From: Candidatus Rifleibacterium amylolyticum
GTDB taxonomy: Bacteria; Muiribacteriota; Ozemobacteria; Ozemobacterales; Ozemobacteraceae
Reading direction: 5' to 3'
Length of the DNA: 64,000 nucleotides
NCBI GenBank assembly: GCA_009917695.1
Contig: JAACJG010000019.1
Location: 1 to 64,000 of the forward strand
Every line of letters starts with the position of its first letter. The first letter of the stretch is position 1. The translations under genes and the position numbers were made by a program. This document shows positions 1 to 64,000 of this stretch, in pieces. Below the pieces are notes generated by a model. That model was given only the letters and a program-made list of their open reading frames with translations, ran no database searches and was not told the DNA's origin.

Positions 1-73
<73 letters not shown>

Positions 74-95
74 AATTATTGAAATCTGATACCGT

Positions 96-152
96 GAGAT
101 TGCTTCGTCGTTCTGCGTAGCTTTACGCGTAGCAGAACTCCTCGCAATGACA
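96..152. repeat. Palindromic intergenic repeat of the CATTGCGAGG...GAAGCAATC type
   Basis: The minus strand reads GTCATTGCGAGGAG, then the inverted pair GTTCTGC...GCAGAAC, then CGACGAAGCAATCTC. The outer arms pair (GAGATTGCTTCGTCG against CTCCTCGCAATGAC), giving a long interrupted hairpin. I recall similar GAGATTGCTTCGTCG/CTCGCAATGAC palindromes as common intergenic repeats in unrelated bacterial genomes. Here it sits inside the pre-16S leader. Confidence 0.55.
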
Positions 153-309
153 CCGAATCAGAAGTTCTCATTATAGGATAGTTGATCTATTCAAGATTCA
201 ACGTTTATAAACATCACATTTACTGCGATGCTCAAAGGATCTCATTAACTTAATAACAAGACCCGCTTGGCGTCATAATAAGTCTTCTGATCTTATTCTC
301 AATGAGCTT

Positions 310-340
310 CGGGCTTTTTGGCCCGTCCTGCCGGGGCAGG
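310..340 (-). other. Two hairpins at the 5' end of the rRNA leader
   Basis: On the minus strand the predicted transcript starts with the palindrome CCTGCCCCGGCAGG (340-327). A second stem follows, CGGGCCAAAAAGCCCG (325-310). The first lies about 6 nt downstream of the -10 box, so it would be the very 5' end of the RNA. A near-identical palindrome sits at the same place in the asnS leader. The second stem has no clear T-tract in the minus direction, so it is unlikely to be a simple terminator. Confidence 0.5.
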
Positions 341-346
341 AAGTTC

Positions 347-375
347 ATCTTACCAAAAACCTGTTTTCGCGTCAA
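347..375 (-). promoter_or_regulatory. rRNA operon promoter (-35 TTGACG, 17-nt spacer, -10 TAAGAT)
   Basis: The minus strand reads TTGACG (375-370), a 17-nt spacer and TAAGAT (352-347). The A/T-rich tract just upstream (376-410, runs of T on the minus strand) looks like an UP element, as expected for an rRNA promoter. Transcription would begin near 340, giving a leader of about 270 nt before mature 16S. Only sequence match supports the call. Confidence 0.75.
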
Positions 376-522
376 CTAAAAAAAATAAATTTTGAAAAAA
401 AATATCTGATGCATTTCGGCTGATATCAAAGCAAAACGACAACTGCTATTCCGATTATCTGGGCTCAGTACGGTTACTCATGGAGTCCGCACAAGACCTT
501 CTCTTATACAGGGGCAATATAT

Positions 523-669
523 ATGGCAAGCCAGCCAGTTGTCGACACAAATATCTCAGGCAAACACACAAGGCCTGAAAGACTGAATTGCATTTTCGAC
601 CTTCGCGGGCACAGCGATTCGCCGGAGACTATCTGCCCAGCTGATGGTCAAGGATTCGATCTAGAATAG
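523..669 (+). CDS. Possible 48-residue small ORF, unknown
   Basis: An open frame runs from ATG at 523 to TAG at 669 and would encode 48 residues beginning MASQPVVDTN. An AGGGG-like ribosome site lies about 8 nt upstream. There is no signal peptide, membrane segment or recognisable motif. It sits in the spacer between the rRNA promoter and the convergent end of the XdhC-like gene, where chance ORFs of this size are common. I list it because nothing else explains bases 430-713; apart from it I see nothing there. It is probably not a real gene. Confidence 0.15.
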   Translation: MASQPVVDTNISGKHTRPERLNCIFDLRGHSDSPETICPADGQGFDLE

Positions 670-713
670 TCGATGAGCTCTTAAATGATATAGAGAGCGC
701 CTATACGACGAAT

Positions 714-1505
714 CTATTTCTCAAACCTGATAATTTTTCCATTGCGAAAAGCGACTATCTGAGCAAGAATCTCTACGGCAATCTCCTCTGGAGTCGTGCT
801 GCCGAGATTGATGCCGATTGGCGCAAATAGAGCTTCGACGCGGTCGCCGGCAATTCCCTTGTCGATCAGAGCGGCTTTCATTTCTACGAGTTTCTTAGCG
901 GAACAGACAAGTCCGACGTAAGCCGCCGGCGTTGGCAGGACTCTTTCGAGAACTTCAAAATCCTTCAGATGGCCTGGAGTGAGCACGGCAACATGACTGT
1001 TTGCGTCAATTTTTACAGCAGCAACCGCGCTTTCGAACGGCTGACAAAGAACCTGAACACTGTCAGGAAACAGGGCGGGGTTGGCATATTCAGGACGCTC
1101 GTCGACGATGGTAACGCGAAATCTGGCCAGGGCAGCCATTTGCGCGAGCACCTTTCCGATGTGCCCTGCGCCAAAGACAACCATGCGCGGTTCATGCGCC
1201 TGTAGTTCGATAAACACACGGGATTTGCCGCCACAGACCGGATCGCTGCCTGCCAGCGGGTTATCAAGGTCAAAAGTGAGGATTCTGGCCTCCCCTGAGG
1301 AAAATAGTTCGAGAGCAGCTATTCTAGTGCGTTCTTCATTGACTCCACCACCGACGGTGCCCGCAATAGTGCCGTCTTTGAAAACGAGCATTTTCTGGCC
1401 GACAGTTCCTGGACTGGAGCCAATGGTTTCGACAACAGTACATAAGACAAAGGGCTCATTTCGATTGTAAGCCTGTTTGAGTGCATAGAAAAATTCGTTG
1501 GCCAT
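714..1505 (-). CDS. XdhC/CoxI family protein (molybdenum-hydroxylase accessory type)
   Basis: The 263-residue product has the two-part XdhC layout. The N-terminal XdhC/CoxI domain carries GSSPGTVGQKM near residue 29, GTVGGG near 49 and a CGG at 91-93. The C-terminal Rossmann part has GAGHIG at 112-117 for nucleotide binding. XdhC proteins help insert or sulfurate the molybdenum cofactor of xanthine dehydrogenase-like enzymes. No such enzyme subunit is present here, so the target must be encoded elsewhere. The ATG is supported by an AAGGAC ribosome site about 8 nt upstream and a good promoter 33 nt upstream. The family call is firm; the substrate is unknown. Confidence 0.85.
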   Translation of the reverse strand: MANEFFYALKQAYNRNEPFVLCTVVETIGSSPGTVGQKMLVFKDGTIAGTVGGGVNEERTRIAALELFSSGEARILTFDLDNPLAGSDPVCGGKSRVFIELQAHEPRMVVFGAGHIGKVLAQMAALARFRVTIVDERPEYANPALFPDSVQVLCQPFESAVAAVKIDANSHVAVLTPGHLKDFEVLERVLPTPAAYVGLVCSAKKLVEMKAALIDKGIAGDRVEALFAPIGINLGSTTPEEIAVEILAQIVAFRNGKIIRFEK

Positions 1506-1537
1506 GCGATTTTGTCCTTAGTTGATTTTTCTCAACA

Positions 1538-1566
1538 TATATAGCGCTTTTGCGCATGCCTTTCAA
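1538..1566 (-). promoter_or_regulatory. Promoter of the XdhC-like gene
   Basis: The minus strand reads TTGAAA (1566-1561), a 17-nt spacer and TATATA (1543-1538). The spacer contains GCGCAAAAGCGC. Just after the -10 is GTTGAGAAAAATCAAC (1536-1521), a short hairpin that would form at the transcript 5' end or serve as an operator. Confidence 0.55.
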
Positions 1567-1645
1567 CTTGTAAAAAATCAGGTCAAGATTTGTGCGCTCA
1601 ACGCCGATAGCTTTCCTGTAAAAAGAAAAACGAATCGGAGGCAAC

Positions 1646-2860
1646 ATGAGCGCCCAGGCCCTGCTTAAAAATATCGTTACCGAATCAGCATCGCAGCCAT
1701 CGCAGCTGATAACACCATTCGGCCCGGTTACCAGGAAATTCGACGAATTCTGGACAGCCAAACAACGGCAGATGCATTCGCTGCACTACGCCAACTCTTA
1801 TCGGGCCTCATTCAAGCCTGAGCTTCCGGAATACTTCATTTCACGATTCACCAACCCGGGCGATCGAGTTGGCGACCCGTTCGGCGGGCGTGGGACAACG
1901 ATTCTACAAGCAGCACTAATGAACCGCAAAGGCGTTTCTAACGATGTCAACCCTCTTTCAGAACGACTGGCAGCGCCGAAAATCAACCCGGTAACAGTTG
2001 AAGAAATCAGCGAACGACTTGACGAAATCGATCTGAGTGCGCCTGTTGATATGAGTCGCGAAGAAGACATGTCAATGTTCTATCACGAAGACACCTATCG
2101 CGAGCTCATCAACCTGCGCAATTATCTGATGGAACATCGCGACGATATCGACCGCTTTATTGAAATGACCGCACTTTCGCGGCTGCACGGCCATTCAAAC
2201 GGCTTTTTCTCGGCTTACTCTTTTCCACAGATTTCAATTCCGAAAGTGAACCAGGCCAAGATTAACAAGACGCGCGGAATCGAGCCTGACTATCGTGACA
2301 TCAAATCACGCATATTGAAAAAGGCCAAAACCACCCTCAAGAGTGGACAGATTGATGAGCTGCGACGCCGAGCAAAGCACCAGAAGCTGACTACCGGCGA
2401 TTCGCGTGACCTCAAAGAATGGGAAAGCGAAAGCGTAAACCTAGTAGTAACTTCGCCTCCGTTCCTGAATCAGGTTGATTATGTTCAGGATACCTGGATA
2501 GAAACATGGTTCTGTGGCATTCCACGCGAAGAAGTTGATGGGAAGATTGTGCAGACACCTGATCTGAGCAAGTGGATGGAATTCATTTCCGACACAATGT
2601 CAGAACTTCACAGAGTTCTGGCGCCCTACGGTCTGATCGCAATGGAAGTTGGCGAGGTTCGTTATCAGGGAGAACTTCTCAATCTCGACGAGATTCTGGT
2701 TCAGCTGACCTGCTCTCATCAATACAACCGCCATCAGTTCAGAGTGAAGGAAATATACGTGCAGAGCCAGCAGTTTACCAAACTGGCAAACTGCTTCAGA
2801 GTCGAGAACAATAAGCTCGGCACCAATACAAATCGAATAGTTCTCATGGAAAAGATATAG
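1646..2860 (+). CDS. DNA methyltransferase (N4-cytosine/N6-adenine type), orphan
   Basis: The 404-residue protein has an AdoMet-binding motif DPFGGRGTT at residues 77-85 and a catalytic TSPPF (motif IV) at 269-273. Motif I therefore precedes motif IV, unlike the beta class. About 180 residues separate them, room for target recognition. These motifs define amino-methylating DNA methyltransferases. No restriction endonuclease or specificity subunit is nearby, so it may be a solitary epigenetic regulator. The ATG follows GGAGG by 5 nt. The stop TAG overlaps the ribosome site of the DivIVA gene 10 nt downstream, placing it first in a four-gene operon with cell-division-type genes. The modified base and site cannot be read from sequence. 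Confidence 0.85.
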   Translation: MSAQALLKNIVTESASQPSQLITPFGPVTRKFDEFWTAKQRQMHSLHYANSYRASFKPELPEYFISRFTNPGDRVGDPFGGRGTTILQAALMNRKGVSNDVNPLSERLAAPKINPVTVEEISERLDEIDLSAPVDMSREEDMSMFYHEDTYRELINLRNYLMEHRDDIDRFIEMTALSRLHGHSNGFFSAYSFPQISIPKVNQAKINKTRGIEPDYRDIKSRILKKAKTTLKSGQIDELRRRAKHQKLTTGDSRDLKEWESESVNLVVTSPPFLNQVDYVQDTWIETWFCGIPREEVDGKIVQTPDLSKWMEFISDTMSELHRVLAPYGLIAMEVGEVRYQGELLNLDEILVQLTCSHQYNRHQFRVKEIYVQSQQFTKLANCFRVENNKLGTNTNRIVLMEKI

Positions 2861-2870
2861 GAGGCAACTT

Positions 2871-3362
2871 ATGCGCATCACCCCACTGGACATTTACCAG
2901 AGAGAATTCTCGCGTAAAAACATTGGCGGCCTCGACGAAAACGAAGTATACGGCTTTCTGAAGAAGGTCGGGCGCGAATACGAAGCGCTCTACGCCGAGA
3001 ATAAATCGCTCAAAGATCAGGCACAACGTCTGACCGGGCAGATGGAAGACTATCTCGAGCTTGAAAAGACTCTCAAGCAGACTCTCATTTCGGCTCAGAA
3101 AGCTTCTGGCGACCTCAAAGACAATGCAGAAAAAGAAGCCGAGCTGATCGTGAAGGAAGCAGAACTGCAGTCAGAAAGAATTCTCGATGAGGCGCGCAGC
3201 GAAGCCGAGCTCATCGGCAAAGACATTCGCGAACTCAAGAAGCAGAAACGCATGTTGAAAGTGGAGCTGCGCACCGTTCTTGAATCGTATCTGGCCATGG
3301 TCAATGAAGAATCGCCTGTTTTCGCAAGAGTAACCGCAGAACCAACCGCAAAAGCCGCCTGA
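2871..3362 (+). CDS. DivIVA-domain protein
   Basis: The 163-residue protein starts with the DivIVA signature MRITPLDIYQREF, followed by the LDENEVYGFL segment that forms the membrane-binding crossed loop. From about residue 35 to 140 it is a long charged coiled coil (KSLKDQAQRL and many E/K heptads). DivIVA/GpsB proteins sense curved membrane at poles and division sites and recruit partners. AGGAGG is well placed before the ATG and overlaps the methyltransferase stop. A DUF167 gene starts 5 nt after its stop, as in many yggS-yggT-divIVA-yggU neighbourhoods. The fold is certain; the cellular partner is not. Confidence 0.9.
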   Translation: MRITPLDIYQREFSRKNIGGLDENEVYGFLKKVGREYEALYAENKSLKDQAQRLTGQMEDYLELEKTLKQTLISAQKASGDLKDNAEKEAELIVKEAELQSERILDEARSEAELIGKDIRELKKQKRMLKVELRTVLESYLAMVNEESPVFARVTAEPTAKAA

Positions 3363-3366
3363 AACC

Positions 3367-3684
3367 ATGGCGGCAGAGGTATGCATAAAACAGACCCCGG
3401 AAGGGTCTGTTATTATGGTTTTAGCGGTTGTCAGATCTTCACGAACAGAAATCGTTGACTTACATCAGGAACGATGTAGAATAAAGGTCAAGGGTGCTCC
3501 GGTTGACGGCGAAGCAAACGCTGAATTGACAAACTTTCTTGCCAAAACCTTCGGTGTCTCGAAAAGTCAGGTAAGCTTGAAACAGGGACAGACCAGCCGA
3601 CAGAAATCTTTTCTGTTGCGTGGTATAGATGCCGGGCAGGCAACCGAATTACTAGACGGTATTCTGAGTCGGAAAGCGCGGTAA
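3367..3684 (+). CDS. DUF167 / YggU family protein
   Basis: This 105-residue protein matches the small DUF167 family. It has VKGAPVDGEANAELTNFLAK, the family hallmark PVDG-AN, then VSLKQGQTSRQKSFLL, the conserved G-x-x-S-R-x-K segment. The biochemical role of the family is unknown. It commonly neighbours divIVA/yggT genes in division clusters, as here. The ATG at 3367 is only 5 nt from the DivIVA stop, implying translational coupling. The first dozen residues are poorly conserved, so a slightly later start is possible. Confidence 0.85.
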   Translation: MAAEVCIKQTPEGSVIMVLAVVRSSRTEIVDLHQERCRIKVKGAPVDGEANAELTNFLAKTFGVSKSQVSLKQGQTSRQKSFLLRGIDAGQATELLDGILSRKAR

Positions 3685-3689
3685 TATTG

Positions 3690-4160
3690 ATGAGAATCAA
3701 CAAGTGGCTGTGGGGACTGTGGGTAGCTATGATAGTTTCAATGCTGCTGCGCCGACAGGCAGACACATACATGATCGTCGCCCTGATTATCATTCCCATT
3801 CTTATTGTATTACTCGACCTGCACGAAGAGATAGCAATACTGAAAGAAGAAAACAAACACCAGCGCAAGTTCGTCATGGACAGATACAACGTTCTTTCAG
3901 AACGCATGACCGATGTCGCAAACCAGGTTGAAAAGCGGCTTGTTGTTGATTTTGCCGAATTTGCCCAGAATAATCCGCAGACAAATACAGAAGAGTCGCC
4001 GAGGCTTCCACCAGAAAGCCGGAAAAGTCGTCGTAAGCTAAAGAAAAAGCGTAGACCGGAAGGCGAAAGAAATACCACATCTCTGCCAGATTTTACAGAA
4101 ATGGCTGACAGGCCTGCAGAGAACAGAGAAGAAGATCCACGACAGACTCCTCAGACCTGA
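3690..4160 (+). CDS. Small membrane protein with basic tail, unknown
   Basis: The product is about 156 residues. Two hydrophobic stretches near the N-terminus (WLWGLWVAMIVSMLL, then MIVALIIIPILIVLL) probably form a membrane hairpin. A short coiled-coil-like region (LHEEIAILKEENKHQ) follows, then a hydrophilic tail with a very basic patch, ESRKSRRKLKKKRR, near residue 112. I do not recognise a family. TTG at 3687 could also start translation, but the adjacent ATG at 3690 is preferred. It is the last gene of the methyltransferase-DivIVA-DUF167 operon; a role at the division site is guesswork from context. Confidence 0.7.
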   Translation: MRINKWLWGLWVAMIVSMLLRRQADTYMIVALIIIPILIVLLDLHEEIAILKEENKHQRKFVMDRYNVLSERMTDVANQVEKRLVVDFAEFAQNNPQTNTEESPRLPPESRKSRRKLKKKRRPEGERNTTSLPDFTEMADRPAENREEDPRQTPQT

Positions 4161-4289
4161 ACTGCTGATTTTTGGCAAATCACTGCCAGAAAATTAACAA
4201 TTTTAGATCCCAACGAATCAGAAAAAGCATCACTTTCTGCTGTACGTCTCTATTCACTCCAGGGGGTGGCGGGCGGTACGCTATTTGCG

Positions 4290-4295
4290 TATAAT
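4290..4295 (+). promoter_or_regulatory. Probable -10 box (TATAAT) for the phospholipase-like gene
   Basis: A perfect TATAAT lies 37 nt before the ATG at 4333, with AAGGAAA as ribosome site at 4316-4322. No good -35 is visible at 16-18 nt upstream, so the promoter may be weak or activator-dependent. Confidence 0.4.
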
Positions 4296-4332
4296 TTCCT
4301 TAGTAGATTTTAAATAAGGAAATAACCAGACA

Positions 4333-5118
4333 ATGAAACCTACCTGTATAAAAGTATTGAGTATAGCTGTGGTTTTGCTTCTGGCTGGAACTGGCAATGC
4401 TTTTGCCTGGGGCAGCAGAGTACACATGAAAATCGTTTCTGATGCCTACCACATAATGCCGCAGGCATTTCGCGATTTTCTGGGCGAAACCAGAAAGCCA
4501 ACCCTCAAGCAGCCGGCATTGAAACCATTAATGGAAGCAAGTGTCGAACCGGACAGAGTATTGAAGGATTTTCAGAATCATATATTTCATATACAGGCAT
4601 CAAGCATGGGCAAAGGCCCATTTCATATAGAAGCTCTGGTAAATGAAGTCGGCGAGGCTATAGCGAAAAAGAAGAGCCGCAGCGAAATCATACAAAAACT
4701 TGGTTGGATCGGCCATTACGCATCTGACCTTGTGCAGCCTCTGCATACAGGTTCCAGCCTCGATGAAACAATTGAAGAAAAGAGCTATCATGCCGCCACC
4801 GAAAAGGATGCAGACAAATGGGTGCTTACCTATGGCGTTAATTTTGACGGCTGTGATGATGTTAAAAGAATCAGCGCACGCATGATTTATGAGTCACTGT
4901 GGGCCAACCAGTATTATGATGCGCTTGAATACGCATACACAAAAGGTAAACGCTACGCTGAAGCGCGAACAATTCTTGCCAACTGCTACTCACGGGCGGT
5001 CAACAATGTGGTCGACATGTGGTATGCCGCCTGGGTAAATGGTGGTGGCAAGGTTCTGCCTTCAGACAAAAAACCCAAATATTTTCCACCGGTAAAAAAG
5101 TTCCATTTTGCCGATTGA
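4333..5118 (+). CDS. Secreted zinc-dependent phospholipase C / S1-P1 nuclease-like enzyme
   Basis: The 261-residue precursor has a signal peptide (residues 1-25, ending NAFA). The predicted mature protein begins with Trp26, then GSRVH. In this superfamily the free N-terminal Trp is itself a zinc ligand, so cleavage before W26 is a strong match. Further typical ligands are H31, D74 and the LGWIGHYASDLVQPLH block (H128, D132, H138), followed by a His near 153. These enzymes hydrolyse phospholipids or single-stranded nucleic acids outside the cytoplasm; sequence alone does not decide which. It is monocistronic, with its own TATAAT and a terminator after the stop. Confidence 0.8.
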   Translation: MKPTCIKVLSIAVVLLLAGTGNAFAWGSRVHMKIVSDAYHIMPQAFRDFLGETRKPTLKQPALKPLMEASVEPDRVLKDFQNHIFHIQASSMGKGPFHIEALVNEVGEAIAKKKSRSEIIQKLGWIGHYASDLVQPLHTGSSLDETIEEKSYHAATEKDADKWVLTYGVNFDGCDDVKRISARMIYESLWANQYYDALEYAYTKGKRYAEARTILANCYSRAVNNVVDMWYAAWVNGGGKVLPSDKKPKYFPPVKKFHFAD

Positions 5119-5130
5119 ATTAAACTGCAA

Positions 5131-5167
5131 AAAAGCCCCCGTCTGATGTTTTCAGGCGGGGGCTTTT
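5131..5167. terminator. Bidirectional intrinsic terminator
   Basis: AAAAGCCCCCG (5131-5141) pairs with CGGGGGCTTTT (5157-5167), giving an 11-bp stem flanked by A-run and T-run. It sits between the converging phospholipase-like gene and the HEAT-repeat gene and can serve both. Confidence 0.85.
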
Positions 5168-5203
5168 ATATTCGGGTTAATTTTTAAAGATGAACATCCA
5201 GTT

Positions 5204-6541
5204 TCAGGTAACCGGCCGGGCAAGCCTGAGCAAAAGGCTGGTGGCCATTTCAGCCATTTCGCTGCCGGAGCGACTCTGCTCGATCAGCTTTTCTATGGCC
5301 GAGGAATCATCGGTAAGACCCACAGCAAAAGCCGAAACAATCTGCTGATCTGAAGTTCCAAAGTCCATCAGCTGTTTGAGGACAGCGCGGCCAGAATCGC
5401 CGAAGGCAAGAAGCGCGATGGCCGCCATTTTTCGGACTGTCCATGAAGGATCAGCGGTCAGGTTTTCAAGATTCTTCTTGAGCTGAAACAGCTTGAGTTT
5501 GCCACAGAGATAAGCACCCGAAGATCGACTCATTTCATTTGCTGAAATCAGCATTGATTCAATCTCAGAAACATTATCATTCTGCCCCATACTCCAGAGT
5601 GCCTGCACGCAATCAGCCTGAACGCGATGATCGGGATCTTTTTTAAGCTCGACAATGCGCTCGATAATATCGCGAGGCAGCGAACCGAGTTTGTCGTGTT
5701 TTTTCTTGAGAGCCATAATGGCATTGGCACGAACACGAGCATCTGGAGCTGAAAGACATTCACGCAGAAAGTCGAGAGTGCCGTCACAGTCAATGTCACC
5801 AAAGGCAGACGCGATGGTGGCACGTACCCGGTGACTGTCGGTTCTGGCAAAAAGGGCGCGAAATTCTTCTACAATTTCAGCCGTGCCGGCTTCGGTCAAA
5901 GACTTGATTGCCGAGAGAACGATCATTTCAGAAGGACTGTCAAGAAGCTTTCTGATCGGCTCGCGAGCTGCCGGCACAGTTGCTTTGCTCATTGCCAGAA
6001 TTGCGACCCTGACCACATCAGGATCTTTGTCGTCAAGAGCTTTGAGAAAGATCGGCACAAATTTTTCGTCCCAGCGTTTTTTGAGAATAACTATTGTCAC
6101 CCAGCGCATTTCAGAACTGAGATCAGCGAAATCGCGCGCCAGCCTGTTTACCGCTTCCGGAAAATCAAAACAGCAAAGCGTTGCCATTGCCAGCGCCCTG
6201 TCGCTGTCGTCGTCGTTTTCCATAATTCTGATCATCGGCAGATAGATAAGCTGACGGTTACCTTCGGCGCCGACAAACACGACCATATCCATCAGAGTCG
6301 CGTGCATATCGCGCAGATATTCGACAACGCGTTCTCTGACGCTATCGGGCGGGATTTTCTGAAGATACTCGATGACCCGGTCGAGAGGCACCGGAAACAT
6401 CCTGCCCTTGAGAAAATCGAAGATTTTGCGCTCGATTTTCGGGTTACCTTCTTCGATCTGGCGCAGTACCGCTACTGCAACCCGGGTAAGAAAGCCATCA
6501 TACTTTATCAGCAGATTGGTCATTGTTTTGCTGTCGAGCAT
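5204..6541 (-). CDS. HEAT-repeat protein
   Basis: The 445-residue product is built of helical HEAT-like repeats of about 30-35 residues (for example DDKDPDVVRVAILAMSKA, DPDHRVQADCVQALWSMG, DPSWTVRKMAAIALLAFG). Such solenoids serve as protein-binding scaffolds. There is no signal peptide, so it is probably cytoplasmic. The reading frame stays open upstream to 6892, but that extension is the antisense of the TPR gene. The start ATG at 6541 has GGAGAGG about 7 nt upstream and lies 22 nt after the TPR stop. The gene is therefore the downstream member of a two-gene operon with the giant TPR protein, a likely partner. Confidence 0.8.
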   Translation of the reverse strand: MLDSKTMTNLLIKYDGFLTRVAVAVLRQIEEGNPKIERKIFDFLKGRMFPVPLDRVIEYLQKIPPDSVRERVVEYLRDMHATLMDMVVFVGAEGNRQLIYLPMIRIMENDDDSDRALAMATLCCFDFPEAVNRLARDFADLSSEMRWVTIVILKKRWDEKFVPIFLKALDDKDPDVVRVAILAMSKATVPAAREPIRKLLDSPSEMIVLSAIKSLTEAGTAEIVEEFRALFARTDSHRVRATIASAFGDIDCDGTLDFLRECLSAPDARVRANAIMALKKKHDKLGSLPRDIIERIVELKKDPDHRVQADCVQALWSMGQNDNVSEIESMLISANEMSRSSGAYLCGKLKLFQLKKNLENLTADPSWTVRKMAAIALLAFGDSGRAVLKQLMDFGTSDQQIVSAFAVGLTDDSSAIEKLIEQSRSGSEMAEMATSLLLRLARPVT

Positions 6542-6563
6542 GGTCACACCTCTCCTGTCATCT

Positions 6564-9500
6564 TTACTTGCCTTCGATACGCAGCAGCGCATCGCGCGCC
6601 TGTTGCTGCAGACTTGAATTCGGATACTGATTGAGAATACGTTCGTAGTTCTGGCGCGCCCTTGTGTAGTCGCGTCGGTAGGTCTCGTAAGTATAAGCGA
6701 TAGCGAACTGTGCCTTGTCGGCAAATTCGTTATTATAGAACTGATCGATGAGATCCTGCCAGTATTTAATCGCTTCGTCATAGGCCGCAAAACCTTCGCG
6801 CAATACAAAGCCAATTCTGAAGTAGGCCTCATGCACGGCCGGGTCATTGTGACGCGTGTCGATGATGCGCTGATAGATTCGGCGGGCTTCATCGAAGTTG
6901 CGGATCAACAGCTCATTTGCCTTGGCCAGTTTAAGCTCGATATCCATGGTTTCAATAGAGATAGGATGATCACGGATATAGTCTTCCAGCAACCTGAGCG
7001 CCTTCTGACCGTCGCGCAGGACTTCCATGTAATGATCATAGAGCTTCATGGTGTATTCTTTCAACAAAGGATCATTGGGGTTCTCATCAAGCCAGCGCTG
7101 ATAATACATCGCCGCTTTCTGCGGATCCTGGAGCGACTTCATATTGAGTTCGACCAGCGTTTTCATGATATCGAGTGTCGCAAGAGAGTCGATATTATCG
7201 TTCCACAAGTCTTCAAGCTCGCGCTCGGCCATGCGGAAATCCTGAAGGTCATCGACCTGGCGGGCGATAATTTCTTCCATTTCTTCAATAACAATCTCGT
7301 CGTCTTCGGAATAAACACGCTTAACAATTTTTCTGCCACGTGGCGGACGCGCTTTTTCGCGCTTCTGCTCTTCAATTCGCTTAAGTTTGGCAGTAGCAAA
7401 TTCTCTGACATTGCGAATCTTCTGATATTCAGCCAGAATCGAAGTATAGAAAAGCTCGGTCAGCTCGATATTGTTGAGTTTATCTTCGACCAGTGAACCG
7501 ATACGCACGATCAGATCGAAGTTGTTAAGGGAAGGTTCGTAGGTGTCGAGCAGCAGATCAAGATAGCTGACTGCTTTAACATAGTCGCCCTTTTTTTCAT
7601 AGAGGTCGGCAACTTTTTTGAGAATTTCGCGGCTGCGTCGAACTGGCGGATTAGTCTTGAGAAACTCTTCATACTGAGTGATAGCGCGGTCGTAATCGCG
7701 CAAATTGTTCTCGAGCACTTTGCCAATATAGTATGGCATGTCACCGCCACCAGAGGGCGAAAGTTTTTTGAGGCGCTCAAGCTCTTCGACATTCATCTTT
7801 GCCTCTATCTCGTACAGTTTCTTTTCGATGACCTCTCGATGCACAGGGCTGAGCGAGCGGAACTGGAGAAGCACGTCGAGATAATGGTGAGCGCGGGTCA
7901 GATTGTTGTTGCGTTCTTCGTATTTATGGAGCCAGTAATAGCCAGAACGGCTCAACCGGCTGCGCGGATAGCGATTAACCAGCGACTGATACCATTTCAA
8001 GGCCTCTTTTTCGCGATTCTGGCGAGCATACATGCGCGCCAGCCTGAACAGAACCATGTCCTTGCGGCAACCCGGATGATAGAGACTGCGCAGCGCCTTT
8101 TCATATTCAGCTGCGGCCCTGTCGAAGTTGCCGGCGTCCTCATGAATGCGGGCAATATAGTAACGCATTCGCGCTACATCGGGGCGATTCTCAAGTTTGC
8201 TCACAGCTGTTTCCAGAAGGCCAAGTGCATAAAAGCGATCTTTATTAACGCGCCAGGCTCTGAACACCTGACTCATACCCGATTCGTTATCCTGTTTGTT
8301 TTCTGAAAACAGAACCTTCTCGCTGAACAGTTTAAGACGATTGATTCGGCTGGTAAGGTCTTCTCGCATAAAGGGGTCACGACTTACGGCAACACCTTTT
8401 TCCCAGTATTCATAGGCCTTCTGCGGATCTTTTGCTTCGGCCAGAGCAAGTTCGCCAAGGCTGAGATAAACTTCATCAAGCCGCGGCGAATCAGGAAACA
8501 GCTCGATAAAACTTTCGTAGTTTTCGATGGCGGCATTAAGGTCTTTCAGTGACTCTTTGAGCAGGCGCGCACGTTCGATAATTACTTCTTCGCTTTCGCG
8601 ACCTTTTACGCCGGTCTTCAACATATCACTCAGTTCTGCAACGGCGCGGATCGCCCTGGTATTCTCGGCTCTGATTTTGCTTTCACGATAGTATTCTGAG
8701 TTCGGATAGACCAGAGTTATCTCATAAAACAGGTCTTCAGCCCGATATCTGGTATTTTCGGCGCCTTCTATCATCTTTGCCAGTCTGAACATGCGACTGG
8801 CAGTCTCTGGCTCTTCGGGATACTGATCGATGAGATCTTCGATTTCACCGATGACTCCGCGTTTGCCAAGCTCTTCGGTTTTCTTTTCGATCCACAGTTT
8901 CGATTCTGGAAGTTTGAAACCTTCGCTGAAGTCGCGAAGAATAGCAGCGGCGCCTTTGTAATCTTCTTCTTCTTCAGCGCGCTCAAGCAGTCGAGTTAAT
9001 GCCTTGAATCGAGCTTCTTCGGCGCCTTCAGACTCAAGTGCCCGTCTGACATAAGAAAAATCTTCGGTGAGTTTTTCTAGACGCAGACAGATTTCCGGGC
9101 GACTGTCGGACTTGTAGGCAAGCGCGGCTTCAAGCGTCTTTATCGCATCTTCTTTTTTATCTTCGCCGATCAGCAGCCGCGCCATCTGCATGGAAGCGTC
9201 CACTCTGATTTCATCAGACAGCTGATTGTCTTCGATCAGCTTTTCGAAAAAGCGCAGAGCGTTTTTCTTGTCATCGGCTTTGACATATACCTGCGGAATA
9301 CGTCGCCTGATTTCTTCGACACGGCGACCAGCCGGATAAAACGAGAGATACTCAAAATAGGACTTGTTGGCATCGACCGGAACCTTCAAAAAGTGCTCCT
9401 GCGCCTGAGCCAGCCTGAACAACAATTCTGACTGCCACTCGGCATAGTTGCTCTTTATCAGCATCTGCTGAGCTTCTTCGGCGAATTCTTCGGGTTTGCG

Positions 9501-12347
9501 GAAACGGAAGAACCGCGTCGATATATACTGTCGCAAAGCACGATTACGCAGATCAGCAGGCGTTTTGTCGCGTCTCAGAACTTCTTTGAGAAACATCACC
9601 ATGCGATCAGCCGCAGGCTTTGCCTTGGCAGCTTCATCGAGAAACAGACCATAAACAGTGGCCTCGTTGTATTGAGCGAGGTCTTTTTCGGTGAGTCTGT
9701 CGGCATTTTTTACCTTGCGGGCTTCGGCTAAAACTGGCTTGCCAGTTTCTTCTTCATTCTCTTCACCCTCTTCGGTCGCGACCAGATCCTCACGCAGTTG
9801 ATCGGCGCGCGCTTTCAGCCATTCCTGCGATGTCGGAAGCTTTTCGGCCTCTTCGATCAGCTTGTTAACTTCTTCAGCCATTCTGGGCGCAACGCGCAGA
9901 ACACGGCGATAATAGCGTGAAGCCCGTTCGGGATTGTTCAAGGCAACGCAGGCATCGCCCATGGTCTTATAGGCATTGGCAAGATGGCGACTACGCGGAA
10001 ATCTTGTGGTAAACAGCCGCAATTTATCAAGACCTTTGAGACCATGCCCCTGCACCAGATAGAGACGACCCAGGCGATAAGATGGAGTTTCTATCAGGGG
10101 ATCGGTAAGCGGCAGAAGTTTTTCGGCCTTTTCATACCACGAAACCGCCGTTTCGACATCTTTAGTAACGCGATAGGCGATGTTACCGAGTGTCAGCATG
10201 CTCGAGACCTGTGCGCTACCAGTTGCATTATCTACCAGCTCGACAAACAGATCTGGAGATTTATCAGGGAAACTCTGGTACATCCGGGTTGCGGCATCAT
10301 AAACCAGTGACCACCTGGTTTCATCGTTCATGTCACTGCTCTTGATCTCTTCAACGAGAGTTTCCAGCGGCTGACTTGAAGAAGCCAGACACATCACGTC
10401 CATCATGTTCTGGTAAATCTCGATGCGGTCGCGCAAGCCAGCAGTCTTGAGGATCTTACGCAGGCTTTCTTCTCTGATTCTGTAGGCCAGATCCCGCCAT
10501 TCCTGCTTCAACGAAAAGTATTTCTTCTCTGAAGGCAGGCTGTGATCGAGATATTCGCGCAGCATATGCAGAGCGCGAATCTGTTCGTTCTTGCTCAGAA
10601 ACACCTTATAAAGAGTCAGGCGATAATCAGAAGCATCTTTGCTGTCAGGGTATCTGGCAATAAATTCTTCGCGCAGACTGTTTGCTTTATCGGGGTCACC
10701 AAGATCTTCTTCGTAGATTTTAACACTGTCCTTAAGACCCTGCATGGCCCAGTAACTGTCCGGATAAGTCTCGGCAAGCTGCGAAAATATGTCGAGAGCG
10801 GCAACCGGTTTTTTCAGATGCAGATACTGCAGGTTACCGATTCGATAACGCACTTCGTCAATACGACCCCAGTCATAAAGAACATCGAGATCCCAGCTTG
10901 ATTTTATCGGAGCAAATCTGATGAGAAAACGTTCGTACATTTCTAGGGCCCGGTCAAACTGACGCAGATCGTCATCGACTATGACCGCAGTTCGGAAAAG
11001 AGCTTCTCTGAACAGCTCATGCTCCGGATATTTGTTGATAAAATCTTCATACAACAGCAAAGCTTCCTGCATCTTGCGGCTGCGATATTTTTCGTAGGCC
11101 ATGTCGAATAGAACCTGCGCTTCTGTGACTCCAGGCTCGGTGCGTTTGAGCGCTGCTTCTGTCCAGGGGTCTTCGACCTTCTCACTGCGTTCCTGGTTGA
11201 GTTCGGAAATTTTCTGATAAAAGTATCTGGCGCGATCAGCGTTTCCGAGTTTGAATTCGGCGATATAACCGGCAATACGGCAGGCCAGCATAGCCCAGTC
11301 TATCTCTTCGTCACGTTTTTCGCGACGCCGCGCTACCGACACCGACTCTGAGGCGACAAGATGCGGCGGCGTTTCAAGAAGTGTCGAAAGGGTGTTTATC
11401 GCTGTTTCGTAGTCTTTATGGCCTTCATAAAGAAGCAGTCCCTGAAGAATGCCTGCTACCCGATAACCGTCGAGACTGTCGGTATTTTTGCGAAAAAGAG
11501 CGTAATTATCAAGACAAACCTTCAGATCGGCGCCAGGTTTATAAAAGTGGTCCAGTATGCCTTTGATGAAAGCCGCTTCAGCTGCCACAGCTGTATTTTC
11601 ACTGATTTTACCGATAAAGGGCAGAGCACGATCGGGGAGATTCAGGTCAAAAGCATAAAGCAAAGCTATGCGCAGATTGGCGAGACTACTGGCGTCTTCT
11701 TCAGGAAAGGAAGCGATTTCTTCCCAGGCGACCAGCGCCTGCATTGCTATTTCAAGATCGTAACCGCGCTCAAAACCCATTATATATTCAATTGCTTCGA
11801 TATCGGGTTTTTCCGGCCATGGCCAGTAGTAGCGGCGAAAAGCCTTGTAAAGTTCTTCACTGCTGGTGAGATTGCGCCCGATAATTTTGGCTCTTGCGAT
11901 TTTGGCACGCACCAGATAGCTGCGCGCCGGCATCATCTCAATAAGCCGGTCTAATTCGCGGGTAGCGCTGGCATATTCCTTCTGTTCATTCAAAATATCG
12001 GCATTCAGCAGCATGGCCTCCCAGACGATACGGGGGTTGATATGCTCTGAACGCAGCAAAGTTCGCAAATACAGAAGAGAACGTTCTGGTTGTCTGAGTT
12101 CTCGATAATGGGCAGCCAGATACAGCCATCCCTCGCCCGGCTCGCGGCCCTGATTCTCTTTAACGAAGCCCATGATTTCGCGATGCAGCAGCTGATCCTG
12201 TTCTTTCTGTTCAGCTTCAGCTTTTATCGCCTTTTCAGCCTTAGATTCGACCGCCTTACGTTCAGCAGCAGCAAAAGACTGACCGTGCCAGGTCAGCATC
12301 AGCATTAAAAAGCATAGTATCCGGTAAGATTTATGGTTGATGTTCAT
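6564..12347 (-). CDS. Giant exported TPR-repeat protein (1,927 aa)
   Basis: The protein starts with a signal peptide (about residues 1-27, ending QSFAAAE). The rest is almost entirely tetratricopeptide-like helix pairs, seen as repeated patterns such as A-x-x-x-Y-x-x-x-L-x-x-x-P-x-S (FDRALEMYERFLIRF, YDRAITQYEEFLKTNPP, YTRARQNYERILNQYPN). Long TPR solenoids in the periplasm organise multiprotein assemblies, for example in outer-membrane biogenesis, gliding or secretion. No enzyme motif is visible. A short charged linker near residues 890-910 (rich in E) may divide it. No clear Shine-Dalgarno precedes the ATG. It is co-transcribed with the HEAT-repeat gene. Function unknown. Confidence 0.85.
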   Translation of the reverse strand: MNINHKSYRILCFLMLMLTWHGQSFAAAERKAVESKAEKAIKAEAEQKEQDQLLHREIMGFVKENQGREPGEGWLYLAAHYRELRQPERSLLYLRTLLRSEHINPRIVWEAMLLNADILNEQKEYASATRELDRLIEMMPARSYLVRAKIARAKIIGRNLTSSEELYKAFRRYYWPWPEKPDIEAIEYIMGFERGYDLEIAMQALVAWEEIASFPEEDASSLANLRIALLYAFDLNLPDRALPFIGKISENTAVAAEAAFIKGILDHFYKPGADLKVCLDNYALFRKNTDSLDGYRVAGILQGLLLYEGHKDYETAINTLSTLLETPPHLVASESVSVARRREKRDEEIDWAMLACRIAGYIAEFKLGNADRARYFYQKISELNQERSEKVEDPWTEAALKRTEPGVTEAQVLFDMAYEKYRSRKMQEALLLYEDFINKYPEHELFREALFRTAVIVDDDLRQFDRALEMYERFLIRFAPIKSSWDLDVLYDWGRIDEVRYRIGNLQYLHLKKPVAALDIFSQLAETYPDSYWAMQGLKDSVKIYEEDLGDPDKANSLREEFIARYPDSKDASDYRLTLYKVFLSKNEQIRALHMLREYLDHSLPSEKKYFSLKQEWRDLAYRIREESLRKILKTAGLRDRIEIYQNMMDVMCLASSSQPLETLVEEIKSSDMNDETRWSLVYDAATRMYQSFPDKSPDLFVELVDNATGSAQVSSMLTLGNIAYRVTKDVETAVSWYEKAEKLLPLTDPLIETPSYRLGRLYLVQGHGLKGLDKLRLFTTRFPRSRHLANAYKTMGDACVALNNPERASRYYRRVLRVAPRMAEEVNKLIEEAEKLPTSQEWLKARADQLREDLVATEEGEENEEETGKPVLAEARKVKNADRLTEKDLAQYNEATVYGLFLDEAAKAKPAADRMVMFLKEVLRRDKTPADLRNRALRQYISTRFFRFRKPEEFAEEAQQMLIKSNYAEWQSELLFRLAQAQEHFLKVPVDANKSYFEYLSFYPAGRRVEEIRRRIPQVYVKADDKKNALRFFEKLIEDNQLSDEIRVDASMQMARLLIGEDKKEDAIKTLEAALAYKSDSRPEICLRLEKLTEDFSYVRRALESEGAEEARFKALTRLLERAEEEEDYKGAAAILRDFSEGFKLPESKLWIEKKTEELGKRGVIGEIEDLIDQYPEEPETASRMFRLAKMIEGAENTRYRAEDLFYEITLVYPNSEYYRESKIRAENTRAIRAVAELSDMLKTGVKGRESEEVIIERARLLKESLKDLNAAIENYESFIELFPDSPRLDEVYLSLGELALAEAKDPQKAYEYWEKGVAVSRDPFMREDLTSRINRLKLFSEKVLFSENKQDNESGMSQVFRAWRVNKDRFYALGLLETAVSKLENRPDVARMRYYIARIHEDAGNFDRAAAEYEKALRSLYHPGCRKDMVLFRLARMYARQNREKEALKWYQSLVNRYPRSRLSRSGYYWLHKYEERNNNLTRAHHYLDVLLQFRSLSPVHREVIEKKLYEIEAKMNVEELERLKKLSPSGGGDMPYYIGKVLENNLRDYDRAITQYEEFLKTNPPVRRSREILKKVADLYEKKGDYVKAVSYLDLLLDTYEPSLNNFDLIVRIGSLVEDKLNNIELTELFYTSILAEYQKIRNVREFATAKLKRIEEQKREKARPPRGRKIVKRVYSEDDEIVIEEMEEIIARQVDDLQDFRMAERELEDLWNDNIDSLATLDIMKTLVELNMKSLQDPQKAAMYYQRWLDENPNDPLLKEYTMKLYDHYMEVLRDGQKALRLLEDYIRDHPISIETMDIELKLAKANELLIRNFDEARRIYQRIIDTRHNDPAVHEAYFRIGFVLREGFAAYDEAIKYWQDLIDQFYNNEFADKAQFAIAYTYETYRRDYTRARQNYERILNQYPNSSLQQQARDALLRIEGK

Positions 12348-12414
12348 TGATTATTTAAATTGTATAAGGTGATTTTGCGCATCAATATACCAGATTTGCC
12401 GGCCGGGCAACAAT

Positions 12415-12458
12415 AAAAAAGGGCGGTTGTGCATAGCTCTTTTAATGCACAACCGCCC
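12415..12458 (-). terminator. Terminator of the metallopeptidase-TPR operon
   Basis: GGGCGGTTGTGCA (12421-12433) pairs with TGCACAACCGCCC (12446-12458), a 13-bp perfect stem. On the minus strand it is followed by a run of six U (plus-strand A-run 12415-12420). Confidence 0.9.
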
Positions 12459-12472
12459 CTGCGAACTATTTT

Positions 12473-13087
12473 TCAGTCTTTCCAGCCCAGCAGGAAGAAT
12501 GCCTCGTCGAGCTGATCGACAGAAGTGCCGATCATCATTGAATCAAGAGCTGCTGCCTTGTTCATATAGATTCTGGCCTGCTCCATATCACCTGCCAGAG
12601 CATAAGAAAGCGCGGCCAGAGCATGCACCTTGGCGGCATTGAGCGCCAGGCCGGAATGTTGCGGAGCAAATTTTTCCGGCGGCATGTTGCCAAGCATTTC
12701 TGCTGCCCGAATATAATCGACAGTTGTCTGATGGCGGTAAATCAGTGCGCCGGCCAGGCCGACCTTAGCTTCGTTGTCGCTTTCGGCAGCAATTTCGAAA
12801 TAAGGAATCGATTCGAGAATCTTGCCACCCTTTGAAAGAGCCCAGCCCATTCCACTGTGTGCCGAAATACGCTGACCATCTGTCAGAGGCTCGTTAAGTG
12901 CGTTGGCGAAACTTGTCTGGGCGGTAGTGTAGTTACCAAGCTTGATCGCATCCCAGCCCTCATTAAGCAGCTGGTCAGAGACGATTAGATTGCTGCTGCC
13001 GCCGCCATTGCTGTTGCCACCGCAGTTCTGGATCATCGGGAAAGTCATCAGAACCACCAGCAGAAGAAAAACTTTTGCTCTTTTCAT
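12473..13087 (-). CDS. Small exported TPR-like protein, possible lipoprotein
   Basis: The 204-residue protein has a hydrophobic leader ending MIQNC. The Cys could be lipidated, but the residue before it is Asn, not the usual Gly/Ala/Ser. A Gly/Ser-rich linker follows, then TPR-like helices (LNEGWDAIKLGNYTTAQTSF, GWALSKGGKILESIPYFEIA). It starts 12 nt after the stop of the 1,014-residue metallopeptidase and ends just before a strong terminator, so the two form one transcript. It may bind or anchor the protease; this is inferred only from position. Family not recognised beyond TPR. Confidence 0.75.
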   Translation of the reverse strand: MKRAKVFLLLVVLMTFPMIQNCGGNSNGGGSSNLIVSDQLLNEGWDAIKLGNYTTAQTSFANALNEPLTDGQRISAHSGMGWALSKGGKILESIPYFEIAAESDNEAKVGLAGALIYRHQTTVDYIRAAEMLGNMPPEKFAPQHSGLALNAAKVHALAALSYALAGDMEQARIYMNKAAALDSMMIGTSVDQLDEAFFLLGWKD

Positions 13088-13099
13088 TGATTTGCTCCG

Positions 13100-16000
13100 T
13101 TATCGCAAAACCGCGATCTTGCGGCGTTCTTTAGTAGATACTCCAGACAGGCTGGCCTTCACTTCGGCATAATAGACACCATTGGCAACCAGTTTGCCCT
13201 TGCTGTTCGTAAGATCCCAGCGCACTTCGTAATCACCGGTGCCAAGGTTGGCAAGAGGCATTTCGGTAACCTTGTGCCCGGAAACATCATATATTTTGAC
13301 ACTGGCCTCGGCAGTTGCAGCTGCCGGCCCGGTAAAAGACGCCCTGATTTTTGAGTAGCTGCGAGCCGGATTCGGATAAGTGCTGATCTGAGACAGTGAC
13401 GTAGCACCTACGACAAGGCCACGCACATTGGCCTGGGCAACATTGCCGGCATTATCAGACGCTTCTACCAGTATTTCTTTTTCGCCATCAGTGGCAGATG
13501 CTGCATGTATCCAGACTTCTCCGGCACTGACCTTTGTCGGCAGACTGGTTTTCCCGTAGCTGGCCTTTATTGAATCATGGTTCAGACCGCTGCCAAAATC
13601 GCTGATCTTGAGACGCAGCCAGCCGCCACGCTCAGTTTCGGCGGTTGTCGAAATTGTCGGGGCAACTTCGTCGGCGGCGACAAAGACGCTGCCGGAAACT
13701 TCAAGCTGACCATGCGCGCGCCCATCAGCTGTGCTGGCCGGGCCAAGCCATCTGGCTCCAGATGAAGTAGTGCGGTAAAATCCGATTTTCGCGCTGTCGC
13801 AGGCATAGCTGCCAAGCAGCGGCAAGTCTATTCCAATCGCTGCTTCGGCTTTTTCGACCGGCAAAGTCACATCGACATTGCGACTGAGTCTGGTCAGTTC
13901 ACGATAAGACACGACATTTTCGGTTTCGGCTACAACAACGGTACCGCCATGGCGCAGAGAGCCAGCCGGCACGTCAAGGGTTACAAAGGATGCGGTCAGC
14001 AGGCCCTGGCTGTTAGGAGGATAATAGACCGCTGAGAACTTGATCTGGTTTGAAAGTATGACGCCGTCGGAATTGGTTCCGTTGGCGACGATTGTGCCTT
14101 CGCCAGATTTATCGACGCGATAGTTGGTGATGTAGGTAGAGTCATTGACCGGCACCATAACGAGGTAGCCCTGCTCACCCTCATAAGTCATCTGCAGGCG
14201 CGGTTCGGATGCAAACGCTCTGTCGGTGCGAACGATGATGTGCAGCTCGTTTTCAAAGGTCGGATTCGGAAAAATCGCGACCTTGAGATCGTCGAAAGAT
14301 GCTGAATATACGTAGCTTAGTTTGTTGAAATCGTTGTTATGCAGTACCATGGGCACCAGCACGATGTTTTCGTAAGTGCTGCCGGCGCCGTAGTTCTGAA
14401 TTATCAGATTGCCAGTCTGGCGGTCATTGAGATAGAGGAACTCAACAGAAGTATCTACATCAGGGCCACGCTTGATGACGGCTGCTTTGAACTGACCGGT
14501 GTCAGAACCATCGAAGCCAATATTGAGATTTCCGGTGTTGCCTGAAATCTCGATATAATCAGCAGCCCAGGGATTAACGTTCGACGAGCGGGCAGTGACC
14601 TGTTCGGTGAGAATGACCTTTTCAGCAAATTTAACCGGCAATCTTTCGTATTTGCCGATGTCATTGGCAGTGTTGGTGTCGTTATCAACATTATAGCCCC
14701 ATTTGCCGTCATTCAGCAGACTGCCATCACGTTTACGCGTTTTGTCGAGATAGTTGGCAATTGCCCAGTCGGCAAACACCGTTTTTGAATCAGTATTGAA
14801 AGGCTGCAACACAGCATCTACGCTGCCCATGCCACCATCGCGATATCTGATCATAGTTCTGAAGAAACCTGGCAGGTTCGAGCCGCCATATTTTTCGACC
14901 AGATAGAACATCCACAAAAACGATGCGCCGTAGTTGGCAAACGGACTTGGGCCGAGCCAGACTTCATTTACGCGATTGTCGGCGAGAATGACATCGGGTT
15001 TCTTTATGAATTCATCAAGATTAGAGCTGAACTTGCTGTCGAACAGATACTGACCATACTGGGTCAGACCTTCTTCCAGCCATCGCTCCATCCCCTTGAG
15101 CACGTTGTTCTCGACGTAGTATCCTTCGTTATAAATGATCATGTGCACGAATTCATGTGCGACAGTGCCATAGGTGTCGGCCTGAAACGACGAGAAGCTT
15201 GGAAAGAGGTCGATATTGAGCAGTTCTTTTTCGTTGCTCAGAGCCTGCGAGGTTCTGGCGAACTGGTTGCCAGCCCAGAAATAGCCGCGGTAACTGCCAG
15301 AGCCATCGCGAATGTCGTCGAGAAGGATGAATACCTTGGGATCCCCGTCGATATCAGGCTCATTGCCGAAATGTTCGCGCATTTTCGGATAAATGATGCC
15401 ATCGAACTGATCTGCCAGTTCTTTGAGTTTAAGACGCGCGTAGTTTTTGTCGGCGCCAAGGATATAACGAGGTTCGAGCACTGTGCCATTGGCATCTGGA
15501 GCATAATAATAGGGTCCGTTCTGCATGACTGCGCTGTCGGGCCAATAAAGGCCCCAGGCGGCCTGAGCCGGCGGAGTAGCATCTTCAGATGTTGAGAGCG
15601 GGCGCGGCAGAGTCGGAAAATACATTACCGGCACAAAAATGTAGCAATGAGTGCCAATATAACGCAATACAGCCTTGGGGTAGTGGCCGTTTCCGTCGAG
15701 ATCGTATATTTCGCCAGCCCAATCGCTGCCGAAGCTTGAATCACCGTCATCAGCGGTCGGGTTGCCATTGGTTTCAGGCCATTCGCCGCCATCATGATAG
15801 AGATTGCTCAGACCGTAACCGTTAAAGGTCGTAAACGGAACCATAGCATTATCGACGTCAGCCGCCGAAAAATTGCGACCACCGACAATTGCTCTGATCG
15901 TGCCTCTCAGACCGCCAATAGTGCTGGCGCTGATTTCAATTGGCTGATTCAGCAGGGGTTCGTTGATGAACGGGCCAAGGTCAGCCGAAACACCCATTTT

Positions 16001-16144
16001 ACGGGCTTCGTGACCATGCTGCACAGCTATCTCACGCACGTTGTCAGGCAAAATGGTTACCTGACCATGAGAAATCTGCGCTGCACAAAGCATGCCCAGC
16101 AGCATCCAGATTACATTTACAAATCGCATGTTCGCCTTTTTCAT
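13100..16144 (-). CDS. Secreted zinc metallopeptidase (M30/hyicolysin-like) with FlgD/T9SS-like C-terminus
   Basis: The 1,014-residue precursor has a signal peptide (about 1-27, ending SHG). The catalytic core has AHEFVHM with the HExxH zinc motif at 330-334 and a downstream WLEEGLTQY near 355, whose Glu is the likely third ligand, as in M30/M6-type gluzincins. Beta-rich Ig-like regions follow. The last 90 residues start TYPNPARSYSKIR and end with NGVYYAEV...KIAVLR, the pattern of FlgD Ig-like or type IX secretion sorting domains. The protease at 27265-29946 has the same architecture and the same final six residues. Expected to act at or beyond the cell surface. First gene of an operon with the small TPR protein. 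Confidence 0.85.
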   Translation of the reverse strand: MKKANMRFVNVIWMLLGMLCAAQISHGQVTILPDNVREIAVQHGHEARKMGVSADLGPFINEPLLNQPIEISASTIGGLRGTIRAIVGGRNFSAADVDNAMVPFTTFNGYGLSNLYHDGGEWPETNGNPTADDGDSSFGSDWAGEIYDLDGNGHYPKAVLRYIGTHCYIFVPVMYFPTLPRPLSTSEDATPPAQAAWGLYWPDSAVMQNGPYYYAPDANGTVLEPRYILGADKNYARLKLKELADQFDGIIYPKMREHFGNEPDIDGDPKVFILLDDIRDGSGSYRGYFWAGNQFARTSQALSNEKELLNIDLFPSFSSFQADTYGTVAHEFVHMIIYNEGYYVENNVLKGMERWLEEGLTQYGQYLFDSKFSSNLDEFIKKPDVILADNRVNEVWLGPSPFANYGASFLWMFYLVEKYGGSNLPGFFRTMIRYRDGGMGSVDAVLQPFNTDSKTVFADWAIANYLDKTRKRDGSLLNDGKWGYNVDNDTNTANDIGKYERLPVKFAEKVILTEQVTARSSNVNPWAADYIEISGNTGNLNIGFDGSDTGQFKAAVIKRGPDVDTSVEFLYLNDRQTGNLIIQNYGAGSTYENIVLVPMVLHNNDFNKLSYVYSASFDDLKVAIFPNPTFENELHIIVRTDRAFASEPRLQMTYEGEQGYLVMVPVNDSTYITNYRVDKSGEGTIVANGTNSDGVILSNQIKFSAVYYPPNSQGLLTASFVTLDVPAGSLRHGGTVVVAETENVVSYRELTRLSRNVDVTLPVEKAEAAIGIDLPLLGSYACDSAKIGFYRTTSSGARWLGPASTADGRAHGQLEVSGSVFVAADEVAPTISTTAETERGGWLRLKISDFGSGLNHDSIKASYGKTSLPTKVSAGEVWIHAASATDGEKEILVEASDNAGNVAQANVRGLVVGATSLSQISTYPNPARSYSKIRASFTGPAAATAEASVKIYDVSGHKVTEMPLANLGTGDYEVRWDLTNSKGKLVANGVYYAEVKASLSGVSTKERRKIAVLR

Positions 16145-16327
16145 ACCAGCCCCTGTTTTGATCGGGTTGAGATAATATTATTCGTCAACTACATCGGCAG
16201 TTGTTTTGAATTAGCTGAGCAAAATTTCACCCCTGTGTTCCGGTTACTTTTTTGCTTGCCTGATGTGCGGTTGACCGTTATTCTATCTCTTGCATTTTCT
16301 TGCGGGAGAGGAGCCTGTATAGACTCT

Positions 16328-18604
16328 ATGAAACACGTATTAGTCTTTATGAGAAACGACTACGGCTGGAAACTCTTACTGGCCGCCATTCTAATAACTC
16401 TTTTGAACTGTAGTGCCATCAGCGCGACTGAAGAAATCACTTTGAAGATCTGGGATTTTCCGCGCTGGCTTGAACCAGGTGAAAACACCGACCGTTTCAC
16501 CTGGATGAACCGCAAGATCAAGGAATTCGAGGCACAGAATCCCGGTGTCAAGGTCGATCTGACCAAATTAACTTGGCAGCGCGGGCACGAGAAGCTGAAG
16601 ATTGCCGCAGTAAGTGGTAATTACCCCGATGTTGCCCCAGGCGTCGTACCGTTGCTGTTCATTCGCGAAAATCTGATAGAACCGGTTGATGAATATTTGA
16701 ACGCCGAAGACCGGGCCGATTATTTTCCGGCTGCACTCAAAGCTTTCGAAGTCAAAGGCAAAACCTATGGCTGGCCTTGGTATATGGGCGGTCAACTGCT
16801 TTATCTGAATGCCGACATCTTTGCTTCAGCCGGCGTTGAACTGCCGGTCGAGGGACGCTGGACTCCAGAAGAGTTTACAGAGAAAATGGCACAGATCCAG
16901 GCTTATATGAGCCCGGCAGAGAACACACCCGGAACGAATGGGCAGCCAGCCCAGGGCCATTACCCGCTCGGCCTGTATTTTCAAAAAGACGAGACCGCCA
17001 ACCTGCCTTTTCTGATGTGCTTCGGCGGCAGCATTATAGATCGTGACGGCAAATATGCAGGCGATTCAGAAGAATTTCTCAAGGGAATCAAATGGGTCAA
17101 CCAGCTGCGCGAAATGAAAATTATCCCGCCAGACAGTGGCGGACGCTCTGCCAACGACATCTGGACCGCCTTTGGCCGCGAAAAACGCCTGGCTGCTGGC
17201 GCCTTCGGGCTCTGGGGAATCAAGGCGATGACCGACAAGTTCCCTACCAACTTTGAAGTAGTTCATTTTCCCGCCATGCCAGGTCGTCCGAGTGGTGCTT
17301 TTTTGGGCACTTCCGGCTTTTATGTATTTAAAAACTCTGACCAGAGAAGAGTTAAACTGGCCATGCAGCTGGCCCGTTTTCTGACCCTGGGCGAGCAGCA
17401 GCGCGATCTCGTTCACTATACTCAGTTTCCAACGCGCAGAAGCGCCGGCAATATCTATGCCAGCGACCGCCACATGACGGCAGCCTGGCAGATTTTTCAG
17501 GAAGGCCAGTCAGTATTTGCCGACAGCCGCTGGCCGCAGATCGACGAAGAGGTCACCTCTTCGATTCAGCAAAGCCTGCTCGGCCGCGTCGATCCGCTTA
17601 CCGCCATGCGTGAATCAGGCGAACGGGTTAACCGGGTTCTTTCCGTCGAAAGCGGCTCGATAAGTGAAGACGTCAGCAAAAGCAGCCATTTTGCTTCGGT
17701 CATCGCCATACTCTCGATACTGGCAATGGTTTTTGCGCTGCTGTCGAGACAGGCGCATCTGATCATGATCGTGCCGGCAGTCAGCCTCACCGGACTGTTT
17801 CTCTTCTACCCGCTGGCAGATGCTCTGTTATTGGCATTTCGCGATTACCGCATCGGCGAAGTCGGTGGGTATACGATCGAAAACTTCCTCAGAGCCTGGA
17901 ACGACCCGCGCTTCATCATTGCCTGCAAAAACACCATGCTCTACAGCCTGCTTGTCGTACCGGCGAACGTTTTTACTGCGCTGGTGGTGGCCAGCCTTAT
18001 TCATGGCCTGCAGGGCAAAACCAAATCGTTTTTCCGGGCAGCCTATTATCTGCCAGGAGTCGCCTCAGTCGTAGTTCTGACCATGGTCTGGCGCTGGCTG
18101 TTCAATACCGAAGTCGGGCTGTTCAATTCGACCCTGCGCTGGTTCGGCATGAGCCCGGTTGGCTGGCTTTCTGACCCCTCGGTAGCCTTTATCTCGGTCA
18201 TCATCTCAGGCATTCTCAAGTCACCTGGCGGCGCCATGCTGATCTATCTCGCTTCGATGGCCAATATTCCGAACTCGCTATATGAAGCTGCCGATCTTGA
18301 AGGTGCCGATGCGTTCAAAAAGTGGTGGCATATCACCGTGCCGCTGCTCGGCGGCACCACGACATTTCTGATGATCACAGGTGTAATCGCGGCCCTGCAG
18401 GTTTTTGCACAGGTGCTGATGTTGACTGACGGAGGGCCGGGAAACTCGACTCAGGTTGTCGTTCTACGTGTATACACATCAGCTTTCCGCGATTTTGATT
18501 TTGGTCTGTCATCGGCGATGGCATTGATTCTGTTCGCTGCAATAATGGTGATCACTCTTATTCAACGCAGGTTCTCGCGCCAGGAAGTCGAGTATCTCGC
18601 ATGA
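16328..18604 (+). CDS. Sugar ABC transporter: substrate-binding protein fused to MalF-type permease
   Basis: The 758-residue product joins two proteins that are normally separate. After a hydrophobic leader, residues about 35-440 form a family-1 sugar-binding protein (ITLKIWDFPRW start, GKTYGWPWYMGGQLLYLN, then GTSGFYVFKNS). A membrane helix near 450 leads into a MalF-like permease of six or so helices with the ATPase-docking EAA loop (YEAADLEGADAFKKWW). It imports an oligo- or amino sugar. The ATG at 16328 follows GGAGAGGAG, though 14 nt away; the open frame extends 534 nt upstream but is antisense to the protease. The next permease overlaps by 4 nt. No ATPase gene is present, so a shared one must serve. 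Confidence 0.85.
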   Translation: MKHVLVFMRNDYGWKLLLAAILITLLNCSAISATEEITLKIWDFPRWLEPGENTDRFTWMNRKIKEFEAQNPGVKVDLTKLTWQRGHEKLKIAAVSGNYPDVAPGVVPLLFIRENLIEPVDEYLNAEDRADYFPAALKAFEVKGKTYGWPWYMGGQLLYLNADIFASAGVELPVEGRWTPEEFTEKMAQIQAYMSPAENTPGTNGQPAQGHYPLGLYFQKDETANLPFLMCFGGSIIDRDGKYAGDSEEFLKGIKWVNQLREMKIIPPDSGGRSANDIWTAFGREKRLAAGAFGLWGIKAMTDKFPTNFEVVHFPAMPGRPSGAFLGTSGFYVFKNSDQRRVKLAMQLARFLTLGEQQRDLVHYTQFPTRRSAGNIYASDRHMTAAWQIFQEGQSVFADSRWPQIDEEVTSSIQQSLLGRVDPLTAMRESGERVNRVLSVESGSISEDVSKSSHFASVIAILSILAMVFALLSRQAHLIMIVPAVSLTGLFLFYPLADALLLAFRDYRIGEVGGYTIENFLRAWNDPRFIIACKNTMLYSLLVVPANVFTALVVASLIHGLQGKTKSFFRAAYYLPGVASVVVLTMVWRWLFNTEVGLFNSTLRWFGMSPVGWLSDPSVAFISVIISGILKSPGGAMLIYLASMANIPNSLYEAADLEGADAFKKWWHITVPLLGGTTTFLMITGVIAALQVFAQVLMLTDGGPGNSTQVVVLRVYTSAFRDFDFGLSSAMALILFAAIMVITLIQRRFSRQEVEYLA

Positions 18605-19413
18605 ACCTGCACAAAGCACATTATCTGTCACTTGCCTTTCTCAGCATAGGTCTCATCCTCACCGCCGGTCCACTGGTCTGGATGGTAATAACAGCTTTCA
18701 CCTCGCCTGAGGCGCTGGCTGCCACCCCGCCCCGTTATGGCGAATTTTCGCTCGAAAACTTCAAGGTTCTGCTTTCTGCCGGCAGTATACTGCGCTGGAC
18801 GATCAACTCATTCCTGGTGGCGGCGGCAGTAACCCTCGCTCAGACCATTTTCAATTCGCTGGCGGCCTTCGGCTTTTCGGTTGGCCGCTTCAAAGGTCGC
18901 GAAAGCATATTCATGATCCTTCTAGCTGCCATGATGGTGCCTGGCCAGATCGTCATGCTGCCGTTGTTTCTGTTCATGGCGAAATGGGGCCTGATCGACA
19001 ATCTCTGGTCGGTAATTCTGCCGGCAATGGCGGCCCCGTTCGGGATTTACATGGTGCGTCAGTATATGGATTCGATCCCGATACAGATGTCGGAAGCTGC
19101 GCAAATCGATGGCGCCAGCGAGCTGCAGATTTTCACGCGCATCTATTTTCCGCTGTCGATGCCAATACTGGCGACTTCGGGCATCTTCACCTTTATCGCG
19201 CAATGGAACGCATTTTTATGGCCTTTGATTACACTTAACAGCGAAAAATACTACACCCTGACCGTTGGTCTCTCGACACTGCAGGATCAGCAGATCATGG
19301 ATTTCGGACTGCTGATGGCAGGCGCAACACTGGCCGCTGTGCCCATGGTGGTAGTATTCATATTCTTTTCGCGCTATATGCTTGAAGGCATGCGCAAAGG
19401 ATCGATTCAGTGA
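18601..19413 (+). CDS. Sugar ABC transporter permease, MalG type
   Basis: The 270-residue protein has about six hydrophobic helices and the inner-membrane-component EAA loop EAAQIDGASELQIF near residue 161, followed by the usual IYFPLSMP. It pairs with the MalF-like half of the upstream fusion to form the translocation pore of a carbohydrate uptake (CUT1) importer. Its ATG overlaps the upstream stop by 4 nt (ATGA), and its own stop overlaps the kinase GTG start, so all three genes are translationally coupled. The substrate is not readable; the linked kinase and nagB point to an amino sugar. Confidence 0.9.
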   Translation: MNLHKAHYLSLAFLSIGLILTAGPLVWMVITAFTSPEALAATPPRYGEFSLENFKVLLSAGSILRWTINSFLVAAAVTLAQTIFNSLAAFGFSVGRFKGRESIFMILLAAMMVPGQIVMLPLFLFMAKWGLIDNLWSVILPAMAAPFGIYMVRQYMDSIPIQMSEAAQIDGASELQIFTRIYFPLSMPILATSGIFTFIAQWNAFLWPLITLNSEKYYTLTVGLSTLQDQQIMDFGLLMAGATLAAVPMVVVFIFFSRYMLEGMRKGSIQ

Positions 19414-20366
19414 GTCGTGTCTTCTTATCAATTGACTGGGGCGGCAGCGAACTCAAGGGCATAAACACCGGCAACCGGCGCGAGTTTTCGCGACAAGCCG
19501 GCAACATCAGACTGCTCGATCGCGAGCGCCTTCTTCAGATATGCCGTGAAGTCATGCAAGTTGCTGAAACAGGCACTACTGAGACAGTGTGGCTGATAGG
19601 CGCTGCTGGTGCCGATGACCTGACCGCCGCAAAAAGACTCGAAGAAGCAGTCAAAACAGCACATTCCGCCTGCAGCGAAGTAAATATCAAATCAGACTAC
19701 GAATGCAATCATGCAGCCTGTCTCGCCGGGAAAGACGGGATTCTGTCGGTCAACGGCACCGGCTCGATCATTTTTGCGAAGTGTGGGCAGAAAAGCGCCC
19801 GTTTTGGCGGCTGGGGCTACGTTCTCGACGAACTGCCATCAGGCGCCTGGTTCGGGCGGAAAGCACTGGAAGGGGTCTTGCGCAACCTCGAAGGCTTTGC
19901 AGAAAGCCACATATGCCGGGAAATTTACGAACAACGCGTTGCCAAGGCAGATCGCCGGAACATAATAGATACAATATACCGCGCCACCAGTATCCAGCAG
20001 AAACTCGGCGAATTCGCTCCGGTTTTTACAGAAGCTTTTGCTGCCGGCTGTCCGTTTGCGGCGAAGGCGGTAAGCGAATCGATCACTCAACTGCTTGGCT
20101 TTTTCCAGCAGGCTGCCTCTCAAACAGGATTGAGCGGCAGCATCAACCTCTGCGGCTCAGGCGGACTCTGGCAGAAATGGTCAGAACTGGCACCTCTGGT
20201 GCTAAAAAAAGCTGCCGATGCCGGTCTTGACTTACGTCTGGTCAAACCATCGCTGCCACTGTGCTTTGGTCCGCTGCTTATGAGAGCTAAAACGGACTCT
20301 GCTGCGCAACAGGCACTGCAAAATTTTGCAGTCACGACAAGGTCATATTCATGCATGAATGATTAG
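19410..20366 (+). CDS. BadF/BadG-type kinase, probable N-acetylglucosamine kinase
   Basis: The 318-residue protein belongs to the ASKHA ATPase fold. Phosphate-1 loop LSIDWGGSELKG at residues 6-17 (D9 the likely metal-linked Asp), GILSVNGTGSI for phosphate-2, and GGWGYVLDELPSGAWFGRKA, the conserved segment of the BadF/GlcNAc-kinase group (GDEGSG-like). The group phosphorylates GlcNAc/MurNAc-type sugars; the CoA-reductase activator members have cysteine clusters, which are absent here. The start is a GTG inside GTGA, coupled to the permease. Context (sugar importer upstream, amidase, SpoIID-type protein and NagB downstream) supports amino-sugar phosphorylation. The exact sugar is inferred. Confidence 0.75.
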   Translation: MSRVFLSIDWGGSELKGINTGNRREFSRQAGNIRLLDRERLLQICREVMQVAETGTTETVWLIGAAGADDLTAAKRLEEAVKTAHSACSEVNIKSDYECNHAACLAGKDGILSVNGTGSIIFAKCGQKSARFGGWGYVLDELPSGAWFGRKALEGVLRNLEGFAESHICREIYEQRVAKADRRNIIDTIYRATSIQQKLGEFAPVFTEAFAAGCPFAAKAVSESITQLLGFFQQAASQTGLSGSINLCGSGGLWQKWSELAPLVLKKAADAGLDLRLVKPSLPLCFGPLLMRAKTDSAAQQALQNFAVTTRSYSCMND

Positions 20367-20442
20367 CAGAATCTGCTGATTTTTTGTTACGCCAACCACA
20401 AAGATCTTGCTCTGAAGCCAATTTTAGAATGTATCTTTCTTA

Positions 20443-20471
20443 TTGGCCGGCAAAAACGTTATTATTATCAT
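20443..20471 (+). promoter_or_regulatory. Possible promoter of the amidase gene
   Basis: TTGGCC (20443-20448), a 17-nt spacer and TATCAT (20466-20471) lie 33 nt before the ATG of the amidase gene. Both boxes deviate from consensus. Confidence 0.35.
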
Positions 20472-20503
20472 GAATAAGAGTATATAAGTATGTGAGGTGT
20501 ACC

Positions 20504-21505
20504 ATGAAGAAGTTGTTTGTTGTATTCAGTATCATTCTCCTGGCAGGCTGTTTTATCGCTACGCCTGTCGCCCGCGCCAACGAAGATACGCCTGATTATC
20601 AGGCCACTGTCAAAACTGGCTTCAGCGTTATCGACAAGACCTACGACCATTTTGAAACTGAGATTTTTGAGATGGACAGCGCGGTCAACAACATGCTTAT
20701 TTCGGTTAACGCAGTCAAAAGTGAAACCTGCCTGTTCAGAGCATACGCGCGCTTCAGATATGCCAAAACCGGCACCTGGACAAGATTTCTCGCTTTTGAC
20801 TCTGAGTATCACTTTGCCACCGTTGAGCCCATATCTGCCTATCAGCTTTATTTTGTAATTCGTGATCCGATGAAAGGCAAGACCGAAATTCCCGGCTTCA
20901 CCGTTCAGGGCGTTTACATCGACGAAAACACCATGGAATATGTAATGCAGGAGCCCGAAGCATTTGAACCCGCAAAAGCAGCGGCAAAGCCGACGATTAC
21001 CTCGCGCCAGGGCTGGGGTGCCAGACCGCCCAAGTCTTCATATACCCAGCACGCGGTTCAGCGCCTGGTCGTTCATCACAGCTGGATTCCGAACCAGTCG
21101 CAGTACAAAGGCGCTCTCAGCATTCGCGGAATTCAGAACTATCACATGGATGACCCCAAAACCGGCTGGACAGACATCGGTTATCACTTTCTGATTGGCC
21201 CCGAAGGAACTATCTACCAGGGTCGCCCTGAGACTGTTGTCGGAGCCCACGCTTCGCCCAATACCAACGCTGTTGGTATCTGCCTGATCGGCGACTATGA
21301 TCCCGGTAAAGATCCTATTCCGCCGGTCATGGAAAAATCACTGGTCGAACTGCTGACCTGGCTCTGCTCGAATTACAAAGTCAACCCAGCTGTAAACATC
21401 TATGGGCACTGCGACTATTCAACCAAGTCCTGCCCCGGCCTCGAAGTCTACAAAAGACTGCCACAGTATCGTCAGCAGATCATCGCCACCATAGGTCAGA
21501 AGTAA
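20504..21505 (+). CDS. N-acetylmuramoyl-L-alanine amidase (amidase_2/PGRP fold), exported
   Basis: With the ATG at 20504 (GAGG 7 nt upstream) the product is 333 residues. Its leader contains ILLAGC, a textbook lipobox with Cys16, although an ARA site at 23-25 could be used instead. Residues about 165-315 form the zinc amidase fold: RQGWGARPPK, LVVHHSW (H191/H192), then GHCDYSTKSCPG with H302 and C310 as the remaining ligands. It cleaves the bond between N-acetylmuramic acid and the stem peptide in the periplasm. Residues 30-160 are an unassigned beta-rich domain. An ORF start at GTG 20492 is possible but less likely. A strong terminator follows. Confidence 0.9.
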   Translation: MKKLFVVFSIILLAGCFIATPVARANEDTPDYQATVKTGFSVIDKTYDHFETEIFEMDSAVNNMLISVNAVKSETCLFRAYARFRYAKTGTWTRFLAFDSEYHFATVEPISAYQLYFVIRDPMKGKTEIPGFTVQGVYIDENTMEYVMQEPEAFEPAKAAAKPTITSRQGWGARPPKSSYTQHAVQRLVVHHSWIPNQSQYKGALSIRGIQNYHMDDPKTGWTDIGYHFLIGPEGTIYQGRPETVVGAHASPNTNAVGICLIGDYDPGKDPIPPVMEKSLVELLTWLCSNYKVNPAVNIYGHCDYSTKSCPGLEVYKRLPQYRQQIIATIGQK

Positions 21506-21532
21506 CACACAACTAAGCTCAGCTTAAACACA

Positions 21533-21570
21533 AACTCTCTGCCGGCAACCGCCGGGCAGAGAGTTTTTTA
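21533..21570 (+). terminator. Terminator of the amidase gene
   Basis: AACTCTCTGCC (21533-21543) pairs with GGCAGAGAGTT (21555-21565), then TTTTTA. A clear Rho-independent structure 27 nt after the stop. Confidence 0.9.
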
Positions 21571-21609
21571 TTTCGGATGTCGCATCGCAAAGACAGTGGC
21601 AGTAAACTT

Positions 21610-21859
21610 CTAGTCCTCTGTCACATATGAGTTTAAAAATTAAATCTTAGAGTCTCCGCTTATGCCGGGCTCTCGGCGTGATCTCATTCGCTACAACTCT
21701 CACCAGACGCGAGTATTGTTTAATAGCTATGGCTCTGCGTCAAAGTTGCCTGGCTCGAAGTTTCCGCGCCTGAGAAACCCGCCTGCGCCCTTGTATGATT
21801 TTTCACCAGGCGTGAATTCTACCAATCTACCCTATAATTCAAATGTGACAGAGGACTAG
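21610..21859. mobile_element. MITE-like 250-bp element with 17-bp perfect terminal inverted repeats
   Basis: CTAGTCCTCTGTCACAT at 21610-21626 is repeated exactly inverted at 21843-21859. The interior is non-coding and includes GCCGGGCTCTCGGC and the stretch CAAAGTTGCCTGG. A related copy lies at 45785-45991 and a degenerate partial copy follows directly at 21860-21936. Small size, perfect terminal repeats, several copies and no transposase are the marks of a non-autonomous element. Confidence 0.7.
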
Positions 21860-21936
21860 CCCTCCGTCACAAAAGAGTCCAAGAATTCAACCTAAGAGTA
21901 TCTGCTTTTGCCGGGCTTTCGGCGTAATCTGCGGAT
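21860..21936. repeat. Degenerate left part of the same 250-bp element
   Basis: Directly abutting the full copy, this stretch reads CCCTCCGTCACA, then TGCCGGGCTTTCGGCGT. It aligns with bases 21614-21690 at roughly three quarters identity and then stops. It may be an older partial copy next to which the newer one inserted. Confidence 0.55.
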
Positions 21937-21950
21937 TGGCCTCGCGTCTC

Positions 21951-23543
21951 TCAGTACATCTTTTTGAGGATGCTGCCGGGAAAATAGTGGGCGAGAATGC
22001 GCGAGAATGTCCAGCCCTGTTTGGCGAGGCTCTGCGCACCGGTCTGACACATACCGACACCGTGACCAAAACCGGCGCCATAAAAGTCAGCGCTGGTGAT
22101 AAAACCGGCGGCATCACGTTTGTAGTCAGCGACAAAACAGGCGCTGGCGAAGCCACCAAAGAGCCGTCGAATATTGAGTTCTTTCATTACTGTCTTGTTG
22201 CCACGTTCACCAACGAAAGTCATACGGTAAATTCGCCCTGAAAAACCGCGGGCAATATCAGTAATGCTTTTGATCCTGCCGACAGCGAGCTGGTTTTCAA
22301 CAGCCTTCCACTCGGTGGTGGTCATGCTTTTGTTCCAGCGAAAGCGGTTGCCACCCTCAACATTCGGGTTATTGCAGTTGCACTTCGGCGGATTTTTAAT
22401 AAAATCGGTAACCTGCTTTTCTTCTGAGAGATCTAGGGCAGGCGGATTCTGGTGATCCCAGACGCCACCGAGAATTGGGTTCGGCTTGGTTGTCCAGACG
22501 AGGTGATTGGCTTCGCTATGTCCACCGCAGTTAGCCGAGTAAACGGCGCTGAGCAACTTACCGTTCGGCTCGGTCAGTATCTGACCGCTGGTCGGCACAA
22601 TCTTGCGACCGACATCTACGGTATAGATTGAATCGCCGTAAAACACCTGACAATGCTGCTCTGAGCAAGTGTCGAAGCCCTCCTGGGCGTGGCGCACGCC
22701 GATATTGTGCATGATTTCACCGCGGGCGGCCACTGCCTGCGCCTGCAAAGCACCAATTTCGGCCTTAGCCGAGATTTCAGAAGTTACAACACCGGCAAGA
22801 ACGTATTCAAGGCCGGCAGTGAGAATACAATCCATCGCATCCTGGGCACCCCAGCGAATATGCAGACGCTGGCCGGTGTAATCACGGTCGGCATAACCAT
22901 GCCAGGAGTAGCCTTTGCCGTATTCCACCTTTTTGAGGTGAATCGACTGTTGTGGCAGCAGAAGCATGTCGGGACCAGTTGCCATGGTCTGACCGTTGAT
23001 TTTGAGGGTCAGATTGCCTTTGGCAAGAGAAACGATCTCTTCGTAGATCCAGCTGGACTGCCCCTGAGACGCGAGTTTATCGACCAAAGCCTGGGCCGAT
23101 GGCCGATCAGGAAAAACGCCCACCGCAACATCAGCGCGGCGATTGTCGATCATTAAAGTCTTTTTATCGTCAGCATAAATTTCACTGCCAATAACCATAA
23201 CTTTTGCAGTTATGCCCTGGATCTGCCACTTTTCCAGCTCAGCCGCAAGAACATCTTCGTCTTCGAGTGAAGCCGACAGAACCATTACATGGTAGCGCCT
23301 GACCGCCTTGGCAGTAATCGTGCCTGTCACCTGGCATCTGTCTGCGGAGGTGATTTTTCCCATGGTACCGTTGATTTCCCAGGCGGCGCCCTGTGGGCAG
23401 TTAAAATCGAGTGATGTCGGGTATTCAGCGATCTTGATCTTGATTTCGCGGTCACCGGCAATAGCTGCCAGCGAAGAAATAACAAACACAAACAGCATTG
23501 CAAAAACTGTACAACGCCTGAGGCTAAGCTTAAAATGGCCCAT
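21951..23543 (-). CDS. SpoIID/LytB-type peptidoglycan glycan-cleaving protein, exported
   Basis: The 530-residue precursor has a signal peptide (about 1-29). The SpoIID region spans roughly residues 200-530: YVLAGVVTSEIS with the likely catalytic E256, ALQAQAVAARGEI, CSEQHCQVFYG, SAVYSANCGGHSEA and the terminal GFGHGVGMCQTGAQSLAKQG. SpoIID-type enzymes are lytic transglycosylases acting on glycan strands stripped of stem peptides, the product of amidases such as its convergent neighbour. Residues about 80-175 resemble a SPOR-like or sporulation-related repeat. Nothing indicates sporulation itself; such proteins also occur in non-sporulating bacteria. GAGGTGAAGGA precedes the ATG. Confidence 0.9.
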   Translation of the reverse strand: MGHFKLSLRRCTVFAMLFVFVISSLAAIAGDREIKIKIAEYPTSLDFNCPQGAAWEINGTMGKITSADRCQVTGTITAKAVRRYHVMVLSASLEDEDVLAAELEKWQIQGITAKVMVIGSEIYADDKKTLMIDNRRADVAVGVFPDRPSAQALVDKLASQGQSSWIYEEIVSLAKGNLTLKINGQTMATGPDMLLLPQQSIHLKKVEYGKGYSWHGYADRDYTGQRLHIRWGAQDAMDCILTAGLEYVLAGVVTSEISAKAEIGALQAQAVAARGEIMHNIGVRHAQEGFDTCSEQHCQVFYGDSIYTVDVGRKIVPTSGQILTEPNGKLLSAVYSANCGGHSEANHLVWTTKPNPILGGVWDHQNPPALDLSEEKQVTDFIKNPPKCNCNNPNVEGGNRFRWNKSMTTTEWKAVENQLAVGRIKSITDIARGFSGRIYRMTFVGERGNKTVMKELNIRRLFGGFASACFVADYKRDAAGFITSADFYGAGFGHGVGMCQTGAQSLAKQGWTFSRILAHYFPGSILKKMY

Positions 23544-23833
23544 TCCTTCACCTCGTATATATTTTACAGCTCTAATTCTAACATGTTTTCAGCAGTTTGC
23601 AAAAGAGCGCGACTTCATTTGCCAGATTGCAAAAATTCTTTGATCGCGCTCTAAATCGGGGTTTTCAAAATTATCCACCATTCTGGCCTGGCCAGGTTAC
23701 ATAAAAAATGCAAGCCACCACAACGCCAGTCCTTGATTTATTAGGAGTTCAGCAGCAATTCCTCTCTTTCGATACATCTGAAGAAGTTGAGACGGGGGGC
23801 TTATCAGTATATCTGCGGCAATCAGGCAGGTTG
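23544..23833. other. Intergenic region without visible gene
   Basis: This divergent spacer of about 290 bp between the SpoIID-type gene and nagB has no convincing ORF, RNA gene or repeat. It must hold the promoter of the SpoIID-type gene, but I see no clear -35/-10 pair on the minus strand. Confidence 0.4.
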
Positions 23834-23842
23834 TGATATAAT
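23834..23842 (+). promoter_or_regulatory. Extended -10 promoter of nagB (TGATATAAT)
   Basis: TG-A-TATAAT at 23834-23842 is a perfect extended -10 element. No good -35 is seen, which extended -10 promoters tolerate. The transcript would start near 23849, about 37 nt before the nagB ATG and its GAGGAG ribosome site. Confidence 0.6.
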
Positions 23843-23885
23843 GCGTCGGAATCCAGAATAAGCGTGCTGTCGAGGAGATAAAGCA

Positions 23886-24671
23886 ATGGAAGTAATAATA
23901 AAATCAGACAAAATCGAAGCGAGCAAACTGGGAGCTAAAATCATAGCGCGGCTGATCAAAGACAAGCCGAAAGCTGTTCTCGGTCTTGCTACGGGCTCTA
24001 CTCCGCTCCATCTATATAAAGAACTTGTACGTATGAGTCAGGAAGAATCACTTTCTTTCAGAGGTGTCACAACTTTCAATCTCGACGAATATGTCGGCCT
24101 TGATCCTGAGCACCCGTGTTCGTTTTACAGTGAGATGCACAAGAATCTATTCTGCCACCTCGACCTGGCAAAAGGTGCGAGTCACCTGCCCGATGGCATG
24201 GCGCAGGACATTCCGGCCAGCTGCGCCGCTTATGAGGCTGCCATAAAAGTTGCCGGCGGCATAGATCTGCAATTACTGGGGATAGGGCACGACGGGCACC
24301 TTGCTTTTAACGAACCCGGCTCATCGCTGGCTTCGCGCACCCGTCTCAAAACCCTTTCACAAAAGACGGTCAAAGCCAATTCGCGTTTCTTTGGCAGCGA
24401 AGAAAAGGTTCCAAGGCATGTTGTAACAATGGGTCTGGGGACGATAATGGAAGCAAGACAGTGTGTTCTGCTGGCATTTGGAGGAGACAAAGCCGAAGCT
24501 GTTCGCGACATGATAGAGGGTCCGGTTTCGGCGTCATGCCCTGGCAGCATACTTCAGTTTCACGAAAAGGCGATAATATTGCTCGATCCTGAAGCTGCCG
24601 GAAAGCTCAAGCGCAAACAGTATTACCTCGACGTCTACGCCGGCAAACCTGACTGGCAATTATGGGATTAG
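23886..24671 (+). CDS. nagB: Glucosamine-6-phosphate deaminase
   Basis: The 261-residue protein has the whole NagB signature: VLGLATGSTP (phosphate loop), NLDEYVGL with D67, and LGIGHDGHLAFNEP with D136, H138 and E143 matching the E. coli catalytic set (D72, D141, H143, E148), then TMGLGTIMEAR. It converts glucosamine 6-phosphate to fructose 6-phosphate and ammonia, feeding amino sugars into glycolysis. Length is typical. No nagA (deacetylase) is in the window. It has its own promoter, GAGGAG ribosome site and a start 7 nt downstream. Together with the upstream kinase and transporter it points to use of GlcNAc or peptidoglycan fragments. Confidence 0.95.
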   Translation: MEVIIKSDKIEASKLGAKIIARLIKDKPKAVLGLATGSTPLHLYKELVRMSQEESLSFRGVTTFNLDEYVGLDPEHPCSFYSEMHKNLFCHLDLAKGASHLPDGMAQDIPASCAAYEAAIKVAGGIDLQLLGIGHDGHLAFNEPGSSLASRTRLKTLSQKTVKANSRFFGSEEKVPRHVVTMGLGTIMEARQCVLLAFGGDKAEAVRDMIEGPVSASCPGSILQFHEKAIILLDPEAAGKLKRKQYYLDVYAGKPDWQLWD

Positions 24672-24698
24672 CTTTTACCCGAACCCTCCCGGGGTACC

Positions 24699-24727
24699 TT
24701 GTGGAGTAGCAGAATAAAAGTTATAAT
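24699..24727 (+). promoter_or_regulatory. Promoter of the metalloprotease/glycine-zipper gene
   Basis: TTGTGG (24699-24704), a 17-nt spacer and a perfect TATAAT (24722-24727), with a GGAGG ribosome site before the ATG at 24764. Confidence 0.6.
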
Positions 24728-24763
24728 TGATTAAAATATCCCCTTGGTCTCTGGAGGCTGAAA

Positions 24764-27121
24764 ATGAAAAGATTACGGTCGGTAAGACTATGCATACTGG
24801 TGGTTCTGGCGGTTTTCTTCAGCAGCATGGTTTCTGCTACCGGCTCATTTGTAGCGACATCTGAGGGGATACGCTACGTAGTCAGAGATGAATCTGGCAA
24901 TGTGGTTCAGTCGGTAGTTCCTGAATTCGACGCCAAAAGCGGCAAATACTACGTCAAGGGCAGCCACAATCGTATTATCAGTCAGACGTTAACTGACGAA
25001 GCCCCGATGACACATTTCAAGCTGGTAACGCCAGCCGACAGCAGCTCTTCTGTATCCAGCACCAAAGATTTTCTCGGAAATCCAGCCGAAGTCCTCAAGG
25101 CACTGCCTAACACAGACCCTCGTTATCAGCAGCTGAAAAGCTACATAGAGAATAACCCCGGTCTGCGACAGACCGTGGCGATGCAGGTTGAAGCCCGCAA
25201 TTATAAAATCGGCCAGCTGCAACAGGATGTAGCACAGGGAACCAAAGATCCCGCCTTTGCTGAATGGCTGGTTAATGACCTCAAAAAGCCAGTTTATCTT
25301 GAAGTTGATAATTCTGGCGGCATTCATCATGACGCGCGCGGTTTCGTTCTGGCCGAGCAGGGAGCTAATGGTCAGGTCAGCTACCGCGACAATTCAAACG
25401 TCAACCGCATTGTAATTCCTTCTAACAGCGAAGTTTTCAATGGTGGCATGGCTGACCCCTCAGCCGCCTCGGTCATCGCGCACGAAACCGGGCATATGAT
25501 CATGGATCAGCTCTACGAGCGCAACAATTACCCGGCAACCAATTATTATGGATCGCATTCTAAAAACACGGTTTCCGACGAAGGCTTCGCCATTTCAGAA
25601 GGCTGGGCCGAGGCCATCGAGGCCCTCTCTACCCGTGAATATCATGACACAGCGTCTTCCTGGCGCATCAAGACGCATAAAAACATTGCTGATAACAAGT
25701 ATATATTCAAGAATCAGGGCGTAACCACCGGGCCAAACGACGGCATACTGAAAAACGGCATGGAAATGCTGTCGACAGAAGGCGTCAATGCCTCGCTTTT
25801 TTATGACGTTCTTTCGAGCAACCGGATTCAGGCTCCCTATTCCAAGATCTGCCAGGTGTTCGAAAACAGCAAACCGCAGACCTACCGCGAATTCGTCGAT
25901 GCCTACATTCAGAAGTTCCCTGAAGATCGCAGTCAGATGATCAAGCAGTTCCTTGACAATACCAAGTATGCTACTGTCGATGGCAATGCGACTACCAGAT
26001 ACAAAGAAATCCATGACGCGCAGCAGGCTTGGCAGAACGCCACCGACCCAGGCGCCAAAGCGCAGCTCAAAGCGGATTATGATGCCAAACTTGCCAGCTA
26101 TAACGAAACCAATGAAGCCCTCTATCGACAGGCAGTAGTTGAGGGAAAAATAGATGGAGCGATAGACGGCTCGCGCGCCTACAGTGACCAGACGGTCTCT
26201 GAGTTCAGGTCACTACGACTCAGCGAAACTCTTATCAAGACACAAAAGGCGCTGGGAAAAGGCTTTCAGAACGCCGCCAGCTCAATCAAACAGTCTTTCA
26301 GCGTAAAGAATCTGGCGATGACCGCCGGAACCTCGATCGCGATAAATCTCGCCAGCCAGCTGATGAACGGTCAGAAAGTCAGCGTCAAGGACGCGGTTAA
26401 ATCGGTCGCTTCGATGCAGTTCGTCGGCAACGTCGTTGGTTCTTCTCTCGGCGCGGCAGCGGGTCAGGTGTTCACTCCGCTGATCCAGACATTCGTTCCG
26501 ATTCCTATTGTCGGCACCATTGCCGGCGCGCTGCTGCCTACTCTGACGGCTCTGGTCGGTGGCTCACTCGGTGGCAACCTGGGCAGCGGCATGAGTTTCA
26601 AAGCTGCAATCAAGGCGCTTGATCCAGTAGCCATCGCCGGTCAGGCGGCCGGATCGACTCTCGGCGCCATGCTCGGTTCGATGATTCCAATACCGGTGGT
26701 TGGCACCATGCTGGGCAGCATAGTAGGCGGTATAATCGGCGAAAAGCTCTTTTCAGGTATTGCCAAACTGTTTGGCTACAAAAAGGGTGGTGCGCAAGCT
26801 CAGACACCCGCAGCCAGCGAAGTGCAGCAGCCCTACATGCTGAGCGTGCAATCTGCCGACACCATGCCGTTGCCGACACAGTCAATATCGAAGCCAAGTG
26901 CCGATCCTTACGGGGTCAGGCTGGCGCCAGAAGTCGACAAAATCCCTTATGGCCAGATGCACCCGAACCTGAAGAAGGTTAAAGACATCTACGAAGATTC
27001 TTATAAAGCTTACGTACAGGCAATCAGCAGCGGTAATCAGACGCTGGCCAAACAGAAACTCGAAGAATTTCTGAGTACAAAAGCCAGATATGAACGCGCT
27101 CTCAAGGCCTACACGAAGTAA
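24764..27121 (+). CDS. Exported zinc metalloprotease with C-terminal glycine-zipper repeats
   Basis: The 785-residue precursor has a signal peptide (about 1-25). The middle carries AHETGHMIM with HETGH at 240-244 and SEGWAEAIEAL near 278, supplying the third zinc ligand (E279 or E283), so it is a gluzincin. Residues about 515-670 are hydrophobic and glycine-rich with two similar halves: GNVVGSSLGAAAG then VPIPIVGTIAGAL, and GQAAGSTLGAMLG then IPIPVVGTMLGS. Glycine zippers of this type insert into or line membranes. A coiled, charged region lies between the two parts. I know no described family with this order; a self-delivering or membrane-damaging protease is possible but speculative. It has its own promoter. 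Confidence 0.75.
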   Translation: MKRLRSVRLCILVVLAVFFSSMVSATGSFVATSEGIRYVVRDESGNVVQSVVPEFDAKSGKYYVKGSHNRIISQTLTDEAPMTHFKLVTPADSSSSVSSTKDFLGNPAEVLKALPNTDPRYQQLKSYIENNPGLRQTVAMQVEARNYKIGQLQQDVAQGTKDPAFAEWLVNDLKKPVYLEVDNSGGIHHDARGFVLAEQGANGQVSYRDNSNVNRIVIPSNSEVFNGGMADPSAASVIAHETGHMIMDQLYERNNYPATNYYGSHSKNTVSDEGFAISEGWAEAIEALSTREYHDTASSWRIKTHKNIADNKYIFKNQGVTTGPNDGILKNGMEMLSTEGVNASLFYDVLSSNRIQAPYSKICQVFENSKPQTYREFVDAYIQKFPEDRSQMIKQFLDNTKYATVDGNATTRYKEIHDAQQAWQNATDPGAKAQLKADYDAKLASYNETNEALYRQAVVEGKIDGAIDGSRAYSDQTVSEFRSLRLSETLIKTQKALGKGFQNAASSIKQSFSVKNLAMTAGTSIAINLASQLMNGQKVSVKDAVKSVASMQFVGNVVGSSLGAAAGQVFTPLIQTFVPIPIVGTIAGALLPTLTALVGGSLGGNLGSGMSFKAAIKALDPVAIAGQAAGSTLGAMLGSMIPIPVVGTMLGSIVGGIIGEKLFSGIAKLFGYKKGGAQAQTPAASEVQQPYMLSVQSADTMPLPTQSISKPSADPYGVRLAPEVDKIPYGQMHPNLKKVKDIYEDSYKAYVQAISSGNQTLAKQKLEEFLSTKARYERALKAYTK

Positions 27122-27140
27122 GGGCGCGGCGATAAATCAT

Positions 27141-27178
27141 TCTCACTCCGTGAGATCCTGCGACTGCGCGCAGGATGA
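27141..27178. repeat. Intergenic palindromes (GATCCTGCGACTGCGCGCAGGATGAC type)
   Basis: TCTCACTCCGTGAGA (27141-27155) is followed by a stem TCCTGCG/CGCAGGA (27157-27176). The core resembles the GATCCTTCGACTGCGCTCAGGATGAC repeat that I recall as common between genes of many bacteria. It lies between two convergent protease genes and could also slow transcription. No T-tract follows. Confidence 0.5.
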
Positions 27179-27264
27179 CCCTGCACCGATTTTTGCAGCC
27201 TGGCCTGGCTGTTCGATTGCGATTACGATGACGAGAACGATTACGCAGAGCACGACACTGAAAA

Positions 27265-29946
27265 TCAGCGAAGAACCGCTATTTTGCCGGATGCACGAAA
27301 TTTCTGCGTATCGGCAGACGCGTTGATGCGGTAGATATAAACTCCGTTGCTGACAGGTTTGCCATGTTTGCTGCATAGATTCCAGTCGGTACCATAAACA
27401 GAGGCACCTTCCGGATCGAGCTGCAGGGTTATCAGATGATGGCCTGCCGTGTCGTAAATTCTGGCTTCGGCATGGTTGATCGGCGACGCACCAGCGAAAC
27501 TCATTCTAATGCGGGCCTGCTGGCGGCAAGGATTGGGGAATACTTCAGCGCGAGCGCTCGCAGATGGAGCCAGGCCCTGACCAGCGATAGAGGCGCGCGT
27601 CATATTTCCGGCGCGATCTGGCAATTCTACCTCAATCTCATTGTTGCCATGATCGAGAGCGGCGACCAGAAGAGCTATGGTCGAAGTTTCCGGTGAATAT
27701 GAAGCCTTGACCTGCCTTTTGTTGGCAAACACACGCATGCCGGAAAAATTCAGGCCAGACAGATCGTCTGAGGCCACAACATCTATCAGCAGATGATTCG
27801 CGTCGATCTGGCGGATTCGAGGCAGCGACAAAGACGGAGCCGCGCGGTCATTGAGCAGATAGTAGCGGCCGGCAGCGCTTACATTAGCCTGCCTGTCTTT
27901 TCCAGCTGGTCGCAAAGGTTGCCAGTCAATTATCGTGCCTGAATCATCAACTCTACACCAGCCTGAACGTGGCGCCCGATAGGTATCAGCACTGAACACT
28001 ACTGCGGCCGAAGCTGAGGCGGGAAGTAAAACGTCGAAAGGGCCGGCGAGAACTTCAGCCACCGGAGAAAGCAGCATAGAATCAGACTGAGAAAACATCA
28101 GCAAGCCCTCCGGGTCGATGCTGTCTATTTTCAGATAAACATTAGCAAGGGGCAGCTCGATATTTTGCCGTTCAGGATTGCGCACAGCCGAAAAACTGAA
28201 CGAACAGGAGTTATCGCCATAATAGCAGACAGCCTGACCCCGTCCATCACCCGGCAGTTGATAATGAGCCAGATAGGTATCGCTTTCGCCGTCTGCACTT
28301 ATAAATTCAGGAGTATCGATGAGGTTGCCAAAAAAGACCCTCAGGGTTGGCGGCGTTTCGATCGGTCCAGAAAAAGATTTGAGAAAGATCAGAATCTGAT
28401 CGGGAAAAACAGGGTGTGCAACCGGGTAAAGAACGAGAGCCGCAGTATCTGTTTTAAAAGAGTAATTTAGAGAGACACCGTCTGAATCTTCGGGGGCAAC
28501 CGCGAGGGGCAAAAGAAAATAACGACGCTGTCCGCTGAAATCTGCATTCAAAGTAACCTGCCCTCGATGATCTGGAGTCAGAGGTCTTAAAAAACCGGCT
28601 GAATCCTGTGATATTTCGGCCAGATAAGGCGTCATTCCTTCTTCAAAAGACATGGTGATATTCACCTGGCCTTTTCCATATATCTCTTCGAGCAAGACAC
28701 TGTTTGGAATCGACTGGCCATGCCCCCCGACAAACGAACCGCCGTCATTGGCAAAATAGTGTTTAACAAAACGCAGCGGCAACATTGCGGCAAGCTCTCT
28801 GCCGAAAGAGGCATTTTTGTCAGCAAACTCCCAAAGCGGGTTGCCAGATTCCTCAACGTGCAGCCCCATGACAAAATTGGCAAATGCTTCGGAAAAACTT
28901 GTATTCGCCGAAACGAGAAGGCTATTTATTGCTGCCGCGCCACGCTCGCGCGAATGCACAAGTTCACGTAAAAACTGCTGCTGCAAAGACTGGCCTGCTC
29001 CGCCGTACTTTTCGACAAGCCAGGCTACAAATGCAAACGAGGCACCATATTGCCTGAAAAGAATGTCTTCGCGAAACCAGCTCTCTTTGCTGTTGCTGAC
29101 GAGATTAATTGCCGGATTCTCAAGAAAGCGGGCAAAATGGGGCTCAGGCGGCCAACGTTCACTGTTCTCACCGACCAACCCAGAGAAAACATATTCACAG
29201 AACATCGAAAAGCCTTCGTCAAGCCAGCGATCCTGTTCACCACTCTGGCTGGCGTGCCGTATCGAAAAATTGACCATGTGTTGTAACTCATGCGCCAGAG
29301 TGCGATAAAACTGGCTACCCTTGTCATCAGGATCACCGGGATCGCCGGGAGCAATATCCATGAAAAACACCGGCTTCTGGTTGCCAAACAGGCTGTCGAT
29401 ATCACGATGATCGAAATAGCCTGCCACATAGCCCTCGGCGAAACTGTCTCGAATGTCTACGAGAAAGATGTAAACGCGTTCGTCCGGCAGATTGAATTCG
29501 GATGGAATGACCGGTCTACCAAACCAGCTGTCGACAGTTGTAAAAACACGATTGTCAAAATTGTCGACAATCTGCGAGTAAATCGCCGAAGCCCTGTCGC
29601 CATAAAGAGCAGCATTTTCGCGCTCGATAAACAGATGACAATGCTTACCCTGCGCAACCAGCTGGCCAACACGATATTCATAATTCCCGGAAGAAAAATT
29701 GTATACCTGAAAACCAACTTCACTTTCGCCCGGAATCAGTTTGACAGCGCGCGAGGCCTCACGAATCTGAGCCCGGAAATTCGAACTGCTGATATATTGT
29801 TGGCGCAGAGTTGCGTCAAGCTCGTTCTTTCGGGCCCTGAGCCGGAAAGTGCCATCGACAACTTCTGCTGCCCCAGCCGGCAAAAAAGATGAGATGACGA
29901 AAATCGCCAGCATAAAAATGACAGCAGTCGGCGATTTAAGCTTCAA
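27265..29946 (-). CDS. Secreted zinc metallopeptidase with FlgD/T9SS-like C-terminus (paralogue)
   Basis: Using the TTG at 29946 gives 893 residues and a normal signal peptide (KLKSPTAVIFM..., cleavage near AGAA). The catalytic region has LAHELQHMVNF (HELQH about 219-223) and WLDEGFSMF (Glu about 244), as in M30/M6-type proteases. Beta-rich Ig-like domains follow. The C-terminus has FPNPCRQQARIR, NGVYIYRI and a final GKIAVLR, shared with the protease at 13100-16144; only the cores have diverged. The start is uncertain: TTG 29985 would overlap the phosphatase gene by 32 nt, and ATG 29913 would lose the positively charged leader. Last gene of the run 32261-27265. Confidence 0.8.
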   Translation of the reverse strand: MKLKSPTAVIFMLAIFVISSFLPAGAAEVVDGTFRLRARKNELDATLRQQYISSSNFRAQIREASRAVKLIPGESEVGFQVYNFSSGNYEYRVGQLVAQGKHCHLFIERENAALYGDRASAIYSQIVDNFDNRVFTTVDSWFGRPVIPSEFNLPDERVYIFLVDIRDSFAEGYVAGYFDHRDIDSLFGNQKPVFFMDIAPGDPGDPDDKGSQFYRTLAHELQHMVNFSIRHASQSGEQDRWLDEGFSMFCEYVFSGLVGENSERWPPEPHFARFLENPAINLVSNSKESWFREDILFRQYGASFAFVAWLVEKYGGAGQSLQQQFLRELVHSRERGAAAINSLLVSANTSFSEAFANFVMGLHVEESGNPLWEFADKNASFGRELAAMLPLRFVKHYFANDGGSFVGGHGQSIPNSVLLEEIYGKGQVNITMSFEEGMTPYLAEISQDSAGFLRPLTPDHRGQVTLNADFSGQRRYFLLPLAVAPEDSDGVSLNYSFKTDTAALVLYPVAHPVFPDQILIFLKSFSGPIETPPTLRVFFGNLIDTPEFISADGESDTYLAHYQLPGDGRGQAVCYYGDNSCSFSFSAVRNPERQNIELPLANVYLKIDSIDPEGLLMFSQSDSMLLSPVAEVLAGPFDVLLPASASAAVVFSADTYRAPRSGWCRVDDSGTIIDWQPLRPAGKDRQANVSAAGRYYLLNDRAAPSLSLPRIRQIDANHLLIDVVASDDLSGLNFSGMRVFANKRQVKASYSPETSTIALLVAALDHGNNEIEVELPDRAGNMTRASIAGQGLAPSASARAEVFPNPCRQQARIRMSFAGASPINHAEARIYDTAGHHLITLQLDPEGASVYGTDWNLCSKHGKPVSNGVYIYRINASADTQKFRASGKIAVLR

Positions 29947-29953
29947 GACTGGC

Positions 29954-31393
29954 TCAGGTAAGGTTGGCAATTGAAAATACCGCAACTGTAATATCGTCTT
30001 TGGTTGGTCCCGTTGAATTTTCGACCAGCGAAGTTATTTCGTTTACTATTTCCTGTGAAGTTTTTGTCCGGCGTTCCAGCAGGAATTTTTTGAGCTCGGC
30101 ATAGCCATCCTGGTAGCCTAGATTGTATTCAAAAAAATCGACAAGACCATCAGAATAGAACATAATCTTGTCACCGGCATCAATCGGCACTTCGACCGAT
30201 TTATATTCGCTCTCGTTAAAGAGACCGAGCAGCGTTCCGGTTGAAGCCAGCTCATTGATCTCACCCTTCCTGATATCGAGATGCAATGGAAAATCGTGAC
30301 CAGCGCTGGCATAGCGAAAACACTTGTTTTCGAGATCGAAAATTCCCCAGATCGCTGAAGAATTGAAACGGGAACGGGCTCCCAGAAATCTTTTCATGGA
30401 AATGTTAATGTCGGCGAGCAAAAGATCGGGAGGCATATCGAGGCTGGTTTTTTCGTTAAAGAGACAGACAACGACAGCCATTACCAAAGCAGCCGGTATA
30501 CCCTTGCCGCTGACATCGCCAATGAGCATACCAAGCCGACCTCTGGCAGGATCTTCGACATAGCGCACAAAATCGCCACCGATAAAGCGGGCCGGGCGGC
30601 TGTAAGTTGCAGCGGAAAGGCCTGGCAGCAAAGGCGCCTCGCGCTGCATGACGCCTTCCTGAACGATGCGCGACATTTCGAGTTCGCGTTGAATCTGCAC
30701 CTGACGCTCAGACAAATCTTCGGCGCGCAGTGCGAGTTCTTTGTGCATGCGGTAGTTGTGCAGACAAATCGAAATCTGGTCTGAGAGGATCTCAAGCCGG
30801 AAATTATCTTCTTCGCTGAGCTCACAATCATTGTCGTCACGGCCAACCAGCATACATCCGTAAAAGGTGTGGTTGCATACCAGTGTGGTTCCAGCCAGCG
30901 CGCCACGAAATTCATGCTCTTTGAAAGCATGCTCGAGAAGGCGATATGACAGTGTAAGGTCATCAAGACCAGGTTCGCTGGCTATCTGGTCAAAATTGAC
31001 AGCAGCAAATCTGTTCAGTTCAATACCAGCAGCTTCAACCGCGACGAAACTGTCTTTCTCAAAATCCATCAAAAAAAGCACCGCCCAGTCGAAACGCCCA
31101 AGATCAAGCACAGTATCGAGAATTCGGCTGTATGGCCTTTCGCTTTGCAGAATCTGAAGATTGTCCAGTTCATGGACCTTTGAATAAAAGTCGCAAACTT
31201 CAATGGCAGAAGATTGAATAATTATCTGATCGCGCAGATAGGCAAAGCAGATGATAATCATGCCAAAAACCGCCGGTAAAGCCCAGGTATGCACAGGTAT
31301 CAGCACGGCCATCAGGGCTATTGCCACCAGCCATAAAAAAACCACAAGCAGCTTTACATTATTAGCCTGATTCAGTGCTGCCCTGCCAGTCAA
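29954..31393 (-). CDS. Membrane SpoIIE/PP2C-type serine phosphatase
   Basis: The 479-residue protein has two N-terminal membrane helices (VKLLVVFLWLVAIALMAVL, then ALPAVFGMIIICFAY). A GAF-like region about residues 80-215 follows, then a short coiled coil (SERQVQIQRELEMSR) and a SpoIIE phosphatase domain. Metal-binding and catalytic motifs are intact: GGDF, IGDVSGKGIPAAL, YASAGHDF, FYSDGLVD and KDDITVAVF. Such enzymes dephosphorylate anti-sigma-factor antagonists in partner-switching circuits, here with a cytoplasmic sensory input. Translation starts at TTG with GAGAGG upstream. It is 17 nt after the unknown 31411-32025 gene, in one operon. No anti-sigma kinase or STAS protein is adjacent. 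Confidence 0.85.
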   Translation of the reverse strand: MTGRAALNQANNVKLLVVFLWLVAIALMAVLIPVHTWALPAVFGMIIICFAYLRDQIIIQSSAIEVCDFYSKVHELDNLQILQSERPYSRILDTVLDLGRFDWAVLFLMDFEKDSFVAVEAAGIELNRFAAVNFDQIASEPGLDDLTLSYRLLEHAFKEHEFRGALAGTTLVCNHTFYGCMLVGRDDNDCELSEEDNFRLEILSDQISICLHNYRMHKELALRAEDLSERQVQIQRELEMSRIVQEGVMQREAPLLPGLSAATYSRPARFIGGDFVRYVEDPARGRLGMLIGDVSGKGIPAALVMAVVVCLFNEKTSLDMPPDLLLADINISMKRFLGARSRFNSSAIWGIFDLENKCFRYASAGHDFPLHLDIRKGEINELASTGTLLGLFNESEYKSVEVPIDAGDKIMFYSDGLVDFFEYNLGYQDGYAELKKFLLERRTKTSQEIVNEITSLVENSTGPTKDDITVAVFSIANLT

Positions 31394-31410
31394 AATAGAG
31401 CCTCTCTCAG

Positions 31411-32025
31411 TTAATCTTCAAAACTTATGCTGCCCCATTCAGAAAGCCCCACATACAATTTTTTCGGGCTGCGTGCATCGAGATGGAAGCGTGGATCCTT
31501 TTCGAGATAGTTTTTGAGTCTTTGCCTGATCTTGAACAGAAGATCCTTGGTAAATACGTTTTTAAGTTCGAAACTGGCTGTCAGAGGCGACGAAAAGCGC
31601 CGCCACATTTCTGACAGACTTATCGGTTTGCCACGCTTTTTGAGGGTCTTATAAGTGCTTTCGAGCATTGCTTCGAAAAGCTCGGCGCCATTATAGACGT
31701 AGAAAAATGCCACCGGCGGCAGAAAACCGAACTGCGAAATAATTGTGCGCGCCTTTCTGACAAGCTTTTCGCCTTCTCCCTGAAAACCGACCACCTCTGA
31801 GCGAAGAATTCGCATGAGCATGAGATCGATGTCCTTGCGCGTCAGCGTATCGATCAGGCCGGTATCACCAGGAAAAAATTTGTGCAGAATGAGACGAACT
31901 GTCTCAATAGGTTCAGTGCTCAAAAATTGCAGGTTGCGCCCGTAGGTCTCGGGATTTTTGCTTTTCATTTCCCCGAGAATCTTTTCGAACTGTAGAATAA
32001 ATTCAAACTTGGTATCGAATGGCAT
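31411..32025 (-). CDS. Hypothetical cytoplasmic protein
   Basis: The 204-residue product is rich in helices and basic residues, with no signal peptide or membrane span. It starts MPFDTKFEFILQF; the C-terminal half contains SLSEMWRRFSSPLTASFE and a run of Lys/Arg/Leu helices (LLFKIRQRLKNYLEKD). I do not recognise a family. The ATG at 32025 is preferred over a TTG at 32031. A striking 32-bp inverted repeat ends a few bases upstream and contains its only AGG ribosome-site candidate. It lies between a 57-residue membrane protein and a SpoIIE phosphatase, so a regulatory role in the same circuit is plausible, from position only. Confidence 0.7.
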   Translation of the reverse strand: MPFDTKFEFILQFEKILGEMKSKNPETYGRNLQFLSTEPIETVRLILHKFFPGDTGLIDTLTRKDIDLMLMRILRSEVVGFQGEGEKLVRKARTIISQFGFLPPVAFFYVYNGAELFEAMLESTYKTLKKRGKPISLSEMWRRFSSPLTASFELKNVFTKDLLFKIRQRLKNYLEKDPRFHLDARSPKKLYVGLSEWGSISFED

Positions 32026-32031
32026 GCGCAA

Positions 32032-32063
32032 AACCTAAAATAAATTATTATTTATCTTAGGTT
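32032..32063 (-). promoter_or_regulatory. 32-bp inverted repeat over the translation start region
   Basis: The minus strand reads AACCTAAGATAAAT, a 4-nt loop, then ATTTATTTTAGGTT; 13 of 14 positions pair. The 3' arm carries the AGG that would be the ribosome site of the gene starting at 32025. It could be a regulator's operator or an RNA hairpin that hides the start. There is too little GC for a terminator. Confidence 0.6.
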
Positions 32064-32087
32064 AAGTAGACTGTTAAATCAAGCAAT

Positions 32088-32261
32088 TTATTCGTCTTCG
32101 GCAAGCTCTTCGGTATCTTCGCCCTCGTAGTGACTGCACATATCGATCGAAGGGAGCGAACTCTCGCCAGTAATCTGCAAAAAGCCTTTTTTGATGAACA
32201 GCAGAAATCCGCACAATGATACTGTATACAATCCTGCGAACATCGACAGAACTTCTTTCAT
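32088..32261 (-). CDS. 57-residue single-span membrane protein
   Basis: A complete small gene: ATG at 32261 preceded by GGAGAGG with 5-6 nt spacing, stop TAA at 32088. The peptide begins MKEVLSMFAGLYTVSL, has one hydrophobic helix (about residues 7-23, LYTVSLCGFLLFI), then a strongly acidic tail (YEGEDTEELAEDE). The perfect ribosome site and the membrane-helix-plus-acidic-tail composition argue that it is real. It lies upstream of the 31411 gene and the SpoIIE phosphatase in the same direction. No family recognised. Confidence 0.7.
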   Translation of the reverse strand: MKEVLSMFAGLYTVSLCGFLLFIKKGFLQITGESSLPSIDMCSHYEGEDTEELAEDE

Positions 32262-32385
32262 TTTACCTCTCCTTCACTTACATGATTATCTATCGGCATT
32301 TTTTTTAATTTTTCTGACCCCTGCTGATTTTTTGCGTTCTGCTCAGCTATACAACGTTGCATGCCGATAACCAGTACAGAGGCAA

Positions 32386-33027
32386 ATGAATAAATCCATA
32401 CATCTGATACTTGTATTGCTGCTGCTGTTTCCGGTCATGACCCGGGCAGAAGGCCAGACCTGCCCGGTCTGTGGAGCCAAAGAACTTGCGACTCTTGCCA
32501 TGGTCTGTCCCGAGTGCGACACCAGTCTGCACAGTTACCAGCTCAAAACACAGCAGAAGCCACGTGCCCGCCTGCGCGTAAGACTCCTTTATACTGGCGG
32601 CAGTCCTGACCGCATGCCGCATTATGGCAAACTCTATATCAATGGCCGATACTGCGGAAACATCGACATGATAGAAAAACAGAAAGTCGGCGACGAGTTC
32701 TCGCAGGTCTGGTCAAACGGCCTCGGTAAAGACTTTACAGCCTACTATGAAAAGATTGTCGAAAACGTTCCAACAGGCATGCTCAAGATCGAGGTTGAAA
32801 TGAAATTTTCGAGGTTCTATGGTTTTGGCAGCAGTCTTAAGAAAGTTATTTTCCCATACACTACTTTCAAAGGCGGAGAAGACACCTCGCTAGACCACTA
32901 TTTCAGTTCGGCTTCAACTTTCAGCCAGCACAAACCGGTTAAGCGGCAGCCAATCCCGATAGTTTCCGAGGCAAAACTCCAGGGCGCTGATGGCAACGTG
33001 GCTCTTAACGTGCCACTTTTCAAATAG
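32386..33027 (+). CDS. Exported zinc-ribbon protein, unknown
   Basis: The 213-residue protein has a signal peptide (1-21, ending TRA). Two CxxC pairs right after cleavage, CPVCG (C26, C29) and CPECD (C41, C44), form a zinc ribbon, unusual outside the cytoplasm. The rest is beta-rich (LRVRLLYTGGSP, YGKLYINGRYCGNIDM) and may be a PEGA-like or Ig-like surface domain. It diverges from the 57-residue membrane protein and precedes a propeller protein by 72 nt. No enzyme motif. Possibly a surface or envelope structural protein. Confidence 0.7.
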   Translation: MNKSIHLILVLLLLFPVMTRAEGQTCPVCGAKELATLAMVCPECDTSLHSYQLKTQQKPRARLRVRLLYTGGSPDRMPHYGKLYINGRYCGNIDMIEKQKVGDEFSQVWSNGLGKDFTAYYEKIVENVPTGMLKIEVEMKFSRFYGFGSSLKKVIFPYTTFKGGEDTSLDHYFSSASTFSQHKPVKRQPIPIVSEAKLQGADGNVALNVPLFK

Positions 33028-33099
33028 ATGCGGGTATAAACTCGCCGGCAGAAATGCCGATATAAATGACAACAAATAAAATTTTATGAGGCAGACAAT

Positions 33100-33750
33100 A
33101 TGGAACAGACTAATTCGCGCTGGTTATACATTTTCATTCTGATGAGCCTGATCAGCATAATGCTGTTTCCGCAAAAGGTTCAGGCCGATTCTAACTGGCT
33201 CAAATATTTTCGCAAGGACTCGCTTCTCAACACCTACAAGCGAAGTTATGCAGTATTGGATGACACGCTGTGGATCGGCACACACGGCGATGGCGTAACC
33301 GTTAACGACGGCAAAAAAGTCATCAGCTATACCAATCGCAACACCCGCACCAGCCCGGCTCTTGATGACGGTCTGGTTTCTGACTACATTACCTGTATCA
33401 CCTTCGACGAACAGAATGGACGGGTATGGATTGGCACCAACGCGGGCCTTTCGAGCTGCAATCTGGAAGGTAAAGAGTGGAAACGCTATACTGAAAAGAC
33501 CGGCCTGCCCAACTCAGTCATTCGTGATCTGGCAATCGACTCTTCGGGAAGTCTCTGGGTTGGAACTCCTTCCGGCATAGCCATCTATGATGGTGAAAGC
33601 TGGAAAAAAGTGAGCGATAGCAAAGGCCTCGAACAAAACAGCGTGCATTCGATCAAGGTCAAAGGCGACTCGGTATGGGTCGGCACAGTCGGCGGCACAG
33701 TCAGCCGCTACAAAGATGGCGAATGGCGAACCTTTGTGACTTTTGAATAA
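33100..33750 (+). CDS. Exported short beta-propeller protein (two-component-propeller repeats)
   Basis: The 216-residue precursor has a signal-anchor (WLYIFILMSLISIMLF), cleaved near VQA. It then carries four to five propeller strands of the Reg_prop type: LWIGTHGDGVTV, VWIGTNAGLSS, LWVGTPSGIAIYDG and VWVGTVGGTVSRY. Full propellers of this class have 7 or more blades per domain, so this short form must oligomerise or be incomplete. A longer relative is encoded at 48104. Likely a periplasmic sensor or scaffold domain without any attached kinase. Shares direction with the zinc-ribbon gene and is closed by a terminator. Confidence 0.8.
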   Translation: MEQTNSRWLYIFILMSLISIMLFPQKVQADSNWLKYFRKDSLLNTYKRSYAVLDDTLWIGTHGDGVTVNDGKKVISYTNRNTRTSPALDDGLVSDYITCITFDEQNGRVWIGTNAGLSSCNLEGKEWKRYTEKTGLPNSVIRDLAIDSSGSLWVGTPSGIAIYDGESWKKVSDSKGLEQNSVHSIKVKGDSVWVGTVGGTVSRYKDGEWRTFVTFE

Positions 33751-33767
33751 ATAAAAGCTCTTTCTGC

Positions 33768-33793
33768 AAGGCCGGCCTCAGCGCCGGCCTTTT
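33768..33793 (+). terminator. Intrinsic terminator after the propeller gene
   Basis: AAGGCCGGC (33768-33776) pairs with GCCGGCCTT (33783-33791), followed by TTTTGCTTTT. It lies 17 nt after the stop codon. Confidence 0.85.
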
Positions 33794-33857
33794 GCTTTTC
33801 AGCCGCCCGCAATTTTTTACGTGGCAGCAGACAGGCGTTTGATGGTAATATCAAGGC

Positions 33858-34862
33858 ATGTTACAGCCCTCACACCGCGGCATATACGAATATCTCTGGT
33901 CAGAGCACAAATACTGCGTGATCGCCATCTCGGTCAAGGCCTTTCAAGGCATGGCCGGAAAACTTGGGCGAAGACCGCAGATTCTTAGCTGGCTGCGGCG
34001 TCTGGCGCTACTTGCGAGCGAAGAACGGCCGGAACTCTATAACGCGCTGCTCAACGCCTACATGCACATAAAACCTTCTCTAAACCGGCAGCAGCGACAT
34101 GAACTGATCGAAACGCTCCTGACAGACAACAACACAGCGGCCGAACTCATTTATCAGCACGCTCTCACATATCATGAGAAGAGTCTATACGGATGCCGCC
34201 TGTTTTTCGAGAGAACACAAGCTATTTACAAATTCTGGGATGCCCAGGATCGACCGGGACTCTGGCTCTGTTTCGGGCCATTTCAGCTGCATCTGACGCC
34301 GGAACAGGTCTTCTCGCGCATTCTTGCCAGCAGCCAGATCAGCGCTGCCGAGCTCAAAGATTGCCTAAATTCTTTAAAATCAGGCATCAATAAAAGCCAG
34401 TTTCAGAGCTGGCCGGTCAAACTTCAGGAAAGCCTGCATCGCGACAACATCGTGGCAACGCCTGGATGTTCAGCCTTCCTTCATCCACGGGCCCAGCTGC
34501 TAGACTGCAGAACCAGCGATTCGCCGTTTCAGGTCGATCTTTACACGGCTACTGCGCTGGTGCTGGAAAAAATCTGGGATAATGCAGAATATGCCGATGA
34601 CGCTCTGGCTCGACTGCCACAATATCGAACCTTTAAAGAAGCTTTTACGTCGGCGTTCATCCCTGAAATAGAGTGGCAAGCGGATTTTTGCAGTGACGAG
34701 GCCTGGGATTTCATTGCCGGGCTTTTCTGGCAGCAGAAATGCGTAGAAGCAGGTCAGTCCGAAGCTATCGACGAAAACTCAACCGATGTAGGAATGCAGG
34801 CCGCTGATGAGGAAATTGACCCCGAAGAGGGTGAACATGGTGACGAGGAATCCGGCTATTGA
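33858..34862 (+). CDS. Hypothetical protein overlapping ccsA antisense
   Basis: The 334-residue product is mostly helical (LSWLRRLALLASEERPEL, HELIETLLTDNNTAAELI) with no signal peptide or membrane helix and no family I recognise. Its last 28 codons (34779-34862) lie antisense to the conserved C-terminus of CcsA, and encode a low-complexity acidic tail (ADEEIDPEEGEHGDEESGY). The tail composition follows from the opposite strand, so that part is probably not functional. The ATG at 33858 lacks a strong ribosome site. The ORF is long and its residue pattern protein-like, so it is likely real. Confidence 0.65.
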   Translation: MLQPSHRGIYEYLWSEHKYCVIAISVKAFQGMAGKLGRRPQILSWLRRLALLASEERPELYNALLNAYMHIKPSLNRQQRHELIETLLTDNNTAAELIYQHALTYHEKSLYGCRLFFERTQAIYKFWDAQDRPGLWLCFGPFQLHLTPEQVFSRILASSQISAAELKDCLNSLKSGINKSQFQSWPVKLQESLHRDNIVATPGCSAFLHPRAQLLDCRTSDSPFQVDLYTATALVLEKIWDNAEYADDALARLPQYRTFKEAFTSAFIPEIEWQADFCSDEAWDFIAGLFWQQKCVEAGQSEAIDENSTDVGMQAADEEIDPEEGEHGDEESGY

Positions 34863-35825
34863 CAGGCAGGCTGTCCAGGTGCCGTTCCAGCCACGAGCAA
34901 GCCTGACGTGCAGATAAATTGAGTAAACCAGAAAAGTTATCAGCGCCCAGGTTTCTTTGGGATCCCAGCCCCAGTAGCGGCCCCATGCCTTGTTAGCCCA
35001 GACCATGCCAAAGATAAGACCACCAACGGTAAAGAGCGGGTAACCAAGAGCGATGGCCCGATAAATCAGCTTATCGAGGCTGTCGGCATCGGGCAACCAT
35101 TTTCCGACCCCTTTATGAACGGCGCCGCGATACATCCAGGTCAGCACCATAAGCAGAATCATGGTCACGACAGAAGGAACAATAACGCCCCAGACGAGAC
35201 CGAACCAGCGTTCTTCGTAGGAAGGGTGGCGACTCAGGTGCGAGGCAAGCAGCGACATGCCGGCTATGAATGCCAGTGGCATGCCAACCACGACAAGATA
35301 GCAGGCAATTTTCTCGATAATGCCCGAAAACGCGGGTTTGTCGGGCGAGCCGGCCATGATTTTCTGAAAGCAGTAGAGGTAGCTTAGAATAAAGGCAATT
35401 GCAAACAGAGCTTCACCGACGAAGGCCAGCGAAACATGCAGATGCAGCCAGTATGACTGTAGTGCTGGTATCAGCGGCTTAACATCTGAAGAAAAGACCG
35501 ATGCAACACCGAACATAAGAATAGAAGTGACGCAGGTGCCGGCTTCGAGCATTGGCAAGGGCATTCTTGCGGTAAAAATCAGGCCGGAGAGAGCAATCAG
35601 AGTAGAAAGAGTAACGAGCGACTCGTACATGTTCGAAAGTGGCGGATGACCGGCACTGTACCAGCGCATGCCGAGAGCGACAAGAGCAGCCAGGACGCCG
35701 GCCCAGGCTACGCCTCGTGACGGCTTATACAACTTTTCCCGATTCAGGCTGATATTGGCGCTGAAACCGACAAAAGCGAGGAGATAGCAGAGCATGGAAA
35801 ATACAAACATTGGTGTTTCACTCAT
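34779..35825 (-). CDS. ccsA: Cytochrome c biogenesis protein CcsA/ResC
   Basis: A 348-residue integral membrane protein with about eight hydrophobic helices. It has the tryptophan-rich heme-handling motif WGRYWGWDPKETWALI near residue 280 and ends GVNFLISGLHSY, both typical of CcsA/ResC. With ResB it forms the system II heme exporter and lyase that attaches heme to apocytochromes c outside the membrane. The ATG at 35825 overlaps the ResB stop (ATGA); the longer frame upstream is antisense noise. No thioredoxin-like CcdA/ResA gene is near. Its 3' end overlaps the convergent 33858 gene by 84 bp. Confidence 0.95.
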   Translation of the reverse strand: MSETPMFVFSMLCYLLAFVGFSANISLNREKLYKPSRGVAWAGVLAALVALGMRWYSAGHPPLSNMYESLVTLSTLIALSGLIFTARMPLPMLEAGTCVTSILMFGVASVFSSDVKPLIPALQSYWLHLHVSLAFVGEALFAIAFILSYLYCFQKIMAGSPDKPAFSGIIEKIACYLVVVGMPLAFIAGMSLLASHLSRHPSYEERWFGLVWGVIVPSVVTMILLMVLTWMYRGAVHKGVGKWLPDADSLDKLIYRAIALGYPLFTVGGLIFGMVWANKAWGRYWGWDPKETWALITFLVYSIYLHVRLARGWNGTWTACLSIAGFLVTMFTLFGVNFLISGLHSYIG

Positions 35826-37342
35826 GTTGTGGCGGGTTCCCTGTCGCTGGCCGTCAGCTGACTGTCGAGCTGTGCCAGGTCTTCGGCAAAAGCCCGGGCC
35901 GGGCGATTGCCAGTAACCGCAATGTATGTGGTGCCGTCTGGATAGATGAGCAACCAGCATTCGCGGTAAGTTACGTAAAAGCTCATGATCATGCCAAGGG
36001 TAAAAAGAATGCAGCCCAGCCAGACCACAGGTTTTCCTGGATCGTGTGCCATCTGCATGCCGCTCTCATACTCGGCTTCGGCCCCGACAAAAGTAAATCT
36101 GAACGGCATGCTGGTAACATGACCGGCCATCGACATACGATCTTCGGGGAAAGCCCAGGCGCGGCCCGCAACATTACCACCTTCATCGTAGGCAACTATC
36201 ATCGCGGCCGGGTTGTTCAATTCATGCGACACGCTGACAAAACGTTCGTTGATAATGCGAAAATCAGGCATAAAATCGACCAGAATCAGCTCAAACGGCG
36301 CCCAGGCCGGCTTAACCGGCTCTTTGAGGGTAAACTGCATGGTCACCGGAAACACTGTCGGATCAACCGAGATGGCTGAAGTCGCAGAAGCATCGCCGAC
36401 GTAATCGACCCGCACTGTAACTTTGCGATAGAATTTGTTCCAGCTGGACTGATAAAATGTATAATCGCCGTAGCTGACAGGCTGATTGACCATGACCAGA
36501 ACCTGATCACTCTCCTGCTCGCCTTCGATGAAATTTACACGCGAGTTCCAGCTCTTGACGCCTGCGGTCTGGCCATCAGGTGACTGATAGTTTTCGACCC
36601 ACAGCTCGTTGAATCTGATTCTGAAAGCAGGGCTGGCCAGCCCTGCCTTATAGATTTCGTGCAATGATTCGATCTGCGCACGCATATCGTTAAGCCTGGG
36701 ATCTTCTGGAGAAAATGTTCTGATATTGCGGGCCATACGGGCAATTTTATCGGCATCACGAGCGGCACGAACGGCTGCGAGAGGCGGCACCGGCACCAGA
36801 TCGCCTTTTGAGCCCCTGATAACTGTTTCAACGCCAAGATACACACCGATCAGACCGCCGGCCAATATCAGCAACAGGCCGATGTGAATAAACATTCCGC
36901 CCAGCAGAGAAGATCTGCCAGAAGTTTTGAGCGCTATCTGAACGCCATTTTCATCAGTTCTGGCCTGGTCAAACCAGTTCGACCATGATTCAACAAGCTG
37001 GCCTGGCAACAGATGCCCAGCTTCATAAGCCCTGATTTCTTTGGCGCCGGCCCTTTCGATGCGTGACGAAAGTTTGCGCCATGTGCTTTTCCAACGGGTC
37101 ATTATACATGCAAGAGTAGAGATCGACAAAAGCCAGAGGCAGGTTTGGAATGGTGCACTGCGATACATGTCGTCAAATCCGAGCGACAGTATCCAGTGCC
37201 CGAGGCTGGGATATCTCCTGAGATAATCGACGGCATCGAGATTCTGGGGCACCAGGGTGCCCAATGTCGCCAGCAGAGTAAGGATGGCAATAAGTATTAC
37301 AGCTGACTTAAGAGATACAAAAATTTTATGAATTGTTCGCAT
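35822..37342 (-). CDS. resB: Cytochrome c biogenesis protein ResB
   Basis: The 506-residue protein begins MRTIHKIFVSLKSAVILIAI and continues LGTLVPQN, the classic ResB/Ccs1 N-terminus (S-L-K-x-A ... G-T-x-x-P-Q). Three N-terminal helices, a long extracytoplasmic domain and a final helix (VVWLGCILFTLGMIMSFYV) match the family. It acts with CcsA in system II cytochrome c maturation. The start ATG at 37342 is fixed by homology. A very good promoter ends only 9 nt upstream, so the mRNA is predicted to be leaderless or nearly so, and there is no ribosome site. Confidence 0.95.
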   Translation of the reverse strand: MRTIHKIFVSLKSAVILIAILTLLATLGTLVPQNLDAVDYLRRYPSLGHWILSLGFDDMYRSAPFQTCLWLLSISTLACIMTRWKSTWRKLSSRIERAGAKEIRAYEAGHLLPGQLVESWSNWFDQARTDENGVQIALKTSGRSSLLGGMFIHIGLLLILAGGLIGVYLGVETVIRGSKGDLVPVPPLAAVRAARDADKIARMARNIRTFSPEDPRLNDMRAQIESLHEIYKAGLASPAFRIRFNELWVENYQSPDGQTAGVKSWNSRVNFIEGEQESDQVLVMVNQPVSYGDYTFYQSSWNKFYRKVTVRVDYVGDASATSAISVDPTVFPVTMQFTLKEPVKPAWAPFELILVDFMPDFRIINERFVSVSHELNNPAAMIVAYDEGGNVAGRAWAFPEDRMSMAGHVTSMPFRFTFVGAEAEYESGMQMAHDPGKPVVWLGCILFTLGMIMSFYVTYRECWLLIYPDGTTYIAVTGNRPARAFAEDLAQLDSQLTASDREPATT

Positions 37343-37351
37343 GGCACGGCG

Positions 37352-37380
37352 ATTATAGGACAAATCGGTGCACAATGCAA
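37352..37380 (-). promoter_or_regulatory. Promoter of resB-ccsA, predicted leaderless transcript
   Basis: The minus strand reads TTGCAT (37380-37375), a 17-nt spacer and TATAAT (37357-37352). With the usual 6-7 nt to +1, transcription would start at about 37345, 2-4 nt before the ATG. Confidence 0.65.
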
Positions 37381-37397
37381 GCGGCCGAAAGCAACCT

Positions 37398-40391
37398 TCA
37401 GGATTTACTCCGATCGTAATCAAGAACAGCTACAGTAACGTCATCTCCCCAGGGCACGGCACCGGCGAACTTTCTGACTTCTTTATATATTGCGGCAAAA
37501 AATTCTTCGTTACTGATCTGCCAGCCAAGTTTTTTGACAAGGCGCTCAAGGCGTTCATAACCAAAAGGCTGATTCTTATCGTTCATGGCCTCGACAACAC
37601 CATCGCTGAACATGACGATACGACAACGTTCAGGTAATTGCATTTCGAGAAATTTCAATGTCTTTTTGCGCGCAGCGCCAAGCGGGTAACCTATCTGCTT
37701 GATTGCTTCGACCGTGCCGTCTTCCATGATCATGTAAGGAAATGCCTGGCCAGCATTGCAGCAGGTCAGCTTGCCGTCTTTATCAATATGCCCGCCAAAA
37801 CAGGTCATCATCTTAACTCGACGCAAATGCCCGAGCATCAGGTTGTTCATCATGGTAAAGATTTCATGAGGCATCTTTATACCCTGATCGACAATGCCTG
37901 AAAAAGCGGCACGAGCCATAGAAACGACCAGTGCTGCCGAAATAGAATGCCCGGAGACGTCGCCCATTATGAAAACCATCTCTCCCTCAGCCGGCACAAA
38001 AGCATCGTAATAATCGCCGCCGACGTCGTCGGCCGGGACGGTACGACCGGCAAACCGCGCGCCGCCAGAGCAGATGTCGGCACCAGGCAAAATGCATGTC
38101 TGCACGAAGTGTGCGACTTCAAGCTCTTTCATGCCTTCGAGAGCGCTGTTGAAAGTTTCGGCAAGCTTCTGCCACTCATCAGAGGTCTCGATAACTATCC
38201 GGTGCGAATGTTCGTGTGCTTCCATCGCACGAACACCTGTCATCACCAGCCGCGCCGGCTTGAGCACACCTCTTATCAATCTGACATAGACAAATATCAG
38301 CGCGATAATAACAACAAAGGCTGCCAGCAGCAGCCGGCTTTTAAGTTCAGCAAGCTGCTGGTCAATGGCTTCGAGCGAAACTGCCGCAAACAGAACATAC
38401 CCCTGCACTTTTTTGCCAACATAAGCACAGAGCAGATGAGGCTTGCCATTGATAAGATGCTCTTCAACATGCAGGTTTCGCGGCGGCTGCATCATGCTGA
38501 ACAATCTTGGCATGCGCATGCGCATATCGACAAAAGGAAAACTCACGCTGAATACACGCGATGATACAGCCATGAATTGAATGTCTGCCGGCCAGCGGTC
38601 TTTATTACGAAATACCTTTTCAAAATAGTTTCGCGAAAAATTGTAGTTTCCTGAAAAAATAATCAGACAATACTTCGCCCGGCCATCGACATCTTTTATC
38701 AGATCAATAAAGTTGATCGACTGATTGACGTCAAAACCAAGCTCGATAAAGTCGCCAAGATTCTGCTGTATGCGCGAAACCGAATTTTCGTCTTCAGATT
38801 CGAGAAATGAAGACATGATCATCGACGATACTTCTTCTTTGCCGGCATTGCTCGAACCCTGAAGAGTAGAATTATAGCGATTTATCAGATCTTTGCCGGT
38901 AAAACTGGTTATCGATGTATATGCTGTCTTGCCCTGTGATGGCATAAGAGTTATACACTCTTTGAGATCAAAGTTTTCAGGAGTGGTTTTCATGACATAT
39001 GCCGCTTCAAGATCGAATGGAATCCAGCCATCGGTGAATGCCTGCTGACAAACTATTTTGCGATGAGCCAAATCGTAAAAAACCAGACGTCTGACCTGCA
39101 TGCCGGCAGTGGCGTAAGGCCTGACAAATCTGCCTTCGGCATCGATAAGCAAACAGGTATCGAAAAGAAATTCGAGTTCAAGACGCACTGACTGATCGAT
39201 GAATTCCTGTAGTTTATCAGGCTTGCCGTTGATAATCTTGACAAGATCGCGGTATTTTTTGCGCACAACTCTGAATTCTTCGGCATAGTGCGAATCGAGC
39301 TGCATCAGAAGCTTTTCGAGACGGGCGGCAGTCTCGATTCGCGCTGATTCGCGGCGCGAATCAAGAAACAGGTTCCAGTAAAACCCGACGGCAACTACTG
39401 GCAGAGCCATGCTTATAAGAAAAACAAAGGTAATCATAGTGGCCAGCGACAATTTGAAACCTTCTTCGGCCTGAAAAGCCCTAAACCACAGAGGAACCCA
39501 GAAAAAAAACAAAGCCAGCGTCCAGAAAGGGATCGGCACGCTGCGGTAATTCATAACAGCGAGAAGAATGCGGCCATCTGGTTTAAATGACACCAGCACT
39601 TCGCAGCTGCCAAAAACAAGGTATTCATAACCGCTCTTAATATCCATGCTGCTTACCCGGGGAGCAATTACGTATGGATTGAGACCTTCAGGCACAAGCG
39701 AGTCTTCAGGATTGAACAGGTTGACATAGCCGAATTCCCCTGTTGATACTCCAAGGCTGGCAAAGAGGTTGCGTGCAAGAAGCCGGTCAGTGATCTTCTT
39801 TTCATGCACCAGCGCAAGCATTGCATTAACTCCGTCGGCAGGCTTTTCTGCTGACGAAAACCAGATGCCATAGGTTCTCTCACCCGCTATGGTTACTTTC
39901 TGAAGAACCCCGGGCTTGCCTTCCAGACGCGGAAATCCGACGCCGCCGTTCAGCAGTTTGATCAGGCGGTTTTTGGCTTCTCCTTCAAGGCGTGATCTGA
40001 TAAGGCCAGTATCGAAGTGTTCGAGCATGAACTTCCAGTCATCGGCGCTTTCAGGCGACACATTCAGAGGTTGCCGATTTCTGAAATACACTATTTCGCA
40101 GGAATCAGATGCCATGCCATGCCGGCTCAACCAGGCAGCGCCAGACTGAGTAGCTTCTGCGACAGTCTTTCCCTCTACTTCAGCAAAAAGCTGGTTGAAT
40201 CTGCTGTTAAAAAGCTTATCGAATCTGAATGAGGCATACATTTTTTCGAGAAAAGCCTCACGACTGCGCCGGTAATTCTGGTGTTCACGATTTTCGCAGC
40301 GCTCGTGAAAAAAGCCGATAACAATCAGGTTGAGTATTAGCGCGAGCAAGAGAACAAGCAGACGGAACGGTCTGCTGTCAGCTTTATGCAT
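37398..40391 (-). CDS. Large membrane HAMP-SpoIIE serine phosphatase
   Basis: The 997-residue protein starts at ATG 40391 (GGAG, 6 nt spacing), overlapping the upstream phosphatase by 8 nt. It has an N-terminal helix (10-28), an extracytoplasmic region, two helices near 288-305 and 317-339, a second large extracytoplasmic region, and a further helix near 690 followed by HAMP. The C-terminal SpoIIE phosphatase domain has all catalytic motifs: GGDYYDAF, MGDVSGHSISAAL, FSDGVVEAMN and WGDDVTVAV. The architecture implies that an external signal controls protein dephosphorylation. It is the last of a three-gene operon with its paralogue and a TPR protein. The resB promoter lies inside its 3' end. 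Confidence 0.85.
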   Translation of the reverse strand: MHKADSRPFRLLVLLLALILNLIVIGFFHERCENREHQNYRRSREAFLEKMYASFRFDKLFNSRFNQLFAEVEGKTVAEATQSGAAWLSRHGMASDSCEIVYFRNRQPLNVSPESADDWKFMLEHFDTGLIRSRLEGEAKNRLIKLLNGGVGFPRLEGKPGVLQKVTIAGERTYGIWFSSAEKPADGVNAMLALVHEKKITDRLLARNLFASLGVSTGEFGYVNLFNPEDSLVPEGLNPYVIAPRVSSMDIKSGYEYLVFGSCEVLVSFKPDGRILLAVMNYRSVPIPFWTLALFFFWVPLWFRAFQAEEGFKLSLATMITFVFLISMALPVVAVGFYWNLFLDSRRESARIETAARLEKLLMQLDSHYAEEFRVVRKKYRDLVKIINGKPDKLQEFIDQSVRLELEFLFDTCLLIDAEGRFVRPYATAGMQVRRLVFYDLAHRKIVCQQAFTDGWIPFDLEAAYVMKTTPENFDLKECITLMPSQGKTAYTSITSFTGKDLINRYNSTLQGSSNAGKEEVSSMIMSSFLESEDENSVSRIQQNLGDFIELGFDVNQSINFIDLIKDVDGRAKYCLIIFSGNYNFSRNYFEKVFRNKDRWPADIQFMAVSSRVFSVSFPFVDMRMRMPRLFSMMQPPRNLHVEEHLINGKPHLLCAYVGKKVQGYVLFAAVSLEAIDQQLAELKSRLLLAAFVVIIALIFVYVRLIRGVLKPARLVMTGVRAMEAHEHSHRIVIETSDEWQKLAETFNSALEGMKELEVAHFVQTCILPGADICSGGARFAGRTVPADDVGGDYYDAFVPAEGEMVFIMGDVSGHSISAALVVSMARAAFSGIVDQGIKMPHEIFTMMNNLMLGHLRRVKMMTCFGGHIDKDGKLTCCNAGQAFPYMIMEDGTVEAIKQIGYPLGAARKKTLKFLEMQLPERCRIVMFSDGVVEAMNDKNQPFGYERLERLVKKLGWQISNEEFFAAIYKEVRKFAGAVPWGDDVTVAVLDYDRSKS

Positions 40392-43278
40392 GACCTTCTC
40401 CTGATTGGTAGCGTTTGAGCACAACCACTGTCTGATCGTCATTCTGCGGGCCCCAGGCATTCGCCGAAGCTATGATCATATCAACCGCAGCAGCGGGTTC
40501 GAGAACGCCTGTTTGCGCACAGATTTTCGCAAAGTTTTCAAAGCCGAGCATTTGCCCGCTGGCGCTGGTAGTTTCGACAAGCCCGTCGGTATAAATGACA
40601 AGACTGTCGCCAGGCTCAACGATGCGACTGGCCGAGCCGACCACAGGCTTTGCCCTTACTCCCAGCGGCATGCCCGGCAGGTTCAGCATCTCGAATTCGC
40701 CAGAGGCCTTTATCATGATTGGATAAGGATGTCCGGCCGAGGCAAAGTCGAGATGCCCACTGGCGGGGGTGTAAAAACCAAGCCAGCAGGTCATATAAAG
40801 TCGTTTAGCGCCGTATTTGAAGTGGAGACGATTGATTTCCTGCAGCAACAACGCGGCAGAAGCAGCTTTTTCGGCGAGCAGCGACAACCAGACCTTGGTT
40901 GAAGCCTGCACCATCGCTGGCGCAATGCCATGACCGGTAACGTCACCAACTACAATCAGCACTCTTCCGTCTTTGAGCGTAAACCAGTCGATATGGTCGC
41001 CGCCAAGTTCTGTGGCTGTGATGCAGCGTCCATAGAGTTGCCAGTCATCGCCGCGCATTGCCTCTTCCGGCCATAATGTTTCCTGAACTGTGCGGGCGAC
41101 CTGCATTTCCTGAAAGTTTGCCAGAGTCTGATTTAAACTCGACAACATGAGCGAAAACTCTTCAACCGCAGCGCCCTCGACCCTCACCCTGAAATCTCCG
41201 TTTGCAACGGCGTTGAGGCCAGTTTTTAGATTTTCGAGCGGTTTCAAAAGAAGCATACTGGTGACTCTTGCTGATATCAAAGCCAGCAGAATAACAAGAA
41301 CCGAGAGCAGTATCATACGCCGATTCAGTTTGGAAATATTGTTTTCGATTATGTGATAAGGCTGCGCCAGCACCAGTACGTAGCCATCGAGATAATTTCC
41401 CTTTACCGCGCTCAGCAGATAGTTGCGCCCGGCGACGCTGGCAATTTCATGAGCCGGCAGGCCGCTTTTGATTACCTGGTCGGCCAGCAGCCGTAGAGTC
41501 GGTTCGCTGCCAGTAGCACGCCTGGGGAAAGATGGCCAGGATGGAACTGGATTGACTGGCATTGCAGCGAATCTTGCAAGATCATCGCCCTTAAGACGAT
41601 CGCGCAGACGACTGACCTGTAACAGATAATTTCTCTGCATACCGGCCTGAGAAAGAAAAACATACATCATGGCCCGGGCATAATTGTTATCGTCGATAAA
41701 AATATCGACATAGGTTGGTAGAACACTGTCAAGCAGGTTAAGCATACCGATCCGGCCGCAACCCAGGATAAGTCCACGAGCGAGCCAGCCACCGAAATCA
41801 GCCACAATCGACTTGATATCGGCTGATGCTGGTTTATCATGCTTTTCGACGAACTCGCCGCGAAAAGTTTCGAGCAGCATCTCGCCATAATGAATCATGG
41901 TTTCCTTTTTGCCGTCTACCTTCGCCTGCAGCCGCCCATTGATGTATGACAAATTAAAACCATCAGACACAATAAGAATTTCGCGTAAAGATTCAGAAAA
42001 AGTCAGACCCAGTCTGCCGATCTCATCGAGAGAACTGCGGAATTCTTCTGGCGGCAGCGACATGCTCTTCTGGATGGATGCCTTAAAAATGCCTTCAAGT
42101 CGGCGATATTCATAGGTCAGCCCCTCGTCAATGCGCGTCAGTTCAGCTACGCTCTGCTGTTGCAGACCATCGATAAGAACCTTCTCACGTTCTATACGAT
42201 CAGCGATACCGGTAAATATCAGCAGAATGAGTGGAATACCAGCCCCGTACAGAAACAGCGCAGCCAGTCTTCCTCGCAATCCTGGAGCTGCCTGCGAAAT
42301 TCCAAGCAGAAAGTACATCATCACAATTAAAGCAAGAAAAGCCACCAGTCTGATCGAAAATTCAAGTGCGCTATAATACGCTGCCGGCTCAACCGCATGT
42401 ACCGTTCTTGCAACGATGGTGTTACCAGAGTCGGTAAAGCTGATGATGCCCGGACAACCAGCAAACATGAACCCCTGTTCACCTGTCGGCATGGCGTTGA
42501 CCAGTGCCGTGGCCGTAGCTGAAAACCCTTTTGATGTCGGTCTGATCAGGTCTCTGGACAGTGGATCCTGCCAGCCAAAATAGTAGCTGCGACCAAATTT
42601 GGCAGTAGCGGCAACAACAGCGTCTTCCAGCATTTGATCAGGAATCAGCAGCTTTTTTCCGACAAATACAATCAGATGGCCGGAAAATTTGCCGTTGCTG
42701 TCTTTCAGCCTGAACCAGCCGCCCCAGTGCCGGTCGTGACTGGAACCAATACTGACGATTTCATCAGGTGTCCGGTTCATGATTACGTGTGCACTGCGAT
42801 AGCCAGAAAACTGAAAGATAAAACGTTCGTATTTTTGGCCGAGAGCCGGGTCTATTACTGCCTCAAGAAACTTCTGAGCCACAAATCGCGGCGGTGATGG
42901 CATGAAAGGCAAGGGAAGACATTTACCATTTTCATCATAAAGAAAAGCTTCTATCGACCCGGGATTGGCGTCAAAATTCTGTTTAAGTCTCTTATCGAAT
43001 GATGCAGACGGATAAGGCAGAGCGGCCAGACTGGAAAAAGCATGCCCGAAGCGTTTGACCGGGTCGGCCTGTGAAGCGATATCTCCGAGAATCTTCGCCA
43101 TTTCATTGCGCTCTGCCTCAATACGACGATTTAGATCTATCTCGGTAAAATACTTGTTCAAACCGGTCAGAAGAACGAAGGGAAGAAAAACAATCAGCAG
43201 GGCTTTGCCTGCTGCTTTGGCTATGGCGGCCAGAGGCTTCTGCCTCAACGACTCAGGTAATCTGGCAAACAATTGCAT
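40384..43278 (-). CDS. Large membrane HAMP-SpoIIE serine phosphatase (paralogue)
   Basis: The 964-residue protein has the same layout as its downstream neighbour: helix near 25-44, extracytoplasmic region, two helices about 310-365, a second external region, helix near 660 plus HAMP (LLLKPLENLKTGLNAVANGD), and a C-terminal phosphatase. Motifs: LGGDHIDWF, VGDVTGHGIAPAMV, DFASAGHPYP, IYTDGLVETT and NDDQTVVVL. The GGDH and DQT variants keep the metal-binding aspartates. The two genes look like a tandem duplication that has diverged strongly in the sensor part, perhaps to read two signals into one circuit. No strong ribosome site; 39 nt after the TPR gene stop. Confidence 0.85.
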   Translation of the reverse strand: MQLFARLPESLRQKPLAAIAKAAGKALLIVFLPFVLLTGLNKYFTEIDLNRRIEAERNEMAKILGDIASQADPVKRFGHAFSSLAALPYPSASFDKRLKQNFDANPGSIEAFLYDENGKCLPLPFMPSPPRFVAQKFLEAVIDPALGQKYERFIFQFSGYRSAHVIMNRTPDEIVSIGSSHDRHWGGWFRLKDSNGKFSGHLIVFVGKKLLIPDQMLEDAVVAATAKFGRSYYFGWQDPLSRDLIRPTSKGFSATATALVNAMPTGEQGFMFAGCPGIISFTDSGNTIVARTVHAVEPAAYYSALEFSIRLVAFLALIVMMYFLLGISQAAPGLRGRLAALFLYGAGIPLILLIFTGIADRIEREKVLIDGLQQQSVAELTRIDEGLTYEYRRLEGIFKASIQKSMSLPPEEFRSSLDEIGRLGLTFSESLREILIVSDGFNLSYINGRLQAKVDGKKETMIHYGEMLLETFRGEFVEKHDKPASADIKSIVADFGGWLARGLILGCGRIGMLNLLDSVLPTYVDIFIDDNNYARAMMYVFLSQAGMQRNYLLQVSRLRDRLKGDDLARFAAMPVNPVPSWPSFPRRATGSEPTLRLLADQVIKSGLPAHEIASVAGRNYLLSAVKGNYLDGYVLVLAQPYHIIENNISKLNRRMILLSVLVILLALISARVTSMLLLKPLENLKTGLNAVANGDFRVRVEGAAVEEFSLMLSSLNQTLANFQEMQVARTVQETLWPEEAMRGDDWQLYGRCITATELGGDHIDWFTLKDGRVLIVVGDVTGHGIAPAMVQASTKVWLSLLAEKAASAALLLQEINRLHFKYGAKRLYMTCWLGFYTPASGHLDFASAGHPYPIMIKASGEFEMLNLPGMPLGVRAKPVVGSASRIVEPGDSLVIYTDGLVETTSASGQMLGFENFAKICAQTGVLEPAAAVDMIIASANAWGPQNDDQTVVVLKRYQSGEGHA

Positions 43279-43317
43279 TCTGCTAGCAGTCGTATCTGAT
43301 CAGCATGCGCAGAATCA

Positions 43318-44766
43318 TCAGAAAAACCTCATAATCAGTGGCTCAGCGTAGTTTTCACGATCAAATCTGACTTCGGCCGCCTCTACAACCGGCTGCCGGC
43401 GCGAGCTGAAAGAGTTGGAAACTTCGTTCAAAACCTTCTCGACACGAAGAATCTTGCCTTTAACCGATACCTCGGCATAAGCAGCAATACGGGGATCGCT
43501 CTGCAGATCTTTTGGAAAGACGACTTCGAAAACATAATCCATATTACTTTCAGCATTCACAGAAGGTTGGCTGTTAACAAAAAGCGTGCGCCGACCCTGT
43601 TTGGTCGTTATGAATTCGATGCGGCCGCTCCATTCAACCGCACTGCCAATGTAAGGCGTCGGGTTGCGGCTTACTTCATAGACATCGACAAATTTGCCAA
43701 CGTAGGCTGCGTTGCTGGTAGCGCGACGTTCCTGCTCTACTCTCTGCTGTTCCCTCTGTTTGTTAATCCAAAAGCGGCTGGCATTGAGCATTTCATCAAC
43801 CTGCCGGTTCTGGTCGGCGGTGAGATTACCATACTGCCTGGCCATTGAAAGCAATGGTTCGGCCTTGTCATACTCACCACGTTGATAAAAGTAGCTGCCG
43901 CGGCTGTAATAGTTATAGCCCTGACGGCCGGCGAGATATGAAAGTTTGTCTTTAGCTTCCTTCAGATTCGGGTTCAGTTCGAGACAGCGACGGAACTGCA
44001 GAATCGCGTCCTCTATGCGTTCCTGCGCCTCGTATGCTTCACCGAGACCGAAAACTGCCTTTACCATAGATGGCTGCAGCGCGACGGCCTGGCTGAAGAA
44101 ACTTTCAGCCCGTTCGGGAGCCTGCGTCTTCATGTAGATGAGACCTATTGCATAAGGAATTTCGGCATCGGTCGGCGCATTTTTCTGGGCGGTTGTATAG
44201 CTCTCCAGCGCGTCGGTAAAACGATTCTGGCGAAAACGCAAAAAACCCAGCATTTTGTTGAGAGCGGCATCTTCAGGTTTTTCGCGCAAAGCTACTTCAT
44301 AATAGCGTATCGCTTCTTCGGGACGACCCTGATTGAGCATTTCTCGCGCCCGACTTACCGCCTGATCAGCCGGAATTGTATCGAATTCTGTCTGTTGAAG
44401 GGTCTCGCGCCCCTGGATCTTCTGTTGTGCGGCGACATCGGTAGCAAGAGTCTGCTGCATTGCCTCAAGTTCGCGACGGGCTGCCAGATAGTCAGGCTTG
44501 ATCTGAACTGCGATCTGAAACTGAATTATCGCTTCCTTCATGAAGCCTTGCGCCTTGTAAACACGACCGAGGTTATAGTGAGCTTCGGGATAGCGCGGAT
44601 CTTTTTCGAGAGCCTGTTTGAATTCGCGATAAGCTTCAAGATAACGGTTTTTGTAAAAATGATTGAGGCCAACATCGACATGAAATTTGGCAGTTTGCGC
44701 TTCAAGCAAGTTTGCCGGCAGCAGCAATGCCACAAAAAGGAATGCGATAAATCTGTATCTGTTCAT
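43318..44766 (-). CDS. Exported TPR protein
   Basis: The 482-residue precursor has a signal peptide (1-24, ending LEAQ). About eight TPR units follow, such as NRYLEAYREFKQALEKDPRY, FMKEAIIQFQIAVQIKPDY and IEDAILQFRRCLELNPN. The last 130 residues leave the TPR pattern and look like a small beta-barrel (VGKFVDVYEVSRNPTPYIGS, GSAVEWSGRIEFITT), possibly OB-like. A perfect GAGGTGATCT ribosome site precedes the ATG. It leads the operon with the two HAMP-SpoIIE phosphatases, so it may be the periplasmic partner of their external domains; that link is inferred only from the operon. Confidence 0.85.
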   Translation of the reverse strand: MNRYRFIAFLFVALLLPANLLEAQTAKFHVDVGLNHFYKNRYLEAYREFKQALEKDPRYPEAHYNLGRVYKAQGFMKEAIIQFQIAVQIKPDYLAARRELEAMQQTLATDVAAQQKIQGRETLQQTEFDTIPADQAVSRAREMLNQGRPEEAIRYYEVALREKPEDAALNKMLGFLRFRQNRFTDALESYTTAQKNAPTDAEIPYAIGLIYMKTQAPERAESFFSQAVALQPSMVKAVFGLGEAYEAQERIEDAILQFRRCLELNPNLKEAKDKLSYLAGRQGYNYYSRGSYFYQRGEYDKAEPLLSMARQYGNLTADQNRQVDEMLNASRFWINKQREQQRVEQERRATSNAAYVGKFVDVYEVSRNPTPYIGSAVEWSGRIEFITTKQGRRTLFVNSQPSVNAESNMDYVFEVVFPKDLQSDPRIAAYAEVSVKGKILRVEKVLNEVSNSFSSRRQPVVEAAEVRFDRENYAEPLIMRFF

Positions 44767-44890
44767 TAGATCACCTCGACCGGTTTTAACAAAGTAAAAA
44801 TCAGTAAAATATTAGCAGAGTCCGGGCCAAAACGAAACACGCCCAGCTTAATGCCCGACAAAACCCATCATCAAAAAAGCCTGCACAGAC

Positions 44891-45157
44891 TCAAAGATTA
44901 TTGAGATCTTCAAGCTGCTTTGCCGACTGTTCCTGCTGATCGATAATCTTATTCAGATCCCGCTTGATCGCCTTGCCATCGTAGCCGATCAGGTCGGCGG
45001 CTTCCGCGATCTTTGCCTTCTGCCGCATCTGATCAGCTTTACTAAGAGGCGCAACTGCCTTTGGTTCAGCCGTCGTCGTCGGAACCGCTTCCTGTTTGCT
45101 GCAACAACCGCCAGCAAAGGTTGCCGAGATCAAAAAAATCAAAGTCATCAGTCTCAT
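44891..45157 (-). CDS. Small putative lipoprotein
   Basis: With ATG at 45157 (GAGG 5 nt upstream) the product is 88 residues: leader MRLMTLIFLISATFAGGC with a lipobox-like AGGC at the end (Cys18), a Pro/Thr/Ala linker, and a charged helical tail (KADQMRQKAKIAEAADLI). A GTG at 45163 is an alternative start. The tail resembles small coiled-coil outer-membrane lipoproteins, but no specific family is recognised. It stands alone between the TPR operon and a short gene remnant. Confidence 0.7.
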   Translation of the reverse strand: MRLMTLIFLISATFAGGCCSKQEAVPTTTAEPKAVAPLSKADQMRQKAKIAEAADLIGYDGKAIKRDLNKIIDQQEQSAKQLEDLNNL

Positions 45158-45231
45158 AGACACCTCACAATCATCTGACAGTTCAATGCTAATACTTTCT
45201 CAGACACAAAACAATGCAAAACATTGCTTAG

Positions 45232-45381
45232 TTTGAGCAGTGTTTCGCTGATCGAAGTGCAAGACCGCTGGTCAGCTTAGTCGTCGTGGCTCTGCTGCTT
45301 TCAAACATTCTGGCGCTGTTCGCAACGCTGGCAGTTTACTCGCTCATCACCGCAAAATCTGGCGAAAAGGCTGTTGAATAA
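45232..45381 (+). pseudogene. Remnant of a membrane-protein C-terminus
   Basis: After a TAG at 45229, an open frame of about 49 codons ends at TAA 45381. It encodes a convincing membrane helix (SLVVVALLLSNILALF, then ATLAVYSLITAKSGE). There is no ATG before the helix, only CTG and an internal GTG. It is most simply the decayed end of a lost gene, or a small protein with a non-standard start. Confidence 0.35.
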
Positions 45382-45386
45382 GTGGT

Positions 45387-45413
45387 TTGCATTTGCCGGT
45401 CGGCGCGTATAAA
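45387..45413 (+). promoter_or_regulatory. Possible promoter of the SUI1 gene, very short leader
   Basis: TTGCAT (45387-45392), a 15-nt spacer and TATAAA (45408-45413). The leader to the ATG at 45425 would be only about 5 nt and shows no ribosome site. The short spacer weakens the call. Confidence 0.35.
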
Positions 45414-45424
45414 ATGACGTTGAT

Positions 45425-45787
45425 ATGAGCAAAAAAGAATCTGGTCTGGTCTATTCAAGCGAATGGGGAAGAATGTGCCCCGGCTGTGAAAAGCCGGTGG
45501 CGCAGTGTTCATGCCGAAAAGGCGGCAATCCCGCCACGCCGGCGAAAGACGGCATAGTGCGGGTCGGGCGCGAGACCAAGGGGCGAAAAGGCGCTGGAGT
45601 TACCATAATCAGCGGACTACCCGGCAGCGAAGACGAGCTCAAAAAACTGGCGACTGAACTCAAAAAAAAATGCGGCGCCGGCGGCGCGCTCAAAGACGGC
45701 CAGATCGAGATTCAGGGCGAACACCGTGACCGCCTCGTTGCCGAACTCGAAAAAATGGGCTACCGCGTCAAACGCAGCGGCGGTTAG
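45425..45787 (+). CDS. yciH: SUI1/YciH-type translation initiation factor-like protein
   Basis: The 120-residue protein starts with a small zinc-ribbon-like piece (CPGCEKPVAQCSC) and continues with the eIF1/SUI1 fold: VRVGRETKGRKGAGVTIISG, ELKKKCGAGGALKDGQIEIQ and KMGYRVKRSGG. Bacterial YciH binds the ribosome and is thought to favour fidelity of initiation or to inhibit it under stress. Length and motif order are typical. No ribosome site is visible before the ATG, which fits a possible leaderless mRNA. The 3' end runs straight into a copy of the 250-bp dispersed element. Confidence 0.9.
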   Translation: MSKKESGLVYSSEWGRMCPGCEKPVAQCSCRKGGNPATPAKDGIVRVGRETKGRKGAGVTIISGLPGSEDELKKLATELKKKCGAGGALKDGQIEIQGEHRDRLVAELEKMGYRVKRSGG

Positions 45788-45991
45788 TCTTCTGTAACAT
45801 AAGAGTTTAAGAATTCAATCCGTGGTATACCGCTTATGCCGGGCTCTCGGCAGGATCCCAACGCTACAACTCTCACCAGACGAGAGAATTATTGGCTAGC
45901 TATGGCTATGCGTCAAAGTTGCCTGGTTCGAAGTTTCCGCTTTTGGGAAGCCTGCCTGCGCCCTTACTAATTTTAAATTTCCATGAGACAG
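45785..45991. mobile_element. Second copy of the MITE-like element
   Basis: TAGTCTTCTGTAACAT (45785-45800) matches the terminal repeat at 21610 with two changes. Shared interior blocks follow (CCGCTTATGCCGGGCTCTCGG, ACTCTCACCAGACG, GTCAAAGTTGCCTGG, CCTGCGCCCTT). The right end is only partly kept (ATGAGACAG). The first bases overlap the stop codon of the SUI1 gene, so the element inserted at or into the gene end. Confidence 0.6.
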
Positions 45992-46038
45992 TTTTTGTGT
46001 TAAAGCAAGCTTCTTATTTTAACAACCCCAATAAAATA

Positions 46039-46062
46039 AGCGCCCGGATTGGGCGCTTTTTT
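46039..46062 (+). terminator. Intrinsic terminator
   Basis: AGCGCCC (46039-46045), loop GGATT, GGGCGCT (46051-46057), then TTTTT. It lies between the SUI1 gene with its inserted element and the convergent propeller gene. Confidence 0.8.
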
Positions 46063-46084
46063 GTTGAGCTTGATAAGCTTTGCT

Positions 46085-47047
46085 TCAGCCGCCGGAATTT
46101 TTGAGCGAGAAGTTGAGGTCGATCGGGTAAAGACGCAGGACTTTGCCAGAAGCGTTAGCTGGCGAAGTCAGCCTGATCAGAAAATCTTCGCCAATCGCTT
46201 TTGAGATCAGCGGACGGGTCAGAAAAGCTTCGGGAAACCCAACCTGCATGTTCTCAAACGGCTTATCGCTGCCGGGGGTGAAGCGCATCAGGTAATAAGG
46301 CATCTGAGCGCTGCCATCGCTGCGAATCGACCTGAAGCCGACCACACATTCACCGCTGCTGGTTTTTGCCAGCAGTTCGAGATCGAGAACATCACCGACC
46401 GGAATCTGAGATAGGACGACAGTATTGTCAGAAAGCCTTCTCACCGCGAGATAAAGCTCATTGTCTTTTTCAACAACGTAAGAAACGCTGTCCTTTTCGA
46501 CCATCAGACTGCGCCCTTCAACTTTATCGGCGCGCACCAGAGCACCATCTTCGCTGAATTCGATGAGCTCCGCAAGTGTTCGATCGAGCACCAGCAGATT
46601 GCCCGAGGGCAAAAGCTCGATTCTTGACGGCCAGGCCAGCTGCTTGTCGCCAATGGCTGTCAGCCGGCGAATAATCAAACCCTGAACATCAATTTTAAGT
46701 AAAGCAGTGTTATCGACATCACAGAGCCAGAAACAGCCATTGGGCATCCTGACAAAGTCTTCGGGATAAATATGGCTCTCACTGGCTATTGAGAGATATT
46801 GCAAAAGCTTTCCGTTCTGGTCAAATTCTACAAAGCGCTTGTTGAGGCTGTCGCTGACCCACAGGCTGTCGCCAACAAAGCGCAGAGCAGCTGGTCCCAG
46901 TGGCAGCTCTTTTCCAAAATTCTCCCCGACATCGGCAACAGTCTTGAGACCAAGGTCGGCGGTTGAAGTGCCAAGAGGCAGATCGAGAGCAGACAGGGTG
47001 GCAGCGTTCATAAACAGCCAAAGCAGCAGAATTGTGTATCGTTTCAT
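46085..47047 (-). CDS. Exported NHL-like beta-propeller protein
   Basis: The 320-residue precursor has a signal peptide (1-20, ending LSA). Five to six propeller repeats of NHL/6-bladed type follow, for example LRFVGDSLWVSDSLNKRFVEFDQNG split over two strands, FVRMPNGCFWLCDVDNTALLK and IELLPSGNLLVLDR. Such secreted propellers bind ligands or proteins and have no catalytic motif here. GGAGATAG precedes the ATG. It lies 85 nt downstream of the EFR1 gene in the same direction and is likely co-transcribed; a functional link is unclear. Confidence 0.8.
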   Translation of the reverse strand: MKRYTILLLWLFMNAATLSALDLPLGTSTADLGLKTVADVGENFGKELPLGPAALRFVGDSLWVSDSLNKRFVEFDQNGKLLQYLSIASESHIYPEDFVRMPNGCFWLCDVDNTALLKIDVQGLIIRRLTAIGDKQLAWPSRIELLPSGNLLVLDRTLAELIEFSEDGALVRADKVEGRSLMVEKDSVSYVVEKDNELYLAVRRLSDNTVVLSQIPVGDVLDLELLAKTSSGECVVGFRSIRSDGSAQMPYYLMRFTPGSDKPFENMQVGFPEAFLTRPLISKAIGEDFLIRLTSPANASGKVLRLYPIDLNFSLKNSGG

Positions 47048-47131
47048 TATCTATCTCCGTTGATATATGGCATTGCCCAGCCAAGGTACTGCAGACTGCC
47101 GACCATCTGACTGAGTGCGAAATTCTTAATG

Positions 47132-47950
47132 TTATAAGATGCGGTTAACCTCAGGCATGCGCTTCTGGGCAATAATCTCGCTGGCAGCAATTTCCGGATG
47201 TCGATAGCGGGCCCGCCCCTTTGTCCACCACAGGCATTGAATTGCTTCAACCGGGCAATACTGCAGGCAGGCCATACACTGTTCGCACTTTTTCAGCCAC
47301 TGTGGCCGACCGGCAGATGAGATAACGATGTTGTCTACCGGGCAGACCTTAGCACAGAGGCCGCAGCCCGTGCATGTCCTTTCAGCCTTGAAACGTTTCT
47401 GCATATAGGGAAAGCAGCTGACATTGATTTTCCATAAAAAGCCGGTCAACATCGCCAACGGCATCGGCAATGCATAATCAACCACAGTTCCCTGATTAAC
47501 TGCGCAGGCTATCTCGAGCAGGCGATTATCACATTCACGCAGGGTGCGTGTGATTGTATCGGGGCTATCGCTGCCATAGAGAGGCGTATAGTTTCCTGGC
47601 ATGTAAATAACCCAACCGGCGGCCAGGCTTTTGTTGCAGCATCGACGCAATTCGGCGGCAAAAATATCGAGAGCAGCACCCGCCGAGCTCGCGCAGTTGG
47701 CAATTGCAGCCACATAGCTGGTTTGCGACAAATCGACAAGTTCAAGCGCGCGAGCGACCAGTGCCGGAATACCGGCGCAATAGACCGGAAAAATGAACAC
47801 AGTTTTATCGGTCTGCACCTGATATTTTTTGCCAGCGCGCAAGATTCCGGCAAGCGGCACGACAAAAGCCTCTGTAAGCCTGGCAGAAAGCGTGCGGGCA
47901 GCCACCAGCGAATTACCTGTTCCGCTGAAATAAAATACAGTCACACTCAT
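47132..47950 (-). CDS. EFR1-family flavodoxin-ferredoxin protein
   Basis: The 272-residue protein joins a flavodoxin-like N-terminus (VFYFSGTGNSLVAAR, the FMN phosphate loop at about 6-14) to a bacterial 2x[4Fe-4S] ferredoxin domain near residues 195-240 (CTGCGLCAKVCP and CEQCMACLQYCP, all eight cysteines present). EFR1 proteins are small electron-transfer modules, common in anaerobes, whose partners are mostly unknown. The ATG at 47950 has GGGAGGTG 7 nt upstream; the longer frame is not needed. Presence suggests an anaerobic or low-oxygen lifestyle, although resB/ccsA show that c-type cytochromes are made. Confidence 0.9.
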   Translation of the reverse strand: MSVTVFYFSGTGNSLVAARTLSARLTEAFVVPLAGILRAGKKYQVQTDKTVFIFPVYCAGIPALVARALELVDLSQTSYVAAIANCASSAGAALDIFAAELRRCCNKSLAAGWVIYMPGNYTPLYGSDSPDTITRTLRECDNRLLEIACAVNQGTVVDYALPMPLAMLTGFLWKINVSCFPYMQKRFKAERTCTGCGLCAKVCPVDNIVISSAGRPQWLKKCEQCMACLQYCPVEAIQCLWWTKGRARYRHPEIAASEIIAQKRMPEVNRIL

Positions 47951-48103
47951 ACAACGCCACCTCCCGATCACCTTTATAACAGTATATCTCTTTAACCCGG
48001 CTTAGACCAGCCTGTTTAAAACGACCATCAACAAAGGTTTTACCGGCAGATCGATTATATGTTAATCTAACATTCAGAAAGCAGTAGAACCGGAGGACAA
48101 ATA

Positions 48104-50023
48104 GTGATTTCAGCTGAGATAAAGAGAGTTTTAATGGCGTTTCTGATCGTTATCATAGCGTTGTCACCCGCGTCAGCGCGCCCCTTTGAGTCGCTGTTCT
48201 CAGAACGGACTACTCTCGATGGCGCACAACTCAGCGGGGAATATGATCCAAGAGCTTCCTGCGCAGTCATCGAAGGTATGCCAACCTTTCATTTCATCGA
48301 CAATGACTTCATTCCGTCCAATAAGATCACGGCGCTGTGCGAAGATCAGTATGGCAATCTGTTTATCGGAACCAGAGACACCGGCGTTATCAAATATACG
48401 GTGATCGGTGACAAGCGTGCCGTTTTCAACAAATTTCCGGTCGAAGACACAAAGAAGCATGGTCAGATTGCAATTCACGAGCTTGCCTACAATAACCGCG
48501 AAAAAAGGCTGTATGTGGCGACCACGGGCGGGCTTTTTTACATCGTCGATGATGACGACTTCAGCTCGGCTTCCTGTCGGCCGGTAGAAGTGTTTGGCGA
48601 CAAAACCATCACAGCAATGGCAATCAGTCACAGCGGCGAAGTCTGGGCCGGAACAGCCGAGGGCCTGTTCAACACGAAGGGCGAACATTACAGCGAAGCC
48701 GATGGCCTGCCGGGTGACCGCATAACCACCCTGCTGTTCGACCGCCACGACAATCTCTGTGTCGGCACCGAAACCGGCCTTGCCATTCGTCGCAGTGGCA
48801 CTTTCCATACTATCGACTTCAGCGGCAGGGAGAAGCTCTGGATCACTGACCTGGCGCTTACCACGCCGCTGGAAATCATGATTCCGCTGGAAAAGTATGA
48901 ATTGATCGTCAAGGCATTTTTCACCGGAATCAGGCTCAATCCGGCCTACGACGAGAAGGAACGCGGCGAGATCGATGCAATGGAGCAGGCATTGCTCGAC
49001 GTGGCCAGGCCAGGTTCTGATTCACTTCTGATCGCAACGACAGACGGGTTTTATCAGGCTGATCCTACCGGTGGCAAAGCTTATGAAGTGAAAGAAGGCT
49101 GGATGCACTGCACTGCATTCAAAGACAACGGATTCATGTATGCCTTCAACAACCTTGCCCAGGTGCTCAATCTTTCGCCTACTACCAGAGATCTGGCACG
49201 ATTTGATATAAACCGACGTTTTCGCAGCCGCATGATTGGCCGAATGCTGCTTGAAGTTCGCAAAGAAGCGGCGCCCGCGCTTCTCGATGAAGCAACGATA
49301 GCAGAGCTGCACGGCATAGATGAAGAGCGGATCATGCCTGAGCTTAAGTCGCGCCTGGAGGGTCTGCGGGCAACTTCCATGCTCATTGACCGCAACAATC
49401 TCTTCTGGCTTGGTTTTGATGGTGCCGGCCTCTTTGTTGTCGATGCTAAAATGAATACCGGCGACTTTTTCTTCAAAGCCATCGGACCATATATAGACAA
49501 AGACGGCATGCCGGTCGCAGGAGAGACAAAATATCGTTACTACATGGTTTCAGAAAGAGCAAACGTTCTGGTAGAAAGTGAAGACATGCTGCAGGGGCAG
49601 GCACAGTATCTTGGCGCCTGGTGGGGAGGATTCAAATTTTATCCGTTGAAAACATGGATCAATCGTTGTTCGCACCTTCGTGACGACGACTGGCATCGAA
49701 TCGCCGGTTATATCGGCCGTGCTATTCCGCCAAAGGCTGTTTTCGAATTTATCTCGGTTCTCGGTTCAGATCCGTATGTATTTATCCCCTGCATTCATAA
49801 CGGCGATATTCCTGACCTGGCGAGACATGGAGACGATACCGGAAGAATCGATGACGATGAAGAATTCATCAAGACTCACGAAATTCATGTTCTGCCAAAG
49901 CTTTTCATAGATCCGATGAACGTGATTGAAACCTACCCGGCCAATCACCCAGAGACTCGCATCAACGAGAAGCAACGCGAACTTCCTGTAGAATCAACTT
50001 TTGACGACCCACCAAGTCATTAA
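48104..50023 (+). CDS. Exported two-component-propeller protein with unknown C-terminal domain
   Basis: The 639-residue protein begins at GTG with GGAGG 7 nt upstream and has a signal peptide (about 1-25, ending ASA). Propeller strands occupy roughly residues 60-330: NLFIGTRDTGVIKY, LYVATTGGLFYIV, VWAGTAEGLFNTKG, LCVGTETGLAIRR and LLIATTDGFYQAD. One later strand (LFWLGFDGAGLFVVD) lies near 430 after a helical insertion. The last 180 residues have no recognisable motif and end in an acidic tail. Related to the short propeller at 33100 but with no histidine kinase attached. Probably an envelope sensor or scaffold. Confidence 0.75.
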   Translation: MISAEIKRVLMAFLIVIIALSPASARPFESLFSERTTLDGAQLSGEYDPRASCAVIEGMPTFHFIDNDFIPSNKITALCEDQYGNLFIGTRDTGVIKYTVIGDKRAVFNKFPVEDTKKHGQIAIHELAYNNREKRLYVATTGGLFYIVDDDDFSSASCRPVEVFGDKTITAMAISHSGEVWAGTAEGLFNTKGEHYSEADGLPGDRITTLLFDRHDNLCVGTETGLAIRRSGTFHTIDFSGREKLWITDLALTTPLEIMIPLEKYELIVKAFFTGIRLNPAYDEKERGEIDAMEQALLDVARPGSDSLLIATTDGFYQADPTGGKAYEVKEGWMHCTAFKDNGFMYAFNNLAQVLNLSPTTRDLARFDINRRFRSRMIGRMLLEVRKEAAPALLDEATIAELHGIDEERIMPELKSRLEGLRATSMLIDRNNLFWLGFDGAGLFVVDAKMNTGDFFFKAIGPYIDKDGMPVAGETKYRYYMVSERANVLVESEDMLQGQAQYLGAWWGGFKFYPLKTWINRCSHLRDDDWHRIAGYIGRAIPPKAVFEFISVLGSDPYVFIPCIHNGDIPDLARHGDDTGRIDDDEEFIKTHEIHVLPKLFIDPMNVIETYPANHPETRINEKQRELPVESTFDDPPSH

Positions 50024-50025
50024 AA

Positions 50026-50052
50026 GGCCACCTGTGGAGCTCACAGGTGGCC
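50026..50052. terminator. Strong hairpin between convergent genes
   Basis: GGCCACCTGTG (50026-50036) and CACAGGTGGCC (50042-50052) form an 11-bp perfect stem with a 5-nt loop, then GGAAGTTTTCTG. It lies between the propeller gene and asnS. The T-tract is weak and displaced. Confidence 0.65.
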
Positions 50053-50078
50053 GGAAGTTTTCTGAACGGAGACTATAA

Positions 50079-51530
50079 TCAGAACTCAGCTGATTTTGGA
50101 GTTCGCGGGAAAGGTGACACGTCTCTGACGTTGCCCATGCCAGTGATGAACATCAGCAGGCGTTCGAAGCCGAGGCCGAAACCGCTGTGAACGACACTGC
50201 CGTATTTGCGAATATCGAGATACCACCAGATACTTTCTTCGGGAATCTTAAATTCAGCCGCGCGCTGCTTGAGAATCTCGAAGCGTTCTTCGCGCTGTGA
50301 GCCGCCGATAATTTCGCCGACGCCGGGGACGAGGATGTCCATGGCGGCAACTGTTTTGCCATCAGGATTGACGCGCATATAGAACGCTTTGTTTTCGCGC
50401 GGGTAATCGGTTACGATAACCGGCTTCTTAAAATGTTTTTCGACCAGATAGCGCTCGTGCTCTGACTGCAGGTCGATGCCCCAGCGATCTACCGGATACT
50501 GGAACTTCTTCTTTTTGTTGGGCGTGCAATTCATGAGAATATCGATCGCCTGCGTATAGGTGATACGCTCAAAACCGTTGTTTCGCACGAATTCAAGCTT
50601 TTCAAGCAACGTCATTTCTTCGCGCTCAGCCTGAGGCTTGAGCTTTTCTTCTTCGGCGTAGCGTTTGCTCAGGAATTCCATGTCGTCAACGCAATTTTCG
50701 AGGGCATAGCCGATGAGGTACTGCAAAAATTCTTCGGCGAGATCCATGTTGTCTTTAAGGTCGGCAAAGGCAACTTCGGGTTCGATCATCCAGAATTCCG
50801 CGAGATGACGCGAAGTGTTAGAATTTTCGGCGCGGAAGGTCGGGCCGAAGGTATAAACCTTACCAAGCGCCATGGCAGCGAGTTCGGCTTCGAGCTGGCC
50901 AGAAACTGTCAAGTTGGTAGACTTGCCAAAAAAGTCTTTTGAATAGTCGATCTTGCCGTCATCAAGCAGCGGCGGATCTTTTTCGGGCAGCGTGGTTACT
51001 CTGAACATTTCGCCGGCGCCTTCGCAGTCAGAACCGGTGATAATCGGCGAATGAATGTTAAAGAAGCCACGGTCGTTGAAAAACTTGTGAATGGCAAAAG
51101 TCATTGCATGGCGCACGCGAAGAATTGCGCCGAAGACATTGGTTCTGAAGCGCAGATGGCCGATTTCGCGCAAGAATTCGAGTGAATGTTTCTTGGGCTG
51201 CAGCGGGTATTCTTCGGGATCGGCGACACCTTCGACGCTGATTTTTTCGCACAGCAGTTCGACGGCCTGGCCGCTTCCCTGTGATGCAACAAGCTTTCCA
51301 GAGGCGATCAGCGAAGCACCGGTAGTAATCTTGGCAATGGTTTCTTCGTTCATGCCTTCGTAACCCTTATCGATATCGATGACCAGTTGCAGATTACGAA
51401 TGGTTGAGCCGTCATTCAGCGCGACAAAAGAAACATTCTTGCTTGAGCGCCGGGTGCGCACCCATCCGCTCACCGAAACGGTTTCGTCTGAAGGCGACAT
51501 AGTCAGAATTTTGCTGATAGACAGACTCAT
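50079..51530 (-). CDS. asnS: Asparaginyl-tRNA synthetase
   Basis: The 483-residue enzyme has an N-terminal OB anticodon-binding domain ([20 protein letters not shown]) and a class IIb catalytic domain: motif 2 [19 protein letters not shown] and motif 3 [15 protein letters not shown]. It charges tRNA-Asn with asparagine using ATP. The residue pattern (AEFWMIEPE) favours AsnRS over AspRS. It is somewhat longer than many bacterial forms (about 430-466), with an insertion around residues 290-320. Monocistronic, with its own promoter and a palindromic 5' leader. Confidence 0.95.
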
Positions 51531-51564
51531 TGAATTACCTCAACTAAGATTGAATCACGGCATG

Positions 51565-51578
51565 CCTGCCCGGGCAGG
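51565..51578 (-). other. Palindrome at the 5' end of the asnS mRNA
   Basis: CCTGCCCGGGCAGG is a perfect 14-bp palindrome placed 7 nt downstream of the -10 box. The rRNA promoter has CCTGCCCCGGCAGG at the matching position (6 nt after the -10). Confidence 0.55.
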
Positions 51579-51585
51579 TGCGCCG

Positions 51586-51614
51586 ATTATACTTCAGCGC
51601 CCCGTTTCAGTCAA
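51586..51614 (-). promoter_or_regulatory. asnS promoter
   Basis: The minus strand reads TTGACT (51614-51609), a 17-nt spacer and TATAAT (51591-51586), a near-consensus promoter. +1 falls near 51579, at the edge of the palindrome at 51565-51578. Confidence 0.75.
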
Positions 51615-51634
51615 TACGCGCTAACCGACAAAAC

Positions 51635-51662
51635 TTGAAAAGGGGTTCAGGTAGTGTATAAT
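51635..51662 (+). promoter_or_regulatory. Promoter of the pRiA4b ORF-3-like gene
   Basis: TTGAAA (51635-51640), a 16-nt spacer and TATAAT (51657-51662), then a 30-nt leader with AAGGAGG before the ATG at 51693. It diverges from the asnS promoter only about 20 bp away. Confidence 0.65.
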
Positions 51663-51692
51663 GTTGATGAAACGAAGGGCGAAGGAGGATTG

Positions 51693-52295
51693 ATGAAAAA
51701 GAAATATTACGAGATCAAGATAGAGCTGATGGAAGTTGAACCCGCAGTCTGGCGCCGTTTTGTCGTGCCGGCAGAGATTTCGCTAGACCGCCTGCATGAC
51801 GTCATTCAGATCGTCATGGGCTGGCAGGATGAGCATCTGCACGAATTCAATTTCGGCAAGCATCGATATGTAGAAATTATCGATGAGGAATTCGACGATA
51901 AGGAAACCTTTCTCGAAGGCACTGTGCGCCTCAACAAGCATTTCAAAAAGAAAGGCGACAGCTGCATATACGTTTATGACTTCGGAGATTCGTGGAGTCA
52001 TCGACTGACCCTCGAGAACTCAGATTTCAAGCGATCAGAAGACGACTTCGAAATGTGGTGTCTCGAAGGCGAGCGTGCCTGCCCGCCAGAAGATGTCGGC
52101 GGCCCCCCGGGTTACGAAGAATTCTGCAAAATCATTAAAAGCCCTAAAAACAAAGAGCATGCCTCGACCGTAGCCTGGTCTAACGGCCTGCAACCGACCG
52201 GCAAAAAGTTCGATCCGGCCTGGTTCGACGGTGAAATGGTGAATGTAACGCTTTATTGGTATGCCCGCTGGTCACGACCACGCAAGCTCGACTGA
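51693..52295 (+). CDS. Plasmid pRiA4b ORF-3 family protein
   Basis: The 200-residue protein matches the pRiA4b ORF-3 family: start YYEIKIELMEVEPAVWRRF, then LDRLHDVIQIVMGWQDEHLHEF, YVYDFGDSWSHRLTLE and CPPEDVGGPPGYEEF. The biochemical function of the family is unknown; members occur on plasmids and chromosomes. The ATG at 51693 is set by AAGGAGG about 5 nt upstream, and an earlier GTG at 51654 overlaps the promoter. A terminator follows. It is the last chromosomal gene before the mobile island. Confidence 0.9.
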   Translation: MKKKYYEIKIELMEVEPAVWRRFVVPAEISLDRLHDVIQIVMGWQDEHLHEFNFGKHRYVEIIDEEFDDKETFLEGTVRLNKHFKKKGDSCIYVYDFGDSWSHRLTLENSDFKRSEDDFEMWCLEGERACPPEDVGGPPGYEEFCKIIKSPKNKEHASTVAWSNGLQPTGKKFDPAWFDGEMVNVTLYWYARWSRPRKLD

Positions 52296-52336
52296 AGCAG
52301 ACTGGTTTTTCACCAGTTCCCGGTAGTTCTAGCAAT

Positions 52337-52367
52337 AAAAAAACCACCTTGCCGGTGGTTTTTTTTA
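52337..52367. terminator. Bidirectional intrinsic terminator at the island edge
   Basis: An A-run, AACCACC (52342-52348), TTGCC, GGTGGTT (52354-52360), then TTTTTT. It ends the plus-strand gene and could also stop transcription leaving the island on the minus strand. Confidence 0.85.
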
Positions 52368-52370
52368 TCA

Positions 52371-52460
52371 CAGATTAGGGCATGAGGGATTTGAACACCA
52401 GCTACAATTCATCGCTTCAGAGTCACGCAGTCGATTTGTTACCCCGATGTTACCCCATCG
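52371..52460 (-). other. Putative left attachment region (tRNA/tmRNA-like 3' remnant)
   Basis: The minus strand reads GTGTTCAAATCCCTCATGCCC (52402-52382), which looks like a T-loop and acceptor 3' strand, but the T-stem pairs badly and no CCA follows. Just inside lies a doubled GTTACCCC (around 52438-52456). Integrases of this type often use RNA-gene 3' ends. The intact partner would be at the other end, outside the window. Confidence 0.35.
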
Positions 52461-52498
52461 TTTCATAATACGTAATACAGATATCTGCAGCTAGTGAC

Positions 52499-52795
52499 TT
52501 ACTTATCGCACGTTTCCGACTTATTTGCACTTGGAAGTGATACGCCTACCTTTAAATTAAAAGCGCTGGGCGAGCTATTGCAGCTAGCGCACATTGGCAC
52601 AATTTTTTCCCCGTCAACTGATGGATTAGTTATGTGCCCACCTAAAGTTGCTGGATTACTGCAGCCATTAACAGAACAGCTTGCCGGCCAAGCCTTACCT
52701 GAATAATTTAACCAATGCTGCTTCCATGTTCCACAACTACAAGCTCTCCCACCAGTTCCACCCTTATTTCTCCATCCAATAGCTGTAATCCCCAT
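52499..52795 (-). CDS. Small HNH-like zinc protein
   Basis: The 98-residue protein has cysteine pairs and a His arranged as in small HNH/zinc-finger nucleases: CSVNGCSNPATLGGHI, then KIVPMCASCN. The GGHI His, the C-x-x-C at the end and the final Asn match the beta-beta-alpha-metal fold; the catalytic second His is not obvious. An N-terminal CSCGTWKQHW adds another possible zinc site. AGGAGGAACA precedes the ATG. Proteins like this are frequent in phages and islands. It could be a homing or defence nuclease or a DNA-binding protein. Last gene on the minus strand before the island edge. Confidence 0.6.
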   Translation of the reverse strand: MGITAIGWRNKGGTGGRACSCGTWKQHWLNYSGKAWPASCSVNGCSNPATLGGHITNPSVDGEKIVPMCASCNSSPSAFNLKVGVSLPSANKSETCDK

Positions 52796-52900
52796 TGTTC
52801 CTCCTAAAAAGATTATTTAAGATGCCAGCCGTCTAACAATATCAATAATGATACAAAAAAACATTCAATGATGTCTATATCAGATAAAAAGCAGGCTATA

Positions 52901-53074
52901 TCAATTTAAGAATCTTGATGATTGTTCTTCCGTCTTTGCAATATTTAATGCTCTATCTGCCGTTCCCGGCTTCTGAAACCTCAGCAAATCAGCGAGTTTA
53001 TCAAGTAAAAACTTTACCCGTTCTCTCATGCTTGAATCGACCTTGCCGACTCTGGCTACTGGCTTTGTTTTCAT
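52901..53074 (-). CDS. 57-residue protein coupled to the HTH gene
   Basis: A complete small gene: its ATG (53074-53072) overlaps the stop of the upstream HTH gene as ATGA, and an AGAGG ribosome site lies 8 nt upstream within that gene. It ends at TGA 52901. The peptide is basic and helical (MKTKPVARVGKVDSSMRERV, later FLLDKLADLLRF). No membrane span. Translational coupling argues strongly that it is real and works with the HTH protein. Family not recognised. Confidence 0.65.
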   Translation of the reverse strand: MKTKPVARVGKVDSSMRERVKFLLDKLADLLRFQKPGTADRALNIAKTEEQSSRFLN

Positions 53075-53481
53075 GCAACCGGCCTCTTATGCTTTTGATC
53101 TTCAGACGCTTGCAAAAATGCTTTCCCGATTGCCAGAAGCTCTTCAGGAGACAATGAGAGATACCTTTCCTGCTCAGCCTCAAGTTTGCCATGTGATAAT
53201 TCTGCAATCTTTGCACAAATTGAGCTATCACCCTTTGAAGGAAGCAGCACAACATTGAATTGCAATCGTTTCTCGCTCTTGAGAATGAAAGAATCTGTTT
53301 TTATCGGTCTGCATGCATTCAGAACCAGCCATTCTTCGAGCTCTGCGAGGCTGAATAATACGCGACCTTTTTTGCCTGGCTGTTTCAAGGCCTTTATTTT
53401 TCCAGCGCTTACCCAGTTTCTCAGCGTGCCCGGCGTGACATGTAAGAATGCAGCAGCCTCTTTATAGTCCATCGTTTTCAT
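53071..53481 (-). CDS. Helix-turn-helix protein (MerR/excisionase-type N-terminus)
   Basis: The 136-residue protein begins with a winged HTH of the excisionase/MerR group: MDYKEAAAFLHVTPGTLRNW (helix-turn-helix at about 4-25), then KIKALKQPGKKGRVLFSLAELEEWL as the wing and third helix. The C-terminal 80 residues are unassigned (KLEAEQERYLSLSPEELLA). It lies 11 nt after the serine recombinase stop in the same direction. Pairs of MerR-type HTH and serine recombinase are known from IS607-family elements, where the HTH directs the recombinase, but there the order is fused or HTH first. It may act as a recombination-directionality factor or regulator. Confidence 0.7.
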   Translation of the reverse strand: MKTMDYKEAAAFLHVTPGTLRNWVSAGKIKALKQPGKKGRVLFSLAELEEWLVLNACRPIKTDSFILKSEKRLQFNVVLLPSKGDSSICAKIAELSHGKLEAEQERYLSLSPEELLAIGKAFLQASEDQKHKRPVA

Positions 53482-53492
53482 TGATTACCCCA

Positions 53493-54170
53493 TTAACAGG
53501 CGATCTGACAGAGGTTTAGGATTGTCTTTGCCTGCCATACCTTGCCGCCCTTTTTGGTTGGTATGCCTCTGAGTTCCAGTTCTGCAGCAATTTTACGATA
53601 ACTCAAGCCGGAAGATCTTAACTCTCGAATAACAGAAAGAATCTCTTGCTCATTGGTTTCAGGTAAAAGGCTTTCACCATCAGCAGCCAGCTTAAAGCCG
53701 AAAGGCACTTGACCGACTCTTTGCCCTTGCTGCTTTTTCACCTGCAAGGCTGCCTTTGTTCTTTCTCCAATGGCTTCTCGTTCCCACTGACTCACGGAAC
53801 CAAGCACATTTAATACAAGCCGGCCAGCGGCCGTGCTCGTATTTATTGAATCCTGCACAGATACCAGAGCCACCCCTGTTTTTTCAAACAGTTCAACCAG
53901 GAAGCCAAGATCTCTGACCGATCTGGTTAAACGATCAAGCTTTAAGATCACAACCGCCTCGATCTGCTTAGCTTGTATCATGCTCAAAATTTTCTGCATG
54001 GCAGGCCTGTTAAGTGATTTTCCAGAATGACCGGCATCAACTTCAGTGTTCATCAAATCAATGTCGAGTGCTTCACAGTATGCTTTAATCTTGTCCTCTT
54101 GGTGCTTCAAGCTCAAACCGCTTTCTGCCTGATCTTGAGTGCTAACCCTGATGTAACCGACAGCTTTCAT
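53493..54170 (-). CDS. Serine recombinase (resolvase/invertase family)
   Basis: With ATG at 54170 (GGAG 6-7 nt upstream) the product is 225 residues. The catalytic domain starts MKAVGYIRVSTQDQ with nucleophile Ser10, followed by VILKLDRLTRSVRDLG (the conserved Arg pair) and TAAGRLVLNVLGSVSQWERE. The C-terminal helix-turn-helix is LRSSGLSYRKIAAELELRGIP. It cuts and rejoins DNA at short paired sites as a resolvase or invertase. Two exact 18-bp direct repeats lie directly upstream and are candidate recombination or operator sites. An AT-rich spacer and the HTH gene flank it. It is a second recombinase in the island besides the tyrosine integrase. Confidence 0.9.
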   Translation of the reverse strand: MKAVGYIRVSTQDQAESGLSLKHQEDKIKAYCEALDIDLMNTEVDAGHSGKSLNRPAMQKILSMIQAKQIEAVVILKLDRLTRSVRDLGFLVELFEKTGVALVSVQDSINTSTAAGRLVLNVLGSVSQWEREAIGERTKAALQVKKQQGQRVGQVPFGFKLAADGESLLPETNEQEILSVIRELRSSGLSYRKIAAELELRGIPTKKGGKVWQAKTILNLCQIAC

Positions 54171-54184
54171 GCCGCTTCTCCAAT

Positions 54185-54236
54185 TTGTCATTTTTTGTCA
54201 TCGACATACTTAATATAATGTCATTTTTTGTCATCG
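54185..54236 (-). repeat. Recombinase control region: paired 18-bp direct repeats of 10-bp TTGTCATT units
   Basis: TGTCATTTTTTGTCATCG occurs exactly at 54186-54203 and 54219-54236, 33 bp apart. Each holds two TTGTCAT-type units at 10-bp spacing, one helical turn. They lie just upstream of the recombinase start and overlap its AT-rich promoter region, so they fit a recombination site or autoregulatory operator. The same 10-bp unit recurs at 58212 and 58763. Confidence 0.65.
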
Positions 54237-54293
54237 TCTACTTGTTTTTGCTTTTTGTGTATAACCGGTCGGTGATACACGCTTTTCATCGCT

Positions 54294-54334
54294 AAAAAAA
54301 GCCAGACAATCGGTTCTACAAGCCCGATTGTCTG
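54294..54334 (-). terminator. Terminator of the tape-measure-like gene
   Basis: CAGACAATCGG (54303-54313) pairs with CCGATTGTCTG (54324-54334). On the minus strand the stem is followed by GGC and seven U. It separates this gene from the recombinase operon. Confidence 0.9.
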
Positions 54335-54379
54335 TAATTTATGTCTGACACCGCTCTTTCAAAAACAGCGGAATGATTC

Positions 54380-57300
54380 TTAGCCCCACATTGCTTTCTT
54401 GTCTGATGCCCGAATCAGCGTCTGCAAAGTTGCAACCATTTCTGGATCATCGCTGAATCGATCTCGCAATTCTTGCAAGGCCTTTGTTGTGTCGCCGCCC
54501 TGAATAATTACGATTCTGTCACCGCGTTGGCTGACTTCGCCGAATAGAGACAGTGCTGCTCCCAATCTTTCTATACTGCGAGCATCTTTTTCTTGCTGCT
54601 TTGCCTTAATCGCCTCTTCGGCTGCTTGCTCAGCGGCCAATGCTTCAAGCTTCGTTTGGTAGTATGCTTCTTGGTTCCGCTCGAATGCCGACAGGGCGGC
54701 GCTGCGCTCTTCATAACTCTTTGCCGCATTGTTGAAAATTTCTTCTTGGCGCCGCTTAACTTCTTCGTAAGCGGTCATTTGTTTTTCAAGATATTCCAGG
54801 TATTTTTCTGCATAGGCGCCTGCATCTGTTAACCGCAATGACTCAAGATCATACTTAGACGCGCCAGCCTGTTTTACCATGTCCAGCAGATACGGTGAAA
54901 TATTGCGGTCCATGTAGCCTGTCTGCAGCTGGGCGAAAGCATCGTATTGCTGAGATGAGGATAGCTTATCCATGTCAATCATGCCGGTGATCTGGCTTAG
55001 TATGTTGGCGCGCAAGTTCGACGGCAAGCCGCCTGACATATACATAGTGTCGAGCCATGGCGCATATTGCGCGAAACCCTGCGCTACCTGGGTGTTTCTT
55101 TCGCCGGTTGCAGCGCCGAGAGAACGCGCCATTTCGGCAGCTGCCATTTTGATTTCGTGAGCTGCTTCGGCCAGGTCGGCAGTGTCTTTACCGCCGTCAG
55201 TCCAGTTAAGAGAATAGGAACCGCCGTAAGCAAGGTTAGCCGCTTTGCGATATGCCGCCTCTTGACCGACAAGGGCTTGATAATCAAAACCCTTTGCTGA
55301 TTGCAGCTCGTAACCCATTTCGACCGATCTATTGTTTTTTTCGGCGCGCTCGATCGCTTCGTTAAGAGTGGCGAGGGCAGCACTGGCGCCCTGGTCGATC
55401 AGATTGTATGTTCTGGTTTTCTTGCTGAAAAAGCCATCGCCGCTGTCACTCCAGCTGTAACCAGTCTGCGTGCCATGGTAACCAAATCGACCAGCGGCAA
55501 GCTGATTTTTGTCCTGCCAAGAGAGGTATGGCAGCATACTAACTTCGTGCGATTTAACCCACGCCGCACTCATCTGCGAACGCAAATCAGACGCGGCCTG
55601 CAAAGTTTCGGCTTTGAACTTTTCCTGCCTTCCGCCGAAGATGCCGCCCGAGCCAGTCAGTCTGCCGAGAACAAAATTAGTTGCCAGGTTGATGCCGAGG
55701 TTGCCGAAGTTAATGCCGCCTGCCGCATTCATGACCGGGTTGGACTGTGCAACCGATTTTGAAATGACTGTATTCAGGATGTTGCCAAGTGTCATGCTCA
55801 GATTGCTGAAGTCAGCATTTGCAAAGCCGGCCTGAACGGCTTCGGCGATGGTTTTTGATAGTGGTTCTTTTATGTCATTAAGCGTGTCTGGGATAGAGCC
55901 TCCAGCTGCAGTAAATAGCCCGCCGGACATGAAGTCCATCATCTTTGTATTAGCAGTAGCAAGCGTCATATTTTTCAGCTCGTTGCCCCAATTTTTGCCA
56001 GCGCCGGCCAACGTTGCAAGAACATCGTCGTTCAGATCGCGAAACTTCTTTTCGAGTTTGCCGGCCTCTGTATCGCCATCCTTCAGACCGACAGCGAAGC
56101 CGCCGGCAGCTGCTGCCATTGCTGTCAAAACATTCTGAGCATCCTTCAGGCTTTTTGTTGTTTTCAGGCTGAATCCAAAACTGTCTGCAAAGGTTTCCTG
56201 AAATTCCTGAATGAGAATCTTGCCTACAGCTAACTGTTTGTTGAGCTCATCTTGGGCTTGTTTCCTTTTTCTTCGGGCCTCTTCTTCCGCCTTGCGGCGT
56301 TCCTCTTCTATTTCTTTTTTTCTGGCCGCTTCATCGGCTTCTTTCTTTGTTGCTTCTGCTTCCCTATCTTTTTGTGCCGATAGTTTACCAGCCAGCTTTA
56401 TTCGCTCTCTCTGTGTTTCCAAGCTCTTTAATTCAAGAGTAATTCTATTCTCTTCCTTTTCAATAACCTTGTCGATTTCATCAAGCCAACCAACATTTAT
56501 ACCAGCAGATTCGAGTATCCCCGCTGCTGATGAATAGCTTTCTGCTTTCTTTGCCTTATTGATAGCTGTTTGTTGTTGAGCAAGTTCGAATTTGCGCTCC
56601 CTGATTTTTGCTAACTGGCCGGCCTCGCCCTGATTGGCGGTTATTCCATTTAATCTATTCGAGGCGTTGACTATCTCGTCTATTTGCGTGGCAATCTGTG
56701 TTAACCATTCAACTGTTGGTATCATCACAGGTATGAGGCCTTCGCCAAGAGAATGTTTGAGATCTGTTACCGACGTGTCGAGTTGAGTAAATTTATCGTT
56801 GACGGTTGTTCCGTGCTTAGCCAGCACGTCGGCACTTGCACCCGCCTGCTCTAACACAGACTTTAACAGCAACGATCTATTATTCAGCAGTTCCGTTGCG
56901 TCAGAAGCTTGCTTAAAAGCCGGCGGCAGCAGTCCAAGCTGAATAAGCTCTTCTTTGCTACCTTTGCTTATTGCCTTGACGAGTCGGTCAAAAGTCTGCT
57001 CGATGCTCTGGCCGAATTCATCGCCCACTGCATCTGAAATCTGCCAGAGTCGCGCAATTTCGCCGACATCTGTAGAGACGCCCAGCTTCAAGGCCTTGTG
57101 GTTCATACGAATCAGAGTAAGATTATCAACCAGCCCATTGCTTGCCTTTTTTGTCGCCTGCTGAAGCTGATCGAAAGATATGCCCATTGTTGAAGTCAGT
57201 GTCTGCAAATATAATCTGGCTTCTGAGAGCTGAGAGGCTTCCTTCGCCATCGAGAAGGCGCCCTTTACAGCAGTTCCAAGGGCTGCTGCAGAAAGAGCCG

Positions 57301-57466
57301 TCTTCACAAAAGACGAATCCATTATTCCTGCACCAGTCTTAACGTTCTGACCGGCCTTGTTGGCTTCGCTGCCTACGTCTTGCAACCCTTTTTGCACACT
57401 GCGCAAAACCTGTTCGCTACGCCCGGCATCGGTTTCAATAATAATTTTTGTGCGTTGTTCAGACAT
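54380..57466 (-). CDS. Phage tail tape-measure-like protein (orphan)
   Basis: The 1,028-residue protein looks like a tail length tape measure. N-terminal ALSAAALGTAVKGAFSMA near residue 57 is the usual hydrophobic start of the TMP/TP901 core; the region to about 270 is helical (KEELIQLGLLPPAFKQASDA). A Lys/Glu-rich coiled coil spans about 345-415 (EADEAARKKEIEEERRKAEE type). Later parts are Gly/Ala-rich with hydrophobic stretches and a final coiled coil near 930-985. In phages the protein fills the tail tube and sets its length. No other tail gene is present here, so it may be a relic, or serve interference with helper-phage tails. Terminator downstream, long spacer upstream. Confidence 0.7.
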   Translation of the reverse strand: MSEQRTKIIIETDAGRSEQVLRSVQKGLQDVGSEANKAGQNVKTGAGIMDSSFVKTALSAAALGTAVKGAFSMAKEASQLSEARLYLQTLTSTMGISFDQLQQATKKASNGLVDNLTLIRMNHKALKLGVSTDVGEIARLWQISDAVGDEFGQSIEQTFDRLVKAISKGSKEELIQLGLLPPAFKQASDATELLNNRSLLLKSVLEQAGASADVLAKHGTTVNDKFTQLDTSVTDLKHSLGEGLIPVMIPTVEWLTQIATQIDEIVNASNRLNGITANQGEAGQLAKIRERKFELAQQQTAINKAKKAESYSSAAGILESAGINVGWLDEIDKVIEKEENRITLELKSLETQRERIKLAGKLSAQKDREAEATKKEADEAARKKEIEEERRKAEEEARRKRKQAQDELNKQLAVGKILIQEFQETFADSFGFSLKTTKSLKDAQNVLTAMAAAAGGFAVGLKDGDTEAGKLEKKFRDLNDDVLATLAGAGKNWGNELKNMTLATANTKMMDFMSGGLFTAAGGSIPDTLNDIKEPLSKTIAEAVQAGFANADFSNLSMTLGNILNTVISKSVAQSNPVMNAAGGINFGNLGINLATNFVLGRLTGSGGIFGGRQEKFKAETLQAASDLRSQMSAAWVKSHEVSMLPYLSWQDKNQLAAGRFGYHGTQTGYSWSDSGDGFFSKKTRTYNLIDQGASAALATLNEAIERAEKNNRSVEMGYELQSAKGFDYQALVGQEAAYRKAANLAYGGSYSLNWTDGGKDTADLAEAAHEIKMAAAEMARSLGAATGERNTQVAQGFAQYAPWLDTMYMSGGLPSNLRANILSQITGMIDMDKLSSSQQYDAFAQLQTGYMDRNISPYLLDMVKQAGASKYDLESLRLTDAGAYAEKYLEYLEKQMTAYEEVKRRQEEIFNNAAKSYEERSAALSAFERNQEAYYQTKLEALAAEQAAEEAIKAKQQEKDARSIERLGAALSLFGEVSQRGDRIVIIQGGDTTKALQELRDRFSDDPEMVATLQTLIRASDKKAMWG

Positions 57467-57832
57467 AATGTATTCTTTCTATATTGTTCGAACGTCGCAC
57501 TATAACGGTTATTACTAGAACTGATTCTATCACAAATCGGTGTTATGGCCTCAAAATCTGCATTTCACCCCCATTAATCGTGAATCTGCTGTGATCAATA
57601 ATAGTATGTAGACACTTAATATTATAACCAAAAAGACTGTGTTTTCATACATCGAAAGCCCTGAAAACATTGATTATTATGCAGCTTCAACTATATTCAC
57701 AAAAGACATAAAAAACATGTTGTGCATGAAATATTAAAGGCTCACAACATTTAATACTCTGATCAATCATTGCCAGGCAAAACAATATGTCCCGCAGCAT
57801 ACTACCGCCAGAAAACCTGTTTTTCTTCTACT
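57467..57832. other. AT-rich spacer upstream of the tape-measure-like gene
   Basis: No ORF with coding features. The region is clearly more A/T-rich than its surroundings and must hold the promoter of the tape-measure-like gene. A weak TATAGT (minus strand, about 57516-57521) is the best -10 candidate. Nothing else is recognised. Confidence 0.4.
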
Positions 57833-58054
57833 TCGAAGGCTACAAAAGCAAACCGTAACCCTGTGAAGGTTTGCCGGTGAGAAGCCAGAAACCACCGGCC
57901 GCCACGAATCTAATTACCTGAGAAGTTTTGAGAGAGGGGGAATTCTTGGAGCTGCTAATGTAGCGAGAGATAAAAGGGGCTCTGAGTCGTGATATTTGTC
58001 TGATTACTTTGGGTTGGTGCTAAATGGCCGGCCCAGGCACGCAAGACAAAAACT

Positions 58055-58086
58055 ACCCGGCCTTATTATGGCCGGGTTGTTTTTTG
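58055..58086. terminator. Terminator 1 of tandem unit copy 1
   Basis: ACCCGGCC (58055-58062), 7-nt loop, GGCCGGGT (58070-58077), then TGTTTTTTG. Upstream A-run also gives a U-tract on the minus strand, so it works in both directions. Confidence 0.85.
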
Positions 58087-58211
58087 TCCAGCGTTGCCAA
58101 GGCCTCACAACAGATTCAAGCACACCAGGTAATCAAAGTTACATTGAAGTTAAGCAAGTGGCGGCCGGTGAACAGGCTTTGAGGCCTGCCAGATTTTCGC
58201 CTGATCTGATC

Positions 58212-58241
58212 TTGTCATTTGTTGTCATTCATTGTCATTCT
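58212..58241 (+). repeat. Three 10-bp iterons (TTGTCATTNN), copy 1
   Basis: TTGTCATT starts at 58212, 58222 and 58232, exactly one helical turn apart. The unit equals that upstream of the serine recombinase, pointing to one binding protein for both places. Confidence 0.6.
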
Positions 58242-58290
58242 GCTTTTGCAGCGAGAACAAAGGCAACTGGCTAAGGCGTGGCAAAAATGG

Positions 58291-58319
58291 AACCGGGCGG
58301 CAAGCCCGGTTTGCTTTTT
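58291..58319. terminator. Terminator 2 of tandem unit copy 1
   Basis: AACCGGGC (58291-58298) and GCCCGGTT (58304-58311), then TGCTTTTT. Minus-strand reading gives CATTTTTG after the stem. Confidence 0.8.
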
Positions 58320-58606
58320 GCCCTGCCGTGCTCGGTGCCTTGACTCGAATCATCATAGCACCTCAACAAGTATACTTTTGCTGTCGAAGGCGCAAACCGC
58401 AGACCGGAACCCTGTGAAGGTTTGCCGGTGAGAAGCCAGAGGCCACCGGCCGCCACGAATCTAATTGCCTGAGAAGTTTTGAGGGAGCGGGAAGGCCTGC
58501 AGCCGAAAAGCTTGCCTGAGCTATAACCATGCCTGCGTCATGATATTTGTCTGGTTTCTTTGGGGCTTGTGCTGAGTGGCCGGCCCGGGCACGCAAGACA
58601 AAAACT

Positions 58607-58638
58607 ACCCGGCCTTATTATGGCCGGGTTGTTTTTTG
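58607..58638. terminator. Terminator 1 of tandem unit copy 2
   Basis: Same stem as in copy 1: ACCCGGCC (58607-58614), GGCCGGGT (58622-58629), then TGTTTTTTG. Confidence 0.85.
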
Positions 58639-58762
58639 TCCAGCTTTGCCAAGGCCTGGCATGCGGCAAAGCACACCAGGTAATCAAAGTTACATTGAAG
58701 TTAAGCAAGTGGCGGCCGGTGAACAGGCCTTGAGGCCTGCCAGATTTTCGCCTGATCTGGTC

Positions 58763-58782
58763 TTGTCATTCATTGTCATTCT
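58763..58782 (+). repeat. Two 10-bp iterons (TTGTCATTNN), copy 2
   Basis: TTGTCATT starts at 58763 and 58773. One 10-bp unit is missing compared with copy 1, the usual way iteron arrays vary. Confidence 0.6.
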
Positions 58783-58831
58783 GCTTTTGCAGCGAGAACA
58801 AAGGCAACTGGCTAAGGCGTGGCAAAAATGG

Positions 58832-58857
58832 AACCGGTCGAAGGCCGGTTTGCTTTT
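58832..58857. terminator. Terminator 2 of tandem unit copy 2
   Basis: AACCGGTC (58832-58839) and GGCCGGTT (58843-58850), then TGCTTTTT. Differs from copy 1 by pair-preserving changes. Confidence 0.8.
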
Positions 58858-58941
58858 TGCCCTGCCGGGCCGGTTGCCTTGACTCAAAATCATCTCAGGG
58901 CTGAAAGCCTGAAAAACGAAGTGGCGGCCGGAAAACGCCTT

Positions 58942-60033
58942 TCAGCTGCTTTTATCTGAATCTATCAACAGTTTTTCCATTGTGAGAACTGCATCATTCT
59001 GACTGCCTGGTATGTCATGCGCGTAAATGTCGCCGGTAATTCTGGTATTTGAGTGTCCAAGCCTTGCAGAAACAGAGGGTAAAGAGTTTTTATCTTTCAA
59101 CAGCATACTTGCATGGGTATGTCTCAAATCATGTGACCTTACACCAGAGATACCAAGCTCTTTCGAGATGCGCTTAAGATGTTCGGTTAAGCGTCTCGGG
59201 TTAATGTGTCGGCGACCGCCGAACAACAGACCTTTGCGCTTTTCAATCGGAACCTGCCGGAATTCGTTAATGATTGAATGCGGTATCTCGAGCGTTCTGT
59301 ATGATTTTTCTGTTTTAAGAGGCCTGAGATGCACACCGCCACGACTTTCAATCAACTGCCTTCTGATTGTGACGGTTCTTTTCTCAAGATCAATATCAGA
59401 CCAGGCAACGCCCAACGCCTCACCACGCCTGGCACCGGCAAACAGCAGCAGCAGACACGGAAACTTGTATTCTGATTCAAGGCACTTTTTATAGAGCATG
59501 TTGAATTCATGCTTTGACAGAATCCTGTGCTTTGCCGGTTCTATTTTCGGCATTTTAACGCCCTTCAACGGGTTTCGAAAAATCAATTCATCTTCAATGG
59601 CCTGTCTCAACGCAGCATTGAGAATTGAACGTACAAGATTAACTGTCCTGGGGGAACGTCGGGCACTCAACTGAGAAAAGAACCCGGCAAAAATAAGGGG
59701 TTTCAGATCTGCTAGATTGAATTTACCTAGTTCAGGCTTTATGTGATTATTTATCATCATAAAATAAAGCCGTTTAGTGGTATCAGCCTTGCCAGTTGAA
59801 TACTTTGCAAGCCATGTATCAAGCCAATTCTCAAGGGTAACAGTAGAATTATGATCAATACCATTGATCTTTCGATACTTTTCCAGCAGTTCAAAGCTTT
59901 CTTTCAGAGTTTTTCCGGCCGGAAAGTGTGTTTCAACAATCCGGCCGGCTGCGTCTTTCGCCCTATGACGATAATAATAACGGCCATTTCTCTGATAGAA
60001 ACAGCCGCCACCTTTAGGCCTTCTGGCTGCCAT
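58942..60033 (-). CDS. int: Tyrosine recombinase (phage-type integrase)
   Basis: The 363-residue protein begins MAARRPKGGGCFYQRNGRYYYR, an arm-type DNA-binding start, followed by a core-binding domain (TLENWLDTWLAKYS) and a catalytic domain with all residues: Arg in FAGARRGEALG (R203), Lys in PLKTEKS (K243 if the second Lys), HDLRHTHAS (H301, R304), LGHSNTRIT (H327) and Tyr in YAHD (Y337). It integrates and excises the island at the att site. The ATG at 60033 lies 20 nt inside the upstream gene's end, so the two are coupled; a longer frame to 60078 is possible. It is separated from the tape-measure-like gene by the tandem non-coding unit. Confidence 0.95.
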   Translation of the reverse strand: MAARRPKGGGCFYQRNGRYYYRHRAKDAAGRIVETHFPAGKTLKESFELLEKYRKINGIDHNSTVTLENWLDTWLAKYSTGKADTTKRLYFMMINNHIKPELGKFNLADLKPLIFAGFFSQLSARRSPRTVNLVRSILNAALRQAIEDELIFRNPLKGVKMPKIEPAKHRILSKHEFNMLYKKCLESEYKFPCLLLLFAGARRGEALGVAWSDIDLEKRTVTIRRQLIESRGGVHLRPLKTEKSYRTLEIPHSIINEFRQVPIEKRKGLLFGGRRHINPRRLTEHLKRISKELGISGVRSHDLRHTHASMLLKDKNSLPSVSARLGHSNTRITGDIYAHDIPGSQNDAVLTMEKLLIDSDKSS

Positions 60034-60511
60034 CTGCGACCTGGTTATAGCTTTCAATAAGCAGCTGTGTGTGCTCAAAAATAATGAAGCCTTTTTCCAT
60101 GCCAGCGGCTATATAATATGGAACAAGATCTATAACATTTTTGAACCAGCGCATTTTGCTGAGTTTCAATTCAGTTTTCTGCAAGTATGATTCAGACAGA
60201 GTTTCAATATCTCTAAAGTCAGAGATGACAAAGTTATCAGATTTCAGCATGCCAACAAGCTGCCTGGTAATTGTTTCCGCTCCAGGCTCATCTTTTGCAA
60301 TATCCCAGCACACAAACAGACCAGATAGTAAACCGTAAAATTCTGCCAAGGCCTTAAGATCGACTACTTCAGAAAGAGCACTTGCAAGAGTTGTGTCAAT
60401 TGAGCCGCAGAAGTCAAAGGCAGGAAGAGGCTCACGGTACCGACGACCGGCAGCAATTATTTCACACGCTTTGCCAAAGTATTTATGAGAGCCTTTATTG
60501 TTAACAAGCAT
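60014..60511 (-). CDS. Hypothetical island protein
   Basis: The 165-residue product is helical and hydrophilic with scattered aromatic residues (LKALAEFYGLLSGLFVCWDI, KNVIDLVPYYIAAGMEKGF). There is no signal peptide; the hydrophobic patches are too short for confident membrane spans. Family not recognised. GGAGA lies upstream of the ATG. Its end overlaps the integrase start by 20 nt, so both are made from one transcript. A role linked to integration or excision is possible, from position only. Confidence 0.65.
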   Translation of the reverse strand: MLVNNKGSHKYFGKACEIIAAGRRYREPLPAFDFCGSIDTTLASALSEVVDLKALAEFYGLLSGLFVCWDIAKDEPGAETITRQLVGMLKSDNFVISDFRDIETLSESYLQKTELKLSKMRWFKNVIDLVPYYIAAGMEKGFIIFEHTQLLIESYNQVADGSQKA

Positions 60512-60589
60512 ATTATAAATCTCCTGTAAAAAATTAGTTATCTAAGGCTGCTGTAAACGTGTTTGCTCAACAATCAGCAGCGGTTTTTG

Positions 60590-60615
60590 TAAAAGGCAGG
60601 GGCTTGCGCCCCTGC
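60590..60615 (-). terminator. Terminator after the excisionase-like gene
   Basis: GCAGGGG (60596-60602), 6-nt loop, CCCCTGC (60609-60615). Minus-strand U-tract CCTTTTAC follows. It separates the regulator-replication block from the integrase block. Confidence 0.75.
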
Positions 60616-60619
60616 AATC

Positions 60620-60853
60620 TCACTCTGGTAGAGCGAGGTTTAGAGCGTAATTCGGTAGATTTTCCATAAATCGGTCAACTTCGTGCCGGTCATAGATCTT
60701 CTTTCGGATGCCAGGCAACTGGCGTGGAGTAAGAGCAGGAGCTATTTTGTCAATAAATACCTGCTCACAGAAACCGGTTAACTCGGCGGCCTCTGCAGCA
60801 TTCAGCCATCTGGCAAATGCAAGGCGCTGCCAGTTGATAGGTTTTCGTTTCAT
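60620..60853 (-). CDS. Excisionase-like / MerR-type small DNA-binding protein
   Basis: The 77-residue protein has a winged-helix pattern: RWLNAAEAAELTGFCEQVFI as helix-turn-helix and RKKIYDRHEVDRFMENL as wing and last helix. Size and pattern fit excisionases and Cox-like control proteins of phages and islands, which bend DNA at att sites or repress the integrase. It follows the broken primase with an 18-nt gap and is closed by a terminator. The exact role is not readable. Confidence 0.65.
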   Translation of the reverse strand: MKRKPINWQRLAFARWLNAAEAAELTGFCEQVFIDKIAPALTPRQLPGIRKKIYDRHEVDRFMENLPNYALNLALPE

Positions 60854-60871
60854 AATTTGATTATCTGCCTT

Positions 60872-61159
60872 TCAATGCTGAATTACAGAGGTCAAAACCG
60901 TGGCTTCGTTATGTTGGTCCCGGGAAGAATCTCTTTGAATCCCGCAATCGAGCCACAACCTCAAATCAAGACCGCTTTTGAATGCTTCGGTATGATCTTT
61001 GCCATAGCTACGAAGAACGGGCCAAAGACGAGCATTGCCAAAGGCGTGAAGCCATAATAGCGAAGCGTTTTGACCGGCGCGGTCGTTATCCAGAGAGACA
61101 AGAATTTTTGAAGCACAAGCGAGAGCCTTATTTGCAGAATGTGCTGTGTTAAAAGTCAA
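60872..61159 (-). pseudogene. Primase, C-terminal fragment (TOPRIM end)
   Basis: The frame contains KILVSLDNDRAGQNASLLW, the metal-binding DxD part of a DnaG-type TOPRIM domain, but lacks the zinc finger and the first Glu of TOPRIM. Those are encoded at 62428-63258 in the same direction. The two pieces are most simply one primase gene split by the 61160-62427 insertion. Only a TTG could start this piece, about 15 codons after an in-frame TAG. Whether it is expressed alone is doubtful. Confidence 0.7.
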
Positions 61160-61254
61160 GTCGTTTTTGCTCTACACAGGCTAATTTCCTTATAATTTTC
61201 AGTGAAAGACTCTCCTTTCCTGGCCAGCGCCCTTGCCTGCCGAAGAAGTTTATT

Positions 61255-61945
61255 CTCAACGACACAGCGGCGAATGTCGCAATGTTTCAACGACATGGAC
61301 ATAGAAAACAACACAGCCCTTGCGAGTTGTACGCTGGAAAAGAAAGGCAGCTGAATTCGTCGCAGCTGCTCATAAACGACTATTAGCCAGTCAGGAACGC
61401 CTGGTTTTTAGAGAAAGGTTCGTAGCATCACCATAGACACAGTGAAGCGGTTTCAGCTTGGCTGGAATGACGAGGATAGATATCACTATCGCTTTAACAG
61501 GGATTGCCGGAAGTCCACTTCGAAAGAGATGGCAGGCTGGAAAGAGCTCGCTGGTTGCCTCGTGGGATTGTCATTCCGTCTTATTCAATATCCCCAGGCG
61601 ACTGTTGCGCCTCAAGATCAGGCGTCCTGATGTTTAGCACCGAAACGACTACTGACTGAGATATGTGCGTTTGCGGCGGCTCCGTTGCCAGCCTTCTTCT
61701 ACGGCCCTGCAAAATCTGTTTTCGTTGTTGTCAGGTCAGACTTGATGCAATAGCTACCTCGGCCAGGAATGCGTCGGCGACGCCTATGGCGATAGGCGAG
61801 CACTATGAATCAGCTTGGTCATTATATATTCACCTTGTAGGTGAATATATGTGCTACATATCCATGAACATTGATTTGTAGGAGCTTTCTACCACATCTC
61901 GGCTTGAGTAGAAAGAAGGAGGTGAATAAACTAATCTCGGTCATT
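61255..61945 (+). repeat. Degenerate inverted copy of the primase region (left arm)
   Basis: Read on the plus strand, this stretch follows the minus-strand primase sequence of 63011-62327 (for example GAAGCGGTTTCAGCTTGGCTGG, TTGCCTCGTGGGATTGTC, ATGAATCAGCTTGGTC, shown in part). It has dense substitutions and short indels, by eye at about one base in eight. All primase frames are broken. The copy includes the terminal hairpin ATATATTCACC/GGTGAATATAT. Confidence 0.75.
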
Positions 61946-61989
61946 GGTACCTTGATACCGCTTGCAGAATGTTTAGCCCACCTTCCCCT

Positions 61990-62064
61990 TACCTTAAAAC
62001 TAAGACAGCATTAGGCCTTGTGATTGCCGCATTCAGCCGTAATGAATAATGATAGTTTAAGGTA
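61990..62064 (+). ncRNA. Possible IS110 end / bridge-RNA-like hairpin
   Basis: TACCTTAAAACT (61990-62001) pairs with AGTTTAAGGTA (62054-62064) with one bulged A, enclosing a 52-nt loop. It lies just upstream of the IS110 transposase start, where IS110-group elements encode their guide (bridge) RNA. The location and a long stem-loop are the only support. Confidence 0.3.
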
Positions 62065-62105
62065 GGGTTCATTCTAACAAGTTTGAACAGATGTAGATTA
62101 TTGTA

Positions 62106-62341
62106 ATGAAAAAAACTGATCGTCCGACCTATCTTGGCATAGACGTGTCAAAGAAAGTCTTGATTGCTGCTTGTATGGAACAGAGCGCAGGGCGCAGCTT
62201 TAACAACTTAACAAACTTTCGACCGTGCAAAAGATCGCCATTCAAGATTTCTCCCCGACATGCCGCGTTGTTCTGGAAGCCACCGGCGTGTATCATTCCG
62301 CTTCTTTTGTTGAATTTGTAAGTCCAAATGACCGAGATTAG
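62106..62341 (+). pseudogene. IS110-family transposase, N-terminal fragment with frameshift
   Basis: ATG at 62106 opens MKKTDRPTYLGIDVSKKVLI, the RuvC-like DEDD start of IS110-family transposases (Asp13 catalytic). After about 38 residues the frame is lost; it continues in another frame from 62222 with KIAIQDFSPTCRVVLEATG and VYHSASFVEF, again typical of IS110. The gene is cut off at 62341, where the inverted arm begins. The C-terminal transposase-20 domain is missing, so it is inactive. Confidence 0.75.
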
Positions 62342-63011
62342 CTTATTCACCTTCCTTCTTTCTACCTGAAGCTTATCGGTAGAAAGCTCCTTACAAATCA
62401 ATGTTCATGGACATGCAGCACATATATTCACCACAAGGTGAATATATAATGACCAAGCTGATTCATAGTGCCGCCTATCGCCATAGGCGTTGCCAGATCG
62501 CCGCATTCCTGGCCGAGAAGTATTGCATCAAGTTCAGATTCGACAACAACGAAAACAGATTTTGCAGGGCCGAAGAAGGCTGGCGCAACGGAGCCGCCGC
62601 AAACGAATACATATCTCGGGTCAGTGTCGTTTTGCAAAGCAACATCAGGACGCCTGATCTTGAGGCGCAACAGTTCGTCAGATATTGAATAAGACGGAAT
62701 GACAATCCCACGAGGCAACCAAAGAGTTTTCCGCCTGCCATTCTCTTTAGTGACTTCCGGCAATCCCCAGCCAGGCCGATAGTGATATCTATCCTTGTCA
62801 TTCCAGCCAAGCTGAAACCGCTTCACTGTGTCTATGGTGATGCCACGAACCTTCTGCAACCAGGCAAGCTGTTCCGGACTGGCCAATAGTCGTTTGTGAG
62901 CAGCTGCGACGAATTCAGCCGCCTTCTTTTTCCACAACTCGCAAGGGGTTGTGTGTTGCTTTATGTCCATGTCGCCGGAAACATTGCGACATTCGCCGCT
63001 GTGTCGCTGAG
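62327..63011 (-). repeat. Right arm of the inverted duplication (intact primase side)
   Basis: The partner of 61255-61945. This arm keeps the primase frame open. Next to the centre, about 100 nt (62327-62427) are not primase-like but are shared by both arms. They contain the hairpins CTTTCTACC...GGTAGAAAG and ATATATTCACC-ACAA-GGTGAATATAT (62422-62447). The primase frame ends inside the latter. Confidence 0.75.
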
Positions 63012-63258
63012 ACCCTGGCTCTCTGGCTTCAAAACCTGCCAGATTACGAGCCTCAATAAAGCTTAGTCCATCAACGTTTCGAATCAGGTCTATAATATCG
63101 CCAGACTTATTGCAGCCTCGACAATAATAACGGCCGCGATCTGGCCAGAAGGTAAAACGATCATTGCCACCACATACGGGGCAAGGGCTGCACCATTCAA
63201 CTGCAGTCTTCTGCTTAGCAGTAATGCCTTTCTGATTGAGATATTCAATAATATTCAT
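62428..63258 (-). pseudogene. Phage/island primase, N-terminal part (zinc finger and start of TOPRIM)
   Basis: From ATG 63258 this encodes 276 residues. The DNA-binding zinc ribbon is CSPCPVCGGNDRFTFW plus YYCRGC near residues 25-50, followed by DIIDLIRNVDGLSFIEARNL. The start of TOPRIM is SVFVVVESELDAILLGQE, with its catalytic Glu. The rest of TOPRIM is missing; translation ends FTLW at the insertion. The remaining part lies at 60872-61159. Intact, such proteins prime island replication and often fuse to a helicase. The first ATG of the frame (63366) would overlap the upstream gene by 41 nt, so 63258 is preferred. Confidence 0.75.
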
Positions 63259-63325
63259 AAATTTTGAGCTTTTCAGCCTCCTTCGTTTGTCCTGGTGCAA
63301 CTTGAATTCTGCAAAGTCACACCAG

Positions 63326-63697
63326 TCAGTCGGTATGGCTTCTAATTTCCAACTGTTCCCGATCATCTTCGGGCTGCTGGTATTTGAGCCAGTTGGTAAT
63401 CGTTATGATTCTGCCACCGTTGCTGCTTTCCTGGGTTATCATCTGCTCAGATTCAAACAGATTCAGAACTCTTTTAACCTTGTTCTTATCGATACGGTAT
63501 TTTTCAGAGATGCTGATACTGCTGGTGATAAGCTGACCGGGAAGCAAAAAGAATTTCTTACCCCTGAAAGAAACTGAATAGGGTTTATGTGCTGCCTTCA
63601 ATAACAGAAACAGCCAGACAGCGGCATGGTCTGCATCTCTGGAGACAACAGGATTTTTAAGAGAGCAGCGATAAAGCTTGATGTAACCTGATTGCAT
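63326..63697 (-). CDS. Phage replisome-organiser-type winged-helix protein
   Basis: The 123-residue protein resembles the N-terminal winged-helix domain of phage replication initiators: GYIKLYRCSLKNPVVSRDAD, AVWLFLLLKAAHKPY, LLPGQLITSSISISEKYRI and RIITITNWLKYQQPE. In phages this domain binds the replication origin and a C-terminal DnaD-like part loads the helicase; here only the first domain is present. It is followed by the primase, so it likely starts island replication with it. The ATG lies 25 nt after the AlpA-like stop. Confidence 0.75.
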   Translation of the reverse strand: MQSGYIKLYRCSLKNPVVSRDADHAAVWLFLLLKAAHKPYSVSFRGKKFFLLPGQLITSSISISEKYRIDKNKVKRVLNLFESEQMITQESSNGGRIITITNWLKYQQPEDDREQLEIRSHTD

Positions 63698-63722
63698 TCG
63701 CAGCCCCTTTCTGATTCAGGAA

Positions 63723-63923
63723 TCATTTGCAGGGGTTTTCAATGAATGCCCGGATATCTTCAACCCGCCAGAAAGTGCAGCGGCCGTTCTTTATCGGCTT
63801 CGGAAATTTGCCTGACTTGACCCAGTTCCAGATCGTGGCGCGGCAGAGGGGGATGAACTGTAAAATTTGATTCAGTCTGATCAGACCGGTTTCGGGCAGC
63901 TTTGCGGTTGTCTCTATTTTCAT
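63723..63923 (-). CDS. AlpA-family transcriptional regulator
   Basis: The 66-residue protein is a typical AlpA/MerR-like winged-helix regulator: GLIRLNQILQFIPLCRATIW (recognition helix), then NWVKSGKFPKPIKNGRCTFW and RVEDIRAFIE. In phage-inducible islands AlpA is the master activator of the replication genes; in P4-like prophages it controls excision. It is first in the visible minus-strand island operon, directly before the replication genes. GGCGGTGGC lies before the ATG. Confidence 0.85.
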   Translation of the reverse strand: MKIETTAKLPETGLIRLNQILQFIPLCRATIWNWVKSGKFPKPIKNGRCTFWRVEDIRAFIENPCK

Positions 63924-64000
63924 GCTGCCACCGCCTGATTGTCAGGTTGCCGGTGTCTGCTGCAGACAAGCTGGGCTAATTGCAGGTTACTGTATTCGGC

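Follow-up and report, generated by a model that had tools for sequence, protein, structure and literature searches.

We find that the tandem decamers lying ahead of a serine recombinase gene and within two structured units of a mobile island in Candidatus Rifleibacterium amylolyticum are quite probably operator units of the island's own HTH_17 winged-helix protein, which would control its own operon through them and would have further sites near an integrase gene. The window, that is, the whole 64-kb stretch of DNA that was analysed, carries TTGTCAT-type tandem decamers at 54185, 54218, 58212/58222 and 58763, in a single orientation throughout. Read on the minus strand, every copy is ATGACAANNNATGACA, and the minus strand is also the coding strand for the recombinase, the HTH protein, the tape-measure-like protein and the integrase; the decamer consensus on this strand is RATGACAANR. 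The positions, the 10-bp spacing and the perfect 18-bp direct repeats (54186–54203 and 54219–54236, 33 bp apart) that had been described from the bare sequence were all found again, and the arrays at 58212 and 58763 consist of three and two units, respectively, in exact 10-bp register. Information content drops steeply at either edge of the two decamers.

The motif is rare. With up to two mismatches allowed, TTGTCATNNNTTGTCAT has five matches in the window (54185, 54218, 58212, 58222 and 58763), while shuffled windows gave a mean of 0.59 and none of them reached five. Exact copies of the 17-mer number eight in the 5.39-Mb genome and 28 across 39 genomes from the phylum, compared to none in either for the reversed pattern, which meets the objection that such units might be equally frequent elsewhere by chance. 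Almost all of the exact copies belong to the genus of the window and to one neighbouring genus of the same family; matches with one mismatch, on the other hand, are mostly coding coincidences, and a search of IMG/VR returned no copy of either of the promoter patterns given below. On the 90-kb contig (C19), all six of the strongest iteron pairs are found within a 20.8-kb island at a tRNA-Lys gene. A weaker pair, AGTGACGAAGAATGACAAAT, lies in the same island beyond the window, at contig position 70554, and is followed by genes for an XRE-type regulator and a metalloprotease-like protein in an ImmR/ImmA-like order (C19:69141–70239, L021).

The features of the recombinase-HTH operon are the following:

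54212–54240, minus strand: predicted sigma-70-like promoter of the operon, TAGACG-17-TATATT, 9 of 12 consensus matches
54219–54234, minus strand: promoter-spacer iteron pair ATGACAAAAA-ATGACA, a candidate operator between TAGACG (54240–54235) and TATATT (54217–54212)
54186–54201, minus strand: leader iteron pair ATGACAAAAA-ATGACA, just 5′ of the ribosome-binding region (GGAG) and the ATG at 54170
53493–54191, minus strand: serine recombinase, 232 aa as called (PF00239, 6e-40; PF07508, partial)
53071–53481, minus strand: HTH_17 excisionase-family protein, the proposed iteron binder, encoded by the second gene of the operon (PF12728, 1.5e-11, above the cut-off)

The recombinase, whose closest solved structure by sequence is the catalytic domain of the TP901-1 integrase, probably begins with the ATG at 54170 (M-K-A-V-G-Y) and not at 54191, and its homologue in a second species (G026) starts at the codon equivalent to ATG 54170. 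With this start, the proximal iteron pair falls in the leader and not in coding sequence. The equivalent promoter in G026, TGGACA-17-TATATT, matches the consensus at 10 of 12 positions and has the same iteron layout, including the leader pair, with 34 bp between the pairs as opposed to 33 bp in the window.

Related genomes were searched for conserved iterons, and these were found in G026 and in further HTH_17 promoters. Candidate own-promoter sites are present in seven HTH_17 operons (window, G026, G025, G027, G014:C85, L162 and L166), in all of which a decamer pair fills the spacer between the −35 and −10 elements and more decamer units follow downstream; in the promoters of the homologues from other genomes, too, the 10-bp register is exact. 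The recombinase-HTH promoters read ATGACAARAA-ATGACAT ahead of TATATT, and the promoters of HTH_17 alone read ATGACAATAR-ATTACATATA-TTATYARTAG-ATKACAAATY. HTH_17 is the first gene, with no recombinase ahead of it, in five of the seven operons. These five promoters are closely related and not independent of each other, so the independent comparison is that of the group as a whole with the window/G026 pair, and between these two there appears, by eye, to be little in common beyond the decamers and the −10 element. Conversely, seven recombinase homologues (32–45% identity) for which no HTH_17 neighbour was detected have no upstream iteron pair (best upstream iteron score 0.6 vs 26.9–28.1), although some of them have little or no upstream sequence available. 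In the phylum, each of the six confidently assigned HTH_17 homologues is encoded on a contig that carries the motif. Thus the iterons track HTH_17 and not the recombinase, which points to the HTH protein as the binder. The sequence-only reading had proposed that one island protein binds both places, naming the recombinase, the HTH protein or a replication factor; on this comparison a single binder is probable, with the HTH protein clearly favoured as the predicted one, and the recombinase is not supported. One genome departs from the pattern: G024 (95% complete) has a motif copy ahead of an ORF6N gene and no HTH_17 homologue was found in it, so that this copy is either read by another protein or vestigial. 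We also note that L162 and L166, which have the same promoter, come from assemblies labelled Crenarchaeota and Proteobacteria and are probably mis-binned mobile contigs.

The HTH_17 protein has an excisionase-type winged helix-turn-helix. Besides PF12728 it matches the TIGR01764 'excise' model (31.7 bits, cut-off 28.8), its PHROG match is excisionase, and the only PDB sequence match of its profile is Pukovnik Xis (PDB 4j2n, E 0.013), which resembles it in both profile and fold although sequence similarity is weak. Confidence in the AlphaFold model is low overall (mean pLDDT 59) and higher within the HTH (about 80), and Foldseek gave no match at E < 0.001 with it, but the model aligns with BldC (TMt 0.72–0.81, 1.7–2.1 Å) and also with RdfS and Pukovnik Xis, and P2 Cox shares the fold. 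Against the NCBIfam BldC model the protein scores 21.2 bits, far below the cut-off of 77; though outside that family, it may nevertheless work like BldC.

The proteins that it resembles bind DNA in a manner that would suit the decamers. BldC of Streptomyces, a MerR-like winged-helix protein and among the closest structural matches, binds direct repeats head-to-tail and in variable number (PMC5859096); it differs in being a developmental regulator with an AT-rich consensus, and the window protein has extra carboxy-terminal residues. RdfS of a Mesorhizobium ICE has the HTH_17 winged-helix fold in a similar mobile-element context; it binds both attP and the promoter of its own gene, taking up about 10 bp per molecule, with negative autoregulation (PMC11963761), as we propose for the decamers in the promoter of the window operon. 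Unlike the window protein, for which a sharply conserved decamer can be defined, RdfS has no apparent consensus motif, and the window gene, whose own-promoter sites are candidates, shares its operon with a serine recombinase. The sites of recombination directionality factors are direct repeats one turn apart, and Apl of phage 186 binds att as well as a promoter region (PMC7498355). Apl and P2 Cox combine excisionase and promoter regulator in one protein, as may the HTH_17 protein, and their direct repeats, spaced by 10–11 bp, occur at two places, as do the window decamers; their sites are located between convergent lysis-lysogeny promoters and at att, whereas the window decamers occur within a single promoter spacer and within a structured tandem unit (PMC7498355).

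We suggest that each HTH_17 protomer would occupy one decamer, equal to one helical turn, and that the protomers would line up head-to-tail and cooperatively on the DNA, so that the earlier idea of cooperative binding to one DNA face, one turn per unit, is predicted to be likely from these analogues. With one decamer pair in the −35/−10 spacer and another in the leader at 54.2 kb, the protein should repress its own operon. Such autorepression is likely also from its fold, given that BldC, RdfS and Pukovnik Xis bind head-to-tail with about one turn per protomer.

The second location of the decamers is a pair of tandem structured units next to a tyrosine integrase gene:

57833–58330, minus strand: tandem unit 1, structured and non-coding, with a ACCGGCCGCCAC/GTGGCGGCCGGT long-range stem and bidirectional terminator-like hairpins
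58210–58239, minus strand: three-unit iteron array AATGACAATG-AATGACAACA-AATGACAAGA of tandem unit 1, aligned with the G026 copies
58384–58860, minus strand: tandem unit 2, like unit 1, 551 bp from start to start
58761–58780, minus strand: two-unit iteron array AATGACAATG-AATGACAAGA of tandem unit 2, exactly one decamer fewer than in unit 1
58942–60078, minus strand: tyrosine integrase (PF00589, 3.1e-19) with its 3′ end next to the tandem units, at the same position in G026

Each unit combines an iteron array with a long-range inverted repeat and with terminator-like hairpins on either strand. G026 has two tandem copies at the equivalent place, in which the array is kept while the adjoining bases differ, and the sites in the units, which are conserved in this second species, are probably bound by the same HTH_17 protein. 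Within a genome the copies resemble each other more closely than they resemble those of the other genome, a pattern suggestive of homogenisation or of separate duplications. Covariation is seen for 2 of 87 pairs, from four sequences only. Promoter prediction found none in the tandem unit, a scan of the window end against Rfam gave no meaningful match, and no relative of the unit was found in the phage collection. In G026 a repressor-like gene is located between the tandem units and the tape-measure-like gene (C30:8026–8679, L023/L028), and it is missing from the window. As further sites of the HTH_17 protein, the arrays would most likely serve to regulate or assist the tyrosine integrase, with the protein as directionality factor, or to regulate the integrase/tape-measure transcription unit.

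All of these repeats are within the 20.8-kb island, which is inserted at tRNA-Lys(ctt) between the two copies of a 22-bp duplication, of which the left one is in the window:

52375–52396, plus strand: left attachment copy TTAGGGCATGAGGGATTTGAAC, matched by a second one within tRNA-Lys(ctt) (contig position 73182)

The island is absent from the equivalent site in G023 and G024. It encodes a P4-type integrase adjoining the tRNA (about 71303–72650), the second tyrosine integrase at 58942–60078, the tandem units, the tape-measure-like gene and the serine recombinase-HTH operon; the replication genes nearest to the arrays are those for a primase and a replisome organiser at 62.4–63.7 kb. The tandem unit was considered as the attachment region of the island, an idea that was given up in view of the copies at 52375 and 73182. 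The arrays flank the 3′ end of the tyrosine integrase and the attachment copies lie elsewhere, 2–21 kb from the iterons, and the integrase at the tRNA end is of the P4 type; their position therefore does not support a directionality role, which the HTH_17 protein may perhaps have for the adjoining tyrosine integrase.

Direct repeats spaced by about one turn are common among integrase arm sites, and the arrays lie just beyond the 3′ end of the integrase in both the window genome and G026, which fits the idea that the iterons are arm-type sites of this enzyme. We consider it quite improbable, since it leaves the promoter copies unexplained and since the HTH_17 promoters of G025, G027, G014, L162 and L166 have iterons, with no integrase homologue found in G025 or G027. 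That the serine recombinase itself binds them would agree with the two pairs directly 5′ of its gene in two species, but it is highly improbable in view of the iteron-free recombinase homologues, those with no HTH_17 neighbour detected, and of the HTH_17 genes that have iterons with no recombinase. Serine recombinase sites are, furthermore, usually inverted repeats, while the window units are direct and have no inverted partner around a central dinucleotide, as sites of the res/hix type would. The same direct orientation and the differing spacer bases speak against the earlier suggestion that the copies are recombination sites for deletion or inversion of the 4-kb segment between them, and G026 has the same gene order over the part that its two contigs cover. 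Replication iterons of a plasmid-like or phage-like element, which had also been put forward, could be reconciled with the Rep3-type initiators and motif copies on two G026 contigs (C154 and C66) and with the primase and replisome organiser of the island. We hold this to be scarcely likely, as the copies are single pairs scattered in promoter spacers and elsewhere and are not clustered at Rep genes. No Rep3 gene was found among the island genes examined, and no Rep-type initiator adjoins the window copies or is among the genes examined near the arrays.

The motif has a wider distribution in the genus, where copies are found beside toxin-antitoxin (TA) genes, inside a larger structured element and ahead of ORF6N antirepressor genes situated 3′ of related structured elements. 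The large element (about 670–780 nt; L080:200–980 in G026 C154) has the 17-bp motif inside its 5′ module, and such modules are also found in the window genome (C6), G025 (C580), G014 (C85, C139 and C143) and G015 (C176). Its closing helix has compensatory changes, with five pairs altered on both sides, and the covariation score was reached by 0 of 500 shuffles, a test that ignores relatedness. Neither a scan of nine related loci against Rfam nor a search of the plasmid collection for the large G026 element gave a meaningful match or a relative, respectively. A second structured element (CCGGCCGCCAC ... GTGGCGGCCGG) is present in the window genome (C3:92.75–93.1 kb and C2:397.7–398.5 kb), G024 (C36:414.5 kb), G023 (C153:24.7 kb) and G027 (C426:0.5–1.1 kb); searched across the genus, CCGGCCGCCAC alone matches mostly coding coincidences. 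In two cases this element comes after a terminase small-subunit-like gene, and it is mostly directly 5′ of an ORF6N antirepressor gene whose start is within decamer repeats; on C2 the ORF6N gene looks inserted near its 3′ end. A 5.9-kb contig of the window genome (C31, L019) combines a motif copy, an ORF6N gene, a 1048-aa primase-type protein and a tyrosine recombinase. In the collection of papers searched, none was found that links noncoding RNA to Riflebacteria or direct repeats to ORF6N.

These many copies in structured elements or beside toxin-antitoxin genes, where neither a promoter role nor an att role is apparent, count against the operator reading. Alternatively, the motif could be a recombination or gene-cassette site at which a serine or tyrosine recombinase moves TA, ORF6N and similar genes. 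A YafQ-type TA pair in G025 (C309, L082) has an exact site on either side, the two being 696 bp apart, a HigB TA pair in G026 (C154, L080) is likewise enclosed by two sites, and ORF6N gene fragments stop at or near sites (L080:6243, L112 and L129), an arrangement that suggests rearrangement there. In a comparison with integron attC-like sites, cassette-like pairs and a structured module were seen. The motif is inside the module with the compensatory pairs, and C31 encodes a tyrosine recombinase. Still, we find this explanation unlikely: the motif consists of two direct decamers and has no inverted half-sites around a crossover core, its orientation relative to genes is inconsistent, the window copies differ in spacer bases, and the conserved position in promoter spacers suits an operator. 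For a broader version, in which a mobile-element network uses the 17-bp motif as a common address and the motif is a new kind of cassette-exchange or coordination site, not an operator only, we see a small chance; it builds on the fact that large structured elements with no Rfam match, TA/ORF6N cassettes and HTH_17/recombinase operons all carry the motif.

Control of its own operon by an excisionase-like protein is a strategy already known from phages and other mobile elements. If our preferred reading of the decamers as HTH_17 operators is true, it would extend the dual use of one such protein, for promoter control and possibly for control of recombination, to a poorly studied phylum, and the operator would here be unusually sharp and countable. 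Since many mobile loci of the genus carry this motif, unclassified structured elements among them, it would offer a simple handle on whether unrelated mobile elements share a regulator.

Follow-up and report, generated by a model that had tools for sequence, protein, structure and literature searches.

Between a tyrosine integrase gene and a gene resembling a phage tape measure, both on the minus strand, the window (the whole 64,000-nt stretch analysed here) contains two tandem units on the plus strand (table 1). A repeat search and BLAST against the own genome gave a period of 551 bp and 86% identity between the units. They have four blocks in common, of 181 nt (80% identity), 98 nt (93%), 113 nt (96%) and 78 nt (99%). 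From 5' to 3', each unit comprises two hairpins (H1 and H2), the arm CACCGGCCGCCAC, a variable stretch, a terminator-like hairpin (T1), a near-invariant block containing the arm GTGGCGGCCGGTG, direct repeats of TTGTCATT and a last terminator-like hairpin (T2). An earlier note on this DNA had described a tandem repeat with this period and order of parts, which the repeat search and block identities bear out. The 10-bp difference between the units corresponds to one iteron fewer in unit 2. Since many 1-2-nt indels separate the copies and no long frame is common to them, we read the unit as non-coding. No conserved protein frame was found in related copies either, and the earlier claim on this point stands. 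The two arms form a long-range stem, P3, whose 3' arm occurs a third time beside the integrase stop; this extra arm is also kept in the island of a related genome, G005. Neither the stem nor the third arm copy had been described in the earlier note.

Table 1. Positions in the window of the tandem units, their parts and the flanking genes.
Feature	Position	Strand	Basis or remark
Unit 1 (W1)	57833-58383	+	repeat search, own-genome BLAST
H1, unit 1	57848-57874	+	GCAAACC/GGTTTGC, paired in 8/8 copies; copy comparison
H2, unit 1	57876-57886	+	short GGY/RCC hairpin
P3 5' arm, unit 1	57893-57905	+	CACCGGCCGCCAC
Inner long-range stem, 5' arm	57913-57920	+	ATTACCTG, pairs with 58126-58133; alignment fold
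T1, unit 1	58045-58088	+	terminator-like hairpin; U-tract only in window and G005 copies
Inner long-range stem, 3' arm	58126-58133	+	CAGGTAAT; alignment fold
P3 3' arm, unit 1	58158-58170	+	GTGGCGGCCGGTG
Three TTGTCATT repeats, unit 1	58212-58239	+	direct, at 58212, 58222 and 58232 (10-bp spacing)
T2, unit 1	58290-58320	+	terminator-like hairpin, bidirectional; terminator scan
Unit 2 (W2)	58384-58894	+	86% identical to unit 1; repeat search, own-genome BLAST
H1 and H2, unit 2	58399-58437	+	
P3 5' arm, unit 2	58444-58456	+	
T1, unit 2	58607-58640	+	terminator scan
P3 3' arm, unit 2	58709-58721	+	
Two TTGTCATT repeats, unit 2	58763-58780	+	at 58763 and 58773
T2, unit 2	58831-58858	+	terminator scan
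Third copy of P3 3' arm	58921-58931	+	beside integrase stop; also in G005
Tyrosine integrase of the island	58942-60078	-	73% identical in G005; start probably 60033
Tape-measure homologue of Mu-like prophage, carried alone	54380-57466	-	

Over both strands of the units we found 10 terminator-like sites, compared with 2.3 +/- 1.5 expected from shuffles, and because the sites fall on both strands the hairpins look bidirectional. The earlier proposal of two conserved terminators per copy held for the window and G005, where T1 has an A-tract and a U-tract, lies inside the P3 domain and would end transcription there. It did not hold in more distant copies, on contig C3 of the window's own genome and on contig C426 of a further genome (G004:C426), which have a GACAA/TTGTC hairpin without a U-tract at the T1 position. 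A U-tract kept in all homologues, as in an element consisting only of a pair of intrinsic terminators, was thus not found, and the conserved trait at T1 is a hairpin rather than a terminator. T2 had been said to change sequence while keeping all eight pairs. The pairs are indeed kept in the two window copies (arms AACCGGGC/GCCCGGTT in unit 1 and AACCGGTC/GGCCGGTT in unit 2), but only one of them changes, from G-C to U-G, and in the G005 copy it is A.G and no longer pairs. A sequence scan revealed no clear promoter directly before either unit.

The strong structure suggested earlier was confirmed by folding. Unit 1 folds far below chance (z -6.4), two other copies gave z-scores of -2.9 and -5.8, and the fold of a four-copy alignment reached -91.3 kcal/mol compared with -55.9 +/- 4.4 kcal/mol for shuffled columns (z about -8). 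The P3 arms, 252 nt apart, form a perfect 13-bp inverted repeat, found in 0 of 400 dinucleotide shuffles. The core common to the copies consists of the two 5' hairpins and a P3 stem of 11-13 bp around a variable interior, and the arms are kept although their spacing spans 210-432 nt in the six full copies. In a compact copy (G004:C43) the stem reads GCCACC/GGTGGC instead of GCCGCC/GGCGGC, one two-sided compensatory change, with 6 pairs kept and the outer pairs lost; taken whole, this copy folds no better than shuffles. H1, paired in every copy, shows one C-G/G-U and one A-U/G-U change. Clear covariation, which would have matched the earlier view of selection on RNA structure, did not emerge: two-sided changes are few and affect only two pairs of the core (one C-G/G-U in H1 and one G-C/A-U in the long stem), and pair counts were not strongly above those of shuffles. 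Most variable pairs of H1, H2 and the inner stem are G-U when read on the plus strand, which is the likely RNA strand. Both strands fold well, and we dropped strand assignment from folding energy because composition explains the small plus-strand advantage in 6/7 copies, the exception being C3. A cobalamin-riboswitch look of the 5' domain was also considered and has no such Rfam match.

A homologue search with BLAST and two covariance models (R1 and R2) identified eight copies, spread over four species that belong to one genus: the two window units, a tandem pair (G5a and G5b) in G005:C30, the C3 copy at position 92753 in the window's genome (G000), G004:C426, G004:C43 and G003:C239, the last truncated at the edge of its contig. 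Every copy has an integrase, primase or terminase small subunit gene nearby. The window and G005:C30 carry one island type, with genes for a CHC2 primase, a DnaD-like protein, AlpA, integrase and the tape measure in the same order, and their integrases are 73% identical; homologues beside a related integrase are what the earlier note had proposed to look for. The C3 and G004:C426 islands encode a P27-type terminase small subunit and have the element directly downstream of it, near the island end; the C3 island begins at a tRNA-Arg gene and is bounded on both sides by a 23-bp direct repeat. The G004:C43 island encodes a D5-type helicase and a primase, while that of G003:C239 has a P4-type integrase and RhuM, with the element about 1.3 kb beyond the integrase gene. 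Wherever an island has a gene directly upstream (CI, terS, primase or RhuM), the element is co-oriented with it. Its presence on unlike islands of one genus makes it a common tool and no peculiarity of a single island.

Between G000 and G005, DNA identity is 76-78% for the element, 75% for the integrase, 70-75% for the tape measure and 68% for the primase. The element is thus conserved at least as well as the integrase DNA, and better than the primase and most tape-measure DNA of the same islands. The window and G005:C30 islands are of satellite type, having genes for integration and replication but no complete set of virion genes; besides the tape measure, we recognised no capsid, portal or tail gene in them. 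The satellite or helper setting put forward earlier was supported. A role in island replication, raised at the same time, is unlikely because the islands bearing the element carry different replication genes.

No further copy was found among the 382 genomes searched. Two weak matches in other phyla were rejected, one (L292) being an H1-like terminator hairpin and the other (L293) lying inside a Dus-like gene, and those low-scoring model matches in relatives that were inspected turned out to be coding sequence or to have no core. Phage and plasmid records gave no BLAST match to the element. The pattern GCCAGN{2,6}CACCGGCCGCCAC matched many viral and genome contigs, with the rest of the element in none among the matches listed, and the H1 pattern gave only chance matches in viral contigs. 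Protein searches of viral contigs with the tape measure, integrase, primase and terminase small subunit yielded no additional element.

The gene on the other side of the units encodes 1028 aa and has a homologue in the G005 island (L018:8766-11927, plus strand). It received no credible Pfam or PHROG name, and BLAST against phages gave no match. A profile built from the two proteins found full-length relatives in genomes G002 and G001. In G002, the gene for the relative precedes large distal-tail genes within a Mu-like prophage that also has Mu F-like, virion morphogenesis, capsid E and Mu Gp36 genes; the window protein is 59% identical to this relative over the C-terminal 545 aa, in line with the tape-measure-like gene reported earlier. 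The G005 and G001 proteins are 33% identical over the N-terminal 297 aa and 55% in the C-terminal half (two segments). Judged by gene order and homology, the 1028-aa gene is a tape-measure homologue that is carried alone on two islands, and the Mu-like prophage of the sister species represents the candidate helper family. The candidate helper prophage regions of G001 and G002 contain no copy of the element, nor do those genomes hold a credible copy elsewhere, indicating that the element was not copied from a site of that phage.

As the earlier note had supposed, the element matches no known RNA family. Among the Rfam 15 covariance models, including GOLLD and ROOL, none reached its gathering cut-off; the best was ncr1015, with 28.3 bits against 60 (E 0.16), and the C4/P4 CI antisense RNA model (RF01695) scored 17.1 bits against 45. 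GOLLD and ROOL, RNAs that phages and prophages carry, are likewise large, folded, non-coding and of unknown function (PMC12286853), but are longer, at about 660 and over 800 nt, than the core of about 330 nt that is our best reading for the window. P4 CI and P1 C4 are small RNAs of a satellite or phage used in immunity, whereas the present element falls below the C4 cut-off and has no leader complementarity that we could find. Retron ncRNAs (msr-msd) resemble it in their long-range closing stem around an internal hairpin, but the conserved hairpins of the element lie outside the closing stem. No reverse transcriptase was recognised among the island ORFs, which were read, the larger ones also being family-scanned.

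Two of the islands have both a stand-alone tape-measure gene and the conserved non-coding element, the combination seen in the Vibrio PLE satellites, all of which carry the SviR RNA and a tmp gene (PMC12987554). The Vibrio cholerae PLE produces an abundant conserved non-coding RNA, the IIR transcript (PMC7567579), which we take to be the same RNA as SviR (PMC12987554). PLEs use their own tape measure, SviR is speculated to help manipulate tail assembly, and according to this work no other satellites were reported to encode a tape measure (PMC12987554). Compared by description, the two systems are alike in having a conserved non-coding satellite unit, inverted repeats and satellites with their own tape measure (PMC7567579, PMC12987554). 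They differ in that P3 is internal to the present element and that H1 and H2 lie outside this stem. Our best reading is that it belongs to a previously undescribed family of structured RNA of phage satellites. It is almost certainly a conserved structured module and probably acts as RNA; that it is a trans-acting regulator is plausible but somewhat doubtful. Taken together, we tentatively favour a plus-strand gene, carried by satellites, for a trans-acting non-coding RNA from a new family.

The position of the element directly downstream of the terminase small subunit gene and near the island end in C3 and G004:C426, and its occurrence on islands with different replication genes, would also fit a cis-acting DNA packaging site, pac- or cos-like, that is recognised by terminase and loads the satellite genome into helper capsids. 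We regard this as unlikely. The window and G005 islands have the element without a terminase gene, and G-U-tolerant pairing in an 11-13-bp stem with a changing interior is unexpected for a terminase site. The missing element in the candidate helper further argues against a copied packaging signal. It is rather improbable, too, that the units are a transcription insulator or attenuator, in which bidirectional terminators between the integrase and tape-measure genes stop read-through and the stem serves as an antiterminator switch. The excess of terminator-like sites is symmetric on both strands, and with T1 within the P3 stem, read-through and termination would yield different folds; however, there is no U-tract at the T1 position of C3 and G004, H1, H2 and P3 are conserved beyond the needs of an insulator, and the neighbouring genes differ between islands.

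A replication origin or recombination site, whose iterons and inverted arms bind a replication protein, integrase or excisionase, seems quite unlikely. Iterons do occur in W1, W2, G5a and G5b and, inverted, in C3, in the window and G005 the third copy of the arm directly adjoins the integrase gene, and the element is near an attR-like end in C3 and G004. Neither G004:C426 nor G004:C43 has iterons, however, the islands have unlike integrases and replication genes, and the G003 element is well separated from its integrase gene.

For an RNA gene acting in trans, the reading that we prefer, we infer transcription, strand, trans action and target as follows. The RNA would start near a conserved TCGAAG and form the small hairpins H1 and H2, followed by the long-range stem P3 closing the variable domain. 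T1 and T2, with their U-tracts, would end or trim the transcripts of the window and G005 copies, and the tandem copies might raise the dose or give variants. During helper infection, the RNA would act in trans and regulate helper or satellite mRNAs, as SviR does for PLE satellites; by this analogy, it may damp them. Searches for antisense targets in the leaders of the window, G005 and C3 islands found none that stands out consistently, and in the candidate helper prophage, whose helper role is itself only a candidate one, no seed was conserved across copies. As the element is also present on islands with no recognised tape measure, its role would not be tied to tails alone. We consider it improbable, though worth stating, that the islands form a non-PLE satellite family producing chimeric virions with their own tape measure, while a dedicated tandem structured RNA shifts the expression of helper tail or packaging genes to their advantage. 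Satellite RNAs known so far are few, and we found none that matches the element. A second, unrelated tape-measure satellite would open satellite control of tail assembly and the part played by its RNA to comparative tests.

Several smaller observations concern the islands and the prophage. The window primase gene is split into a C-terminal part (60872-61159) and an N-terminal part (62428-63366), while the G005 copy is intact; between the parts (within 60872-63366) are an inverted primase-like segment (61442-61630, plus strand) and a short transposase-like ORF starting at 62106. Adjoining the tape-measure gene, at 53071-54191 (minus strand), are genes for a serine recombinase (Resolvase domain) and a small HTH protein, which are absent from the G005 island. 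Treating G005:C30 as a circular contig was rejected, there being no exact end overlap and only diverged repeats. Its ends (L018:1-750 and 11990-12308) carry diverged copies of a ~370-nt repeat, and the island may therefore sit in a repeat array or be circular. In the G002 prophage, the C-terminal part of the Mu F-like head protein (L300:17785-19008, minus strand) matches an ADP-ribosyltransferase domain (Pfam E 5e-7). The island extends past the window (G000:C19:66800-73800; L288:6828-13824), where it has an AAA_21 ATPase gene and its partner, genes for an XRE-like regulator and a metallopeptidase-like protein, a second P4-type integrase and seven clustered tRNA genes; it is thus composite, with a possible defence module.
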